Source: Dendrolimus kikuchii (lineage: Eukaryota; Arthropoda; Insecta; Lepidoptera; Lasiocampidae). Taken from it: a stretch of 64,000 bases of DNA. Of this stretch, positions 1-64,000 are shown in pieces. The notes beneath the pieces were generated by a model, which did not search any database, was not told where the DNA came from, and saw only the letters and a program-made list of their open reading frames with translations. The stretch is from the NCBI GenBank assembly GCA_019925095.2, contig CM034403.1, positions 4,097,690-4,161,689 of the forward strand, written 5' to 3'. The position numbers and the translations under genes are program-made. Position 1 is the first letter of the stretch. Each line of letters starts with the position of its first letter.

Positions 1-734
1 AGAATATTAATATATTTTTTTTAATTGTGCATAGAAAATACATTAAATCAATAAAAAAACTTTACACACACTACCATGTATTTGACACACATACGCATAT
101 TATATACTCTTTTATTATTAAAGTCAAATTGACAGTGTAGCCTTGGTGAAATCTGTGATTATAGAACTATAGTCTTTGACAACAGAACCTTAATAATGTT
201 CAATGTTGATGAATGAATGAATGTTCAAATTTATAATTTAAATTAATTAATGTCGAATTGCGACCAATGGGCGACCACTAGTTCAACGACATAGTTCAAA
301 ATGGTTCAACAACATAGTGTCTACTAATGCCTATATTAATTTTATTCAAATTGAAAAGGTTATTTCAAAATAATTTCCACTGGAGAACACTTTTTGAAGG
401 ACTTACATATAAGTTAAAATTTAAATTTACTACCAAATCTACGCATGTACACCGCTTCGCAACGTGTTGCGTGAAACGGCATGAAATTCTCCAGCAACGC
501 GTCTAGTTAAAAATTGTTTTTCTACTTATTTACCTAGCTCATACTTTTTTTAAATTAATTTTATATAGAATTATGTTACACAATTACTTTCGAAGAATTA
601 ATGTAGTTTTAGCAAACAGTGCATGTCTACTCCGTAAGACAAAGAAATTGTACATTATGTATTTTCTAAAAGCATTACAGTTTCATCATTTACTTTGGAA
701 ATAATTCGTTATCGTATGATGTGATATAGGTTTC
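1..734. other. AT-rich gene-free stretch
   Basis: No coding sequence is seen. Around 445-510 there is a short remnant (cgcttcgcaacgtgttgc ... ccagcaacgcgtc) that recurs inside the LINE insertion near 50405-50465 and near 53826-53900, so it is an old piece of a dispersed element. The rest is AT-rich intergenic DNA. Confidence 0.6.
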
Positions 735-1160
735 GGAGATTGACCCCAGAGTGGTCTGGTGTATATTAGTTACTTACCCATTTTTTTTTTGATAACACAG
801 GGGACGCCATCCTCGGGCCCTTCGGTGGAAGGGCCAAAATGCAGGCATATAGCCTGCATCGAGGGCGTGTGGGACTCGTAGCGACCGGTTCTCCACGCTC
901 GCTTCTATACCGAAGCTGTCGCGAGAAACGCCTGCCAAACTACCCACGAACCTAAACCTGCGCCCCATTTATTGCGCTTTTACGGGGCGTCACGGGATCT
1001 CTTACAGAGTTACTGGACCGTGATGCCCCTACGCTCTGTAACTCGACCATCCCGGGGAACAGGGTGACCATATTAGTTATACTTACCCATAATACAAACC
1101 TAACTAGCTTAGCTTGGGGATGTGCAATGTGTGCCTTTGTCTGCCGAGTTAATAGAAGTC
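735..1160 (+). repeat. tRNA-derived SINE (ATT-tailed family), 3' part, split by an insertion
   Basis: 735-780 and 1070-1160 together match the body of the SINE seen complete at 21853-22107 and 34528-34771 (gaccccagagt ..., ttacccataa ..., cttagcttggggatgtgcaatgtgtg). The tRNA-like head is missing. The two halves are separated by an unrelated poly-T-headed insertion at 781-1069. Confidence 0.7.
781..1069 (-). mobile_element. poly-A retroposon fragment inserted into a SINE
   Basis: The segment begins with a T-run on the + strand (a poly-A tail in its own sense) and is GC-rich. It is flanked by near-identical copies of a target site: 763-780 and 1070-1089 both read atattagtta..cttaccca, differing only by two extra bases in the right copy. 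It is therefore a 5'-truncated LINE end or SINE integrated by target-primed reverse transcription. It contains a small hairpin (gcaggcatatagcctgc). The family was not identified. Confidence 0.65.
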
Positions 1161-1175
1161 GAAGATATCATAAAG

Positions 1176-1252
1176 GTTTTTTTATTGTCTATGACAGACA
1201 AACAGGCAGACGGCCCACTTGCTACAACGTGGTTACCGTCGCCTATAGACGC
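1176..1252 (-). repeat. ~310-bp retroposon family (family A), 3' fragment
   Basis: A T-run is followed by the family signature (acaggcagacggcccact ... ttaccgtcgcctatagac). Only the poly-A-proximal 75 bp or so is left and it is diverged. The full family is described at 35541-35852. Confidence 0.65.
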
Positions 1253-1883
1253 TGGGAAACACACACAGAGGAAAACTCTCGGCGGGAAGTTCCCCCCAGA
1301 TCATTGTCGTACGGAGAACAAACGTTCTAGAGAACCGTTGTGCAGTGGAGCGTGAGAGCACAAGGAATTGGGGATTAACATTTCGGCAATGGAAAGTGGT
1401 GCGGTTGTAAAAATGAGGCGTGGTCATCAGATCAAATAATTTAGGCACTTCACATTGTTCAAACGGTAAAATACGCAGAGAGACGTAGTCTCCCCGAAGG
1501 CTAAACAATTCTAAACTGCTCGTTAGTATGTGCTCGTCGATGATATGGGTAATTTGTATCCCGAAAAATATATTTCTTTATTATTCTTACATCGCCATAA
1601 GTACAAATCACAATACCATAGCGTGGTCGTTAACAATAACATTACATAGCGTGCTATGAGTAAGCTGTTATTGCGAATTCACTCATAGAGCAATTAAAAA
1701 GGTTATTTCAGCAATTGTAAGTATTCGCGTGGCTTACGAGCCCACCCAGTTTACCAGCGCGCGGCGGCGTATTAGAAATATTCGGACAAAATGAGCTACT
1801 AAATTTAACTTTAGTTATAAGTACTTGACCAAATAATCTTTTGCACTTTCAAAACATTATTTTTTAGATTAATCAGTCATAAC
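1253..1883. other. gene-free stretch
   Basis: No convincing gene. The short open frames overlapping 1064-1508 fall on repeat remnants and lack recognisable domains. The remainder is AT-rich. Confidence 0.5.
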
Positions 1884-2142
1884 ATGGCAGCGGAAACAGC
1901 TGAATCACGCAAGCGGCGCAAATATGCAACCATTAGTGAGAGTTATATGTTTGTGCCGTGCCGTGATCCAGAAGGCTGGTGCTTATCTTGGGCAACGTAT
2001 TTGTATGGCGATCCAGCTAGGAAACATAGCCAGCCTTCTGGGCACCTTACCCATAGAAGACGGTGATCTAAGCACAGTATTATATTTTAGTCTTGAGGGA
2101 CTATGGGTAGAATACAATACAAATAAGTTAAGTTCTATTTGA
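1884..2142 (+). pseudogene. C-terminal tail of a non-LTR retroelement polyprotein, frameshifted
   Basis: Two overlapping frames carry pieces of one C-terminal tail. The first has a KRRKYATISESYMFVP stretch (about 1905-1955). The second has QKAGAYLGQ and LGNIASLLGTLP (about 1969-2055). The same tail occurs antisense at 14826-15115, as a short sense piece at 7364-7486 and antisense at 13125-13210. Tails of the form KRRKY..L...Y.FVP ... QRISIAIQRGNAASLLGT are, from memory, found at the C terminus of some metazoan non-LTR reverse transcriptase ORFs. The frameshift shows it is dead. Confidence 0.55.
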
Positions 2143-2354
2143 TTGTATTAGATTATTCTGTATATTTCAATAACAATAAAAAAAATTGTTTTAAATTAAA
2201 AAGAAAAAAAAAATATTTTTCAAAATTTTGATACTGATATCTCAGGTTAAAAAAAACCCGAAAAATCACAAGTATAGTAAGTATATCACTATATAGACTT
2301 TTATTCATCTGAGACTGATTTAGACTAAATAAATGTTTGAGACATTGGAGACTT

Positions 2355-2676
2355 ATTTTTTTATTATTTTAAATTGCAGGAGATCAGCAGACAGGCAGAC
2401 GGCCCACTTGATGGAAAGCGGTTAACATCGCCTACGGACATTTGCTAACACCAAAGGTGCTACAAATGCGCTGCTGCTCTCTTAAGGGAGACTGGAACCT
2501 GGCCATTAATGCCGGAACACAACACAAGGTTGTTATGGCGTCATACTTTAGACCAGAGGTGGTAGCCATCCAGTCGGGCAAATGCCCTACCACCTTCCTG
2601 TGGGTTGTTTTGTCTCCTCTTACGATAGGCCGCCCGGCTGCAGGTAAATTGTATTCTTTCTCCGTTCCTGCACGGG
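2355..2676 (-). repeat. ~310-bp retroposon family (family A), near full length
   Basis: The + strand shows a T-run, ttgcaggagatcagcagac, the family body, and an end at gttcctgcacgg. A splice-acceptor-like pyrimidine tract plus CAG is retained on the + strand. Confidence 0.85.
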
Positions 2677-2987
2677 TAGATATATTTACTACTTATATTT
2701 TCATTCCGGGTAATTAAATCGTGTTCGGTATCTAGAATCCCAGTTTAACCCTGGTACGCGTGTAAATATATGAAAGCGTGTTAATTATTCAAATAAACAT
2801 ATAATATTATTTACGATATTTTAAACACACTGCATTCAGATCTGTTGGGATAGCTGCGTCATAAAGCATAGACGGACATGGCCAAGTATTTTTAGCACTT
2901 TAAAATTGGTTACATTTTATGAGTTCACAGGCGAATAGAGATGATGAATGGAGATTGTTCTTTATAAAGTGGATTTGTAATACATAT

Positions 2988-3481
2988 TGTTACAACTCAG
3001 ATCCCGACAAACACAAAACCCACCTATATATCTGAAACAAAGCACATTTATTACCCGTCGGCATTTGAACTAATAACATTGAAATTCTTTTATGGTCGTC
3101 TTCTTTTGATTACTTATTGGCATACAGCATATTGTTGTATTGTGATCATTAGCCAGGTATTACGAATTTAAAGTACAAGTTCTAGGAAATTCGGTTCACG
3201 CGGCCGGGCGGACATGTTACATCTGTGCAGTATAAAGCAATGACCCGATTGAGGGAGAAGTCAGTTGAGCGAGAACTACCAGCGAAGCGAGACGTGTGTA
3301 CTACAATCGGGAATCTAATAAGTGACGGGTTTTGCACGTGTTATTGAATTACGACCTTCTGCATTACGTTTGGACTTGTGTTCGGTTACATTTGTACCTG
3401 TGTTATACGTGTTTGTATAGTTCTAATAAACTCTATAGTAATTCTAACGGCATTTTAATTCGAGTCTCGCGACTCGTAACA
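2988..3481 (+). repeat. solo LTR (gypsy-like size), sense orientation
   Basis: A 494-bp element starts TGTTAC and ends GTAACA. It has an AATAAA near its 3' third (about 3425). It is the same family, in opposite orientation, as the 484-bp element at 55333-55816; both share the GCGGCCGGGCGGACAT-like block and the terminal region. No internal retroviral genes lie next to it, so it is read as a solo LTR left by LTR-LTR recombination. The flanking tetranucleotides (atat and acat) differ by one base. Confidence 0.7.
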
Positions 3482-4009
3482 ACATTTAATCACATAATAT
3501 TAACAGATAAACGTCTCACGGCTGGGCTGGGTATCTATTATTATAAGAACGGACTTTAAATGAATGATCAATAGTAGGTATATACAATAGAATAGAATAT
3601 ATTTTATTGTACAAAAAATGCTTTATAAAATCAAGAACATCGGCGGTCTTATCACCCATGGCGATTTCTTCCAGATAATCTTTGGATGGAATATAAGGAC
3701 AATATACTCGTAAGTGGGTAGTTTTTAATAATATTCATTATTTAGGTAATTTTCTCATCCTGTTTAAATGGTATGTTACATTCTATTACAATATTATTAC
3801 TGTCTGTATCTTATTTCTAGCTTATCCTAATCATGTCCATTTTATATGATTAATTATTACTTTTATATCTTTTTTTTCCACTCAATTTTAATCAATGACA
3901 AATTATACTACAAATTTAGGTAATTTCGTTTATAAATTACACAATACACAATTATGTATATATACATTCATGGTATCTAATTTGAATATATATTTAATTT
4001 GTATAAATA

Positions 4010-4496
4010 ACTAGGCTATGCCCGCGAGTTGGTTCAAGCTTAACTTGAACTTCCTGCGGTATTCCCGGGACACAAAGTATCGCAGCATTTAAAAAATAAT
4101 GTAAGCTACAAACTGTGTCGGAATAAGCTAATTTTTATGCAATCTAGCAACTACAAACCGCTCCTGAGAAAATTCCTGCGGGAATACCGGGATAAAAATA
4201 TCATATATTTTATTACATAAAATGTGCTATCGATTAGTGAAAAAAATCACATTATAATTCGTATATTTTTATTCAGGCCATTTTAAATAATTTCCACAAA
4301 AATTCGCGCGGGATCCCCTGATTAAAAAGTGGCGCAGATTTTAAGTCTAAGAATTTGCTGTCGATCAGCAAAAACGGCATCGAAATCGGCCCATTAGTTT
4401 TTACGTGAATCCTGAACAAACACACAAATTGACAAATAAACGAGTAATCTGAAAAAAATGCATCGTGTTCTCCGTCGTTCATATAGTCAATAGTCA
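4010..4496 (-). repeat. Helitron-like element, antisense
   Basis: It begins ACTAG (the complement of a CTAGT Helitron 3' end) followed by a cgcggg-type subterminal block. It shares blocks (agtctaagaatttgct, gtcgatcagc, tttttacgtgaatc) with 33840-34020 and with the sense copy at 63385-63699. No Rep/helicase coding sequence is present, so it is non-autonomous. Confidence 0.5.
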
Positions 4497-5289
4497 ATTG
4501 TAATATTTGTGTCATTTACTCAATTCTGCAATAAGTTATTTGATGTCAAATCAAATTTTGTACGAGCATAGCAAGTTGTGACGTCATAACTGTCTAGATG
4601 CAGAAGAAACAACCGCCCATATCCTGCTAGTATATTATAAAAGTAACATTATATGGTCTTCTTTCATGGTCTTAACCATATTAGGTACCAAGGCGCCTTT
4701 ACACCAGTATTAAATTTAAATTTAGGTAACTTATAAATTATAGCATCGGAATCCATTTTCTGGTTTTTAATTTAGCAAACTTTTTATTGGTAGCATCTTT
4801 TTAAAATTAGCAGATTATGCATGGTATGTGTATATCATGTAGGTATATGGCAATCGGCTTGCGACTCCTAAGTCCTTGCGCCTGGGTGACACGCATCCCC
4901 TGCACCCTTGGGTAAAGACGGCCTTGACTAACACTAATACCATCCCAGGTGTAGCAGGAACATAACATATAGCGCCATCATAGACACCTATCCAATTATA
5001 CATTACTGGAGGAAGTCGAGTGCGTGTAACCCCCCCTCCCCAAGGCCCCCGCCAGCCGCGGGCGTGGAGGGCGGAAGTGGCGCGTTCTTCAATTGACGCT
5101 GTCGCAATCATGGATTAGGTGTGTTGTGCGTGTGTCACTCTTATTTGTGATGTACACCTGCATGATGGTTTGGTACAAGTGATCATAAATTCAATTGGGT
5201 GTTACTGTCATCTACCCTATTAGGTGAGATTTACTTTATTACTGTATAGGTTCGCGTTTGACTATTATCTCGCGCGTTTCAAGCGGAGA

Positions 5290-5740
5290 TATGGTCTAAA
5301 GTGGCGTATGCTTGCCTAGAAGGTACCTATTTACACGGGACTCGAAGACACCCAAGTTGTAGGTTTCGGGAAAAATAGAGTCCAGGAGTGAGTTCCACTC
5401 TTTTGCGGTGCGCATAATGAAAGTTGGCTCAAAGCGCTTTGTACGTATAGGTGATTTTATGTCCACCATATAGCGGTGCCACGTGCCAGAGCGGTTGATT
5501 GTCCAATGATTGAAGGGAGACCATGGGATAAGATTGAAAAGTTCGCAATGCACAGTCTCCAAAATGTATCCGATAGAAAGCTGATAAGGTGGTAACCCTG
5601 CGTCTTTGTTCGAGACTTTAAGTTTTGTCATTGAATAGCTAGTCGTGTCTGTCAACCTCCTGGCTCTCCGCTAAATCGATTCTAGTGCCTCGAGTTGGTA
5701 TTTGGCGGAGCCATAACTGTCATCTTCTAGGCCATTATAA
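5290..5740 (-). pseudogene. non-LTR retrotransposon, C-terminal end of ORF2
   Basis: The minus-strand open frame at 5655-5296 ends with HRYMVDIKSPIRTKRFEP, FIMRTAKEWNSL and FESRVNRYLLGKHTPL. This is the typical region after the reverse transcriptase in LINE polyproteins (basic stretch, RT.k.WN.LP, then F...v...l). Further upstream on the minus strand (about 5740-5656) a YGSAKYQLEALESI-like stretch continues the homology but is broken by a stop. No 5' part is present. It is an inactive remnant. Confidence 0.7.
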
Positions 5741-6067
5741 TGTCAATATCTCTGAAACACTTTTTATTATCTTACAAAACGTTGTGGCCTGGTAGATGTC
5801 ATATGAGCGTATTCACCATTTTGGAAATCTATTTCGTGGTGTCTTCAACTTTACCAGTGACCTCAAGTGCTATATATTGTCTGAATAGCTGCTACGGCTA
5901 GATTGTTTTGTAATATATAAATTAAATTAATTGAAAATCTTATAAAAATTGTGAAAATATGAATATTCCTAGTCCAGTGTATGCATTCATTCAGTGTTTC
6001 ATGTGTCTAGCCGTGGCAGTTTCCAAGAGAAATGATCAGCTGTAATTAAGATATAGAAAAAGTGGAT

Positions 6068-6742
6068 CCGTCCAGGAACGCAGAAAGAATAGTAATGATT
6101 AAGGCCGGGCGATCTGTCATAAGAGTCGACCAAACAACCCACAGCCAAATGGTAGGGTATTTGGGCAGAGCAGTGGTGTGAACTTGTCGCCATTACCGGA
6201 CCAGACCGCTCGCTCCCGACCGTGGTGCGGGCTATGGTCGAGAGCAAGAGAGGAGGCGGCGGAGCGGGAGTGCGAGCGTACGTCCTTGCTCCGCTCCCAC
6301 CAAAGGAGGACGCGCTGGCTCCGGAGGGTGGCTTTCGACCTTCGGCTGCCGTAAGCGGACGGTGCGGTTCTCACCCATCGATGTCCGAGGAATGGATGTG
6401 GCCATTGGATCTCCGCCTGCCAGGGCACGCGGAGTGGGCCCAGCTTCCGCTCTTTCCCTGAACCCTGGCATATGACACAAGAAGAAACACCGAGGGGTTT
6501 TGGTGGCAAAAGCGCTCCTTGATTGCAGTGCTAGTGCCACACCGACCACGATTTTCCCTCTATGCGCAGCTGATGGTGCTCCGACTGAATGGGTTCCACC
6601 CCTAGTATAAAGTATGCCGCCATAACAACCTTCAGTTATATGCATTAGTGCCAGGTTCCATTCCCCCTTCGAGACTAGCAGCACATTACTTAGTAACGGT
6701 AACTACTCATCATCATTTATTAGCCTGTTTGCTGTAGTCCAG
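6068..6742 (+). repeat. family A retroposon, sense, split by a GC-rich insertion
   Basis: 6068-6157 matches the 5' half of the family (ccgtccaggaacgcagaaag ... acccacagccaaatggtag). 6593-6742 matches the 3' half (ccacccctagtataaagtatgccgcc ... tgtttgctgtagtcc). Between them lies about 435 bp of unrelated GC-rich DNA (6158-6592). Confidence 0.7.
6158..6592. mobile_element. unidentified GC-rich insertion inside a retroposon
   Basis: About 435 bp, markedly richer in GC than its surroundings, interrupts a family A retroposon exactly where the consensus runs on. It is open in several frames on both strands (up to 150 codons on the minus strand). None of the translations shows a domain I recognise, and the open frames are probably a by-product of GC content. 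No target duplication could be defined by eye. Confidence 0.45.
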
Positions 6743-7251
6743 CGATACCAATACACAACGAGGTAAGACCATATCTATTTAGGCATATTTAGATGTTTCT
6801 ATTTAGGTATCGACGAAGAATACTATTTTCCATGTTTTTAGGTAACGGAACTCTGAAATAATATCGGTCTTATTCATATTGAGTTAGAGTAAGTTTGTAG
6901 GCTTCTTTAAGGTTCAATCTAATCATTTTGCAATTGCGTCACTATAAGACAAACGCTTGAATATCCCCGCTATACATGTTTCTTCTTCATGTAGGAATTT
7001 ATCGATCCGCAAACCGTACCCACTCGTGTCTGTTTCGAGGTTTCGACCCAAAAACAAGTAAGTTTGTTTGTTATGTAACATACCCAATGCGCTATCTCTG
7101 ACGATGGTACGTCGATACTATACCGCGATTTTTTACCTTCTTATATATTCTGTATAAGAAGTTAAAACAGTCTCAATTCGGCAGATGATTCATGTTACAA
7201 TAAATATTAATAATACACAACTAAGCAAGATACGCTTGTGGTATGGGTAAT

Positions 7252-7520
7252 TTAATTTATTTGGGAAACATACAATAATTAATCATTCATACCAATATAA
7301 AAATACATAATTAATGCACATATCAGCTAAATTTCCACAAGAAAAATACTTCATATTAAACATACGTATAGCTTGGCAATGCAGCCAGCCTTCTGGGCAC
7401 GCTTCCCTCTGGCAGCGATTTGTTACATTCTTTATATTAATTTACTTATAATTTCGTTTATTTTTAAGTATTTAGTTAAGTTATTCTCATATTAAACATT
7501 TGGCTCATACAACTATTGGA
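7252..7520 (+). repeat. dispersed repeat carrying a small retroposon insertion
   Basis: The blocks tttatttgggaaacatac and catttggctcatacaact recur at 61454-61586, where they are contiguous with shorter spacing. Here the repeat is interrupted at 7364-7486. Confidence 0.6.
7364..7486 (+). mobile_element. 123-bp truncated LINE 3' end with 13-bp target duplication
   Basis: The insert is bracketed by two exact copies of TCATATTAAACAT (7351-7363 and 7487-7499). Its 5' end encodes the LGNAASLLGTLP tail also present at 1884-2142 and 14826-15115, followed by an AT-rich 3' region. It is a severely 5'-truncated non-LTR insertion. Confidence 0.75.
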
Positions 7521-8023
7521 GAATGGGTAATATTGGAGAAATAGATAAAAAAAATGTTGCAAGACCACACAAAAAAAACTATTTATACAATATATCTATT
7601 TAACTACCTCGTAAATAATGTAAAGTTCGTTTAAGATATTTACCTAAATTAAATAATTTAAAGAATATGTTATAATTCTTAAAAATCTACTCGGAGGTAT
7701 CATATCTAAAAGAAATATAGCCAAAATCAAATTTAAATAATTAAACTTTTTGGGTTGTTCTTAGTTTAAACAAATTAAGAGCTATTTGATTCGTGATGCC
7801 TCTGCTACACCTGGGATAATGTTAGTTTTATCTGTATCACGCACATGTAGCAAAGGGTTTAATGTTCCGTTTACAGGATTCGAATACCGTCGGCGTTACT
7901 AAAATTGGTCTACTGCGTAGGTATATCAGGATGAATTATTAGTTGTGTAAAATTGTAACGCTTGTAAGTCACATTACGCCATAGTCACTAACGCTAATGC
8001 AGGTGGAGCAGGGGCGTTATAGT

Positions 8024-8352
8024 TAGGGTTGCCAACCGTACTATAATATATAGTATTGTACTATATTTTAGCTAATTGTACTATATATTATAGAAATATT
8101 ATATAGTACTAAATCTACTATATTTTCATCGCTAATTCAATATAGCGCTTTTTGCTCAGATTCTTATGACTATTTTAAAAACACTTATAGATCTTCCCTG
8201 GCTAAAGCAAAAATTAGTAATAAATACACATGCAAAATACAATAATGAGATAAATAAAATATATAATAAATAATGAGAAATAAATGTGTACTCTTGTTTT
8301 CACCTAGATTTCCCAAAAGTACTATTTTTTTGTTAAACGGTGGCAACCCTAA
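8024..8352. mobile_element. MITE-like element with terminal inverted repeats
   Basis: The left end TTAGGGTTGCCAACC is mirrored by GGTGGCAACCCTAA at the right end, enclosing about 330 bp of very AT-rich DNA with repeated tatagta motifs. It contains no open frame. A TA target duplication is possible but is indistinguishable from the palindromic ends. Confidence 0.6.
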
Positions 8353-8626
8353 TTATAGTTAAGATGTCATGCCTATGTACTTACAAACACTTATTAAATC
8401 TTGGAGGCGATTTGGCTGTCATCAAACCTATTGTATGCCTAGTTAGGTCACTTTAGCTGTTATTGTTCTAAGACTATTTTGGGAGTAACCGCTCGCTGTG
8501 TCGGCATACTGATCAGTATATAACAAGTAGACACCAGTGCTCTGATCACCTGAAGAGGCTATTACGCGTTTTGAGATCTCTAAGCAAATTCTAGAGGCTT
8601 CAGGACAAACAAGTCAAATATAGAAA

Positions 8627-8912
8627 ATTAGCGGTCCTGACAGACGTTGTCCTGTCCTGAAAAATAAAAATCTAGAACCCGATTCCAGCGCCACCTACCA
8701 GGTCTAACAGTAAATCTAAAACATCGCTGAGCCCACTTAAACACACATAAAAATGTCATCAAAATCCTGAAACCCAATCAAAGCGCCACTTACCGGCTCC
8801 AATTGGGAATCTAAAGTAATCTAAACCATCCGGGGACCCACTCAAACATACACAAAAAATTTGGCTTAGGAAGAGTTCAGTCACATACACACGCATAGAA
8901 GAATTTTATTAT
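8627..8912 (-). repeat. Helitron-like dispersed repeat
   Basis: It contains the blocks ttagcggtcctgacagacg, gaacccgattccagcgccacc and ccactcaaacatacac, shared with 22183-22535, 54886-55200 and 58933-59231. Two imperfect tandem units of the middle block are visible here (around 8668-8750 and 8765-8860). Confidence 0.55.
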
Positions 8913-9989
8913 ATAAATATGTATTTTCTTTAACCCATATTGTCGTGTGCGTGTGCGCAGGATGCAACACATTACGATTAGATCACAGGTGCGGAGGCGT
9001 GGGGACCACGGGGGCGGACAATCGGATTATCAACTACTGACATCTGATAGAAGAATTTACAAAGAATATGTTTTATAAATTCTGTTACTGGCTGTATATC
9101 CCGATTTAGTTCATATTCCATATCTACTATGAGAAAATTCTTTTTAAAGATGCAGGCGTTTATCAATTTTATTTGCGAGGTATAAATGCTGCTCTGACAC
9201 ATAATGAGATGGTGTGGGATATGGGATCCTGATCTATTATTTCTATTATCCTAAGCCGCGTAAAACGACAGTTTAGCCAGCGCCGTAGCCCTCTTAGGTA
9301 CGGGCCAGTAGACAAAACTCTTCATAGCCAAGGAGAATCTCTCCCCTCTAGTACCTTATGGAGTAAGGTCTTGTCTCGGCAGCAACAGTGGTGCGAGTTA
9401 CTGCTGATGTTATAAAGAATTCACCTCACTTTTTTTTTGTCAGAAGTTAAGATTGTCTTAGTAAAGATTAGACAAAGGTTATCAATTTTACAAAGAACTT
9501 CAATGTTTCTGACTATAGCGGTGAATGAGACATTAGCAGTGTCGTTGGATATATCTACGAAATCGCTACCGAACCAATCCTACTCTTCGAAACCTTTGTA
9601 AGAAACTGTTCCTTAAAAATGTATGATTATTATTTATGATCCGCTCCCGCACTGTTGCCGCTGTGATCTCATTATGTAGTTTTTCTCCACTTTTTTTATT
9701 TTTTAGCCTCTTTTCGGAGGCTAAAATTTTTCTTCCCCTTAGTACCAGAGCTGCACTTGGCCAGTCCCTTAAATCAGAAATCTTTTATTCTTAACAAAGT
9801 CACGCGTCAATTTCTGTAGTATAATAATTATGGTCTCAAATAAAATTCCAATTAAGACATATCATAGTCATAGGTCGTAAATTCTTCATGGCTATAAAAG
9901 GTGTGCTCGACTAACCAATTCCTGAGGCGTATTTTAAATGAATATACGGATTGGGACTCCATTATCATTTTAGGTAGTTTATTGTATAT
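8913..9989. other. gene-free stretch with a small perfect hairpin
   Basis: No gene is supported. At 9701-9726 a 10-bp perfect stem (TTTTAGCCTC / GAGGCTAAAA) with a 6-base loop is followed by T-rich sequence. Nothing links it to a transcript. Confidence 0.45.
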
Positions 9990-10464
9990 CAACGCTCCTC
10001 GCTATCCTCCACTATGGTGACGTACCTATCTAGATATCACCAAAAGCCAATTAGATAAATTAGAGCGACTCCAAAACTGCTGCATCCGTTTCATATTTGG
10101 TTTGCGCAAGTATGATCATATAACTGAATTTCGTTATAAGCTCGAATGGCTCTCTATCTGTTTTCGCCAGAATGCCCATATCTTATTCCTTTTGTACAAT
10201 GTGCTTCTTAGCCCAAAGACACCTTCTTAACTGAAGCAACAATTTGACTTCCTTCAAGCAAGTAGTTCAAGGTTCTTGAGATCATCAACAAATTTACGAT
10301 TAATGACGCCATTGCATCGTACAAAATTTTGGCAAAAAAAAATTGCTGTCCATGCTGTAAGCTTCTGGAATGCATTGCCAATATATATTAGAAACGCCAA
10401 ATCACGGACATCTTTTAGGCTTGTCAAAGAACACTATCTTAATTTGTATAGGTATACACTATAG
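9990..10464 (+). pseudogene. non-LTR retrotransposon (CR1/jockey-like), C-terminal RT end
   Basis: Translation shows LDKLERLQNCCIRFIFGLRK (about 10057-10115), then, after an in-frame stop near 10230, LRLMTPLHRTKFWQKKIAVH and AVSFWNALPIYIRNAKSRTS (10297-10425). The pattern of a Q...RfifgL block followed by R...FW...a...WN.LP...r is the usual C-terminal end of LINE reverse transcriptases. It is 5'-truncated and contains a stop. Confidence 0.7.
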
Positions 10465-10476
10465 ATGTATCTATCT

Positions 10477-10943
10477 TCTATATATATATATATATAAAAA
10501 TCCGTGTCACAGAGTTTGACCGCCATGAATTCCGAAATTACCTACTCAACCGATTTTGATGATTTTTTTTTCATTTTGCTGGATTTGTTCCAACTTAGGA
10601 CATAGGATAGGTAGGATAGGGATAGATTATAATAAAAAACAATGATTTTGAAGTGAAACTTCTTTAGAATCGTTGTCATTTGAAATTCGATGAAACGAAA
10701 AAGCGACACTGAATTCCTAGATATTTTTTGTGATTTAGCATTTTCATCATTTCGGTAATATTGGAAGCTTTAATAGTAGATTAGTTTTCGTAGCCTCCTC
10801 ACTCTTGTCTAATAAGCGTTGCAGATATAATTATGTTCAGCTGTATATTCTCTGAAGTTTCACTTGTACTACGTGTGAACTGCACTGCACACACATACAT
10901 TTCTTTTACTGAGTCACAGCATCGCGTGGTTGGGTCATCTAGT
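10477..10943 (+). mobile_element. non-autonomous Helitron-like element
   Basis: Starts TCTATATATA..AAAAATCC and ends CATCTAGT followed by T. These are the 5'-TC and CTRRT-3' termini with A/T insertion site expected of Helitrons. It has no inverted repeats, target duplication or helicase ORF. Confidence 0.6.
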
Positions 10944-11064
10944 TTTCTATAAAATTCACTTATGTATAATTATAATTTTATTAATTTAATGTCATATTTT
11001 GTTACAAATATTTAGAGGTATGTTGCGCACTGATTACCGACCCATTCTTCTACGCCTGTCTACT

Positions 11065-11180
11065 TCCAGAAGGTTGTCTGGAATAAATCGCTGTAAGCAA
11101 TTAGACCGCCGATTGCACTATTTAAATTATTGTTAATACTCATGTAAACTACTTTCCTGTGTACAATAAAGAATATTCTT
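11065..11180 (+). repeat. short LINE/SINE remnant
   Basis: Shares the block aaggttgtctggaataaatcgct with 16120-16230, continuing into a T/A-rich tail. It is a common lepidopteran repeat fragment with no coding content left. Confidence 0.45.
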
Positions 11181-11188
11181 TTTTTCTC

Positions 11189-11503
11189 TTTTTTTATTAT
11201 TATTGCAGGAGTTTAGCAGACAGGCAGACGGCCCACTTAATGGAAAGCAGTTACCATCGCCTATGGACATTTGTAACACCAAAGGTGCTACAAATGCGCC
11301 GCTGCTTTCTTAAGGGAGACTGGAACCTGGTCACTAATGCCGGAACACAATACAAGGTTGTTATGGCGACATACTCTAGACCAGGGGTGGTCGCCATCCA
11401 GTCGAGCAAATACCCTACCACCTGGCTGTGGGTTGTTTTGTCGTCTCATACGACAGGCCGCCTGGCCGCAGGAAATTGTATTCTTTCTCCGTTCCTGCAC
11501 GGA
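11189..11503 (-). repeat. family A retroposon, near full length
   Basis: T-run, ttattgcaggagtttagcag, family body, end at gttcctgcacgga. The + strand reads open for about 115 codons through the element. Confidence 0.9.
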
Positions 11504-13124
11504 TGATTCTATTCCATTCTTCAAATTCCAGTGCCTTTTAGATGTCATAATAATCTTCTTACTGTATATAAAAATCAATTGCTGGTTGTTAGTCTGGCTA
11601 AAACTCAAAAACGGCTTGAAAGATTTTGAGTGGGTATTTGGATAGTTTAGAATTTAGATTCACAATTGGGCCTGGTAAGTTGCGCTGCAATCAGGCTCTA
11701 AATTTGTATTTTTTCAGGGCAGGACAATGTCTGCCGGGCCAACTGGTCATTTAAAAAATAATATGTGAATGGCCTTCGTGTCTCATCATTTACACTAGTT
11801 ATTTTTAGGTGATAATATAAAATTAGCTCAATCAAGAGAGCGTGTACTGAAAACACCTAAACAGGAATGTAACAGATACTTGATAAGCAAAGCAGAATGC
11901 TTTAATTAAAATCTTCGTCACGGATTAACCACAGTCTTTGAACTGGATTAATCTTGACTGTTAACCGCATGTCCTAAGTTTACTCGTAAAGATGTAAGTT
12001 TTATATCTCGGAAAGTATAAAGGAATATCTTAGGCCGTGGTCTGTCACAGATGGTGAAAGCAGCATATAACGTTAATCTATGTAGACTCCGCTTTTAGCG
12101 TCGGATTGACTTAATACCGATGGTCACTCTAGAAACCTCTAATATACGGTTAAGGCTGACCAACTTTGGAATACATTGCCTGTTGCTGTCAGACAAGCAA
12201 AATCTCTAATAACATTTAAGAACATGGTCGGGAAATATACTATCTGCAATATAATGATATGTAATTTTATATAATCACTTAATTAGTATTATATTGCATA
12301 CATTTATTATGTATAAATATTTGCATTTTATCACTATATCTTGTATATGTCTATAACTTATGTGTATATTTGTATATATAGTATAGTTATATATTTATTA
12401 TTGAAATGTAAGTAATCGTACAATAATTATGTATACCACCATCGCCACTCCTAATCAGCAATATTCTTGCCACGGGTTTCTGAAAGAGATCATTTTTTAG
12501 CGATAAAACCGCTCTTTGTACACAATTATAATAATACTAGTTCTTAAGTTTTCTGTAATGGTGTAGGTAAATTAAAGTGTTATCTATCATATTTATTTGA
12601 CAGATTAAATTATGTTAAAAATGCGTCGTCTTTTCGTTGGAATGCTCAAGCAGCTCCAAATTGACTTCGGACGCCGCGTACGACACATGTGCGACGTGAC
12701 AGATGTATGAAAGGGACTATTGTCGAGCATTTTCATAATAAGCATCGTCGGTCGCAAACAGCGTCACGTTGGACGTAGTCTAAATCATTTGTAATAATAG
12801 ACCGTTGCCTTATAAACTTTCCGTGAAGCTAAGGCTTCATGGAAATTAGATTGGATCTAATCAAATAGGTTTTCTTGTGAAGTATTGGGACAGTATTTGG
12901 ACCTGATTAAAGTAATGCATAGGAGAAAAAGGTTTTTTATTCCGTCATTAGCAATTTCAAAGTTATAATTTAAAAAAACTAATGTAATAAACAAGAGTAA
13001 AAGTTTACATCAATCATGCAATATATTTTTAATTTATACATGTTTCTTTATTGATGAAAAATACAATATAAACTTAAAAATAACCTACAAACTATACTAT
13101 ATTAAAAACTAAAATTATATAGGT
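11504..13124. other. gene-free stretch with a LINE scrap
   Basis: Around 12150-12260 (+) a short stretch translates to DQLWNTLPVAVRQAKS, again the C-terminal motif of a LINE. A perfect 6-bp hairpin (gtgaagctaaggcttcat) sits near 12824. No host gene is supported. Confidence 0.45.
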
Positions 13125-13210
13125 ATAGTTTCCACCCCAAATGCCGCAAACGTGTAACCATTTCCAATGGCGGCATATTTGCGGCGCTTGAGAGTCTCCG
13201 GTTCAGCTGC
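13125..13210 (-). pseudogene. fragment of non-LTR polyprotein tail
   Basis: The minus strand encodes TLKRRKYAAIGNGYTF and a FGVET-like stretch, collinear with the tail at 14826-15115. About 85 bp survives. Confidence 0.5.
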
Positions 13211-13344
13211 AGTAGAAGCAGCGGTACATTAACTACATTAACAAATTTAAAAGGTCCATTTTGCTTGCTTGTATTAACTGACTTTGATAGTACACTCGAG
13301 CTGGAGTAACTTTTTATTTTCTAACTTTGTTTCATGTCTTGTCA

Positions 13345-13654
13345 TTTTTTTTATTGCAGGAGTTCAGCAGATAGGCAGACGGCCCACTTGATGGAAAGCG
13401 GATACCATCGCCTATGGACATTTGCAACACCAAAGGTGCTACAAATGCGCTGTTGCTCTCTTAAAGGAGACTGGAACCTGGTCACTAATGACGGAACACA
13501 ACTCAAAGTTGTGATGGCGGCATACTCTAGACCAGGGGTGGGAGCCATCCAGTAGGGAGAATACCCTACCACCTGGCTGTGGGTTGTTTTGTTGCCTCTT
13601 ACGACAAGCCGCCCGGCCGCAGGAAATTGTATTCTTTCTCCGTTCCTGCACGGA
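13345..13654 (-). repeat. family A retroposon, full length
   Basis: T-run, ttattgcaggagttcagc, family body, end at gttcctgcacgga. The + strand splice-acceptor-like motif is intact. Confidence 0.9.
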
Positions 13655-13883
13655 TAAGTAAGAATGTAAGATCATTAAGAATAATCTTACATTTATCTTT
13701 CTTCTGTAATATGTTCTGTGAATTATTTTTATATCCTTATTTTTAGTTATTGTTAATATTTTTATACCTCTTGTATTTTTATTAATACTTAACTAAAATA
13801 ACTTTTTATTTCGTATGTATCGTAGCTGTTTGTTGTTCCTTTAAATAAATAAAATAAAAATCAATTAAATTGTCTTGTACTTT

Positions 13884-14343
13884 TTAACCGACTTCAAAAA
13901 AAGGAGGAGGTTCTCAATTCGTCGGGAGCTTTTTTTTATGTTTGTTCACCGATTACTCCGAGATTTATGATCCGATTTACGTGATTCTTTTTTTGTTCGA
14001 CGCGGAATAGCTTCCATTTGGTTCCTTAAAAATTTGACATAGTTTGGCCTAGTGATTTTCATTTTATGAACATTTTTTAAGACAAAAATTCCATTCTGTT
14101 CCATATGTACACCGATTTACGTGATTCTTGTTTAGTGTGATGCCATTTGGTCCCCTAATAATTTAATATAATTTGGCAACGTAGATTTCATTTTACGAAC
14201 ATTTTTTTGTTCCCGTTTCTTGGGACCTATATTTTTTAAGGAGCGCGGCACCTTTTGTAGGGCTACCCATACATAGCTAGACACTAAAAAGTCAGAAATA
14301 AAATAAAAAAACTTCGTTTAAAAAAAACGACTTCAAAAATTAA
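13884..14343. repeat. dispersed lepidopteran repeat (accgacttcaaaa family)
   Basis: Starts taaccgacttcaaaaaaagg and ends aaaacgacttcaaaaattaa. It contains two imperfect tandem units (ccgatttacgtgattctt at about 13974 and 14112, each followed by a tttggt/taattt... block). A related accgacttca block appears at 52720-52810. Non-coding. Confidence 0.55.
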
Positions 14344-14650
14344 AAAGTATAAAATAACTTATTTCTAAAGCTATTATTATTATTTATCCAATCATATTAG
14401 TAACTACGAAGATAAGTACGTTCCAACACACTTTTTATCTAAATTTTATATATATATCGTAGCCCTGTAGATACAGGGCCACGGTTACACAGCGGCCGAT
14501 CCCTAACATCCCTTCGCTACCTATACGATAGTGGATAACGATATGAATTAATATTATGACCTATAACCACGTGCAACATCCTTATACTCAATTTATAGTG
14601 GTATTAACTGAATTGGATAACTGCTACATTGGAACTAGTCCGCTAGTCCG

Positions 14651-14655
14651 TCAGT
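14651..14655 (+). promoter_or_regulatory. possible initiator (TCAGT) of Ly6 gene A
   Basis: TCAGT matches the arthropod initiator core and lies 66 bases upstream of the ATG at 14721, a sensible distance for a short 5' UTR. No TATA box was identified. This is a motif match only. Confidence 0.25.
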
Positions 14656-14720
14656 CAGAGCTTGTACGCACCCGCGCTCAGTTCTTAGCGGGTGAAACCG
14701 GTATACGCTAGTGCATTGCG

Positions 14721-17022
14721 ATGGGCCCGCTCGTGTTTTTAGCGGTAATATGCAGTTTACTACAACAAGGTTTGTCTGCCTTTTTGGGTTTATTTAATCT
14801 GTGCGAACTGGTTATGTTATCTGTATTTTTTTTTTTGATTAAGAAGGATTTTTAATCTACATAACAACTATAAATTACTTAAATATAAACTAAATAATTA
14901 AATCTAAATGCCCAGAAGGCTGGCTGCATTGCCACGCTATATGGCAATGCTTATGTATTGGGCGAATAATGAGCCAGCCTTCTGATCATGGGTAATGTCA
15001 AAGAAAGTCTTTGCCGATGGAACCCACGGGTTCATTGTTTCAACCCAAAACGGCACAAATATGTAACCTTTTCCTAAGTCTCCATATTTGCGTTTGACGT
15101 CTTCAGCTGAAGCGTCGTCGTATTGTATGAGAAGTATTTTGGATTAAGACTGAAATGAGAGATATGTTCTATGGAATTAAATTTCGCGGATATTGTTAAG
15201 CTGATGTTAGACGATTCATTTCTACATTTCAATTTGTATGAATCAACCAAAGTGGCCCATATAATCATGAACTGGGATAATTTAATATCGTCGTGTTCTT
15301 TCACTCAATTTGGTAGAACAAATTGCGTGAGCCTTAAGTTTACGTTGTCGAACCTTGAAAGTATTCAGATCTTGAATTTGGAATTAAATGGGGACTGGGA
15401 TGTATCACCGAAGAGATTATTTATTTGCCAACCTTATTTTTTTTCTTATTCACAGGTCTAGCAATAACCTGCTACCAATGCAACAGTCACAATGACTCCC
15501 GATGTCTTATGGACAAGTTGCCTGACTCGTTGCGAATTCCCTGTACCCCCAAGGACACCATGTGCCGGAAGATCTCCCAGGTTGTAGAGTTCGAGATGAA
15601 CGGCATGCCACCGGATAGCCGAGTTATTAGAGGCTGCGGGTGGGACGAGAGCAACTATAAGGTTAGAATAGTTTTGGCTATTATTTGTACACTACACACA
15701 AGTATATTAGAGGTGGGAAGATCCGGATGGATACGAATCCTAGGACGTACAGCCGTGGCATGATGGATGTACAACCAACATTAATTCGGATACTGTTTTA
15801 CTGCACTAGCAAACTTGCACGGCACCTCAAGACCTACATCCACACGCACATCTAAGTGCAAAGGGGCAAATTCGCACACCCGATTCGATGATTACAATTA
15901 AAAGTGACCTAAATTTTGGTTTAACGGATCAATAAACACCATAGTCCGCTCGATACGTTAGTCAACCAGACCCATATATATGGGTCTTACGGACACGGGA
16001 ACTGGATGTGCATCTTTAGACCCGGATGCATGTTGGGATGCAACTCCGAATTGTACTCTAAACGACCCACACCTTATATTTTATAAAAATCTGTTAGTGG
16101 CAGACGTGGTTTATAGAAGTTTGTCTCTTCAAACGGTTGTCTGGAACGTCTGGAATAAATCGCTTTAAGTGATAAGGCTTATACTATTGCTGATGAAATA
16201 TTTATACTAGGTCTTACTTTAAGACGTGTTAAATGAAGTTTTATTTTTTTCTATCTTCTATCAAAACAAAAAGAAGAATAGTTAAATATAGAAGTAGGTA
16301 GTGTAACCATTAACTTTTGTATAATTCTTGCATACATATGGCAGTATTTTGCAGTTCCTAAAAATGTTTTCAAGTAATCGTCGTAATAAGAAAATGTGCT
16401 TACAAGAAAATCTTCTTTATATATAAAAATGAATGTTTGTATGATATATCCTTTATAGAATCATAAACTATACATTTGATCATGTGATGATCTTTAGCAA
16501 AGTTGTTGTGCATGAGCCAAAGAAGGTTTCTGAGTTGGTTCACAATTGGACCCGGTAGGTGGCGCTGCTGACGGCATATCGATTGACGCTTTTCCGGGCA
16601 GGACGACTTCTGCCGGGACAGCTAGTTTTCTATATAAAAAACATTCATATCATGATGACACTACTACTCAACAATTTTCTATAAAAAAATAAAATCGAAT
16701 TGCACAGTAGTGAGTATACATTCCAGGTTATTAAAGAGTTAAAGTTTTATTTAACAACTGCTGCTGATATAAAATGAATACGAGGTCATCTTATAACTTA
16801 ACCTATTAAACACTTCATGTTAAGATCTTCGGAACTTTGTAATTCATCAAGTCCTTATATCTGAATATCTGGTATATCTTTTAGGGCCGCTGCTACCAGC
16901 GCTCTGGTTTCGGCGGCAGACAAGAAGTATGTTCATGTTTAGAAGACGGATGCAACGCAGCTTCTATTCCGGTTGGTGCTACAGCATTGATGCTCGTTAT
17001 ATTTGCAATATTGAGGTTTTAA
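14721..17022 (+). CDS. Ly6/uPAR (quiver/sleepless-like) GPI-anchored protein, gene A
   Basis: Three exons: 14721-14769, 15456-15661, 16885-17022, joined at canonical GT/AG sites in phases 1 and 0, give 130 aa. Residues 1-19 are a hydrophobic signal peptide (MGPLVFLAVICSLLQQG...). The mature part opens with ITCYQCNS and has ten cysteines in the Ly6 three-finger pattern, including a GCGWDES block, CYQRSGFGG, VCSC and a final CN at 108-109. Residues 113-130 are hydrophobic (PVGATALMLVIFAILRF), a GPI-attachment signal with candidate omega site near N109-S112. Insect proteins of this group are cell-surface factors in septate junctions or modulators of channels and receptors; no specific role can be assigned here. 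It is a tandem paralogue of gene B, with identical exon layout. Intron 1 carries an antisense LINE tail (14826-15115); intron 2 carries a Helitron-like element. Confidence 0.88.
14826..15115 (-). pseudogene. 5'-truncated non-LTR element in Ly6-A intron 1
   Basis: On the + strand it begins with a T-run. The minus strand reads KRKYGDLGKGYIFVPFWVET, then QKAGSLFAQYISIAI, a stop, then RGNAASLLG. It is the best-preserved copy here of the tail found at 1884-2142, 7364-7486 and 13125-13210. Opposite orientation to the host gene. Confidence 0.6.
16120..16230 (+). repeat. short LINE/SINE remnant
   Basis: Shares cggttgtctggaacgtctgg / ctggaataaatcgctttaag with 11065-11180. Lies in intron 2 of Ly6 gene A. 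Confidence 0.4.
16414..16626 (+). mobile_element. non-autonomous Helitron-like element in Ly6-A intron 2
   Basis: Starts TCTTTATATATAAAAATGAA and ends ACAGCTAGT, preceded by an imperfect GC-rich hairpin (ccgggcag ... ctgccggg). About 213 bp, no coding capacity. The ends and the subterminal hairpin fit Helitrons. Confidence 0.65.
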
Positions 17023-17139
17023 GAGGTTCCTATCATCGTAGAAGGTATACAAGATTTAGTTGGATAGTTCTGTTGGTACAAAGAGAGCTTTTAGGAGTAT
17101 GCGGGGTTGGACAGTACGACTTGAATGACATTGTATGTA

Positions 17140-17671
17140 GATTTAAAGAAATATTGCGACATTTATGTGATATCATTCAAAGACTTTTCTGATAGTCGAA
17201 ACATACAATCTAATCCTATATAAATACTAACAATGTACAGCCCATTGCTATAAGGCATCTAGAAAAAGTAGTTTACAAATTAAATAGACCAAAGATAATT
17301 TCGCATTTACTGTTGCACTATAACATATTTACTAAACTGTACGCTGCTGACCTTAATACAGATTTAGGTATTACTGCAGTCACTCAAAATGTAGCCGAAA
17401 TAAACGAAGCGTATAGAATATAGTAAATGCTGTTGAAACTAAAGCAGTTTATATAGATATAGTAAACAATTCAAATGTAGTTAATAATGTGGTATTGATT
17501 TGGACAAATGTGTGTGAATTTTAGAGGCACGATGAGAATATTAACAATACTATGTAAATAGATGATAATCTTATTTCACACTTGGGTATAAATGTCTTTG
17601 AACCAGATAGTGGCAGAATACGTTACCAATATGAAATGTATAGCGATGCTTTGTTGGAGTTTGTTTCGTGA
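17140..17671 (+). pseudogene. unidentified decayed coding sequence
   Basis: Just downstream of Ly6 gene A, an AT-rich stretch shows protein-like translation in several successive frames. About 17144-17216 is in one frame. 17217-17422 is open for over 60 codons in a second (includes PIAIRHLEKVVYKL and FTKLYAADLNTDLGI). 17416-17524 is in a third (NIVNAVETKAVYIDIV). 17558-17671 ends in a stop (includes LGINVFEPDSGRIRYQYEMY). Breaks are single-base shifts plus two in-frame stops. The composition is unlike the LINE remnants and I do not recognise the family. It could be a decayed host gene, a DNA transposon gene, or an endogenised viral gene; nothing here decides between these. Confidence 0.45.
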
Positions 17672-18214
17672 GATTATATTTATTAAAAGTTTTGTTAAGG
17701 ATTTGGACTTTTATTACTGTTACTTATCATTTTAATTTTCTTCAAGAGTATTATAAAGTTATTGTTCATTTGCAATATTGGTTTATTTGTATGATCTAAG
17801 TTGTTTTTGTTATGATAACATTCGTAGGCTTAACCAAGATAACGTGATTTATTTATTTTATTAATCTTTTAACGGATTTAGGTATATAGATCATTACTTT
17901 ATCTCTGTCTCTCTCTTTATTTCTATCGTCGACAAATTAATATAGAGGTATATTCTTTCTATTCTCTAATCCTAAGTATTTTACTACTAAACAAATAATC
18001 ACGTTCTGCTTCTTCATTAAATAAAAGTGTCCCCAATACGAATTTACATAGGAATTATCTGATTACAACGTTCATTGTATTATCGAGTATGTAATCAAAT
18101 ATTAGCATAAATGAAGAGTAATTTATGTTTATCATTTACCTTATGTAGATCAAACTAAGCGTTTTCCAAGTGGCATGTTAAGTAGTTTCTAAAATCTATT
18201 GAAATCGAATTATA
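17672..18214. other. AT-rich intergenic DNA
   Basis: No gene or clear repeat seen. It includes low-complexity (tctctctctttatt) sequence near 17900. Confidence 0.5.
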
Positions 18215-18480
18215 AATATAAAAATCACATACCCGACAAAAACAACCAACTCACATATTTTTCAGAACTATATTATCAAATAGCTCTGCCCGTGAATTCG
18301 TCCAGATGGAATTATTTTTCGCGGAACTCGAGAAAAAAGAAAAAGTATCCTAAGTTTCTTCTTATAACATCACCTATCTGCCAGTGAAAGTCCCGTCAAA
18401 ATCGGTCTAGCCGTTTTTAAGATTAGCCGGAACAATCACACAGAGAGACAGACAGATAAAAAAAAAATGTTTTTTTTATA
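18215..18480 (+). repeat. dispersed non-coding repeat
   Basis: Contains gctctgcccgtgaattcg, ccgtcaaaatcggtctagcc, then a gacagacagat tail. This type of sequence is widespread in lepidopteran introns and intergenic DNA. It has no coding capacity. Confidence 0.45.
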
Positions 18481-18595
18481 CAAGGACCGTATATACTTTC
18501 ATATTATATATGCATTTCATAAAAAGCTGTTATTTTGACATTACAAACAGACCCTTCAATTTTATTTATCTATAGATCCAGTATCCAGCAATATA

Positions 18596-18887
18596 TTTTT
18601 TATTGCTAGATACAGCAGACAGGGTAACGGATCACCTGATGACAAGTGGTTACCGTCGCCTATAGACATTTGCAGCACACACAACCAATATGCTGCTGGC
18701 CTCGAAAGGGGAATCTGGAACCTAGCCACTGCTGTTGGAATATAAATTAAGGTTGTTATGGTGGTATACAGATCAGCGGTGGTAGCCATCCAGACAGGCA
18801 GATGCCCAATCACCCGGCTGTGGGTGTCACTCTTGCGACAGATTGCCCGGACACAGGAGTTTGTATTATTTCTCCGTTCCTGCAGGA
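18596..18887 (-). repeat. family A retroposon, old diverged copy
   Basis: Same order of blocks as the family but with many substitutions. The tgcagg next to the T-run has become tgctag. The end reads gttcctgcagga. Confidence 0.8.
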
Positions 18888-19212
18888 ATATATAGAAAAG
18901 TTGTCCTCGCTAATGGGTTAAAACTGTCTACTTGGCTGTATCTATAATCTGGCTAGCAACAAATTATACTTCTATCTATATCAAAGGCGAAACATATCTA
19001 GCATGACCTAATAACGTCATCTAACATCTTGAATTGGATACTTCCTACAGTAGCATCAATGAGAAACATCCTTTCAGATATATAATACAATACCTAGGTG
19101 CTTATAGCGAACATATTCATACATACATACAAACGCATTGTTAAAGCTTGTACTTGTGGTGACCACACTCGGCCAGACGGCGTTGGTACTTGGTCAACTG
19201 AGACCATAAATC

Positions 19213-22200
19213 ATGAAGACCTTAATTTGCGGATTCATTGTATTCTGTGGACTTTTTAAATATGGTAAGTGGGTTTTGATTATATTATTTGATAATTTTA
19301 TTATTGCTTTAGGATAAATTTGTTTATATTTAGTGTTACCTGTATAAAAAAATAATTAGTTTACGAAAAGGCTTTTAGTGTTTGTCGAATGACTTTTAAA
19401 TCAGATTATCAGTATTATCTAGCGATCCAGTTTGTACAATATATTTAAAAATGTGAAAGCATTAGGGCGGCTAATTTGGACCAGCTGATAACGGAAATGG
19501 AACTTTTGGATTTTTTGTCTGTCTGTTTGTTAGAGCATTAGAGGTAGCTTTTTATCGGGTCAACATTTAGGACACCTTTGGCCCCGATAAATGACGTCGT
19601 TTCCGTAAAGGAGACGAATTGTTTTGGGACCGATGATGCAATTCATTACGACAATGTTGCTAATAAGGAGTCGTTAACGAAGTTTCGCTGGCAAATACTA
19701 GTTTATAATATATAAAAGTGACTGTGAGTTTGCTTGTTTCTTTATACCTTCTTCCTGACTTATACGTGAATTGATTTTCATGTTTGCCATAAGTGTTTAT
19801 TTAGGGGTCAAAGGTGTGTGTGTAAATGTCCAATAAAATAAATAAATAAGTCGGTCAAGGCTTGCGGGACAACTGGGTATAATTTTCTTTTTCTGTTTGT
19901 AATTTTCAATCAGTCAGCTCTTTTCCCTCGTGTATGCTTCAAACATGTACTTTTTCGGAGAAAAAAGTTTCCTAAGGCATTTTTTATTTTTTTTTATTGC
20001 ATGAGTTCAGCAGACAGGCAGACGGCCCATTTGATGGAAAGCGGTTACCATCGCGTATGGACATTTGTAACACCAAAGGTGCTACAAATGCGCTGCTGCG
20101 ATCTTTAGGGAGACTGGAACCTGGTCACTAATGCCGGAACACAACACAAGGTTGTTATGGCGGCATACTCTAGACCAGGGGTGGTCGCCATCCAGTCGAG
20201 CAAATACCCTACCTACCTGGCTCTGGGTTGTTTTGTCGCCTCTTACGACAGGCCGCCTGGCCGCAGGAAATTGTATTCTTTCTCCGTTCCTGCACGGATA
20301 AAATTGCATGGCATTGCATGTATCAAAGTAGATAATTAAGATTATGCACTAAATTATATGATAATAGACCCTAATACCGTAATAAGAAACACTAAGATTA
20401 AAAAAAAAAGTTTAAAACTGCGCAAGCAACATATGCTCCTCAAATAGGATTGGAATCCACATTATTGTAACCAGAAGCGGATGCTTTATCCGTTGAAGTA
20501 CTGCGGTTTTCAAAAATTCTGAATGCAAATAAATATTATAAACCAACTAAAAAACTTGACACTATTGAACACGGCTGACCTCGGAATTTTCCCTTTCAAG
20601 AGGAAAGACATACCCGGCACACTTATCCAGGACTAGTATATTATTTCGGGATAATTGCAATCCGAACAAAAAAGCTAAACAGTTAAATCCACCATCAATT
20701 TATCAGATGATGAAATATACGAGTATGTTTCAGTTCCCGGAATTCCCGAAGCTTATTTTTAAATCTTTATTTATTTCACTGACCAATGGATCTGTGGAAT
20801 ATCCCAAGCTATTTTAAAGCCATGGACAAAGTTGCTCGCTTCCTCATCGTGTGAAAACGTAGTGTTCTATCACTCGGCAAGTTCTTACATGATACTCTTA
20901 TAGTTTGTGGGCGACAGGATACTCATGATTGTAAGAGTCAAAAGAAGGATAAAATTGTATGAAGAACAGTCGCAGTTTCTTCTCTCTTTATAATTTTTTT
21001 TTTATTGGACTTGACTTTATGTTGTTGGTCCGAAGATCTTACAACTTTACCGGGGTTTTTGGGGCGAGTGCCTTCGCGAAGCGAAGGCGCTCGAGCCCGG
21101 GGGGCAACTTGCTCGAGGGAGCTCCCTAAGGAGTTTAACCTCGGCTGGACTGTTGCCATGAGAGAGGGATGAATTTAATGATCTCCACCATAGGGCGACA
21201 CAAAGCACTAATTGAGAACGGGCGACGGGTGATAAAAAGCCTGAGGGGAAGGATCCCGGCCCGCCGGGATGGGTCGTTCGCGGCGGTCTACGCTATCTTA
21301 CTGTACCCTCTTTATCATGCTCAAAATGTTCTTCATACAAATACATCCATGCAGGAACGGAGAGAGGATAGTAATTCCTGCGGCCAGGCGGCCTGTCGTA
21401 AGAGGCGACAAAACAACCCACAGTCAGGTGGTAGGGTATTTACCCGTCTGGATAACTACCACCCCCGATCTAGAGTATACCGCCATAACAACCATGAGAT
21501 GTGTTCCGGCATTGGTGGCCATATTCCAGTCCCATCTACGAGTACGGCAGCACATTCGTAATACCTAGTGTTGCAAATGTTTATAGTCGACGGTAACCTC
21601 TTTCCATCACAGTTGAGCCGTTAGTCTGTCTGCTGTAGTCCAGCACAAAGCAAAATACGTACAAAGTGCATGTATCGGTTTGGAACTGCACTTCACGTGT
21701 CTCGGTTGTATGTCTCAAAGGCTGCAGAAATTCATAGCAGGGACATCAATCAAGGGACTTTGTCGCCCTCATACTTTTTCAGTCCCATTATCATGCCACG
21801 TCGCAAGCAGACCATTTGAGTTTCACATACAAACTTGCCTACCTATAATAAGGCGACGACCTCCGTGGTTGAGCGAGCTAAGTCCTAGCCGACCGAACTC
21901 GCTGGCACGCAGAGGCAGAGGCTCCGGGTTCGATTCCTGGCATGGTAAATTTCGGAAACGAACTTTCAGTTATTTACTATGGTCTGGATGTCTGAGATCG
22001 GCCTCAAATTGGTCCGTTGTATATCACCCATAGCACAAGCGTAATTTGCTTAATTTCGGGATATACAATGCGTGTGTTTATCTGCAAATTATTATTATTA
22101 TAATTAACAAATTGCTGGCTGCTACCCACATCAATTCTTCTTACAAACAATAAACTCTAGAAATATAAAAATGTGGATAAGTACTAGCGGCCTCGGCAGA

Positions 22201-25200
22201 CATTGTCCTGTCCTGAAAAAATAAGTGTAGAACCCGATTCCAACACCATCTACAAGGTCTAACTGTGAATCTAAACCACCCTAGGACCCACACAAACACA
22301 CAAAAAATGTCATCAAAATCGTAGAACCCGATTCCAGCGCCAAGTATTTTGTTTAGATTGGTGGTTATTGAAGTTTTAGTAGGGATCCCTAATTTTTATA
22401 TAGCCTATATTAATCAGAGATAATGCAGCAATCGAATGGTGAAAGAATTTTTGAAATCGATCCAGTAGTTTTTGAGTTTATTCGTTACAAACATACAAAA
22501 ATTCAAATCTTTCCTATTTATAATATTAGTATAGATGTCACAGAAGATCCAGAGTTTTATTTCAGAAGAAGGGATCTGTTTGTCTACCCCACAGGTAAAA
22601 ACTCGAAAAAACCTACTGGTGACGTTAATAATTAATTTCCTTCTTCACTACCTGCGATAGGTATCCCATCCAACAAACAGATTACCATTCATATTTATAT
22701 CCTCAGCCTATCCTTCTAAGACCCTCCCCACATTTCTACCTTGCATCATTCTTCTCCTTACCGTCGTCCTTTTTATGACCATCTCTTTCTATCTTTACCA
22801 TTAATGTAATTGCAGGCTCATCAATAATGTGCTACGAGTGCAACAGTTCGACAAACTCCCTCTGCACAGAGAAGCATCTCCCTGAATCCTTGAAGAGGAA
22901 CTGTTCAGATCATGACAAGGGGGTAACGCACACGCTCTGTAGGAAAATCATCCAGCACGTTGACTATAGTGTCAATGGGAAGTTCCCTGAGAGTCGAGTT
23001 ATTCGGAGCTGTGGATGGGATGAGAGTAAATTCAAGGTAGTTTTCCTGATTACGTTCTGTCTATATCAAATTTGAGCTGAGCATTTTTTTTTTCAAGGCG
23101 GGGGAAATGCTATTTACGCACAATACTGGGTCCTTTGCAATGGATTAGACCATAGTTGATCATGAAGGCCCTTTGATAAGGAGCAATCCGAACACTAATC
23201 AAGCCAGCATATGTGGAGACTCTGAGAAGTTGCACGGGCAACACTCACTACCCACTAAAACCACCCTCCTCCCATATGCCCCGCGCTTTTTATCTAGGAA
23301 AGGTTGAGACTTAGAACGTAGTTACGCCCAGTTCGATCCAGCGCAAAAAGTGCCTGAATGTGCCCCGGGAATCAGAACACATTCACTTCGTCAGCGGGGG
23401 TGATGAATCCTTTGCTCCCTTGATAGCTAAAGGCCCCCCGAAACGGTATTATTCAGGGTGGGAAGTCATGCGCATACCTGCGTCTCCGGATGCCAGCCAA
23501 CCGCCGGCGTCCGCGTGGAGTCACATTAGTACGCGCAATAATACTCCTCTCCCTATCTCGTTCGGCGGCCTCTTTGAGAGACATTACCGTCTCACAAAAA
23601 GTAACCACAGCCCCCAGGTATCGCTGCTATGCAGCTTGGCTTTCACCAGACTGCAGAGCGAGTCGATCGCTCCTACTTGTGTCTCGAGTTCGAAACGCTG
23701 CGGCGCCCATGCCGCGCACTCGACTAGTGTGTGAAACGCCGTGTCGGATGCGCAGCACTGAGCTGAGCATTATTACGCTAAGTCGTGGTAGCTTAGTGTC
23801 TAATACACTCGTGTCCCAAAATCATATGACGCAAGTGCGGTAACAGCCTAAGGCGCATCTTCATCTAGAAATTAGTGCAATCATCTCGAAAAAACAAAAC
23901 TTTGCGCGTTTCCTGTATTATAAACAGTTTGAAGTCTATCCTTTCTTTCCACTAATGTATTCTACTCTATGCTAGGAATGGTAGGGCACTATAGGCTGGA
24001 AGTGAGAAAGAACTCACAGTTAGGGATATTTATTAAAGTTGTTACGGGATTTGATATCTAATCCCGGCATTTTGAGAAATATAAACTTCTATATACCTGA
24101 CAACTATACCCGCGGTAGGCAATACAAGTTCGCAGTACCGGCCAGTAGGAACTGCTTCTACAAGAACCTCTAACTCTAACCAGGGCTCTTCGGATATTGA
24201 ACCAGATTTGTAAACTGAACACAGATTTACATATTCTCACATGTCCCTTAGAAATTCAAAGAAGTTGTTGTGTTAGTTGAAAGACTGTTGTTTAAAACTT
24301 TTAGTTCAGCAGACTGTAAATCGCTTAGCTGGTGTATGCGCGTATATCTATCTAAAATGGAAACTGCACTTCACTTGAACTATATTTTATATTAATTGAA
24401 TAGCAGATAATATTTCACATCAACAGTTCAATAGCAACTGACAATCTTATTAGACACATGGGTTTATTATAAAATAATTAGGCTTCCATACAGCCAGTGT
24501 CTATGTAGGTTTCCTACATATTCCCAAGGAAGAAATAAGATATTAAAAGAAACATGAATTAACTAATTAACATCAATAGGCAGTAAACAAACTTTTGTAA
24601 TTGATCTTCTATGAATGCTACCATTCTGTACCCTCACCTCTACGGTTCTTACTATACCGTCGGCTCCTGGAAATACATTGATTACCCGAGCCATAGGCCA
24701 GAACAAAGGTTGAACATCGTTTTCAACTAAAATTACTAAAGAACCAGCCTTAATGTTAGGATAATTATCTTGCCACTTTGGCCTACATTGTAACACATTT
24801 AAATAATGTTTACTCCATATTTTCCAAAACTGCTGAAACATGCTGGTACATATATTCCAAAAACTTAATCTATTTATATGAGAATCAGATAAATCATGTT
24901 CTGGATAAGTGTTTAGAGCAGTTCCAATCAAAAAATGACCTGGTGTTAGATATGAATAGTCATTAATGTCTGTAGACAGAGGAGTTAAGGGTCTACTATT
25001 CAAAATTGACTCGATTTGAACCAGAACAGTATTCAACTCTTCATATGTTAATAAAGCCCTCTGCACAACTCTCTTTAGATGATATTTTGTGCTCTTAACT
25101 GCTGCCTCCCAAAGGCCACCCATAACAGGAGAGTAATTGGGAATAAAATGAAAACGTATTCCCTCCTGAGCGCTTTGTGATTGCACCTGTTGTTTGTGCT

Positions 25201-28200
25201 CTTTGGAAGCTAGCAGCTTGTATAGCTCGTCTAATTGGTTCCTTGCTCCCTTGAACGTAGATGCATTATCAGAATATACATCACTGGGTAGTCCACGACG
25301 AGATACAAATCGCTTAAAGCAAGCTAGAAAAGCTGACGTTGTGAGATTTGAAACTAGTTCAAGATGAACAGCCTTTGTAACAAAACATACAAACACGCAA
25401 ATGTAACCCTTACTGACAATAGAACGCCGTATTCGAGCTTGTTTTACTGTAACTGGTCCTGCATAGTCTATGCCCACCCTTTGAAATGGTCTACTCATGA
25501 TAGCTCTGTTCGTAGGGAGGGAACCCATTAGCGCTTTAGCTGCCTGTGCCTTTAACCTAAAACATATGACACAAGAATAAATTACTTTTTTTATTAATCT
25601 AATTCCATTAATGATCCAGAATTTCTGATTTAATGATGACAATACAATTTTTGGCCCAGCGTGTAAATTCTTTATGTGTTCAGTTGCAATAATTAATTCT
25701 GTAATCTTTGACTTAGCCGGTAAAACAATGGGGTGCTTTTGAGAGTGAGGAATTGTTGCGCAATCTAGACGACCTCCTACTCTTACAATGCCATTAGCAT
25801 CAATGAATGGGTTTAATGTCTTAAAACTACCATTTAAACTTTTATTTTGTATGAGCAATTGTGTCTCGACAGAAAAATACTTTTGTTGCTCATATTTAAT
25901 AATTAATAACAAAGATTCGTTTAACTCTTCACTAGTTATGTAATTAAACCTAATTACATTCGAAGACCTTAAATTAAAACAAAAACGACGCACATATGAC
26001 AAAATTCTCTGCATCTTGCTTATACTTGAATACTTATAAATAAAATCTAAACATAAAATACTATTCTGACTTTTACAAAACATGACACAAGTTTCATCAG
26101 TCAAAACGCCAGCCTTAACCTCAGGTAGGTCTCGTAATATATTAGGATTCTGATTAAATTGAGGAGTATACATATGGTTGGACAGTACGAAGGGTCCATG
26201 CCACCAGAGTGAGTGTGAGGCAAGCTCTTGTGGCAAAACACCACGACTTAAACAATCAGCTGGATTTTCTTCAGTGCATATATAATACCATGAAAATCCC
26301 TTAGTGCAACTAGCAATCATCTTTACTCTGTTTGCTACATAAAGATTTAATCTAGTTATTTCAGTTTTAAGCCAGGCTAATACTACTTCTGAGTCGGAAT
26401 ATAGAAAAACGTCTGTAATTTTTAACTGCAGACTTAATATTGCATACACTCTGTGACAGAGTTTGGCTAACAATAGTGCTGCATTGAGCTCTAGCCTTGG
26501 TACAGTAAGCTTCTGACTCAAAGGTCCCTCGATTTTGAACAAAGCCAGGAAATGTTTATGTTACCTTTTTCATCGCTTACACGAAGATATAAACAACATC
26601 CATATGCAGTTGAACTGGCAGCATCTGCGAATCCTATTAATTGAATAGAATGTGTGCCCTGTGGTGTGACATTTCTGTTTACATATATTGGTGTCATATT
26701 AATTAAGTTACTATAAAACTTCATCCAAATGCTATGTAAATCTTTAGGTAATGCAGAGTCCCAATCTAATTTTGCCAACCACAACTTTTGTATAATTACT
26801 TTAGCTAAAACAGTAATAGGGCCTGCGAGACCCAAGGGATCATAAAATCTAGCTAGATAACTGAGTATATCCCTCTTAGTATTTGGTTCAGTATCATGAG
26901 GTTCTGGGCAAGAAATTTTAAATGAATCAGTCTTGGTGTTATAGGTTACACCTAAAGTTTTTAAAAAGTAATTTTCCTTTTGTATGTCTACATCATCAAA
27001 ATGCTGCTTTTCCTTAGGTATATCTCTCAACATATCAGAACAATTGGAAGACCATTTGTGTGCTTGGAAACCGCCAAGACTTAAAAGATTAATTAACTGA
27101 TCTTTCATCTCTTGTAATAATTCTATCGACATGCTAGATACTAAAATATCATCAACATATGTTTGATTTCGCAAAATAAAAGATGCGATAGGATATTCTT
27201 TCTCATACCTTAAAGCTAACTCTAAAAGACATCTTGTTGCTAAAAATGTTGAACACTTAAAACCATAAGTAACTGTGTTTAGCTCTATGCATTTTATATT
27301 TTCAGAAGGAGCTTCTCTCCACAGAATAAGCTGAAGGGAACGATATTCAGGTTTTAAGCCGATACATCTAAACATGCTCTTCAAATCTGTACTGAAAACA
27401 TATGAGCCTAATCGAAACAATAATAAAATATCAATTAAATCTCTTTGTACTGTAGGACCATTTAGCAACAAATCATTGAGACATCGAGACTTACTAGTTA
27501 GCATGGATGCATCAAATACTACTCGACACTTGGTGGTCTTTTTATCTGGTCTCAAAACAGCATGATGAGGTAAAAAATATACTGGATCACAAGTGAAGTC
27601 ATATTTATCAATATTAATATAAGAGCCATGCCCTAGCGCTACATATTCATCAATAAAAGCCTTGTATTGATTGTATAACAATGGCTCTCTCTGTAGCTTC
27701 CTCTCAGTGTTATGAAATCTTTTTAATGCTAAATGAAAAGAATCACCTAACATTTTATTCATATATTTTAAAGAAATCTTTAATGGCAGACTTACTTGAA
27801 ACTTGTTATTTGTAAGTTCTACCGTTTCACGAAAGAAATTTTCACATTGCTCAGACTCTACATTACCTTCTTGAAAAACCTCAGGAACTGCTTCGATTTT
27901 CCAAAAATTTTCCAGATTTTTATTAATTTCGTAATCGCAAGATTTACACATTAGATTCACAATTTTTTTTTGCATATATTGACTTTGTGATATATTAGAA
28001 AAAGTACCCGCAACTACATATCCAAATTTAGTGTTTAAAAAGTGTGAGGAAGATGAATGCTGGTTACTTGATGAGTTGGCTAAATGCTCGACTGATGAAT
28101 CATGCTGTTTACCCGGTAGTATTATCTGAAAAAACACATCAGCAGCCATAAGAATTTGTATGTTACTAGGAATATCAAAAGTTGCGTCTGCTAATGTCAG

Positions 28201-31200
28201 ATTGGGCGGTAATTTAATGTTAACACGACTCTGAGGCAACTTTGTAGTTATTTGTTCAATGACATAGCAATTGATTGGCATACTAAAGGATGAATTGCAT
28301 GAGTGCAATGTTAAATCTACACTTTGACATATTTGCCTTCGAGCATTGCCAATGCCGATTATGCCCCTTTTTATAACTTTCGGCTTTAAACCAAGCAAAT
28401 GCACCAGTTCCGATGTGATGAAAGATGACTGAGATCCACTGTCTAAAAGAGCTTTAGCGAAAATTTCTATCCCGCTTTCAGTGAAGAGCTTCACTCTTAT
28501 TGTAGGCAAAAGTACTTCATTCTGAGAAGGCCCTATAACCATAGCCGCAGAAGGACGCAAAGAGTCCATATGAAGCAGAGTGTTGTGTTTTCCTTTGCAT
28601 TGTATACACTTGAAATGAAAATAACATTTTTTCTTATGTATATTAAGGCATACTTGACACACTTTATTATTCACTGCAAAATCTATACGATTTGCAGGAC
28701 TTAAAAGTTTAAACTCTGGACACTTAAACAGTTTATGCTGACACTTACAATACAAACATGTTGCTGTATCCCTTTGGCCTTCTTGTGCAGTTGCATGCGT
28801 TGCCATAGACATTCCTACCGGTGCAATTCCTACAAAATGTTCTTCCGGAGCAGGAATGGGCCGTGCCATTGAGACCTCCATTGCCCAGGCTCTTTTTTCT
28901 AGAAAGGCAAGTAGATTAATAATAGAGGGTTCCTCTTTCAAATTAAGATGTAACTGATATTCTCTATTGCAAAACATATCAAGCTTCCTACTCAGAATAC
29001 AGAGCAATATCTGATCCCATTTTTCAACAGGCTGACTTAGATTTCGTAAAGCAGCTAATTGTTGCTTGATTGCACAAACAAAGCTTCTTATATTTTCAGC
29101 AGTTGAATTAATTATGGGTGGAAGATCAAGTAAAGTACAGATATGACCATTTATAATCTTGTATTTATTGTCATACCTATCTTTCAAAATAATTAATGAT
29201 TCTGAGTAGCTTTCTCCAATCAAAGGTAAATTTTTTATAAGACACAATGGCTCATCTTGTAAAAAATTCCTAAGGTAATACAGTTTTTGTATATTATCTA
29301 ACCTAGTATCGCTATCGATCAACGAATTAAATAAGCCAATAAAGGTTTTATATTCACTTGACTTACCGCTGAACAAAGGTATTGTTATAACAGGTAAATT
29401 GGCTCTGACATAGCTGTGATTCTCATTAATACTGTTTGTGCATTTAGAAAGAGTATTATTTACAGACATTTGTCGTCGATTTAAAGATTCGCGAATCGAC
29501 GTGAGTGCTTGCAAGTAACGTTCCTCTGTGTCGCTCATTGATTCTGCGTCTGAATCGTCATGAGCAAGGATTTCCATACATACAATTAATAGGATTCGCA
29601 GATGCTGCCAGTTCAACTGCATATGGATGTTGTTTATATCTTCGTGTAAGCGATGAAAAAGGTAACATAAACATTTCCTTGCTTTGTTCAAAATCGAGGG
29701 TAATACCTTTGAGTCAGAAGCTTACTGTACCAAGGCTAGAGCTCAATGCAGCACTATTGTTAGCCAAACTCTGTCACAGAGTGTATGCAATATTAAGTCT
29801 GCAGTTAAAAATTACAGACGTTTTTCTATATTCCGACTCAGAAGTAGTATTAGCCTGGCTTAAAACTGAAATAACTAGATTAAATCTTTATGTAGCAAAC
29901 AGAGTAAAGATGATTGCTAGTTGCACTAAGGGATTTTCATGGTATTATATATGCACTGAAGAAAATCCAGCTGATTGTTTAAGTCGTGGTGTTTTGCCAC
30001 AAGAGCTTGCCTCACACTCACTCTGGTGGCATGGACCCTTCGTACTGTCCAACCATATGTATACTCCTCAATTTAATCAGAATCCTAATATATTACGAGA
30101 CCTACCTGAGGTTAAGGCTGGCGTTTTGACTGATGAAACTTGTGTCATGTTTTGTAAAAGTCAGAATAGTATTTTATGTTTAGATTTTATTTATAAGTAT
30201 TCAAGTATAAGCAAGATGCAGAGAATTTTGTCATATGTGCGTCGTTTTTGTTTTAATTTAAGGTCTTCGAATGTAATTAGGTTTAATTACATAACTAGTG
30301 AAGAGTTAAACGAATCTTTGTTATTAATTATTAAATATGAGCAACAAAAGTATTTTTCTGTCGAGACACAATTGCTCATACAAAATAAAAGTTTAAATGG
30401 TAGTTTTAAGACATTAAACCCATTCATTGATGCTAATGGCATTGTAAGAGTAGGAGGTCGTCTAGATTGCGCAACAATTCCTCACTCTCAAAAGCACCCC
30501 ATTGTTTTACCGGCTAAGTCAAAGATTACAGAATTAATTATTGCAACTGAACACATAAAGAATTTACACGCTGGGCCAAAAATTGTATTGTCATCATTAA
30601 ATCAGAAATTCTGGATCATTAATGGAATTAGATTAATAAAAAAAGTAATTTATTCTTGTGTCATATGTTTTAGGTTAAAGGCACAGGCAGCTAAAGCGCT
30701 AATGGGTTCCCTCCCTACGAACAGAGCTATCATGAGTAGACCATTTCAAAGGGTGGGCATAGACTATGCAGGACCAGTTACAGTAAAACAAGCTCGAATA
30801 CGGCGTTCTATTGTCAGTAAGGGTTACATTTGCGTGTTTGTATGTTTTGTTACAAAGGCTGTTCATCTTGAACTAGTTTCAAATCTCACAACGTCAGCTT
30901 TTCTAGCTTGCTTTAAGCGATTTGTATCTCGTCGTGGACTACCCAGTGATGTATATTCTGATAATGCATCTACGTTCAAGGGAGCAAGGAACCAATTAGA
31001 CGAGCTATACAAGCTGCTAGCTTCCAAAGAGCACAAACAACAGGTGCAATCACAAAGCGCTCAGGAGGGAATACGTTTTCATTTTATTCCCAGTTACTCT
31101 CCTGTTATGGGTGGCCTTTGGGAGGCAGCAGTTAAGAGCACAAAATATCATCTAAAGAGAGTTGTGCAGAGGGCTTTATTAACATATGAAGAGTTGAATA

Positions 31201-33542
31201 CTGTTCTGGTTCAAATCGAGTCAATTTTGAATAGTAGACCCTTAACTCCTCTGTCTACAGACATTAATGACTATTCATATCTAGCACCAGGTCATTTTTT
31301 GATTGGAACTGCTCTAAACACTTATCCAGAACATGATTTATCTGATTCTCATATAAATAGATTAAGTTTTTGGAATATATGTACCAGCATGTTTCAGCAG
31401 TTTTGGAAAATATGGAGTAAACATTATTTAAATGTGTTACAATGTAGGCCAAAGTGGCAAGATAATTATCCTAACATTAAGGCTGGTTCTTTAGTAATTT
31501 TAGTTGAAAACGATGTTCAACCTTTGTTCTGGCCTATGGCTCGGGTAATCAATGTATTTCCAGGAGCCGACGGTATAGTAAGAACCGTAGAGGTGAGGGT
31601 ACAGAATGGTAGCATTCATAGAAGATCAATTACAAAAGTTTGTTTACTGCCTATTGATGTTAATTAGTTAATTCATGTTTCTTTTAATATCTTATTTCTT
31701 CCTTGGGAATATGTAGGAAACCTACATAGACACTGGCTGTATGGAAGCCTAATTATTTTATAATAAACCCATGTGTCTAATAAGATTGTCAGTTGCTTTG
31801 AACTGTTGATGTGAAATATTATCTGCTATTCAATTAATATAAAATATAGTTCAAGTGAAGTGCAGTTTCCATTTTAGATAGATATACGCGCATACACCAG
31901 CTAAGCGATTTACAGTCTGCTGAACTAAAAGTTTTAAACATGGTAATTATCCGTGGACTGTACATCCATAGGTCGCTGGTTCATATCCGGCTCGAAGGAC
32001 CATGTTTAAAACTTTTAGTTCAGCAGACTGTAAATCGCTTAGCTGGTGTATGCGCGTATATCTATCTAAAATGGAAACTGCACTTCACTTGAACTATATT
32101 TTATATTAATTGAATAGCAGATAATATTTCACATCAACAGTTCAATAGCAACTGACAATCTTATTAGACACATGGGTTTATTATAAAATAATTAGGCTTC
32201 CATACAGCCAGTGTCTATGTAGGTTTCCTACAACTGTTAATTAAACATTGTAATTGAATGAAAATATAAAGTAATAAATCCTAAGCAGTTTTCTGACCTA
32301 ATGCGTATTGTTACAATTACTATAATATGATAATATATTCTATGTGCCAAGTGCGGGATAGTCTTAGCATAATGAAGGGTTCCGTAGACATGATAAAAGT
32401 CAGCTGTTTAGTTTGTGTCATTAAACTATGGAACAGTAAGAGTATAAAATCTAAAATATTGCATATATTAAAAACCACAAAAAGGCCTTGTTTACAGCTT
32501 AGACGAATAATCTATTTTGGTCCGAAGTCTATACGAAAAAGGAGACGGATAGGCTTTCATACATCTTGGGCCCAGATTGTAAAGAGATAGATTGATTTTA
32601 AGATTTCTTTTTATTATGTTGATATTTTTTTTTATTATATGAGTTCAGCAAATAGGCAGACTGTCCACGTAATAGTAAGCAGTTACCATCGCCTATGGAC
32701 ATTTGCAACACCAAAGGCGTTAGAAATGCGCTGCTGCTCGCTTGAGGGAGTCTGGAACCTGGCCACTAATGCCGGAACACAACAAGTATGTAATGGCAGC
32801 ATACTCCAGACCAGGAGTCGTAGCGATCCATCCGTGATATATTTTATAATGGTAGTGGGTTTAGTTATTTCGAATGAATTAATCGTGTGGTGTAAGTGTT
32901 TTCAATTGTTGAAATTCATTCGCATAAATAGATAATAATCGATAACTTATTTCATTTATGACCTTATTTTTTAAGATTTCTTGTCTTCAATTTGGGGCTG
33001 ATATTTTACATTTTATAATAGCAAAATATAATGTTTTTTTAAAGCCATATCTCAACTCATTTCATTTCTTTGGCCCAAATGACCCCGTCTCCTTTCGTAG
33101 AAAACAAAGCTATATAACATTGAATTCTTCTGAAGTTCTCCATCCTATAGTTCCAAAGTTAGAGAGGTATTTTACGATTAAAGTAAATATTATGTCCCCA
33201 TTTATTGATTTAAATAAGAGTCAATGTAACACCATTATGTCAACTTTCTAACCTAATACGAATAGAGAGACAAACGATGTGTGAAACCCATTAATGATGA
33301 TGATGATGAGAGCCCGAGCCAACGATAATATGCTGCGATTATTTACTATAGTGACACTTATTATTTACAAGGGAATTAATCCTTTCTTGCAGGGCATGTG
33401 CTACCACAGAGCTGGTTACGGAGGAAGGCAAGAGGTCTGCTCCTGTCTGACGGACTATTGTAACTCTGCCAACAATACCATGATGACGTTCATCTTGTTA
33501 ATCGTCACGACTATAATAACCCTTGGAATGAAACTATGTTAA
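19213..33542 (+). CDS. Ly6/uPAR (quiver/sleepless-like) GPI-anchored protein, gene B
   Basis: Three exons, 19213-19264, 22816-23036 and 33393-33542, joined at GT/AG sites in phases 1 and 0, encode 140 aa. Residues 1-20 form a signal peptide (MKTLICGFIVFCGLFKYG...). The mature domain begins MCYECNSS and has ten cysteines in the same order as gene A, with the shared blocks CGWDES (exon 2), YGGRQEVCSC and CN (exon 3). The C terminus (from about residue 119, TMMTFILLIVTTIITLGM) is hydrophobic, as expected for GPI attachment. Gene A and gene B clearly arose by tandem duplication. Intron 1 (3.55 kb) and especially intron 2 (10.36 kb) are swollen with mobile elements: an R1-like LINE begins 50 bp after the exon-2 donor, followed by the 7.9-kb BEL element and a family A retroposon. 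Long introns may affect expression; nothing in the exons suggests decay. Confidence 0.86.
19440..19860 (+). repeat. dispersed repeats in Ly6-B intron 1
   Basis: tttttgtctgtctgtttgtt, agagcatt... and cccgataaatgacgtcgttt also occur in order at 60720-61040; a related fragment is at 46850-46950. No coding sequence. Confidence 0.45.
19981..20298 (-). repeat. family A retroposon in Ly6-B intron 1
   Basis: Well-preserved full-length copy ending gttcctgcacgga. The acceptor-like TTGCAGGAG seen in intergenic copies reads TTGCATGAG here, so the AG is lost on the strand that is transcribed with the Ly6 gene. Confidence 0.9.
20993..21307 (-). mobile_element. jockey-like LINE, 3' end, in Ly6-B intron 1
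   Basis: T-run followed by ttggacttgactttatgttg and a GC-rich body matching the first 310 bp or so of the larger insertion at 50089-51021. A possible short target duplication CTCTTTAT flanks it (20985-20992 and 21308-21315). No coding part remains. Confidence 0.65.
21346..21645 (+). repeat. family A retroposon, sense orientation, in Ly6-B intron 1
   Basis: Starts tccatgcaggaacggagaga and proceeds through the family body to ctgtctgctgtagtccagc; the poly-A end is lost. Confidence 0.85.
21853..22107 (+). repeat. tRNA-derived SINE with (ATT)n tail
   Basis: The head is tRNA-like, with an A-box-like GTGGTTGAGCG and a B box GGTTCGATTCC (21928-21938) followed by tggcatggtaaatttcgg. The body ends at tctgcaaattattattatta. 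Same family at 34528-34771, 53640-53836 and 735-1160. Confidence 0.85.
22183..22535 (-). mobile_element. non-autonomous Helitron-like element in Ly6-B intron 1
   Basis: The + strand begins ACTAGCGG and ends taatattagtatagat, the complement of a TC...CTAGT Helitron. Internal blocks (gaacccgattcca, taaaccaccctaggaccc) match 58933-59231 and 8627-8912. Confidence 0.6.
23086..23758 (-). mobile_element. R1-like LINE, 5'-truncated, in Ly6-B intron 2
   Basis: T-run, then aaggcgggggaaatgctatt and a body shared with 62322-63240. Flanked by a 13-bp duplication TGAGCTGAGCATT (23073-23085 and 23759-23771). It lies only 50 bp from the exon-2 splice donor. Coding remnants (minus strand) are too short to be useful. 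Confidence 0.75.
24289..24518 (-). repeat. BEL 3' LTR
   Basis: On the minus strand TGTAGGAAACC ... TTTTAAACA, with TG/CA ends, 230 bp. By eye identical to the outer LTR at 32003-32232. Confidence 0.92.
24563..29582 (-). pseudogene. BEL/Pao gag-pol, truncated at the 5' end and frameshifted
   Basis: Two consecutive minus-strand frames (29691-26518 and 26542-24563) hold one polyprotein. Order of domains: partial Gag; cysteine-rich knuckles (CLYCKCQHKLFKC, CQVCLNIHKKKC, CIQCKGKHN; about 28770-28590); aspartic protease with DSGSQ (28443-28429); reverse transcriptase with YVDD (27159-27148); RNase H-like region (FADAASSTAYG, about 26625); integrase zinc region (H/H near 25690-25660, CVIC near 25570); catalytic core with IDYAG (about 25473-25459), YSDNAS (about 25280) and GGLWEAA (about 25120). 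This order and the integrase sequence are BEL/Pao. A 4-base deletion near 26522, relative to the inverted copy, breaks the frame inside the RNase H region. The first ~36 codons of the upstream frame (29691-29583) are a chimeric read-through of the inverted arm, not Gag. It is not expected to be functional. Confidence 0.9.
29583..31667 (+). pseudogene. inverted duplicate of the BEL pol 3' half (RNase H end and integrase)
   Basis: The + strand frame entered at the junction (IQLIGFADAASSTAYG...) runs without interruption through RNase H and the full integrase to the stop at 31667. It lacks the 4-base deletion of the other arm, so it preserves the ancestral reading frame here. Its differences from the minus copy are few: one W/L, one N/S and one T/A substitution at protein level, plus the 4-base indel. 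The open frame extends upstream to 29505, but that part is antisense gag. It has no RT, protease or gag and no normal leader, so it is a by-product of rearrangement. Confidence 0.9.
31712..31940 (+). repeat. inverted internal BEL LTR
   Basis: 229 bp, TGTAGGAAACC ... TTTTAAACA on the + strand. It differs from the outer LTRs by a one-base deletion (gctttgaac versus gctattgaac). It stands head-to-head with the LTR at 32003-32232 across a 62-bp spacer. Confidence 0.9.
31941..32002 (+). other. reverse-transcribed tRNA-Tyr 3' part (not a tRNA gene)
   Basis: Read 5' to 3' on the + strand, 31953-32002 follows the 3' part of eukaryotic tRNA-Tyr: anticodon arm with GTA at 31960-31962, variable loop, T arm 31975-31991, acceptor strand TCGAAGG, discriminator A and a non-templated CCA (32000-32002). 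There is no intron after the anticodon, although nuclear tRNA-Tyr genes normally carry one. The last 18 nt are the complement of the element's primer-binding site. Mismatches to the canonical tRNA lie at positions 58 (A to T, 31984), 37 (G to C, 31963) and 26 (G to C, 31952). Upstream of position 26 the match decays apart from TGGTA at the very edge. No 5' half exists, so no tRNA can be made. Confidence 0.85.
32003..32232 (-). repeat. BEL 5' LTR
   Basis: 230 bp, TG/CA ends, followed directly on the minus strand by TGGTCCTTCGAGCCGGAT, an 18-nt primer-binding site complementary to the tRNA-Tyr 3' end. Confidence 0.92.
32625..32838 (-). repeat. family A retroposon, truncated, in Ly6-B intron 2
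   Basis: T-run then ttattatatgagttcagcaa and about two thirds of the family body; its 5' end is lost. The acceptor-like CAG beside the T-run is absent. Confidence 0.8.
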
Positions 33543-33626
33543 TTATAACCGAAAATATTAGGCAAAATGCTTTTGGATGCACGATGCGTGGCGTATTTAT
33601 TGGTTTGATAATTTTTTGAAAGTTGT

Positions 33627-33632
33627 AATAAA
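33627..33632 (+). terminator. poly(A) signal of Ly6 gene B
   Basis: AATAAA 85 bases after the stop codon, followed by further AT-rich aataaaacc sequence. Position and motif fit; the cleavage site is not known. Confidence 0.55.
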
Positions 33633-33666
33633 TTAAAATAAAACCTTGTTTACCTTTATTTTTTAA

Positions 33667-34020
33667 CTAGAGACCCGTTCCGGCTTCGCAACGGTGGACA
33701 TTTATTTTCTAAATATTTAGGGATAAATGTATAAATATAGAATGTTACTCAGGGATAAGGTAGCATTCTAATGGTGAAAGAATTTTTGAAGTCCAGTAGT
33801 TTTTGAGTTTGTTACAAACACACCAAAGTACAAATCTTTCCTCTTTATAATATTATTTTAAATCATTCCCAGGATAAAAAGTATCGCAAATTTTAAGTCT
33901 AAGAAATTGCAGTCGATCAGCGTACACCGCATCGAAATCGGCCCAGTAGTTTTTACGTGAATCTCGAACAAACAGACAAGTAATCTAAAAAAGTGCATCG
34001 TGTACTCCATCATTTATATA
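33667..34020 (-). repeat. Helitron-like repeats, two adjoining pieces
   Basis: 33667-33855 begins actagagacccgttccgg and shares the ggtgaaagaatttttgaa and caaatctttcctctttataa blocks with 22183-22535. 33860-34020 matches the 4300-4490 family (aagtctaagaaattgcag, tcgatcagcg). Confidence 0.5.
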
Positions 34021-34527
34021 GTGTATTCCAGTTGTTTTTTTAATATCTTAAATGTACACACATAGCATGTTTAGAATTGTATAATATTATAAATAACTCA
34101 CAAATAAATAGAGCATAAAATGGAAAATGCACTTGAATACAAAAAACAAGCAAAAAATGTTCCAAGACGAAACCGAAAACACGTTTTGAGAGTAAGCCCC
34201 ATTAATATAATACAAGAGTAAGCCCCCTGACTCTGAACAGAGATAGGATTGCAACCGTAGATAATAATACACTTTATAATGCCTGCTGCCAAGTCGATTA
34301 GAGAAATGTAACACACTAACGCATGTTATGGGTCTGACCATTACAAAAAACAACCGCAAAAATCCAACTTTCCGGCAGTTTAAATGTACCCACATGCCGG
34401 CTTAAGAAGTGGCTAATCGAACACACTTTCTATAGCTTGAAGGAATTCATAGAATGTAAAGATTGATGATTAATTAATATGTAAATGTGAATACATAATT
34501 GTTTTTCAAATACGGCCTCTAGGGAAT

Positions 34528-34771
34528 GACGGCCTCTGTGGTTGAGCGGTTTAAGTCTTAGCGGGCCGAACTCGCTGGAACGCAGAAGCTCCGAGTTCGA
34601 TTCCTGGCATGGTAAATTTCGGAAACGAACTTTCTGTTATTTACTATGGTCTGGGTGTCTGGGATCGACCCCAGAGTAGTCCATGGTATATTACCCATAA
34701 CACAAGCGTCACTTGCTTAGCTTGGTGATATACAATGTGTGTGTTTGTCTGCCGATTATTATTATTATTAT
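34528..34771 (+). repeat. tRNA-derived SINE with (ATT)n tail
   Basis: Best-preserved copy. Head with GTGGTTGAGCGG and AGTTCGATTCC (34594-34604) as A and B boxes, body identical in order to 21853-22107, and an attattattatta tail. Confidence 0.88.
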
Positions 34772-34854
34772 TTCACATATTTATTTGGCCTCAAATTATT
34801 TTCATTTTCCTTTAAATACATACTATATACAAAAAAAAACATATATTTTAAAAA

Positions 34855-35030
34855 AGAATGTTGTCCGCCGACAGCGGGGCCTAGGGTTCAAGCTACCGGT
34901 GGTTAAGGCTCCAGAGACAGGAACCTCCTCACGATACGGGCCGTGTCCAGCAGGGCTGCCTTCTGATACCAAGCGAGAGCCTTTCAAGGTGGCGGTCAAG
35001 GCCCTTCGCTATTAGTCCATTATTATTATT
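34855..35030 (+). repeat. LINE-like 3' region with (ATT)n tail
   Basis: GC-rich segment (gttgtccgccgacagcgg ... caaggcccttcgctatta) ending in attattattattat. The tail type matches the SINE above, suggesting a LINE 3' end that mobilises it; the shared part is only the tail, so this is tentative. Confidence 0.4.
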
Positions 35031-35039
35031 ATTATATAA

Positions 35040-35540
35040 TGTATGTCTTTAAAGACCACGGACCATAAAAATGCCCTGGACTTTCGGAGGGTTTGCGTGA
35101 GGCCATGGAAAGGCAAACACGTAGAGGCCCCTTGACAAATTTAATCTCAATGTGGCGTGACACTGACCGGCGATTATCCCTGTCTACACCACATCAAAAG
35201 GCAGCCAAGGACAAGCCTCGGCCAGTGTAGAACTATTTTAGGAAATGAGAACAAAAAGTACCGGGCTATTGGGGCGAACTGCTAGTGGTAGGTACTAGGA
35301 GTCTGGGAATATGGGGACTATGGTGTCTGCCCGTCGCAATGTTCAAGGAACATGCAAAAATGGACAGACGGTGACTCGTCACTCCCTGCATGGGCCCCAA
35401 TGCCATAGAAGACAGGGGCAACATGAGTGTGAGTGGCTAAGGGGTGTAGAGAGGTGGGCTGTAGGTTCACCGAAGCTACTTCTGACGAGATGCCATTTGT
35501 CACTTCCACCCCTGGAGCTTGACTCTTGGCTCTAGCGATC
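35040..35540 (+). repeat. probable retroelement remnant
   Basis: One frame reads AMERQTRRGPLTNLISMWRD and RRLSLSTPHQKAAKDKPRP (about 35103-35230) before a stop. It resembles basic ORF1-type sequence but no domain is recognisable. Ends where the family A copy begins. Confidence 0.35.
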
Positions 35541-35852
35541 TTTTTTTTTTATTGCAGGAGATCAGCAGACAGGCAGACGGCCCACTTGATGGAAAGCGGT
35601 TACCATCGCCTATGGACATTTGCAACACCAAAGATGCTACAATTGCGCTCCTGCTCTCTTAAGGGAGACGGGAACCTGGTCACTAATGCCGGATCACAAC
35701 TCAAGGTTGTTATGGCGACATACTTTAGACCAGGGGTGGTAGCCATCCAGTCGGGCAAGTGCCCTACCACCTGGCTGTGGGTTGTTAAGTCGCCTCTTAC
35801 GACAGGCCGCCCGGCCGCAGGAAATTGTATTCTTTCTCCGTTCCTGCACGGA
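35541..35852 (-). repeat. family A retroposon, full-length reference copy
   Basis: In its own sense it starts TCCGTGCAGGAACGGAGAAA, runs about 310 bp and ends CTCCTGCAATAAAAAAA, so it carries an AATAAA and a poly-A tail like a LINE-mobilised retroposon. No pol III boxes were recognised. On the opposite strand it is open for about 109 codons (35526-35855), preceded by T-run-ATTGCAG, an excellent 3' splice-site context. About 14 copies occur in the window. Confidence 0.9.
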
Positions 35853-37677
35853 TGAAAATCTCTGAGGATGACGATCTCCACTCCGTACTGCCTGGCTAAG
35901 GCAGGCACGGAGGCGGGGCCTTGCCATGGCCCCCGGAGTCAGGTACGAGGTGTCGCTACTCACCTAAGGCCTCGCCACAAAGCCCCCCCGCGGGTCCACA
36001 ATTATTATAATATATACCCAGAAGTGTAATATAGTTACGAATAAATAACTTTATAATCATGAAAGATTAGGAGTGGACCCATCCCTGCTTGTGGGTGGGC
36101 CTCTTCTTGGGCTGGGGATAGTTTACCCCGGCAACTGTACTATCTTTGAATTGATAGTGGCGCGCTCAAAACACCTATGTTCTCTCGGCGGCTGAGTACG
36201 GGTGATACCTACCCTAATTTCTTGAAAAAACATCCCCCACGGCCTTGTGTCTGTCCTCTATCTAAAACCTCGTCGTAAAACTTTACTATAATCATGATGT
36301 ACTAGGAATGATAAGCAACCAAAAAATAACTAACTCTTACAAGCTCCGTAATTCGTAATAGTGGATGGCGCCACAAATCATTGTTAAATAAATGTCTGTT
36401 CAAACGATGATAAGGACTTAATCGCGAGTTAACTAATTGTTTAACTAATGCAAACGTAAATCACGCTTAATTAACAATAGAAAGACTAAAATGACAAAAA
36501 ATTAAAGAAATATTTATTTATTATTTTAATATTTTTCAATCATGCAATGATAAAAACATTCATATAGTAATTACATATGTTTCGTGTGAGTAATATTGAA
36601 TTGAAAGTAAATAAATAGTAGTCGTATTTCATGCAATACTTGAACAAATTACTAGTTTTTCTTTAGGAAACGTTCTGTTTCTGACGTTGTTCTGTCTGAA
36701 TTTCATCACAATCATCATAAATATTTATCATTTGGGCAGACATTTTAATCGATAACTTATTACTTTACTTGACAACTACTGTTCACACCTTGACAAGGAC
36801 TTAACTCGCCAATAAACTAATACCAATGTAAATCTGGTTCAATGCACGGCATAGAAAATATATAATACTATAATAAAACTACGTGGTTTGTATTTTGGCT
36901 GAAAACTATACAGGAAAATTTAAAAAGAAAATGGAAAATGTCACAAAACAAATGAAAAGAATCATATGTTTCGTTTCAATTATTTGGCAAGTCACATTAT
37001 TCAACGCACGTACAGGGTAGCTTATAAAACATGATATTGAATTAGAAAAAACAAAAACAATTAGAAAATAAGATAATAAACATATCCCAAACAAAGCAAA
37101 TCGTGTAAATCAGATCTTTTCATACGTAAGAATAATTCCTATAATTTTTTTGACAACGAGCCTTAGGCGGATTTTCCAATTTTAATATGAATTGAAACGA
37201 TTTGAAAGCTGCAAGAAAAGGCTGAATTTCAAAACACCGGTAAGTGGCTTAGAGCCATAAAATTATTGAATTTAATTTTGAAAATATTATTAGCAAATCG
37301 ATAAGTTTTTTGATTAAACGTAAAGTAGTGGTTGTATTAAAACATTTGCAAAGTAGTTTTGCTATGATTTAGGGTGAAAATAGGTTTTCCTCATATTTAT
37401 GTCTTATTTTGACGTGATGTTGGACACCAACTAGATCTTGCCGAATTTTCTCATTTTCTGTCAAAGTTATGTTTTAAGTTTTTATCTTCTACGTACTCTA
37501 ATATCAAGTAAGTAAATTCGAGGTAATCTTTCTGTTTTACGAAATTCATAGGGCGCAGGTTCGAATCTTGGCCGAAAATCATGCACCGCTTAGGCAGTTA
37601 ACTGACCAAGGGACAATGCCAGTGTTAGTGACTGTCATGCAGAATAGAATAGAAAACACTTTATTGTTCACCACATA
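35853..37677. other. gene-free stretch
   Basis: 35860-36000 is GC-rich retroelement-like sequence; 36060-36250 is another moderately GC-rich repeat-like piece. Two diverged direct repeats (aaggacttaa.tcgc...actaat..aa.gtaaatc) lie near 36409-36463 and 36793-36833. 37560-37676 has a tRNA-like caggttcgaatcttggcc and a gaatagaatagaaaacactt block typical of dispersed repeats. No host gene is supported. Confidence 0.45.
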
Positions 37678-37925
37678 CAGATATACAATGCAAAAGTGGA
37701 TGGATGCAGAACTCGTGGAAGGCCACGACACACCTTCCATGATCAAATTGATCGTGTACTAGCGGAGGGTGATGTCAGGAGCCTTAAGAACAGACGAGTG
37801 TGCATGACAAGAGTTATGAATGTCAAAGAAGCAAGTGAGGTGTGTAAGAATGGACCTAAATGGCGCTCTGTTGTTCGTGCCTACCCCGCAAGGGAACTGG
37901 CGTGAAGTTATGTACGTATGTATGT
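37678..37925 (+). pseudogene. non-LTR element tail (RPRHTFHDQI family)
   Basis: Translates, with a frameshift near 37728, to KWMDAELVEGHDTP in one frame and GRPRHTFHDQIDRVLAEGDV through YPARELA in the next. Ends at a gtatgtatgta microsatellite. The related copies at 41737-41978 (intact), 49757-50010 (antisense) and 56760-57062 (decayed) all end at the same microsatellite, the pattern of an RTE-type LINE 3' end. The G(R/K)P(R/K)..(W/F).D motif is usual near LINE C termini. Confidence 0.6.
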
Positions 37926-38053
37926 ACATACAATTAAAATAAAGAATTTACAGTAGTCACATTAAACAGCAATGGGCGGCCTTATCGCTTTAGAGCGATC
38001 TCTTCCAGACAACCCGGGCTATGGATTTTATGAACAAGAAATTCGCAAGTGTA

Positions 38054-38363
38054 TTTTTTTTATTGCAGGAGATCAGCAGACAGGCAGACGGCCCACTTGA
38101 TGGAAGGCGGTTACCATCGCCTATGGACATTTGCAACACCAAAGTTGCTACAAATGCGCTGCTGCTCTCTTAAGGGAGACTGGAACCTGGTCACTAATGC
38201 CGGAACACAACTCAAGGTTGTTATGGCGACATACTTTAGACCAGGGGTGGTGGCCATCTAGTCGGGCAAATGCCCTACCACCTGGTTATGGGTTGTTAAG
38301 TCGCCTCTTACGACAGGCCGCCCGGCCGCAGGAAATTGTATTCTTTCTCCGTTCCTGCACGGA
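38054..38363 (-). repeat. family A retroposon, full length
   Basis: T-run, ttattgcaggagatcagcag, family body, end gttcctgcacgga. Acceptor-like motif intact on the + strand. Confidence 0.9.
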
Positions 38364-38472
38364 TAGACAGCGACAGAGACGTATGACAGTGGTGTGCACA
38401 TTATGTATGATGTAGATATCTAAGGGTTTAATGCCTTATGTATGACGCGGCATCGTTACTGCTAATGACGTT

Positions 38473-38510
38473 AAACATTGACAGATAACGTATGTTATCT
38501 GTCAATGTTT
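38473..38510. repeat. 17-bp perfect inverted repeat
   Basis: AAACATTGACAGATAAC (38473-38489), a 4-base loop (gtat), then the exact complement (38494-38510). A related ctgtcaa.atttaac motif recurs at 38655 and 42378, so the hairpin may be the end of a palindromic element. Confidence 0.8.
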
Positions 38511-39078
38511 CATTATGTATATTGTATATACACTAATGGGGCGGCTTCATCTGCGACAGTGTGAAAAATTGCACTGGCCAAAGGCGTCATATTTAAAGCG
38601 TTAAAAAACGCCGTTAACCAATAGTCACATTAGTGTTTATACAAACGTGGTCTGTCAATATTTAACGTCATTAAAAATTAAAAAGAATATCCCACAAATA
38701 ACGAATTTTACCCGCGTTTAACGGCCTATATCTCTAACACTATCGCAGGTGTAGCCCCAGCATGATGTAGTTAATCGTTAATGGTATTATTTATAGCGCT
38801 TTAAACAAGACTTATTTGGCTAATGTGGCCAAACATCAAAATTACCCAGACGGAGTAGGATCAGTCGCAGAGTAGTCGCATAAGAACGACGCGATGGTGG
38901 CGCCCTCCTTTTTTCTCTACATTATAATGACACAATATACATTTTAAAACAGTACCTATTAAGTCAATTATTGAACTTATTTTATAAATGAACAATTCTA
39001 GGAAATCAAACTTAACGTAAACATAAGTTGAAGTTACGTTTAGTAAGAATTAAGTAAAGATATACGTTTTTACACACA

Positions 39079-39134
39079 AAGTAGTAGTAGTAATAGTAGT
39101 AGTATTAGTAGTAGTATTTAGTAGTAGTAGTAAT
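39079..39134 (+). repeat. (AGT)n microsatellite
   Basis: About 56 bp of imperfect AGT/ATT trinucleotide repeats. Confidence 0.9.
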
Positions 39135-39139
39135 AACTA

Positions 39140-39540
39140 AATGTGAATCTAAACGATCTCGGGACCCACTTGAACACACACAAAAAATTTCATCAAAATC
39201 GTTCCAATCCTTTAGGAAGAGTTCAATCAATTGTTTAGGAACGCATATTAGACAAACATACAAACATTGATTTTTATTTATATAGATTTTTTTTTAGCCA
39301 GAAACCCTTTCCGGCGTTCTCAGAAGGACTTACCACAGTTTCATCACAATCTGATCAATATTTTAGGAACGCACCGAGGACAAACATACAACATTAATTT
39401 TTATTTATAAGATTTTTTTAAATCTCTCTGTGTGTCTTAAGGAACATACGAAAAATAAATTAGCCGAATTGGTCGAGCCGTTCTCGAGTTTTGCTCTTAG
39501 TAACATTCATTTTTATTTATATAGATGTCACATTTCAAAT
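39140..39540 (+). repeat. Helitron-like repeat fragments
   Basis: aaacgatctcgggacccact, catcaaaatcgttccaatcc and tttttatttatatagat blocks, shared with 54886-55200 and 58933-59231. Two or three overlapping fragments; no coding sequence. Confidence 0.45.
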
Positions 39541-39846
39541 AACGCATTAACCTTTTAAGATGGATCCACCACAAAGTTGTTCTCGAACTGTCGCACACGG
39601 CTAATTGGGAAGCACCACAAATTTGTGGTCAAATGCAGATAATTGAAACGAACGTTGAATTGATGCTTTCTCCCTCTAACTACATAGAATTTGTATTAGA
39701 ATAAAAGAGACGATATAATTCTCTTGGTTTTGAAACACTTGCTACAACTGCGCAACACAGTCACTACCCCTGACATATCATATGACAGGTGTAGCAGGGA
39801 TCTAATAAGCATACGTCGGTCACAAAGACATTGTGCCAACCTCAAA

Positions 39847-40091
39847 TTTTATTTTATTTTTACTGCATGAATTCTACAGACAGGCAGATTACCAACGTTT
39901 GTACCACCAAAGATTCTACCAATGTGCTGCCGCTCTTGAAAAGTAGACTGGAACTTGGCCTCTAATGCCGGAACTCCACTCAAGGTTATATGACGGCATA
40001 CTTAAGACCATCTGGCTGTGGGTTGTTTTGTCGCGTCTTACGACAGGCCGCCAGGCCGCAGGAAATTGTATTCTATCTCCGTTCCTGCGGA
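39847..40091 (-). repeat. family A retroposon, internally deleted
   Basis: Retains a T-rich start, the middle part (tgccggaac ... tcaaggtta) and the 5' end (gttcctgcgga), with deletions between. Acceptor-like motif lost. Confidence 0.75.
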
Positions 40092-41736
40092 TATTATAAT
40101 TGGGAGAAAGTGAAAAAAAAGAGAGTCACGCAGTACGCAGCTTATGGCGTCTGTAACAGTCCTCCGCATTGCACTTGTTAAGTTTCCAGGTATTTGTAAG
40201 CCCAATGCAAGAGTATGGTGGCGCTGTCTCAAGCAAGACCGGGGACTATCGGGAGACTGGGGAAGGCCGCGGTGAGAGAGCCGTAACACGCCAGGAAAAC
40301 TACCAATCTACGCATGCGTACTCTTTGATGCAACAGAAGAACTATGGTAGGCTTTGGTCTTCTTTAATCCTTTAATACGTTGTTGCTCTGTGACTAAAAG
40401 TTTATTGTTCTTAATGTGTATTTTTGCTTTCAACTTCATAACCCATACTAATTGTTGCGTCACGTGTCATCCACCAATTTATTGATGTATCATTAAGCAC
40501 AGCTAAAGACTATGGTTAATACAAGAACGTGATTCTGCGTGATGTAAATACACATAGATAATTTCGCTGTTAGAGTCGTCGATACATTGGACATCTTTGA
40601 TGATTTAGACCAGTGTCCCGCAATGTATGTACCGCGGCACACTGCTGTAACGTGGTCATTAATTGGTGTGCCACGAAAAAATAAGGTTATGCTGCAATTT
40701 AAACTTCAGGTTTGTTGATTAATAATAATAAATATGTCGGCGCACCATCGATAAGAACAATATGCTGTCAATGACACTTTGCGGAGTGTTGCATCTGTGG
40801 GAGGAAGCGACCACCTTAATGACAGATAGACATGTCGGGACATGTTTTGGGTGGTCGCAAGGGCATCAAGCCTGCAACAAATCGCTGTTATCAAAGTGCA
40901 TTATGATTTAGAAAGTTATTAGTGTTTATTTCAAGTGTATTCAACTGTATTCAAAACTAGTAAAGTAAAATTGTATCTGTGCTGATTGAAACTTTAATTT
41001 TAATTTCAAACAATACTCAACCACGCCGTATATACCTAAATATGAATATTGATGAAGGCCTTCCTGAGCTTTTAAATACTTTTTCTGCAATTTAAGCTTT
41101 AGGTTTGTTGATTAATAATATTGTTTCGATGATTAATAAATAAGTGTTGATTAATGTTACTTAAAAGATGACTTTTATTTGTGGTGGACCTCAAAAAATT
41201 TTCGATTTCCTAGATGTACCTAGAACACAAAAAGTTTGCGGAACAATGATTTAGACAAATGTCCAATCTTATCGGCCATTGTAACAGCGATATCATCTAT
41301 CTATATTTACATCACGTTCATATATCCGTGGCTGGAGGGAATACATTGATATCTCGACATACATCTTTTTTTTTATTCGTTTAGACGCTTCCTACGCCTG
41401 TGTCTTTATAGGAAAAAAATTGACAGTCCGAAATATTCATAACTTTTTAAAATTTTCCTTTGGTAATAATAGAATAACACGATTTATCATTACTAGTCTA
41501 ACTTTAAAATTGCGCCCCTGTAAAATTGACATTTTGAACATGTCAACATATTCACGGATATTAACCAGTCTTTAGCTGTGCTCAATTATACATCAATAAA
41601 TTGGTGGATGAAACGTGACGCAAAACTAATCGATACATTTTTAAATGTGAAAGCGACGTTATTAGTTGTTCATATATTTGTTTGTTCTTGTTATGAAGAA
41701 TGAAATGGAAAGAATGCATGATGAAAGAATGACTAA
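40092..41736. other. gene-free stretch with a diverged direct repeat
   Basis: tgcaatttaa.ctt.aggtttg followed by ttgattaataata occurs twice, at about 40692-40729 and 41088-41125. No protein of recognisable kind is encoded on either strand. Confidence 0.4.
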
Positions 41737-41978
41737 ACAGATATACAATGCAAAAGTGGATGGATGCAGAAGTCGTGGAAGGCCACGACACACCTTCCAT
41801 GATCAAATTGATCGTGTACTAGCAGAAGGTGATGTCAGGAGCCTTAAGAACAGACGATCGTGTATGACAAGAGTTATGAATGTCAAAGAAGCAAATGAGG
41901 TGTGTAAGAATAAGCCTAAATGGCGCTCTGTTGTTCGTGCCTACCCCGCAAGGGAACTGGCGTGAAGTTATGTATGTA
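41737..41978 (+). pseudogene. non-LTR element tail (RPRHTFHDQI family), intact frame
   Basis: The open frame (41666-41965) includes IYNAKVDGCRSRGRPRHTFH, DQIDRVLAEGDVRSLKNRR and KWRSVVRAYPARELA then stop, followed by a tatgtatgtatgt tail. It is the best copy of the tail listed at 37678-37925. Only the last 90 codons or so exist, so it is a dead 5'-truncated insertion. Confidence 0.65.
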
Positions 41979-42599
41979 TGTTATGAAGAAGCAGTTTGTT
42001 CCCTCTTTCCCACTGAAGGACGTGTATTATATATGAAGTATGAATATAAATATATTCAATTAACCAGTTATTTAGAGAGCGGGTATGATCATAGGGTATT
42101 TATTATTTATCAAAGAACATAAATAGTTGCCGCAGGATCACGAACCAAAATTTACGCGGGCAAACCTGCGAAGTAATCCTTAGAGTATAAATAGTATACA
42201 CTAGCGTTACCCCCGCGGTTACGTCGCGTGAAAACCCCTAAGTAGTAGCTCCATCTTACTGAGATAAAAACTGAATTAAGTTTTTTATACATATGTATAA
42301 ACCTTCAATGAAAATTTATCTAACTGATGGTGAAAATTGCTTAAAAATCATAGCTACATTATTATATGCACATACGTCATCTGTCAACATTTAACACGTC
42401 AGTAACAATTAATAAAAATATCACATCACAAATCTCACATTAAACACATCGCTACATCTGTGTGAAACGGTCAATAACTATAATATTATTGCAGATGAAA
42501 AATGACATAAGCTAAAAGCCCATAAAGTAAACGTATAAACTGACATTAGTATGTTTTAAATAATGTATAATAATGGGCAAAGGAAATAAATACCTATGG

Positions 42600-42900
42600 A
42601 TGTTAAACTAAAAAATATATGCCGAGTTTCATTCATATGCGTTCAGTAGTTTTCAAAAAAGATGCGAACGCAACGCCATTTTTTTCGCTATTTTCGTCTA
42701 TCCCACGGAAACCATGTCATTTATCGAGATAAAAAATATCCTAAGTTACGCTCCGGAATATAAGCTACCTCTATGTCGAGTTTCATTAAAATCTGTTCAG
42801 TGGTTTTCACGCGATGCTTTAACAGACAGATAGACAAATTTTCAAAAAATTGTATTTTCGGAATCTGCTGGTCCGAATTAGCCTCGTTAATTCTTTTTAA
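42600..42900 (+). repeat. dispersed repeat upstream of the bromodomain gene
   Basis: tatgccgagtttcattca / tatgtcgagtttcattaaaa and gttcagt(a/g)gttttca occur twice in tandem (about 42618-42655 and 42773-42810), followed by ggaatctgctggtccgaatt. The latter block recurs at 46929-46950. Old repeat sequence. Confidence 0.5.
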
Positions 42901-43092
42901 ATGTTTGAACGCATTGTACAAACTCGAACCATTTACAAATTTATTATATATAGTATAGAAGATTCTATTCATAATACCACTAAAGGAATAGCACATCGTG
43001 TTACTGAAATACCATTCTCTAGTAAACTTTGCCATAAATTTAAACGTTGTTGGGTTCCAGGAAACTCTAGCAAAGATCCAACTGATGCGAAC

Positions 43093-46000
43093 ATGGCGAC
43101 TTACTGTCGCGTTGCAACTGGAATTTATGAAGCCGCGGTATCTAATCAGCAATATCAAAACCATAGGTACGTAATTGATTAAAATATATTCTCAATCTAA
43201 AACGCAGTATGTAAATTTAATATACATTTTCTTTGCAGATATAACAATTCATCCGCTCCATCATTTAGTTCTCCACCACATTCCCCATTGGTAGGATTGG
43301 TTTACGACCCATCCTCCTCAAATTATTCTGGACCTGGTATGATAGGCGATAGAAGTGTCAATAATGATAAACGTTCACAAACGTGGTCTACAAATCAAGA
43401 ACCGATTGGTACTGGTGCTAAAAAGAAAATAGTTAAAAGCCAAGACAAAAGAAATACTTACACCGCTGATTCTCGTTACCAAGACCATTACAGAGACAAC
43501 TTTGATAATGATCGTCATAGGAAAGATAGGAATTTAATATCTGAATCCACGTCCAGTTTAGATTTCTTTGTCGAAGGAGAAAGAATGGTATCAGAACTCT
43601 GCAACATATCTGACGTAAGAACTGAGACAAGTACTCAGAAGCAAAATCCAAAACCTACTATCCCAGAAGAGGATAAAAATAAACCATCACCTTCCTCAGA
43701 AGTTCTATTGACAGCTTTAGACAAGATTGTTGTTCATGACCAAATTCCAAACCAAATAGTGCAATTGGCTATCGAAGCTTGCACTGATGCAGAGAACATA
43801 GCCATTGCGCACCATAATAGACCTTGTTTCAAAAATATTCATTCTATTTGCGCTAAAACTCGATCTAATGTACAAAAGCCAGACAGCGCTGTAGCTAATT
43901 TACATTCCCAAGGCATACCGTGGGTTATTAAAAATTTCATATTTTCCTTTGTCCGAATTTTGGATGGCTGGAAGGGTGTAAAAGAACTTCTCAGTGAAAA
44001 ACACGATACGTTTTCTAGAATTGAAAATAAGTATTACAGCCCAAATATAAGGGAATGTTTCGTTCAATGGCAAGCTGTCACAAAAGAAATGTTGACCCAT
44101 ATGTATAAAACTTTTAAATGTCTCGATCATGGCTTTACTATGGAACAAAAAAGTTTTACTCACAACTATTACGCTACTAACTCCAGTGCTCCACGACACC
44201 AGAATCAGAATAAATTTCAATCAAACAAGTCGCACGTAAGTACTCCTAGACACGTGAATGCTTCTCAGCAACAATTCAATGCAATTCAACCACCATGGGT
44301 ACAAAGCCAAGCACAATCGGCATCACAGTCTTATAATGAAGCTCCATGGCCTTCGCGCTCAGGTGTCGCATATAAAAAATTTCCAGTGGTTACACCTACA
44401 AACCCGCATAATTACTATTCATTAAACGATCAAAATGACATGGATACTTTTCAGAAAAATCAGTATAAATGCGACCCATCTATCGCACGTGATCCTAAGC
44501 CTCGTCAGTCATGGACCATAACCAACGTTCCAGACTTCCGCGCTATAGATGGAATCTCTAATACTGATCAGAGAGATCTATACAGTCAATTAAAACATAA
44601 AATGGATGCTGAACTGGGTAAAGCACCTGGGCAACCAATTATTGGCAACATGCCCTGTGATCTTTTACAGCGTAGAGAGATGGAGTTAAAAGCCAAAATG
44701 ATTCCATTAAGCTACGTAGAAAAGTCGTTGATTCCAAGTATGGCGTCAGCGGCAGACATACGAGGCTGTTATGTACAGAAGAACAACAGTTGCGGTGACA
44801 CGAAGGAAGACAATGATTTTTTTGCAACGTGGGGTCAGATAGTCCAAAAAGAACCGAATGAATTTATAACTCATCACACTCACAACATTTCAGTGCCGTC
44901 AAATGTTGTGACGATTTCAAATAATATTTCTGGCCCCGTACAATTTATTGATACTGAAAACGATGAGTTTCACGAAATGTCAAAAGTCTATATGAAACCG
45001 GGAAGCTATAAGGTGCCAATTAAGCCGGCAGATCCGATATCAGCTTTTGTTCAGACTACATCACAAGACCTGGTGTACGAGAATCCCATTACAGATGAAA
45101 TGTCTGCTCTGAAAATGAAATTATCATATCCACATGTGACATTAGCCTCACAGCCTAAATATAGTATGGATTCTTGGCCGTGTTTGATCTCAAGGCGCAC
45201 AGAAGACCTTTTTGGTGAAGATCAAAAGATGTTTCCTCGGCCTGGCATGCCCTGTATTGATATGAAAGTAGACCTTTTCAGCTCAATGACATCAGATCGT
45301 GCATGGGAAGCTGCTAAAGAATCCGCTCCTAAATTAATGGATTTTCTGCATGAAGACTGTAAATCCGAAGCTGCACGATTGTATAATGCTTTAGGTCTAT
45401 TTACTAGTAATAATTATACAGAAGATTTGAAACAGGTAAAGACTGGCATAGATTGTGAAGCCTGGTCAACAGATCTTACACCAGATTATCTTATTAAAAA
45501 TGAACTTTTAAAAATTGACGACCAATCTTTGTTAATTGACGAAACTAAGATAGAACTCGAAACTAAACTTGATGATATTGAAGATCAGATTGATATGGGA
45601 AAATCTGAAGAAATAAAGGAAAATCATCGCTGTCCAAGCTTTGACCACACCGGTAACTGCATTAAGGATGAAACTCAGAAGAAATCTAATGGAAGATCTA
45701 AAATTATTGCGTCTGGTATGTGGTATCACCCAAAGAAGAAGAAACCTTTACCAGCTGCAATTGTCAAAAAGTTTGATAACATTTTAAACAACATGTCACA
45801 TCTTAATGAGGCTGACTTCATACAGCATGACATGGATATAAAAATGGTAAACCTTATTTCACTAGATCTTTCTATACTTTTCTTCCATGTTAACCTTAAA
45901 TTCTTATCTCGGTGAAACAGTTCTATTTTTGTATATACCTATCCTGTTCATCCCCATTATCGAATGTTATTACCATTAGCAAGTGTAATACTTATTGGTT

Positions 46001-47588
46001 CATTTCCAGGCGTGAGAAGAAGGAATTAACAACCGTACAAACACAATTACTTTCACGTTTATATTTAGTTATGCGTTTCATTTTATAATCAATTTTCCCA
46101 TTGTTACGACATATGACTCACGGATAGGCAATAATTTCAAATATGAATCAATTTCTTTTTAAATTTCATCAATTGCATCATCCATGCAGGAACGGAGAAA
46201 GAATACAATTTCCTGCGGCCGGGCGGCCTGTCATAAGAGGCGACAAAACAACCCACAACCAGGTGGTAGGGCATTTGCCCATCTGGATGGCTCCCACCAC
46301 TGGTCTAAAGTATGCCGCCGTAACAACCTTGAGTTGTGTTTCGGCATTAGTGGTCACGTTCCAGTCGCGCATTTGTAGCACCTTTGGTGTTGCAAATGTC
46401 CATAGGCGATGGTAACCGCTTTCCATCAGGTGGACCGTCTTTATTATACCAGTACAGTATGTTTTTGATGTTTAATACGAATACGTTTTTTACTTTTTTT
46501 AACGCGTCTATAAAACACGTATAACTACTATGAATAAGGGGAAAACATTTAACGTATTTAATTTCAGGCTCCAAGGTTTTACGAAGTTGTAAAGTATCCA
46601 ATGTGTCTCAATGATATTTCTACTAAGCTAAAGAATTCTTCCTATACCGATTACGAGCAAGTTGTGCAGGATTTTAGAAGAATTTTCAACAACGTACGAC
46701 TCTATCTCAAGGTATATAATCTTTACTTATTGACTAACGCGATTTTCTATATATTATCAAACCATAACCTGGTATTGCCTGCAAAACTTGGTCCGTATTG
46801 CCATGACGACGGATTTAAAAGTATGTAAGCGTTTACCCGGGATTAGCTTTTTTCATTTAAATCCGTTCAGTAGTTTTCATGTAATGCTCTAACATACAAA
46901 CAATAGTTCTAAAAGTTTCGACAATTTCAGAATCTGTTGGTCCGAATTAGTCTGTATGATTTTTTCTTTTAAGCCAAATTATTCACTTGACATTTTCACG
47001 TGTTTCACCGAAATTATCCTATTTTCCCCGCAGTTATGTACCTACTATTTGGTCTTCTTTCATATTTATAGACATACGACGTTATTATAAATGTGCCAAA
47101 TTTCATATCTCCAGGCTTACTAGGTCCTGAAACAATCAATTGTAATACAGACACTGGAGTAAGATTAATAAGTGTTCTTTTTACTTTTGGGTATCGGGAC
47201 TCTAATACAAAAAAAGTTATAACTGTATACAAAAGTAACGAAAATTATATATTAGTAGCGAATTTATATTGAGGAGATAATAATATTAGCTTGTTGTAAT
47301 ATTAATTGGTCGAATTTTTAGACCATTAAACATTGATTACAGAGTTATCCTGACTTGGTAATGAAAAAAAATGTAACTAAGATATCCAACGATTTCGAAA
47401 AAATGCTTACTGAGGAGTTTCAGAATAAATGTGAGTCTAAACTTAAAGCAGCTGAAAATGGCGAATGTCAGGATAATATAAATAAAAAAGACAGCAAAGA
47501 TATTGAACACAATAAAACTGAGAACCTCAATGATGAAACCAACAAAAGTATTGATGTCAAACTAAATGGAGAAGACAAAATCATATAA
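43093..47588 (+). CDS. large low-complexity protein with divergent C-terminal bromodomain (possibly mitoshell-like)
   Basis: Exons 43093-43166, 43239-45846, 46568-46711 and 47343-47588 join at GT/AG sites in phases 2, 0 and 0 to give about 1,023 aa. The start at 43093 (AACATGG, strong context) is a choice: the frame stays open upstream to 42901, and an upstream coding exon is possible. The N-terminal half is polar and S/N/Q-rich; residues about 249-270 hold a hydrophobic block (GIPWVIKNFIFSFVRILDGW) followed by an aromatic-rich helical region. Residues about 860-975, built from the last three exons, form a bromodomain: FDNILNNMSHL, FYEVVKYPMCLNDIS, YTDYEQVVQDFRRIFNN, VRLYLK. The acetyl-lysine-binding Asn of the usual Y-N is Leu here and the ZA loop is short, so acetyl-lysine reading is doubtful. 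The tail is acidic/Lys-rich. From memory, fly mitoshell, a spermatid protein with a polybromo-type bromodomain, is a possible relative; this is unverified. Confidence 0.8.
46181..46441 (+). repeat. family A retroposon, sense, in an intron of the bromodomain gene
   Basis: Starts tccatgcaggaacggagaaa and runs to caggtggaccgtc, with an internal deletion of the ccctta-agagagcagc block and no poly-A. It lies between exons 2 and 3 in the transcribed orientation, where it offers no acceptor-like motif. Confidence 0.85.
46840..46960 (+). repeat. dispersed repeat in the last intron of the bromodomain gene
   Basis: tttcatttaaatccgttcagtagttttca ... ggtccgaatta blocks match 42640-42890 and partly 60835-60870. 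Non-coding. Confidence 0.4.
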
Positions 47589-49756
47589 TGCACGTTCGGT
47601 TCGTGCTTAAAAATATTTTTTCTAAATGATGTTCTCTATGTTTTTAAAATTACAAGTATTATTTATTATAACTTTTATTGTTAAAAATTTATTTGTCTGA
47701 CATTGTAAAGTCGCGGTTACCATCTAAACATTCGCTTCGTAGCTCAGATTCCTCCTTTTCGTATAATCTTCGGCATTTTTCCTTGTGAGACTATTATCAA
47801 ACATCATATAGTTATTCGTTTACGAGCGACATATCAGCCAGCATTATTGGGTCTATCTCTATTATCAGGACGTATGGCTAAACATTCGTTCCCTACATAA
47901 CTTGCTAGTTTCCGTAATCGGCTCTCGCAATTTTCCTGCTACATCACGGATATGAAGGCTTTTGCAGATGCGGCAAATCTTGAACCGGTCCTTTCTCGTA
48001 ATTGAAATAATATAGTACAGCATATTCATCTCCGTGACGCGTAGCTTCTGGTTGAGTCGCTCAAACTAAAGCCACGGGTCACTGCGATACAAATTTTTCG
48101 AGTATTATTTTTGAATTTTTTGTTATATATTTTTTTGTCCCAACGACGCTGTCATCTTCAGTGGCTAACCATTAGCCATTGGAGTTTGCAATCAGCAGTA
48201 TATATTTCTTATCGGTAATAATAGGATTAAAAATAAGGTCTAGTCAAATAGAAAATTTCATTTTTTTTTCAATCAAATGTCAGTGATGTTATCAGCACCA
48301 GTAATTCTTAAGGTTATCGACTAATAATTTAAGCGCTTGCCTATTTTTTGAAAAGATATTATACGCTACCTGAAATGTGGTGATTAATTAATTCAATATT
48401 ATTTATTTCTTCTTGCCTTGCGAATTTAGTATGTAATTTCGTTGTATATTTGTTCCTTTATAATTACAATAACTCAGCTAATCCGTGTTAATTTTGTACA
48501 AGAGAACAAATTTAAGTTCTGTTACGAACGTCGGTGTCATTACGTTTCACGCCATCCATTAAAATAGGTTCTTCAATAGTGTTGGGTAGGACATGATTTT
48601 AAAATGAGTTTGGATAAATAATATGACATTTTGTACTGAATTAGTACAATGTACCACTTCAAATGCGGCGAGGAGATTTGTACGCTTTGTACGGCGGCAG
48701 TACATTTGAAGCGATGAGGTCGATGAGGCAGTAAGCGTCACTTGTTCTGTTCAAAACTTCTAGTTCGGAAATGTTCGTTAAGAATCGGAAGTGATCGACC
48801 TCGTTCACCTCATTTTACTAGCAGTAGTACGATATGATGATATGATATGTCATGTTGTATCTCTTTGTCATGTGAATATCTGTAGAGGCGTTATTGTACT
48901 GTTTTAGCATGAGCCACTTCCCGTCCTTCCTCTTACGTTTGAGGCGTGATTAGTTCTTCAATAAAACTCCGTATAGATTTCGTGAAATAGACATTTAGTT
49001 CTTTTTATACCTTTATCTGTGATGTTACTTTAGGATTTAACGTTGATAATTTGAATCGTTTTTCAAAGCTATAATTACTTATTTAGTTTTACGGCTGTAA
49101 TGAGTAAACTATTGTAAATAAACCTCTGACATACCTATATATATTCCGTGTCAAAATTTATATTCTCTCAAGCTTGTAAACAGGTAGGCAGTAATACTTG
49201 ATATTGTATAAAAAAAGCCATTTGTTACTTAACTAAGAGAGGCTGTAAACTTGAAATTATTTCAAAATTTAGGTTGATTATTATTTTAAAACTAATAACT
49301 ACATTAATAATATTACGACATTGTTTTTAAATCTAATATCTTGGTTCAGTATATCACATTGGTATAAAGTATTTTTTTACAATTTTTGAACCCATTTTAC
49401 CTGCCATAGAAATAAGTGAATTGCAACGTCAGTGCCTAATGATTATTCTTTATTATTTTGGTTTTTTCGTTGTTTGGCTATTTTAAAATTCAAAATTAAA
49501 AATTCGTACTAATGACGTTCGGGTTAATTATAAGTATTCATTAAGTTGTGATTTTATTATTTAACTTATTTATCTAAAATTATGGCAAGGAACTCCTATG
49601 ATAATAAATGAGTTGATTTCTATTGTACTGTTTTATTTTTAACAATAAGCACTATACACTGTATAATGCATACATATACGGTCCGGCCACGATCTTGGGG
49701 TTAGTGACGGTGACGTGACGAGCGACGCAAAAGAGGTTAGTCGTAGACAGGCTTCA
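47589..49756. other. 3' region of the bromodomain gene and gene-free DNA
   Basis: No clear poly(A) signal could be chosen among many AT-rich candidates. 48570-48850 is a block of moderate complexity without an open frame of note. No second gene is supported. Confidence 0.4.
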
Positions 49757-50010
49757 TACATACATACATAACTTCACGCCAGTTCCCTTGCGGGGTAGAC
49801 ACGAACAACAGCGCCATTTAGGCTTATTCTTACACACCTCACTTGCTTCTTTGACATTCATAACTCTTGTCATGCACGCTCGTCTGTTCTTAAGGCTCCT
49901 GACATCACCTTCTGCTAGTACACGATCAATTTGATCATGGAAGGTGTGTCGTGGCCTTACACGACTTCTGCATGCTTCATGCATGCTATGTATACACTTT
50001 TCAAGCATTT
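49757..50010 (-). pseudogene. non-LTR element tail (RPRHTFHDQI family), antisense
   Basis: Begins with atacatacatacat on the + strand. The minus frame (50008-49754) reads RPRHTFHDQIDRVLAEGDV and RRACMTRVMNVKEASEVCKN. It then loses the frame before the usual YPARELA end. Confidence 0.6.
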
Positions 50011-50088
50011 ATTTTACTTATGACACCTCGACGGATCAATTAATAATGTCCTAATGCGTTACTGACTCGATTTGTTATAAAATACGCC

Positions 50089-51021
50089 TTTTTTTTTTTT
50101 ATTGGACTTGACTTTATGTTGTTGGTCCGAAGACCTTACAACTTTACCGGGGTCTTTGGGGCGAGTGCCTTCGCGAAGCGAAGGCGCTCGAGCCCGGGGG
50201 GCAACTTGCTCGAGGGAGCTCCCTAAGGAGTTTTACCTCGGCTGGACTGTTGCCATGAATGGGGAATGAATTTAATGATGCCCACCATAGGGCGACACAA
50301 AATACTAATTGAGAACGGGCGACGGGTAATATAAAGCCCGAAGGGAAGGATCACGGCGGGCCGGGATCGGTGGTTTGCGGTGGCCTACGCTATCTTACTG
50401 CCGTTTCGCAACGTGTTATGGCTGGGAGAGAAGAAACGGCGAAAGAAACTTCCCAGCAACACGCCTAGTCTATCCTGTGGGGTGAGCTATGTCTCCTAGC
50501 GTCCCTCGCGGGGACGTGGAGAGATCTTGATTGGCGGCGTCTGAGACGCCGCCGTCTGTGTCTGTCTGTCGGTGCCTGCCAGCCTACTGTTCTAACCGTG
50601 GGCGGACTGATCCGGGCCAGCCGTTTCGTAATAACGTCGACTCTGTCCGTCAGGACGTTACGCGGTCGTCGCACAAGAGCCTTTCGACGAGGCTTATAAT
50701 CGGACGCGGACACGACGAGCGGATTTCGATGGTGCGGCGCGAGATCGAAATACTTACGCGAGAGCGACGTAATGTAGTTTTTGATGGAGGGAAGCTCCAT
50801 ACTTTGCCCAGGGGATTTGTTGGTCATAGAGCGAAATGGTTTTTAGGCGAAGGCTAGCGCGTTTGGGGGAGCGAAGCGTGCCCGGGGAAAAGAACATTGC
50901 TGCGCTTTTCTCCGGGTTTACCTCTATCCTCCATTTGCGAAACCATTCGCCTAGTTCTGTGACAGCTGTCTGCAGCCGGATGTCTAGAAACAGTGCGGCT
51001 GTTCCTATAGGGCGGGGAAAA
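50089..51021 (-). mobile_element. jockey-like LINE, 5'-truncated insertion
   Basis: A 933-bp insertion starts with a T-run and is flanked by an exact 10-bp duplication AAAATACGCC (50079-50088 and 51022-51031). On the minus strand, the 5' end encodes the last part of a reverse transcriptase (DIRLQTAVTELGEWFRKW, then IEVNPEKSAAMFF; about 50995-50895). A second frame (50827-50465) holds the C terminus (KNYITSLSRKYFDLAPHHRN, PLVVSASDYKP, RRPRNVLTD). The W..W.I.vNp.Ks and ..NPLV..A.DY.P motifs are those of jockey-clade ORF2. A frameshift separates them. The 3' UTR contains a palindrome, gccttcgcgaagcgaaggc. Confidence 0.82.
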
Positions 51022-52403
51022 AAAATACGCCTACATTTATAAAGTAAGTTTTAATCAATTTCACTTATCTATATATGTTTGCTAAAAATGCTACTTATAT
51101 CGCCTAATAAACATACCCACGTTTTAATTAACATATTTTACGTATATTAAATAAGCCATTTTATAAGCACTTGTAATAATTACGGTATTATTTTTCTTTA
51201 AAGTAGAACATTTATCATTTTCAAATCGATTACTTGCGATTTATTGACGTATAGTGTTTAATAGTCTGTGCGTTACACGAGTCACAAAATTTCACTATTA
51301 CGTCACCCACGACAATAAAGTATGACAATAAGTAAATTATGTTATTAGTTTCATGTGGGCATTACTGTCAAGAAATATGTAACTTGATAGGCGTGCAAAC
51401 GTCAAAGTAAAATAAACGCTTAGATACAGTATTTTTGTTTTTATTTTGTCGTCTGTTGCGTCGCGCTGGGACGTCGGTTACAGCAACAAGGTCGTGGCTG
51501 GACCGTTAAATCATGATGATACTATAAAACCATATAAGACAGAGTAGAGTACTTACTATCCAAACTAATATTATAAATGCAAAAATAACTCCGTCGTTTG
51601 TATGTAGTGTCAATATCGAGAATTTGCTTTTTATCCCGGAAAATAGAAGTCCTCACGAGACGATTCAGAATTTTCCGGGGGCAAAAAGATATAAAGTGAC
51701 ACGAAGAAAAATTAATCTCTCAAACAAGTATGAGATCCATTTGACCTGGAAAATGGGATAGCTGTTGCGTTTTGTATATATTTTATTAGAATAACGTTGA
51801 AAGTTTCAGATAACCCAGTAGGAGGTTGATTATAATCTTCTGACAATAACATTAATAACAAGGGCTTGAGACGTTTCGGTGATCTCGTCCATGTAATTCG
51901 ATTTCATGGCCTTTATTTACGCTTTCCAATAAACTGAAACGTACATACATCAATGAATTCCATTCATTCTTTTTGGGGAACTATGCGGCTTCGCTGACGT
52001 AGACTTAATTTGATATCTTACAGGAGCTATTGCATTTTTGAGATATATAGTATATCTAGTGAGTGGATTCTACGGAAATAGAGAGTAACCATTACTAATT
52101 AAAGAACGCCGTGCACCTAAATTCTTGGAAAAAGCTTGTACTCGTATACGCGTGTAGGTATTACATTTTCTACAGGCGTTTAATTTTTTGTAGGCATGCT
52201 ACGCAATTTCTCCGTCGATTGTGGAGCGATTTTCAAATTGTTTTTTAAACTCCCCAGATGGTCCTTTAGTCACTAAGTTAGGATCTGATTTATACATCGC
52301 AAGGAAATCGAGAGCAACCCTTGTTGAAGAGCATATACACCGAAGAATGAGATAACTTTATATACGCGTGCCAGTTGTACAATTTCTACAGGTGCCTAAT
52401 ATA

Positions 52404-52652
52404 TCTTATATTAATATATAAAGCTGAAGAGTTTGTGTGTTTGTTTGTTTGATTGAACGCGCTAATCTTAGGAACTACTGGTCTGATTTGAAAAATTCTT
52501 TCAGTGTTAAATAGCCCATTGATCGAGGAAGGCTATAGGCTATATATCATCACGCTAAGACCAATAGGAGCGGAGCATTAATGAAGAATGTTTAAAAATC
52601 GGAGTGTTTTGAAAACAAATTCCACGCGGACGACGTCGCGGGCACAGCTAGT
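52404..52652 (+). mobile_element. non-autonomous Helitron-like element
   Basis: Starts TCTTATATTAATATATAAAG and ends gtcgcgggcacagCTAGT followed by T, with the gtttgtgtgtttgtttgttt and gaactactggtctgattt blocks typical of a very widespread lepidopteran Helitron family. Confidence 0.65.
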
Positions 52653-52669
52653 TATTTCTAAAGCTATTG

Positions 52670-52815
52670 AAGTATTTGCTCAACTAAAAAGTAAAAAAAA
52701 ATTTTTTTTTTACAAAACCGACTTCACACTAAAAACTAAAAAATAACGACACCGACTTCAAAATGTTGTAGAAAGAAGTTGGTTAAATATTTATTTTTAG
52801 TGTGAAGTTGGATTT
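52670..52815. repeat. accgacttcaaaa-type repeat
   Basis: Contains an inverted pair: ccgacttcacactaaaaact and agtgtgaagttgg at the two ends, enclosing aaccgacttcaaaa-like sequence. Related to 13884-14343. MITE-like but too short to classify. Confidence 0.45.
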
Positions 52816-53639
52816 ATTTTTGTTAAAAAAAACAGCCGCTCCTAAAATGATGCGGCCTCAGGCCTTGGCCTCATGGGTCTATACGTAAATCCAGTACTGG
52901 TTGATTGATAGTTTTGAGATTTTCTATAAAAACAAGAATGGTCTAAGAGGGGGGCATCCACAAATTACGCCACACGAATTTCATAATTTTTTTGACCCTT
53001 CCTCAGTCCTTGTCACAGCTGGTCACATTCGTGAGTCTTCTTCCTCCTTAGTATGACATGACAAATTTTGCAATTTTACATCAAGAAATTATTAAATTAA
53101 AACAGCAGTTTCGTAATTAGCTTATATAATATTAGATTTTGGCCTGTGCCTAGTAGTGGGACGTTAGCGGACCTTTGTCAATGTTTTAGTCTTCTTCCAT
53201 GCCTAGAACCATAACAAGTTTGGTTAAAATAAAAGTAGAAAATCCTTTAAATCTGACTCAAATAGGTGTACCAGCCTAATTGAGTCATAACAAGGCGCTT
53301 TCTTTTCAATTGTTTTGAATCATAACATTATATCACTGCGCTTGCAATCGTTTCTATGCAATACCACTAAAGAATACAAAACAGGTGTTTATTATTGTTC
53401 GTGATTAATGCGTCTAGGATACATGCGCAATGAAGCGTTTGTATATTTATTATGTACTTTTTTCATTAAATTTATCGCTGTTAATTTTTTAACCAACTTG
53501 TAACAATTAATGTTATGTTTTTTAAGATTCCAGTACGTCAAAGTAAAAAAGAAACATTGTAAATTTATAATATTATCATTGTCGATGTTTTTCTATCTAC
53601 TTCATGATCCTGCTGCATCTGATGGATAAATCTTTGCTG

Positions 53640-53836
53640 AGCCACTTCACTGTACCCAGAAGCTCCCGGTTTCATCCCGGCATGGTCAATTTCGGAACGC
53701 GGTTTCCGTTATTGCTATGGTCTGGGTGTCTGGGATCGATCCCAGAGTAGGCCATTGTATCTTACCCATAACACAATCGTAACTTGCTGAGCTTGGGGAT
53801 ATACCATGTGTGTGTTTGTCTGCCGATACCGCTTCC
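53640..53836 (+). repeat. tRNA-derived SINE, 5'-truncated
   Basis: From gctcccggtttcatcccggc (a decayed B box) through ctatggtctgggtgtctggg to gtgtgtgtttgtctgccgat. The ATT tail is replaced by the aagtaatttcccagcaacac repeat remnant. Confidence 0.75.
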
Positions 53837-54169
53837 GAAGCAATTTTAGTGACTGTTAAAGGAGAAGTAGCGGCGCAAGTAATTTCCCAGCAACACATCT
53901 TTACTTTATAATTATTACGTATATATCTTTATATGTATATATATGTATATACATGCACACAGGGGGTGTTTTGTGGGGGCACGCAGTGCCCTTAAAGGAA
54001 ATTTCGCAAATATCTAAAAATTGCCATAAAACTGAAAAATGAAGAGTATGAAAAAAAAACATTTGGTTAACTTTACAAAGAAAATAGTTTTTTTTAATAG
54101 GTCAAAATTATCCAAACACAAAATCTAATCTATCTTTGCTGAACAGTTACCGCGTCGCCTCATACGAAA

Positions 54170-54430
54170 TTTGCGATGCTCTTCAAGAGCTTAGTGAGTT
54201 TAGATTTACAAAATCGTAATATAAGCCTAATGAGTACTAATCAGAAAATTGAAAATGTGGTTCAAATATTTGGACGAAGAATAACTGAACCTGGTACGTA
54301 CTATGAAACGGCATTGGAAGCGGTGAATAAACGGTCATTGGAGTGGAGCTACACACAAAAAATTATAGACTTTGGTACAATCTTCGAGAATTACCGTGCC
54401 CCCAAAAAAGAAGTGACAAAAAGGCCTGCA
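54170..54430 (+). pseudogene. possible hAT-like transposase scrap
   Basis: The open frame at 54176-54487 starts LFKSLVSLDLQNRNISLMST and continues EPGTYYETALEAVNKRSLEW. The pattern of L..LQ.RNISL followed by a long helix resembles the middle region of hAT/zinc-finger transposase-derived proteins. No catalytic motif is present. Weak assignment. Confidence 0.3.
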
Positions 54431-54885
54431 TGCATATGTGCATATGTGTATATATCTTTAGTACTTGGGAAAGACCGCTCAAAGTGAAGTATAAACAGAA
54501 AGATAGCAACATCTGGGCTTAATAATTGCCCGGAAAAAGAAATTAAATACACCATTATGAACTCTGGCCTTAGCAATGCCTCGAACATGCATCACTTATA
54601 TGAATAAATTGAATACACTGGTTTATCTGTGAATCACTCATTGTTTCAACAACTGAGGGGTCGAAGGAAAGACTCCGGGTCATTTCTGAACATTCGTGTT
54701 GACTGCTGAGCCACTTTCCCCATGTTTGAATAACACGTTAAAATTAAGTTTTTTCTTTATAAGTAAGTTTATGGGAAACGCGTAAATATTAGAAAAAATC
54801 ATGTTTCCTGGTTGTTTAGTATTTTGATTGTAACTAATCATGTAAAGCCATTCTAAGTTTTGAATTTTTATAATATATTCGCTGT

Positions 54886-55200
54886 ATCCGGCAGACGTTG
54901 TCTTGCCCTTAATAAATAAAAATCTAGAAACCGATTGCAGCGCCACCAACCGTGACCAATTGTCAATCTAAACCATTCTCGAATCTACTTGAAAAAACAC
55001 AAAAATATCATCAAAATCCGTCCCACCGTTAAAGAGGTGTTCAGCGGCGCCACTTGAACACACACAAAAATAATTTCACCTAAATCCTGGAACCCGATTG
55101 CAGCGCCATCTACCTAGTTCAAATTTGAATCTAAACCATCCCGCGACCCACTTGAACACGCACAAAAATAATTCACCTAAATCAGACAAATGAAAATAAG
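54886..55200 (-). repeat. Helitron-like repeat with tandem units
   Basis: ggcagacgttgtcttgccct, then two or three units of the gcgccac.. taaacca.. gaacacacacaaaaat block. Same family as 58933-59231. Confidence 0.5.
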
Positions 55201-55332
55201 TTTAAAAGCAGTCACTATTGCCGAAATCGGCCGGGAAAGATCATAACAATGAATGGCTAGACCACAGAAATATTCTGTGGGCTAGACTGATGTTTTTTTA
55301 ATGATATTTTTTTTTATTGATGAATATCATAT

Positions 55333-55816
55333 TGTTACGAGTTGCAGGACTCGAATTAAAATGCCGTTGGAATTATTATAGAGTTTATTACAACTATACA
55401 AATACGTAACACAGGTACAAATATAACCGAACGCAATAAGTCCAAACACACGCGCAAAGTCCGTCACTAAATAGATTACCGAATGTACACAAGTCTTGTT
55501 TCGCTTGTGGTTATCGCTCGACTGGCTCATCTCTCCATTGGGGCATTGCTTTATATTGTACAGATGTAATATGTCTGCCCGGCCGCGTGGACCGAATTTC
55601 TTAGAATCAGTTTGTAATTTTAACCGAGACACCTGGCAGTGATCACAATACAACAATAGACTGTAAACGATTACAATACACAATGGGCTGTTTTTTTAAT
55701 CACAAATTTTAAACACAAAGTAAACAAAAGAAGTCCAAATGCCGAAAAGGTAATAAAATTTGTTTCTAAAGGTATGAAGGTGTGAATGAGTCTTTGTCGG
55801 CACCTAGGTCGTAACA
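55333..55816 (-). repeat. solo LTR, antisense, with 4-bp target duplication
   Basis: 484 bp with ends TGTTACGA and TCGTAACA, flanked by ATAT on both sides (55329-55332 and 55817-55820). Same family as 2988-3481 in opposite orientation. There is no internal domain, so it is a solo LTR. Confidence 0.75.
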
Positions 55817-56759
55817 ATATTTTAATACTTATTATCCTAATCCGGACGAAGACAATTCCAAAAACAAAAATCATTATAATTGGTCCAGCCGTTCTTGAGT
55901 TATAATTGGTGTTACTAACACGACTTTGTTTTATATATATAGATTTATTTATGATTACAATTTTACATACATTTTATTAAAGTAAATTAAGGTAATTTAT
56001 AGATAAACACATTTTATAGGACAGTTTACACTCTAGTTCTCTAGCCTAGCAGTAGGATGTTTATGAGTTGTTATTACTATTAACCGGGCCTCGATAATCC
56101 GCACAGGCAAAGACAAGGCCCTTTGCGGATTATCAAGACACTCGGATTGTGGTCTGCAATATTGTTTGCGTAATAAAACACATGTTCCACCTAAGTTTAT
56201 TTTAGTAATTATCGAAAAGTAAGTAAAGACAAACAAGGAAGGAATATGTACATACAAATGTACATGCTGGGTATTACAAACATGTAATCTGCACACTTGA
56301 ACATTGAAGGAATGTTGATGGAATGCTCCTCCGTCTTAAAGAGAGATCTTCCAGCGAAGCTATTGCTGTTCCTCGCAGGCCTAGGTCCATCTGTTATTGT
56401 TGGAAATTTGTATATATTCTTTGTACGTTTGGGGAATCGTTTGCGATTTCAATTATTACAGCGCCATCTCTTGGCTTGTAAGTGTTCCTCTACAACATGA
56501 AGTAAGAAAGAAATAGAAATTTAATGCTTCTTGAAAAAGTTTGTAATAATACTCTTCTGCGTATATTATTCATAGATCATTTTAGAACTCGGTCTCTAAA
56601 TCGAAGTAGATATAGAACTTCATGGCTGTCAGATTCGTTTTTACAGGCTATTTCAAAGCAGGATTGTTCGGATGACCACAATTACTGGATTAGGGTAAGT
56701 TCGGTATATTAAGACCCTACTGTATATATTGTGAATTGTAAGAAGATATAATAACAAGA

Positions 56760-57062
56760 GTTTACAAGAGTTGATAAAGGAATGTTAAAATGGTTTAAAC
56801 ATGTAGAGAGTATGGATCAAAAGAGACTGACAAATACAAATGTATGAAAACAGCGTGGATGGTAGAGTTGGTCACACAATCAAATCGCAAATGTCTTAAA
56901 GAATGGCCAGGTAAAAAGCGCCTACAATAAACGTGTATGTATGAAGATATTAATGAATGTAGATGAAGCAAAAGATGTATGGCAAGAGCGTAGCAAGTGG
57001 AAATTCATTGTCTCTGCCTACCCCTATGGGAAACAGGCGTGATAATACGTATGTATGTATCG
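56760..57062 (+). pseudogene. decayed non-LTR element tail
   Basis: Scattered matches to the RPRHTFHDQI family (ggtttaaacatgtagagag, atgaatgtagatgaagc, cctacccctatgggaaacag) with many frame breaks, ending in a gtatgtatgtat tail. Confidence 0.5.
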
Positions 57063-57613
57063 TATACGGACTATAAGTACTTTATGAAACTTCATCCGTA
57101 TAGACCCAGAAGATTTTGAGAAAAATGACTGTGCATACACAGATAGACAGACGGACAGACGTACGAACAGACATGAAGAAAGTATATGGATTCCGTTATT
57201 TAGAAAATTGCTACGGAACCTTAATAACTAAAACTGCAGTAAATAAATGCTGCATATCATCTAAATTAATTATCGTCGAACCTCAAGTTCAAAACACTCA
57301 ACAACCTCAAAGCAGGTCAAATAGACGTTACAAAAGAAAGAAAGTGTTCTTTACTGCGCTATTTACAACTTTTTGTTTCAATTATATTCAATATTAACTT
57401 GCTGACACGGGTTTGTCTGTATTTAATTTATTATTTTTGCCTTTAAAAGACTTAAGCTAAGTCATTTCAGGTGATCAAAAAATTAGTGAAAAAACATTAT
57501 CTTACGCTTTAAAAATCGATCATTGTCAAATTATACACAGAAACACTCTCTCTCTCTCACACACACATAATCTGCAAGAAAACACACACACATATATCGA
57601 CCAGGGTATCTAA

Positions 57614-57711
57614 GGCCCACACCATCAGCGTGGAGCGAAATACTATACAACATGTGCGCAGCTCATCGCACATATAATATAGTATTTCGCTCCACGCTGA
57701 TGGTGTGGGCC
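57614..57711. repeat. long perfect hairpin (34-bp arms)
   Basis: 57614-57647 is the exact reverse complement of 57678-57711. The 30-base loop itself contains a 7-bp stem (ATGTGCG / CGCACAT). Weaker pairing extends outside the arms (atcgac at 57596-57601 with gtcgat at 57724-57729). It could be a hairpin RNA precursor or a small palindromic element. Confidence 0.9.
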
Positions 57712-57889
57712 TAGGATATAATTGTCGATGTAGGTGTAGAAGTCAAAGACTGTTTGTGGTGAAAACATATATATACTAAATCACTTTTACATAACGAATG
57801 CGTGTGCACTCCAACCAAAACAGAAGAAAAAAAAAAGCAACAACAGTGTTGCAAGTTTAAATTTAAATTATTTTATGTTGGTGTTGCCA

Positions 57890-58050
57890 ACAGTATCTTC
57901 TTTTACCTTCTCCTAATTATTTGGTATTGGCATAATATGTCTTTTTCTTCCACACTCCTTTATTCTGATATACGTCCTCTGTTACACCACAATTCATGAT
58001 GTCATCCTTCACACAATACAACTTGTTTTGGTCTACCTTTACATTAATTA
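57890..58050 (-). pseudogene. RTE-type LINE C-terminal tail, antisense
   Basis: The minus strand reads CVKDDIMNCGVTEDVYQNKG and WKKKTYYANTK then stop. It is homologous to the sense fragment at 58465-58625. Confidence 0.55.
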
Positions 58051-58464
58051 TACGCATCAAAGGAAGATTGCTGAAATTGATTTTAAAAAGTTATTATTGT
58101 CATGGTTGCAATGCTTGCCATGATATGTTTACATACGTAATGACGATGTAATTAACACGTGGTGTCTGTCTATTTTGTTTACACGTAATTTACTTATGAT
58201 AAATTATGACTTGTAATTTCCAAAGTCAAAACAACAGGTGGTCATTTATATTAATATGTTTATAATATTTACCCAATAATTAATTCCATCTTGTATTTAT
58301 ATATTTATTTCTTTTTACTATTACTTGCGCGAGATTCTTTGTTCTAAACTATATAATAATAACTGCTTTTAAGTTATTTACATACTTAATGCATGTATTA
58401 CATATGTAGGTAATGAGGAGGAATGCAAGTCACGCGACAATAAGAAATTTAAACTGCAAGATTG

Positions 58465-58625
58465 ACGGGTACAAATGTAAATGTAGACCAAAAAAGACGG
58501 ATGGATTGTGTGAAGGATGATATGATGATTTGCGATGTGACAGAGGACGTATGTCAGAATAGAGAAGTATGAAAGGAAAGGACATATTGTGCCGACCCCA
58601 AATAATTGGGAGGTGGTATTTTTCA
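58465..58625 (+). pseudogene. RTE-type LINE C-terminal tail, sense
   Basis: Translates to KKDGWIV/CVKDDMMICDVTEDVCQNR and RTYCADPK with a stop and frame changes. The D(D/C)..D....T..DR..WR..T..ADPK pattern is the standard end of RTE-like ORFs in insects. Confidence 0.55.
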
Positions 58626-58932
58626 GTACGAAATGCGTGTTAAATTTCAGTATTTGGATATATATAATTCAGCTTATATCCAAAGTACTCGTGAAGAAGT
58701 AATAAACCAACGTACAAAAAATAAATAGTTTTTTACATTTCTATTATCTTCTCCACATGACTTGGGCCGTCAAATTTTCGAGTTGTAACAGAGTGATTGT
58801 ATTCTTTTCAGGGATAATGAAATTTGTACATGCATTTCAGTATTCTAATGCAATTATGTACTGAATTTCACGGAAATCTGCTCATATTAGAGCTTTGAGG
58901 AAAGAACAAATAAGTATACAATTTATATAATA

Positions 58933-59231
58933 ACTAGCGGTTCCAGCAGACGTTGTCCTGCCCTGAAAAAATAAAAATTTAGAACCCGATTCCAGCGCCA
59001 CCTACCGGGTCTAATTGTGAATCTAAACCATCCCGGGACCCAATCAAACACTATTTTTTACACCTTGGTCCCTATTTTTTTCTAGTATTAAATATGGCCT
59101 ATATCAATTTGGGATAATGTAGCATTCTAACGGTGAAATATTTTTTGAAATCGTTCTAGTAATTTTTGAGTTTATTCGTTACAAACATCCAAAGATACAA
59201 ATCTTTCCTCTTTATATTATTAGTATAGATA
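58933..59231 (-). mobile_element. non-autonomous Helitron-like element
   Basis: The + strand begins ACTAGCGGTTCCAGCAGACG and ends tattattagtatagat, so in its own sense it runs TC...CTAGT. Internal blocks are shared with 22183-22535 and 8627-8912. Confidence 0.6.
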
Positions 59232-60714
59232 TGTATATACCTAACATATATACATATCAGTGGCGCGGGGTGAAAATTTGGCTGGGGTAAGCCGGTTGGA
59301 AAAAACATACCTATGCAAGCGCCGACTACACCGCTGTTGAAAAACGTGTAACTCACGATATATTTTCTTATTACAATTTCTATTTTTAATTTTGCAATCT
59401 TACCGCATACTTCGAAACAAAAGCCGGTGCCCGATCGGGTTATGAGTTATGAAAGCCGCTGTGCGTAAGAGATAGTAAATGATATAGTAATAATATATGC
59501 ATGCCAATAAATTCATGGTGTTTTCGACCTTTTAGTCCCTAGTCGCTATGGGGAACCGAGTTGTATGAAATACATACCACTGATACATATATATGTATAT
59601 CAAGTGGTTTTAAATAAGTACAAACGTGCAACTCTATATTTTATTATTATATTTCTTACAAGTAGGCGAGATTTTTTGTTTAAATAAACGTGACATTAGC
59701 AAGCACTTCTCTTAATAGTCACGGTTAGTGATTGAAGTGGTTTTTAAGAGAAAGTAAAAGCAAATCGAACTATCGCAACGGAAGAGTGGAAAAAGTGTTT
59801 CCATTTTAGTGCGGCACGCGGTCTGCGGTGTATATGCCACCGTTTCAAACTGACACGAGAAAAACTGCACTCTCTTCAAATAATAAAATATAAAATCATA
59901 GTAATAATAAAAGTGTTGCACATCTTACAAATTACCAGCAATTACACGATTCAATAATGTGTAAATGTTAGAGTTGATTTAATATCTAATAAGTGTTAAA
60001 GTATATATGTATAGTGTATGTGTTGTACTAAAATGATCTAAGAAAAACACAATATATAAATTGAGTTAAAAAGTTTTTTGTTATTTAACGTATTACAAAT
60101 ATAAAAACATTCACTTATAACATGTGATTGTATATTACTTATAACTTTGAAGATTCATAGTTTTATAATAAAATAGAAATACGTAATAAAAGTGTAATTT
60201 AAAAGAAAAACTAAATATTTAAACGTTCAAGCCATAATAAGTATTCATGTTTTGTTTAAATAAAATAAACTTAGGACTATCCCAATAAAACAGTTTTTAA
60301 CTAGGCATTTTGAATGAAACTTAAATATTTCTCGTCGTGCAGTGAAATGAGTTATTTATATTTCAATGCAATGAAGAAAACATTTTTATCAGTTACCAAA
60401 TGAATTGGAAAGCGCAAAAACAGCTGATAATTTAAAAATAAATTATTCACTAAAATACGTTATAATCTCTCTCTAAAAATAAGGTTTTTTTTTTAATATT
60501 GTATAATTATGAATAGAAATTAAAAATAATAAACATCCGTTACGTGATCTTACGTGATAGTGTAAAACATGTGACTTTTATTTTTTGGATAAGAAAAAAC
60601 TCATGTAAAGTGGTTTGTACTAAGTTCTTAGTACTAATTAATAGGAGTAGATACAGGAATCCTTGTTGATGTACAATAGTAAGTATTTAATTTATATCAA
60701 TCTATCTATCTATA
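59232..60714. other. AT-rich gene-free stretch
   Basis: No coding sequence, RNA gene or clear mobile element was recognised. It is notably AT-rich from about 59930 to 60660. Confidence 0.5.
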
Positions 60715-61040
60715 CTATAATAAATCTGTAAATGGTTCGAGTTATAAAAAGCGTTTAAAAATGTGAAAAATTACAATTTTTAGAATTTTTGTCTGTTTTA
60801 CTGTCTGTCTGTCTGCCTGTTAGAGCATCACGTGAAAACTACTAAACGGATTTAAATGAAACTCGATATACAGAGTTAGATTATATCCCGTAGCGTAAAT
60901 TAGGATAACTTTTATCCCGATAAATGATGTCATATCCGCGGGATAGAAGAAAATATCCAAAAAGATGACGCTGTCATCGCGTCCTTTTTGAAAACTATTG
61001 AACTACCTGAAGAAGCGAAGCGTCGGAATAACAAAAATCA
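60715..61040 (+). repeat. dispersed repeat
   Basis: tactataataaatctgtaaa, ttttgtctgttttactgtct, cgtgaaaactactaaacgga, atcccgataaatgatgtca and gaagaagcgaagcgtcg blocks, partly shared with 19440-19690 and 46850-46950. Non-coding. Confidence 0.5.
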
Positions 61041-61103
61041 AACAACTTACCGCGCTTAAAACCGCTAAAACGTAGTTTTATTATGTATACAAGTCCCGAA
61101 ACC

Positions 61104-61415
61104 TTTTTTTTTTATTGCAGGAGATCAGCAGACAGGCAAGCGGCCCACTTGATGGAAAGCGGTTACCATCGCCTATGGACATTTGCAACAGCAAAGTTGC
61201 TACAAATGCGGTGCTGCTCTCTTAAGGGAAACTGGAACCTGGTCACTAATGCCGGAACACAACTCAAGGTTGTTATGGCGACATACTTTAGACCGGGGGT
61301 GGTAGCCATCCGGTCGGGCAAATGCCCTACCACCTGGCTGTGGGTTGTTAAGTCGCCTCTTACGACAGGCCGCCTGACCGCAGGAAATTGTATTCTTTCT
61401 CCATTCCTGCACGGA
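61104..61415 (-). repeat. family A retroposon, full length
   Basis: T-run, ttattgcaggagatcagcag, body, end attcctgcacgga. + strand open frame of 116 codons (61083-61433). Acceptor-like motif intact. Confidence 0.9.
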
Positions 61416-61453
61416 TATACTTTAGAAACTTAAGAAAATATTTATTTATTTAT

Positions 61454-61586
61454 TTAATTTATTTGGGAAACATACAATAATTATAATTCTTACAATATAA
61501 AACACATAACTTAATATACATATCATCTAAGTTTCCACTAAAAAAATAATTCTTGTTACGCATTTGGCTCATACAACTATAAGAAA
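61454..61586 (+). repeat. dispersed repeat (uninterrupted copy)
   Basis: Same family as 7252-7520: tttaatttatttgggaaaca ... catttggctcatacaact. Serves as the empty-site reference for the insertion at 7364-7486. Confidence 0.6.
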
Positions 61587-61621
61587 AAAATAAAATAAAA
61601 ATAAGTTTAGCAGTTAACAAC

Positions 61622-62009
61622 TTTTTTTTTTTTGAGGCGAGGGAAAATGCTTAACCGATTTACGCACAAACTGGGTCGTTCCTAGGGGAACGAGGGGGCG
61701 ATAACACTGCAGCAAAAGTATGCTCTTGGCAGTGATCCGTCCGCGATCGACGTCACAGAATAGTGTGGAAGACTCCGAGCGTTGCTACACGAGCGAGCAA
61801 CCCCAATACCCACTAAAAACCCCCTCCTCCCTGACGACCCTGCGCTTTGTATGTGTTGGAAAGGCTGAGATTTAGAACATAGTTACGCCCAGCCGATCCA
61901 GCGCAATAAAGTGCCTGGAGTGTGCCCTGGGAGAACACACCCCACTTCGTTGTGCGGGGGTAGAGGTCCTTTGCTCTCCTAGCAAGCTAAAGGCCCCCCG
62001 CGGTAAACG
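61622..62009 (-). mobile_element. R1-like LINE 3' fragment with target duplication
   Basis: T-run, then gaggcgagggaaaatgctt; ends gctaaaggccccccgcgg. Flanked by a 13-bp exact duplication AGCAGTTAACAAC (61609-61621 and 62010-62022). It is a diverged relative of 62322-63240. Confidence 0.75.
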
Positions 62010-62321
62010 AGCAGTTAACAACCTTATCTTTTCACCTGTCAACAAGCGATGTCTAAATATGAATGTTTATCTACCGAAATCATTCCGTTTACAGTTTTAC
62101 TCGGTAGGTTTTTTTTTATATTATTTATTATTTTGTCACTCCAATATAGATAACAACTACGCAAACACAAAGGATTCCAAAAATATTTTATTGCGAAAGC
62201 AATAAAATTTGCGAATGAACTTTATTGTTGATATAATTATGTGTTATAAAATATATTCAATGTCATTTATGTATTCGTCGAACTTTTTGAACGGACATTA
62301 TGTTGTCATTTGACTTTTCAT

Positions 62322-63240
62322 TTTTTTTTTTTTAAAGCGGGGCAAATGCTATTTACGCACAATACTGGATCCTTTGCAAGGGATTAGACCATACTTGATC
62401 ATGAGGGCTTTCCCCTTTGACAAGGGGCAATCCGAACACGAATCAAGCCAGCTTGTGTGGAGACTCAGAGAAGTTGCACGGGCAACAACCACTACCCACT
62501 AAAACCACCCTCCCCCCATGTGCCCCGCGCTTTTTATGAAGGAAAGGCTGAGACTTAGAACGTAGTTACGCCCAGTCCGATCCAGCGCAAAAAGTGCCTG
62601 AATGTGCCCCAGGAATCAGAACACATTCACTTCGCCAGCGGGGGTGATGAGTCCTTTGCTCCCTTGATAGCTAAAGGCCCCCCGAAGCGGTATTATTCAG
62701 GGTGGGAAGTCATGCGCATACCTGCGTCTCCGGATGCCAGCCAACCGCCGGCGTCCGCGAGTCGCATTAGTACGCGCAGTAATACTCCTCTCCCTATCTC
62801 GTTCAGCGGCCTCTTTGAGAGACATTACCGTCTCGCAAAAAGAAACCGCCGCCCCCCAGGTATCGCTGCTAAGCAGCATGGCTTTCACCAGACTGCAGAG
62901 CGAGTCGATCGCTCCTACTTGTGTCTCGAGTTCGAAACGCTACCGCGCCCATGCCGCGCACTCGACTAGCGTGTGAAACGCCGTGTCGGGTGCGCCGCAC
63001 TGGCGGCATTCCGGGGAAGGCAAGCAGCCCACAATGCGACACAGATACTTATCGAAACACCCGTGTCCGGTAAGTATCTGTGTCATCCTGAAGGTGTCAG
63101 GGTTCCGCTTTCGCGGGTGACCCATTCCATCAACTGCGGCCTGATTGCCTCCACCGTGTAGCCGCCGGCCGCAGGGTTTTCCAACTCTTGAGACCAGATG
63201 GCGAGCATGGAGGCGGTTTCCCGCTTCCTGATCACCTCGA
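62322..63240 (-). mobile_element. R1-like LINE, 5'-truncated, young insertion
   Basis: A 919-bp insertion headed by a T-run and flanked by an exact 17-bp duplication GTCATTTGACTTTTCAT (62305-62321 and 63241-63257). The minus strand (63257-62940) encodes the C-terminal end of ORF2: TFRMTQILTGHGCFDKYLCR, then C..C...H...C in ECRQCGAPDTAFHTLVECAA, a zinc-finger-like motif of R1-clade elements. Its 3' region matches 23086-23758. The long exact target duplication indicates recent insertion. Confidence 0.85.
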
Positions 63241-63384
63241 GTCATTTGACTTTTCATGTCTTATGACCGGTCTATGTCCTATATCCTACGTTTCTCGTAG
63301 TCACAGTGTTGTCATTTATAATATTAAAAAATTCTAAACATGCCGTGTCTATACATTGAAGCTATTAAAAAAAAAAACAACTGG

Positions 63385-63699
63385 AATAGACTATATAAAC
63401 GATGGAGAGCACTATGCAAACTTGTTTAGATTTCTTGTCTGTTCGTTCAGGATTCACGAAATAATTACTGGGCCGATTTAAATGTGGTTTTCGCTGATCG
63501 ACAGCTAATTCTTAGACTTAAACTCTGCGCTACTTTTTATCCTGGGAATACAGCGGGAAGTTTCCCGGTAAAAATTAGCTTATTCCGACACAATTTTGAC
63601 TAAAACGATAGCTTACATGCTTTTTCAAATACTGCGGTATTTGAAATTGCTGTGGAAATTTGAATTCAATCGTAGACGACGTCGCGGGCATATCCTAGT
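63385..63699 (+). mobile_element. Helitron-like element, sense
   Basis: Starts near ggaatagactatataaacga and ends gtcgcgggcatatcCTAGT. It carries ttctgtcgatcagcg-type and aagtctaagaattagctg-type blocks in the reverse orientation to 4010-4496. Confidence 0.55.
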
Positions 63700-64000
63700 A
63701 TTAAATATATTTTAATACTTCGAAGACGAAGCCAGTTGGAGGACTGTAGTCGATTAAATTTTTCTTCGTCGGATTCTTAGACCATACATTAATGGTCTAA
63801 GGTCGTCTCTACAGATAAATAAGATTAAAGTGTCTGTTTGTAATATGAAAATAACTGCTTTTTTCTTAATGCAAATGAAATATATACGGTAATTTTATTT
63901 AAAAATCAATTTATAATTTTTTTGTCTGACTGTCTTTTTGTTCGGGCTAATCTCTGAAACGGCTGAACCGATTTTAACGGAACCTTCACTGGCAGATAGC

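Follow-up and report, generated by a model that had tools for sequence, protein, structure and literature searches.

The window, the whole 64-kb stretch of DNA that was analysed, holds a rearranged 7.9-kb element on the minus strand (24289-32232), whose components are listed in Table 1. Its LTRs are 230 nt long and end in TGT..ACA, and the two outer copies are identical (230/230 nt). The internal reading frames match Peptidase_A17 (E-value 8e-33), Integrase_H2C2 (9.8e-6) and, slightly under the cut-off, RVT_1 (2.8e-6; 27.6 bits, cut-off 29.6), with DUF1759 and DUF5641 also present. On its Pao-type domains, its LTR ends and its target duplication, the element is placed among the BEL/Pao LTR retrotransposons, as a predicted member; it has the LTRs, Pao peptidase, reverse transcriptase (RT), integrase zinc-binding domain, DUF1759, DUF5641, tRNA primer-binding site (PBS) and 5-bp duplication of that group. 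Unlike the usual BEL/Pao element, the copy in the window carries a second, inverted version of its 3' part behind a tRNA tail.

In the sense of the element, the 5' LTR is followed by the 18-nt PBS, then by 32 nt of further tRNA complement and then by the element's own 3' end, copied in inverted orientation. The arms of the resulting inverted repeat pair 31798-31944 with 31999-32145 and 31712-31797 with 32147-32232, at 100% identity each, and three substitutions and two small indels separate the inverted 3' part plus inverted LTR copy from the direct arm. Because the outer LTRs are identical and the element is bounded by a 5-bp target duplication, the rearrangement predates integration. The initial annotation of this DNA had described a tRNA trapped between two head-to-head LTRs. 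The LTRs do face each other, but both belong to this one element and do not form a stand-alone pair.

Table 1. Components of the rearranged element and its borders, in window coordinates
Feature	Position	Strand	Remark
Target site duplication ACTGT, left copy	24284..24288	.	5-bp
3' LTR	24289..24518	-	230 nt, same sequence as 5' LTR
Downstream reading frame: end of Pao peptidase domain, Integrase_H2C2, DUF5641	24563..26560	-	
Upstream reading frame: DUF1759, RVT_1, start of Peptidase_A17 (Pao)	26519..29577	-	ATG at 29577
Second junction: start of gag (sense) meets inverted copy of 3' part	29579..29583	.	Inverted match continuous from 29583
Inverted copy of 3' internal part of element	29583..31711	+	
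Inverted LTR copy	31712..31940	+	229 nt; one 1-nt indel relative to outer LTRs
TGGT, edge of inverted copy; can pair with ACCA at 31999-32002	31941..31944	.	Possible microhomology at first junction
8 nt between end of tRNA copy and junction	31945..31952	.	No clear tRNA-Tyr match
Putative plus-strand overextension past PBS: complement of tRNA-Tyr 58 to 27	31953..31984	-	Adjoins position 26
18-nt primer-binding site, TGGTCCTTCGAGCCGGAT	31985..32002	-	Complement of tRNA-Tyr 59-76
5' LTR	32003..32232	-	230 nt
Target site duplication ACTGT, right copy	32233..32237	.	5-bp

The tRNA-Tyr Complement Extends beyond the Primer-Binding Site

The 50 nt from 31953 to 32002, GTGGACTGTACATCCATAGGTCGCTGGTTCATATCCGGCTCGAAGGACCA, correspond to positions 27-76 of tRNA-Tyr, CCA included and without an intron. 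This stretch was aligned, anchored at its end, to the tRNA-Tyr probe sequence of Drosophila given in an extract of PMC4260829. The two differ at positions 28, 42, 57 and 59, at 58 (A to T) and at 37 (G to C), so that the window cDNA carries A opposite 58 and G opposite 37. The changes at 28 and 42 turn A-T into T-A and thus keep the stem paired, and positions 57 and 59 differ from tRNA to tRNA. The anticodon loop is continuous, and the place at which a tRNA-Tyr precursor-like sequence has an insert (PMC12025293, in extract) is uninterrupted in the window. The comparison bears out the initial reading of an intron-free, CCA-ended 3' part of tRNA-Tyr whose terminal 18 nt form the PBS, with copying at least 50 nt into the primer and changes at 58 and 37. 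With CCA present and no intron, the template may have been a mature, spliced tRNA.

Two points of that reading are revised. The extent had been given as 31941-32002; the part from 31953 stands as tRNA copy, but the first four letters belong to the border of the inverted copy, and the next eight have no clear tRNA match. Position 26 (C26) had been counted as a third misread base. However, the match goes no further than 27, unrelated letters adjoin it, and a further 14 tails, described below, also end at 26-28; position 26 is therefore where copying ended. An extension of the copy to the D loop (TGGTA) was likewise rejected, with only 2/12 positions matching there in an alignment by eye.

No tRNA gene is predicted by ARAGORN anywhere in the 64-kb window. 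The Rfam tRNA model scores 31947-31999 at 17 bits (E 0.11) and does not reach its gathering score of 29, as for a tRNA 3' fragment; over the longer stretch 31800-32150 it gives no tRNA match at E 1.

LTR-tRNA Tails Recur in the Host Genome

A search of the host genome with the window's stretch gave at least 188 matches, with 40/530 candidates scored. All single, non-array places among the best matches, which were listed, were taken as sister loci (L093-L125, 33 loci, each of at least 136 bits and outside the window); they were picked by similarity to the window's stretch, and the tail parser required an LTR end. Among the matches listed, the host genome thus has at least 33 further single loci at which a tRNA tail follows the same LTR, and the event is recurrent.

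At the window and at 33/33 listed loci, the LTR end is joined directly to the complement of the tRNA 3' end, CCA included, and the complement continues beyond 18 nt; the CCA end abuts the LTR end in primer orientation throughout. The surroundings are not shared. The 12-mer that follows the tail is different in 33/33 listed loci, and the left flanks are different in 27/27 loci examined (L093-L119). Among the matches listed, 22/33 tails run on into sequence unmatched by LTR, gag-pol or pol pieces, L105, L106 and L124 are further inverted cases, no tail ends between positions 58 and 40, and no copy has a plain 18-nt PBS. Two array pieces hold 12 primer-site copies; T stands opposite 58 in one of them, at offset 1340 of L127.

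Signs of integration are present at some of these loci. The left 5-mer is repeated right after (T)AAACA, the LTR end, at 4/23 loci with a full LTR start (L094, L117, L118 and L125), compared with 1/506 mismatched pairs; TAAACA occurs within 12/23 tails, with the duplication directly after it in only these 4. At L099 and L109 the left 5-mer lies at the tRNA end (control, 3/506 mismatched pairs). The candidate duplication of L095 is not at an LTR end, and several more candidates are so distant that they look like chance matches.

Tail Ends and Changed Bases Relative to tRNA Modifications

Tails of the 33 listed loci end at tRNA positions 38-39 (n = 13), 35-36 (n = 4), 31-32 (n = 2) and 26-28 (n = 14), with 0/33 of the matches listed continuing beyond position 26. 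The concentration of 27/33 ends in five positions has a p value of about 4e-19 against a uniform distribution over the visible range of 39 to 1, so that the 38/39 cluster is tested from one side only. The two clusters adjoin positions 37 and 26, which carry m1G37 and m2,2G26 in other animals; one extra match at 26, seen in three of the 14 longest tails, is at about chance level. Some of the tails ending at 35-36, which lie outside the 16 counted below as passing 37, and at 31-32 may be chance matches at the join.

Opposite position 58, the cDNA of the 33 listed loci has A in 26 and C in seven, and the expected T in none. Read in tRNA sense, this gives T 26, G 7 and C 0, with A as the 3' neighbour. 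Opposite position 37, the 16 loci counted as passing have the expected C (8), A (5), T (1) or a 2-nt deletion (2), so the base is wrong or deleted in 8/16 while the other half look correct. Over the 36 other tail positions (76-59 and 57-40), 6/1188 bases differ from the reference string, in which the expected bases at 28, 42, 57 and 59 are the window's own. Fisher's test against these positions gives p = 6e-59 for 58 and 3e-13 for 37, with loci treated as independent.

In zebrafish, according to extracts of PMC11417395, m1A58 is present in nearly all tRNAs, m1G37 and m2,2G26 in many, and m2,2G27 in Tyr-GTA. The ends and errors of the tails coincide with modification sites of animal tRNAs (PMC11417395 and PMC13191261, in extract), and we infer that tRNA-Tyr of the host species is modified at these positions. 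The base misread at m1A depends on the 3' neighbour (PMC4787781, in extract): T predominates before U, and C is scarce before A or G. The tails resemble these tRNA-sequencing signatures, as far as the extracts of the two papers go, in the wrong base at m1A, in the scarcity of C before A and in signals at 37 and 26/27; tRNA sequencing uses laboratory enzymes, whereas here the element's own enzyme would have acted in vivo.

A Model of Overextension into the Primer tRNA

Considered together, these data make it very likely that RT overextends into tRNA-Tyr, errs at 58 and 37 and stops at 37 or 26, and that the resulting end is misjoined; in the window this probably took the form of a fold-back join followed by integration. 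RT would synthesize plus-strand DNA across U3-R-U5 and on into the tRNA-Tyr, which remains linked to the minus strand, and would sometimes pass the normal m1A58 stop by inserting A or C. It would then stop at m1G37, or pass it with frequent error, and halt before m2,2G26. The suggestion that RT read through and misread the modifications of its own primer is thus retained for m1A58 and m1G37, in the window and in the 33 listed sister loci, but not for m2,2G26, which would act as a stop.

The overextended 3' end would be mismatched to the minus-strand PBS and so unfit for it, and would be joined elsewhere in place of normal plus-strand transfer, which overextension apparently blocks. Its targets would be gag-pol or the LTR of the same element, in sense orientation, an inverted stretch, or other sequence. 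In the window, the end may have joined via TGGT/ACCA and a few unmatched nucleotides to a strand end that would itself be a fold-back copy of the 3' part, after which the whole product would have been integrated with the 5-bp duplication. To our knowledge, most work on how frequently RT passes m1A58, on the base inserted and on the fate of the product has been done in vitro or on HIV-1, rather than in living germ cells.

The proposed step is that of retroviral plus-strand strong-stop synthesis, with the same stop base: in extracts of PMC13191261, plus-strand DNA normally stops at m1A58 and to a minor extent at 37 or within the T loop, and on HIV-1 tRNA-Lys3 minor products end at 37 and read-through occurs if m1A58 is absent. 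The retroviral products described there come from in vitro work or infected cells with the retroviral enzyme, whereas those described here are fixed in chromosomes; unlike the retroviral case in those extracts, the element tails also record which base was inserted opposite each modified position, and they show an additional stop at 26. In one literature collection, the titles listed held no description of such LTR-tRNA tail insertions, and tRNA-Tyr sequence strings had 0 matches in the text of papers.

Alternative Origins

The inverted LTR pair of the window could have arisen by autointegration or end-joining after reverse transcription rather than by fold-back, with the tail still a product of overextension. 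We regard this as possible but doubtful. LTR circle junctions can carry primer remnants, and an inverted LTR copy with its U5 end towards the PBS side and eight unmatched junction nucleotides would suit such an origin; it would, however, cover only the join in the window and not the tail ends at modified bases in the 33 listed loci.

It is very unlikely that the family leader encodes an inherited, extended tRNA-Tyr complement, with the changes at 58 and 37 being inherited at positions that need not pair. Primer over-extension sequences, in which the tRNA complement is likewise longer than 18 nt, are described for lentiviruses and spumaviruses (PMC13191261, in extract), and the absence of a normal-leader copy among the matches listed would fit such a leader. 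Other copies in the host genome formally do carry the stretch behind the 5' LTR, a finding that the initial annotation had set against its own reading, but their bases at 58 and 37 vary and their ends and neighbours differ. The lentiviral and spumaviral sequences, as the same extracts have it, are inherited and used in transfer, whereas the present tails are long and variable, and an inherited leader would be expected to run into a common following sequence. At L084, another tRNA-Tyr-primed site in the host genome, the 18-nt PBS is followed by unrelated sequence, though its LTR is different. With variable bases at 58 and 37, ends mostly at two modified positions and 33 different neighbours, the tails appear to be independent tRNA copies and not a shared leader.

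Near-perfect inverted repeats are a common form of fold-back read artefact, yet an assembly or sequencing error of this type is highly improbable, since it would create neither a tRNA with CCA nor a 5-bp target duplication, and the same kind of tail is found at 33 other listed loci. A tRNA-Tyr-derived SINE or tRNA pseudogene lying between two unrelated LTR insertions would be tRNA-like and repeated in the genome, but has a negligible chance of being correct, as the LTR end abuts the CCA in every case (by the parser's requirement at the listed loci) and the window element is one unit with a target duplication.

Implications of the Proposed Overextension

On the overextension reading, host genomes probably constitute a readable fossil record of tRNA modification, in which stopping and misreading in vivo can be followed at m1A58, m1G37 and m2,2G26. 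Failure at m1A58 is probably also a recurrent mutational route to truncated, inverted and tandem-array derivatives of an LTR element. If so, a single primer molecule and a single polymerase are sampled by each insertion, and with tens of products stored in a genome, passage of m1A58 can be counted, whichever LTR element or primer tRNA is concerned. It then becomes possible to ask whether 58, 37 and 26 were modified in ancestral germ lines. That passage of m1A58 accompanies defective copies suggests a use of m1A58 to the elements.

Searches outside the Sister Loci

Viral contigs gave 0 matches to tRNA-Tyr patterns and no relative of the element's protein. In genome contigs, one search with tRNA-Tyr patterns gave 0 and another 67 stretches, mostly in high-GC bacterial DNA; L033 looks LTR-like, but no long frame is present in the following 4.1 kb. 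A random sample of the host genome (232 kb) contains two PBS-like sites with at most three mismatches, compared with one in 20 random copies together. One of the two is L084; the other, L072, shows a degenerate PBS and, in register with it, a tRNA-Tyr match that is degenerate as well and that 11/5000 shuffles equal.

A Copy of the tRNA-Tyr Primer within a Rearranged BEL/Pao Element

The tRNA-like stretch is part of a single minus-strand BEL/Pao unit to which both facing LTRs belong. In element order, the 5′ LTR is followed by an 18-nt primer-binding site (PBS), a further 32 nt of tRNA complement, 8 unmatched nucleotides and ACCA, then by an inverted copy of the LTR and 3′ internal part, gag-pol and the 3′ LTR. 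Pfam domains in the element are DUF1759, RVT_1 (slightly under the cut-off), Peptidase_A17 (Pao), Integrase_H2C2 and DUF5641. The outer LTRs are identical across 230 nt, with ACTGT flanking each side, and comparison of the inverted arm with the direct one over about 2.36 kb shows three substitutions and two small indels. As this single target duplication surrounds the whole unit, the rearrangement most likely predates integration.

The initial annotation described an intron-free, CCA-tailed 3′ part of tRNA-Tyr whose last 18 nt equal the PBS, and both points hold; the PBS adjoins an LTR. Relative to the Drosophila tRNA-Tyr probe given in PMC4260829, the stretch has T for A at position 58 and C for G at 37, and differs also at 28, 42, 57 and 59; the changes at 28 and 42 exchange an A-T for a T-A pair, so that the stem is kept. 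The proposed changes at 58 and 37 are thus present, but the one claimed at 26 falls away, since the window copy ends at 27. Read as the complement, this tail carries A at the site facing position 58 and G at that facing 37.

Coordinates of features in the window and elsewhere in the host genome (G000)
Feature	Position	Strand	Description
BEL/Pao element	24289-32232	minus	Rearranged unit
gag-pol	ATG at 29577 to 3′ LTR	minus	
Inverted copy	to 29583		LTR and 3′ internal part
TGGT	31941-31944		Complement of ACCA in element order
tRNA-Tyr stretch	31953-32002		50 nt; positions 27 to 76; CCA present, intron absent
tRNA-Tyr 3′ end	31985-32002		Includes CCA
Genome query	31900-32050		
Repeat family D1	2366-61405		Dispersed; at least 7 copies of 300 nt
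Open frame	43201-45915	plus	904 aa; no Pfam match at E 0.001
Tandem array L126	G000:C27:2813900-2815100		102-bp unit: LTR end, PBS, tRNA tail
Tandem array L127	G000:C4:28546300-28547900		196-bp unit: LTR end, PBS, tRNA tail
Tandem array in host stretch L072 (G000:C4)	L072:1-2961		114-bp unit; shortly before LTR-like end at 3173
Degenerate site in L072	L072:3174-3235		
Primer site in host stretch L084 (G000:C20)	L084:8738-8755		tRNA-Tyr type, exactly 18 nt; unrelated sequence beyond

Sister Tails Stop or Err at Three Sites

The assembly that contains the window, on C17, totals 705 Mb in 49 contigs. Querying this genome gave at least 188 matches (40 of 530 candidates scored), from which we took all 33 single, non-array places outside the window among the best-scoring matches listed, each of at least 136 bits (L093-L125), and parts of two arrays (L126 and L127); further array rows listed on C7 and C9 were left out. 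Loci were treated as independent in p-values on the sister tails.

At all 33 loci the LTR end and PBS are followed by a tRNA tail. The last tRNA position reached is 38 or 39 at 13 of them, 35-36 at 4, 31-32 at 2 and 26-28 at 14. None of the 33 runs beyond 26, and among the matches listed we found neither a tail that ends between 58 and 40 nor a plain 18-nt copy. Of the bases opposite 58, 26 are A and 7 are C, and none is the expected T; in the two array pieces, T occurs there in 1 of 12 primer-site copies. Such variation between A and C from copy to copy argues against one faithful template. We scored 16 tails as running past position 37, with the expected base in 8, A in 5, T in 1 and a 2-nt deletion in 2; the four ending at 35-36 were excluded, since the final matching bases there could be part of the join. 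At the 36 other positions (76-59 and 57-40) there are 6 differences in 1188, counted against a reference whose four variable positions were copied from the window itself. The sites where tails stop or err are 58, 37 and 26/27. In a working tRNA, position 58 is normally A, within the internal promoter, and position 37 is a purine.

The review PMC13191261 places the normal plus-strand DNA end at m1A58, mentions minor products that stop in the T loop or at 37, and reports that synthesis passes 58 when the m1A58 enzyme is lost. In zebrafish, m2,2G26 and m1G37 are described for many tRNAs, m2,2G27 for Tyr-GTA and m1A58 for nearly all (PMC11417395). Misincorporation at m1A is set by the 3′ neighbor, being mostly T before U, with little C before A or G (PMC4787781); here that neighbor is A, and in tRNA sense the tails read T in 26, G in 7 and C in none. 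Taken together, the sequences support the view that plus-strand DNA repeatedly overextended into a presumably modified tRNA primer, leaving signatures at 58, 37 and 26, and was then joined aberrantly. The earlier proposal that reverse transcriptase read through and misread its own primer is thereby supported and extended to 33 sister loci, with changes at 58 and 37 and stops at 26. The biochemical step itself is already known; as far as the literature searched goes, the new part is that a genome keeps a series of records of it, together with its apparent contribution to the formation of defective copies.

Joins and Integration

The next 12-mer past the tail differs among all 33 loci, as do the left flanks of all 27 examined (L093-L119). 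Fetched tails mostly span about 350-400 nt, and right ends beyond this lie outside the data. Comparison with the window copy's LTR and two of its internal pieces shows 11 of 33 tails running on into sequence of the element itself: sense gag-pol or pol (L102, L104, L107 and L117), inverted gag-pol (L106), the sense LTR (L100, L118, L122 and L125) or the inverted LTR (L105 and L124). The remaining 22 match neither the LTR nor these internal pieces.

Among the 23 loci with the LTR from its first base, the left 5-mer is repeated right after an LTR end in 4 (mismatched pairs, 1/506). TAAACA is found in 12 of 23 tails, 8 of them lacking that duplication. The left 5-mer stands directly at the tRNA end in L099 and L109 (3/506 mismatched pairs for this looser test). 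These duplications at LTR and tRNA ends indicate that at least some sister loci integrated as aberrant cDNAs.

Related Repeats and Small RNAs

The arrays L126 and L127 seem to be satellite-like repeats founded by a tail joined back into the LTR. In L072, a different LTR-like end is followed by a degenerate tRNA-Tyr PBS, beyond which a degenerate match to tRNA-Tyr continues in register until about position 30; this may record an earlier overextension in a different family.

Bombyx bmo-miR-2779 equals the 3′-terminal 20 nt of the tRNA stretch in the window, T at 58 included (PMC3699532, PMC5091789), and an identical 20-mer is given for two thrips species (PMC5042526, PMC6053560). A small RNA of Ostrinia carries G at that position (PMC4614346), and for other insects the papers give only an 18-mer, which does not include position 58. 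Since miR-2779 corresponds to the CCA-bearing tRNA-Tyr 3′ end, this insect family probably represents a fragment of tRNA, or PBS sequence, and not a microRNA. The T and G at 58 in these small RNAs correspond to A and C opposite 58 in the tails; such RNAs may be tRNA fragments misread during library making, or may be transcripts of insertions like these.
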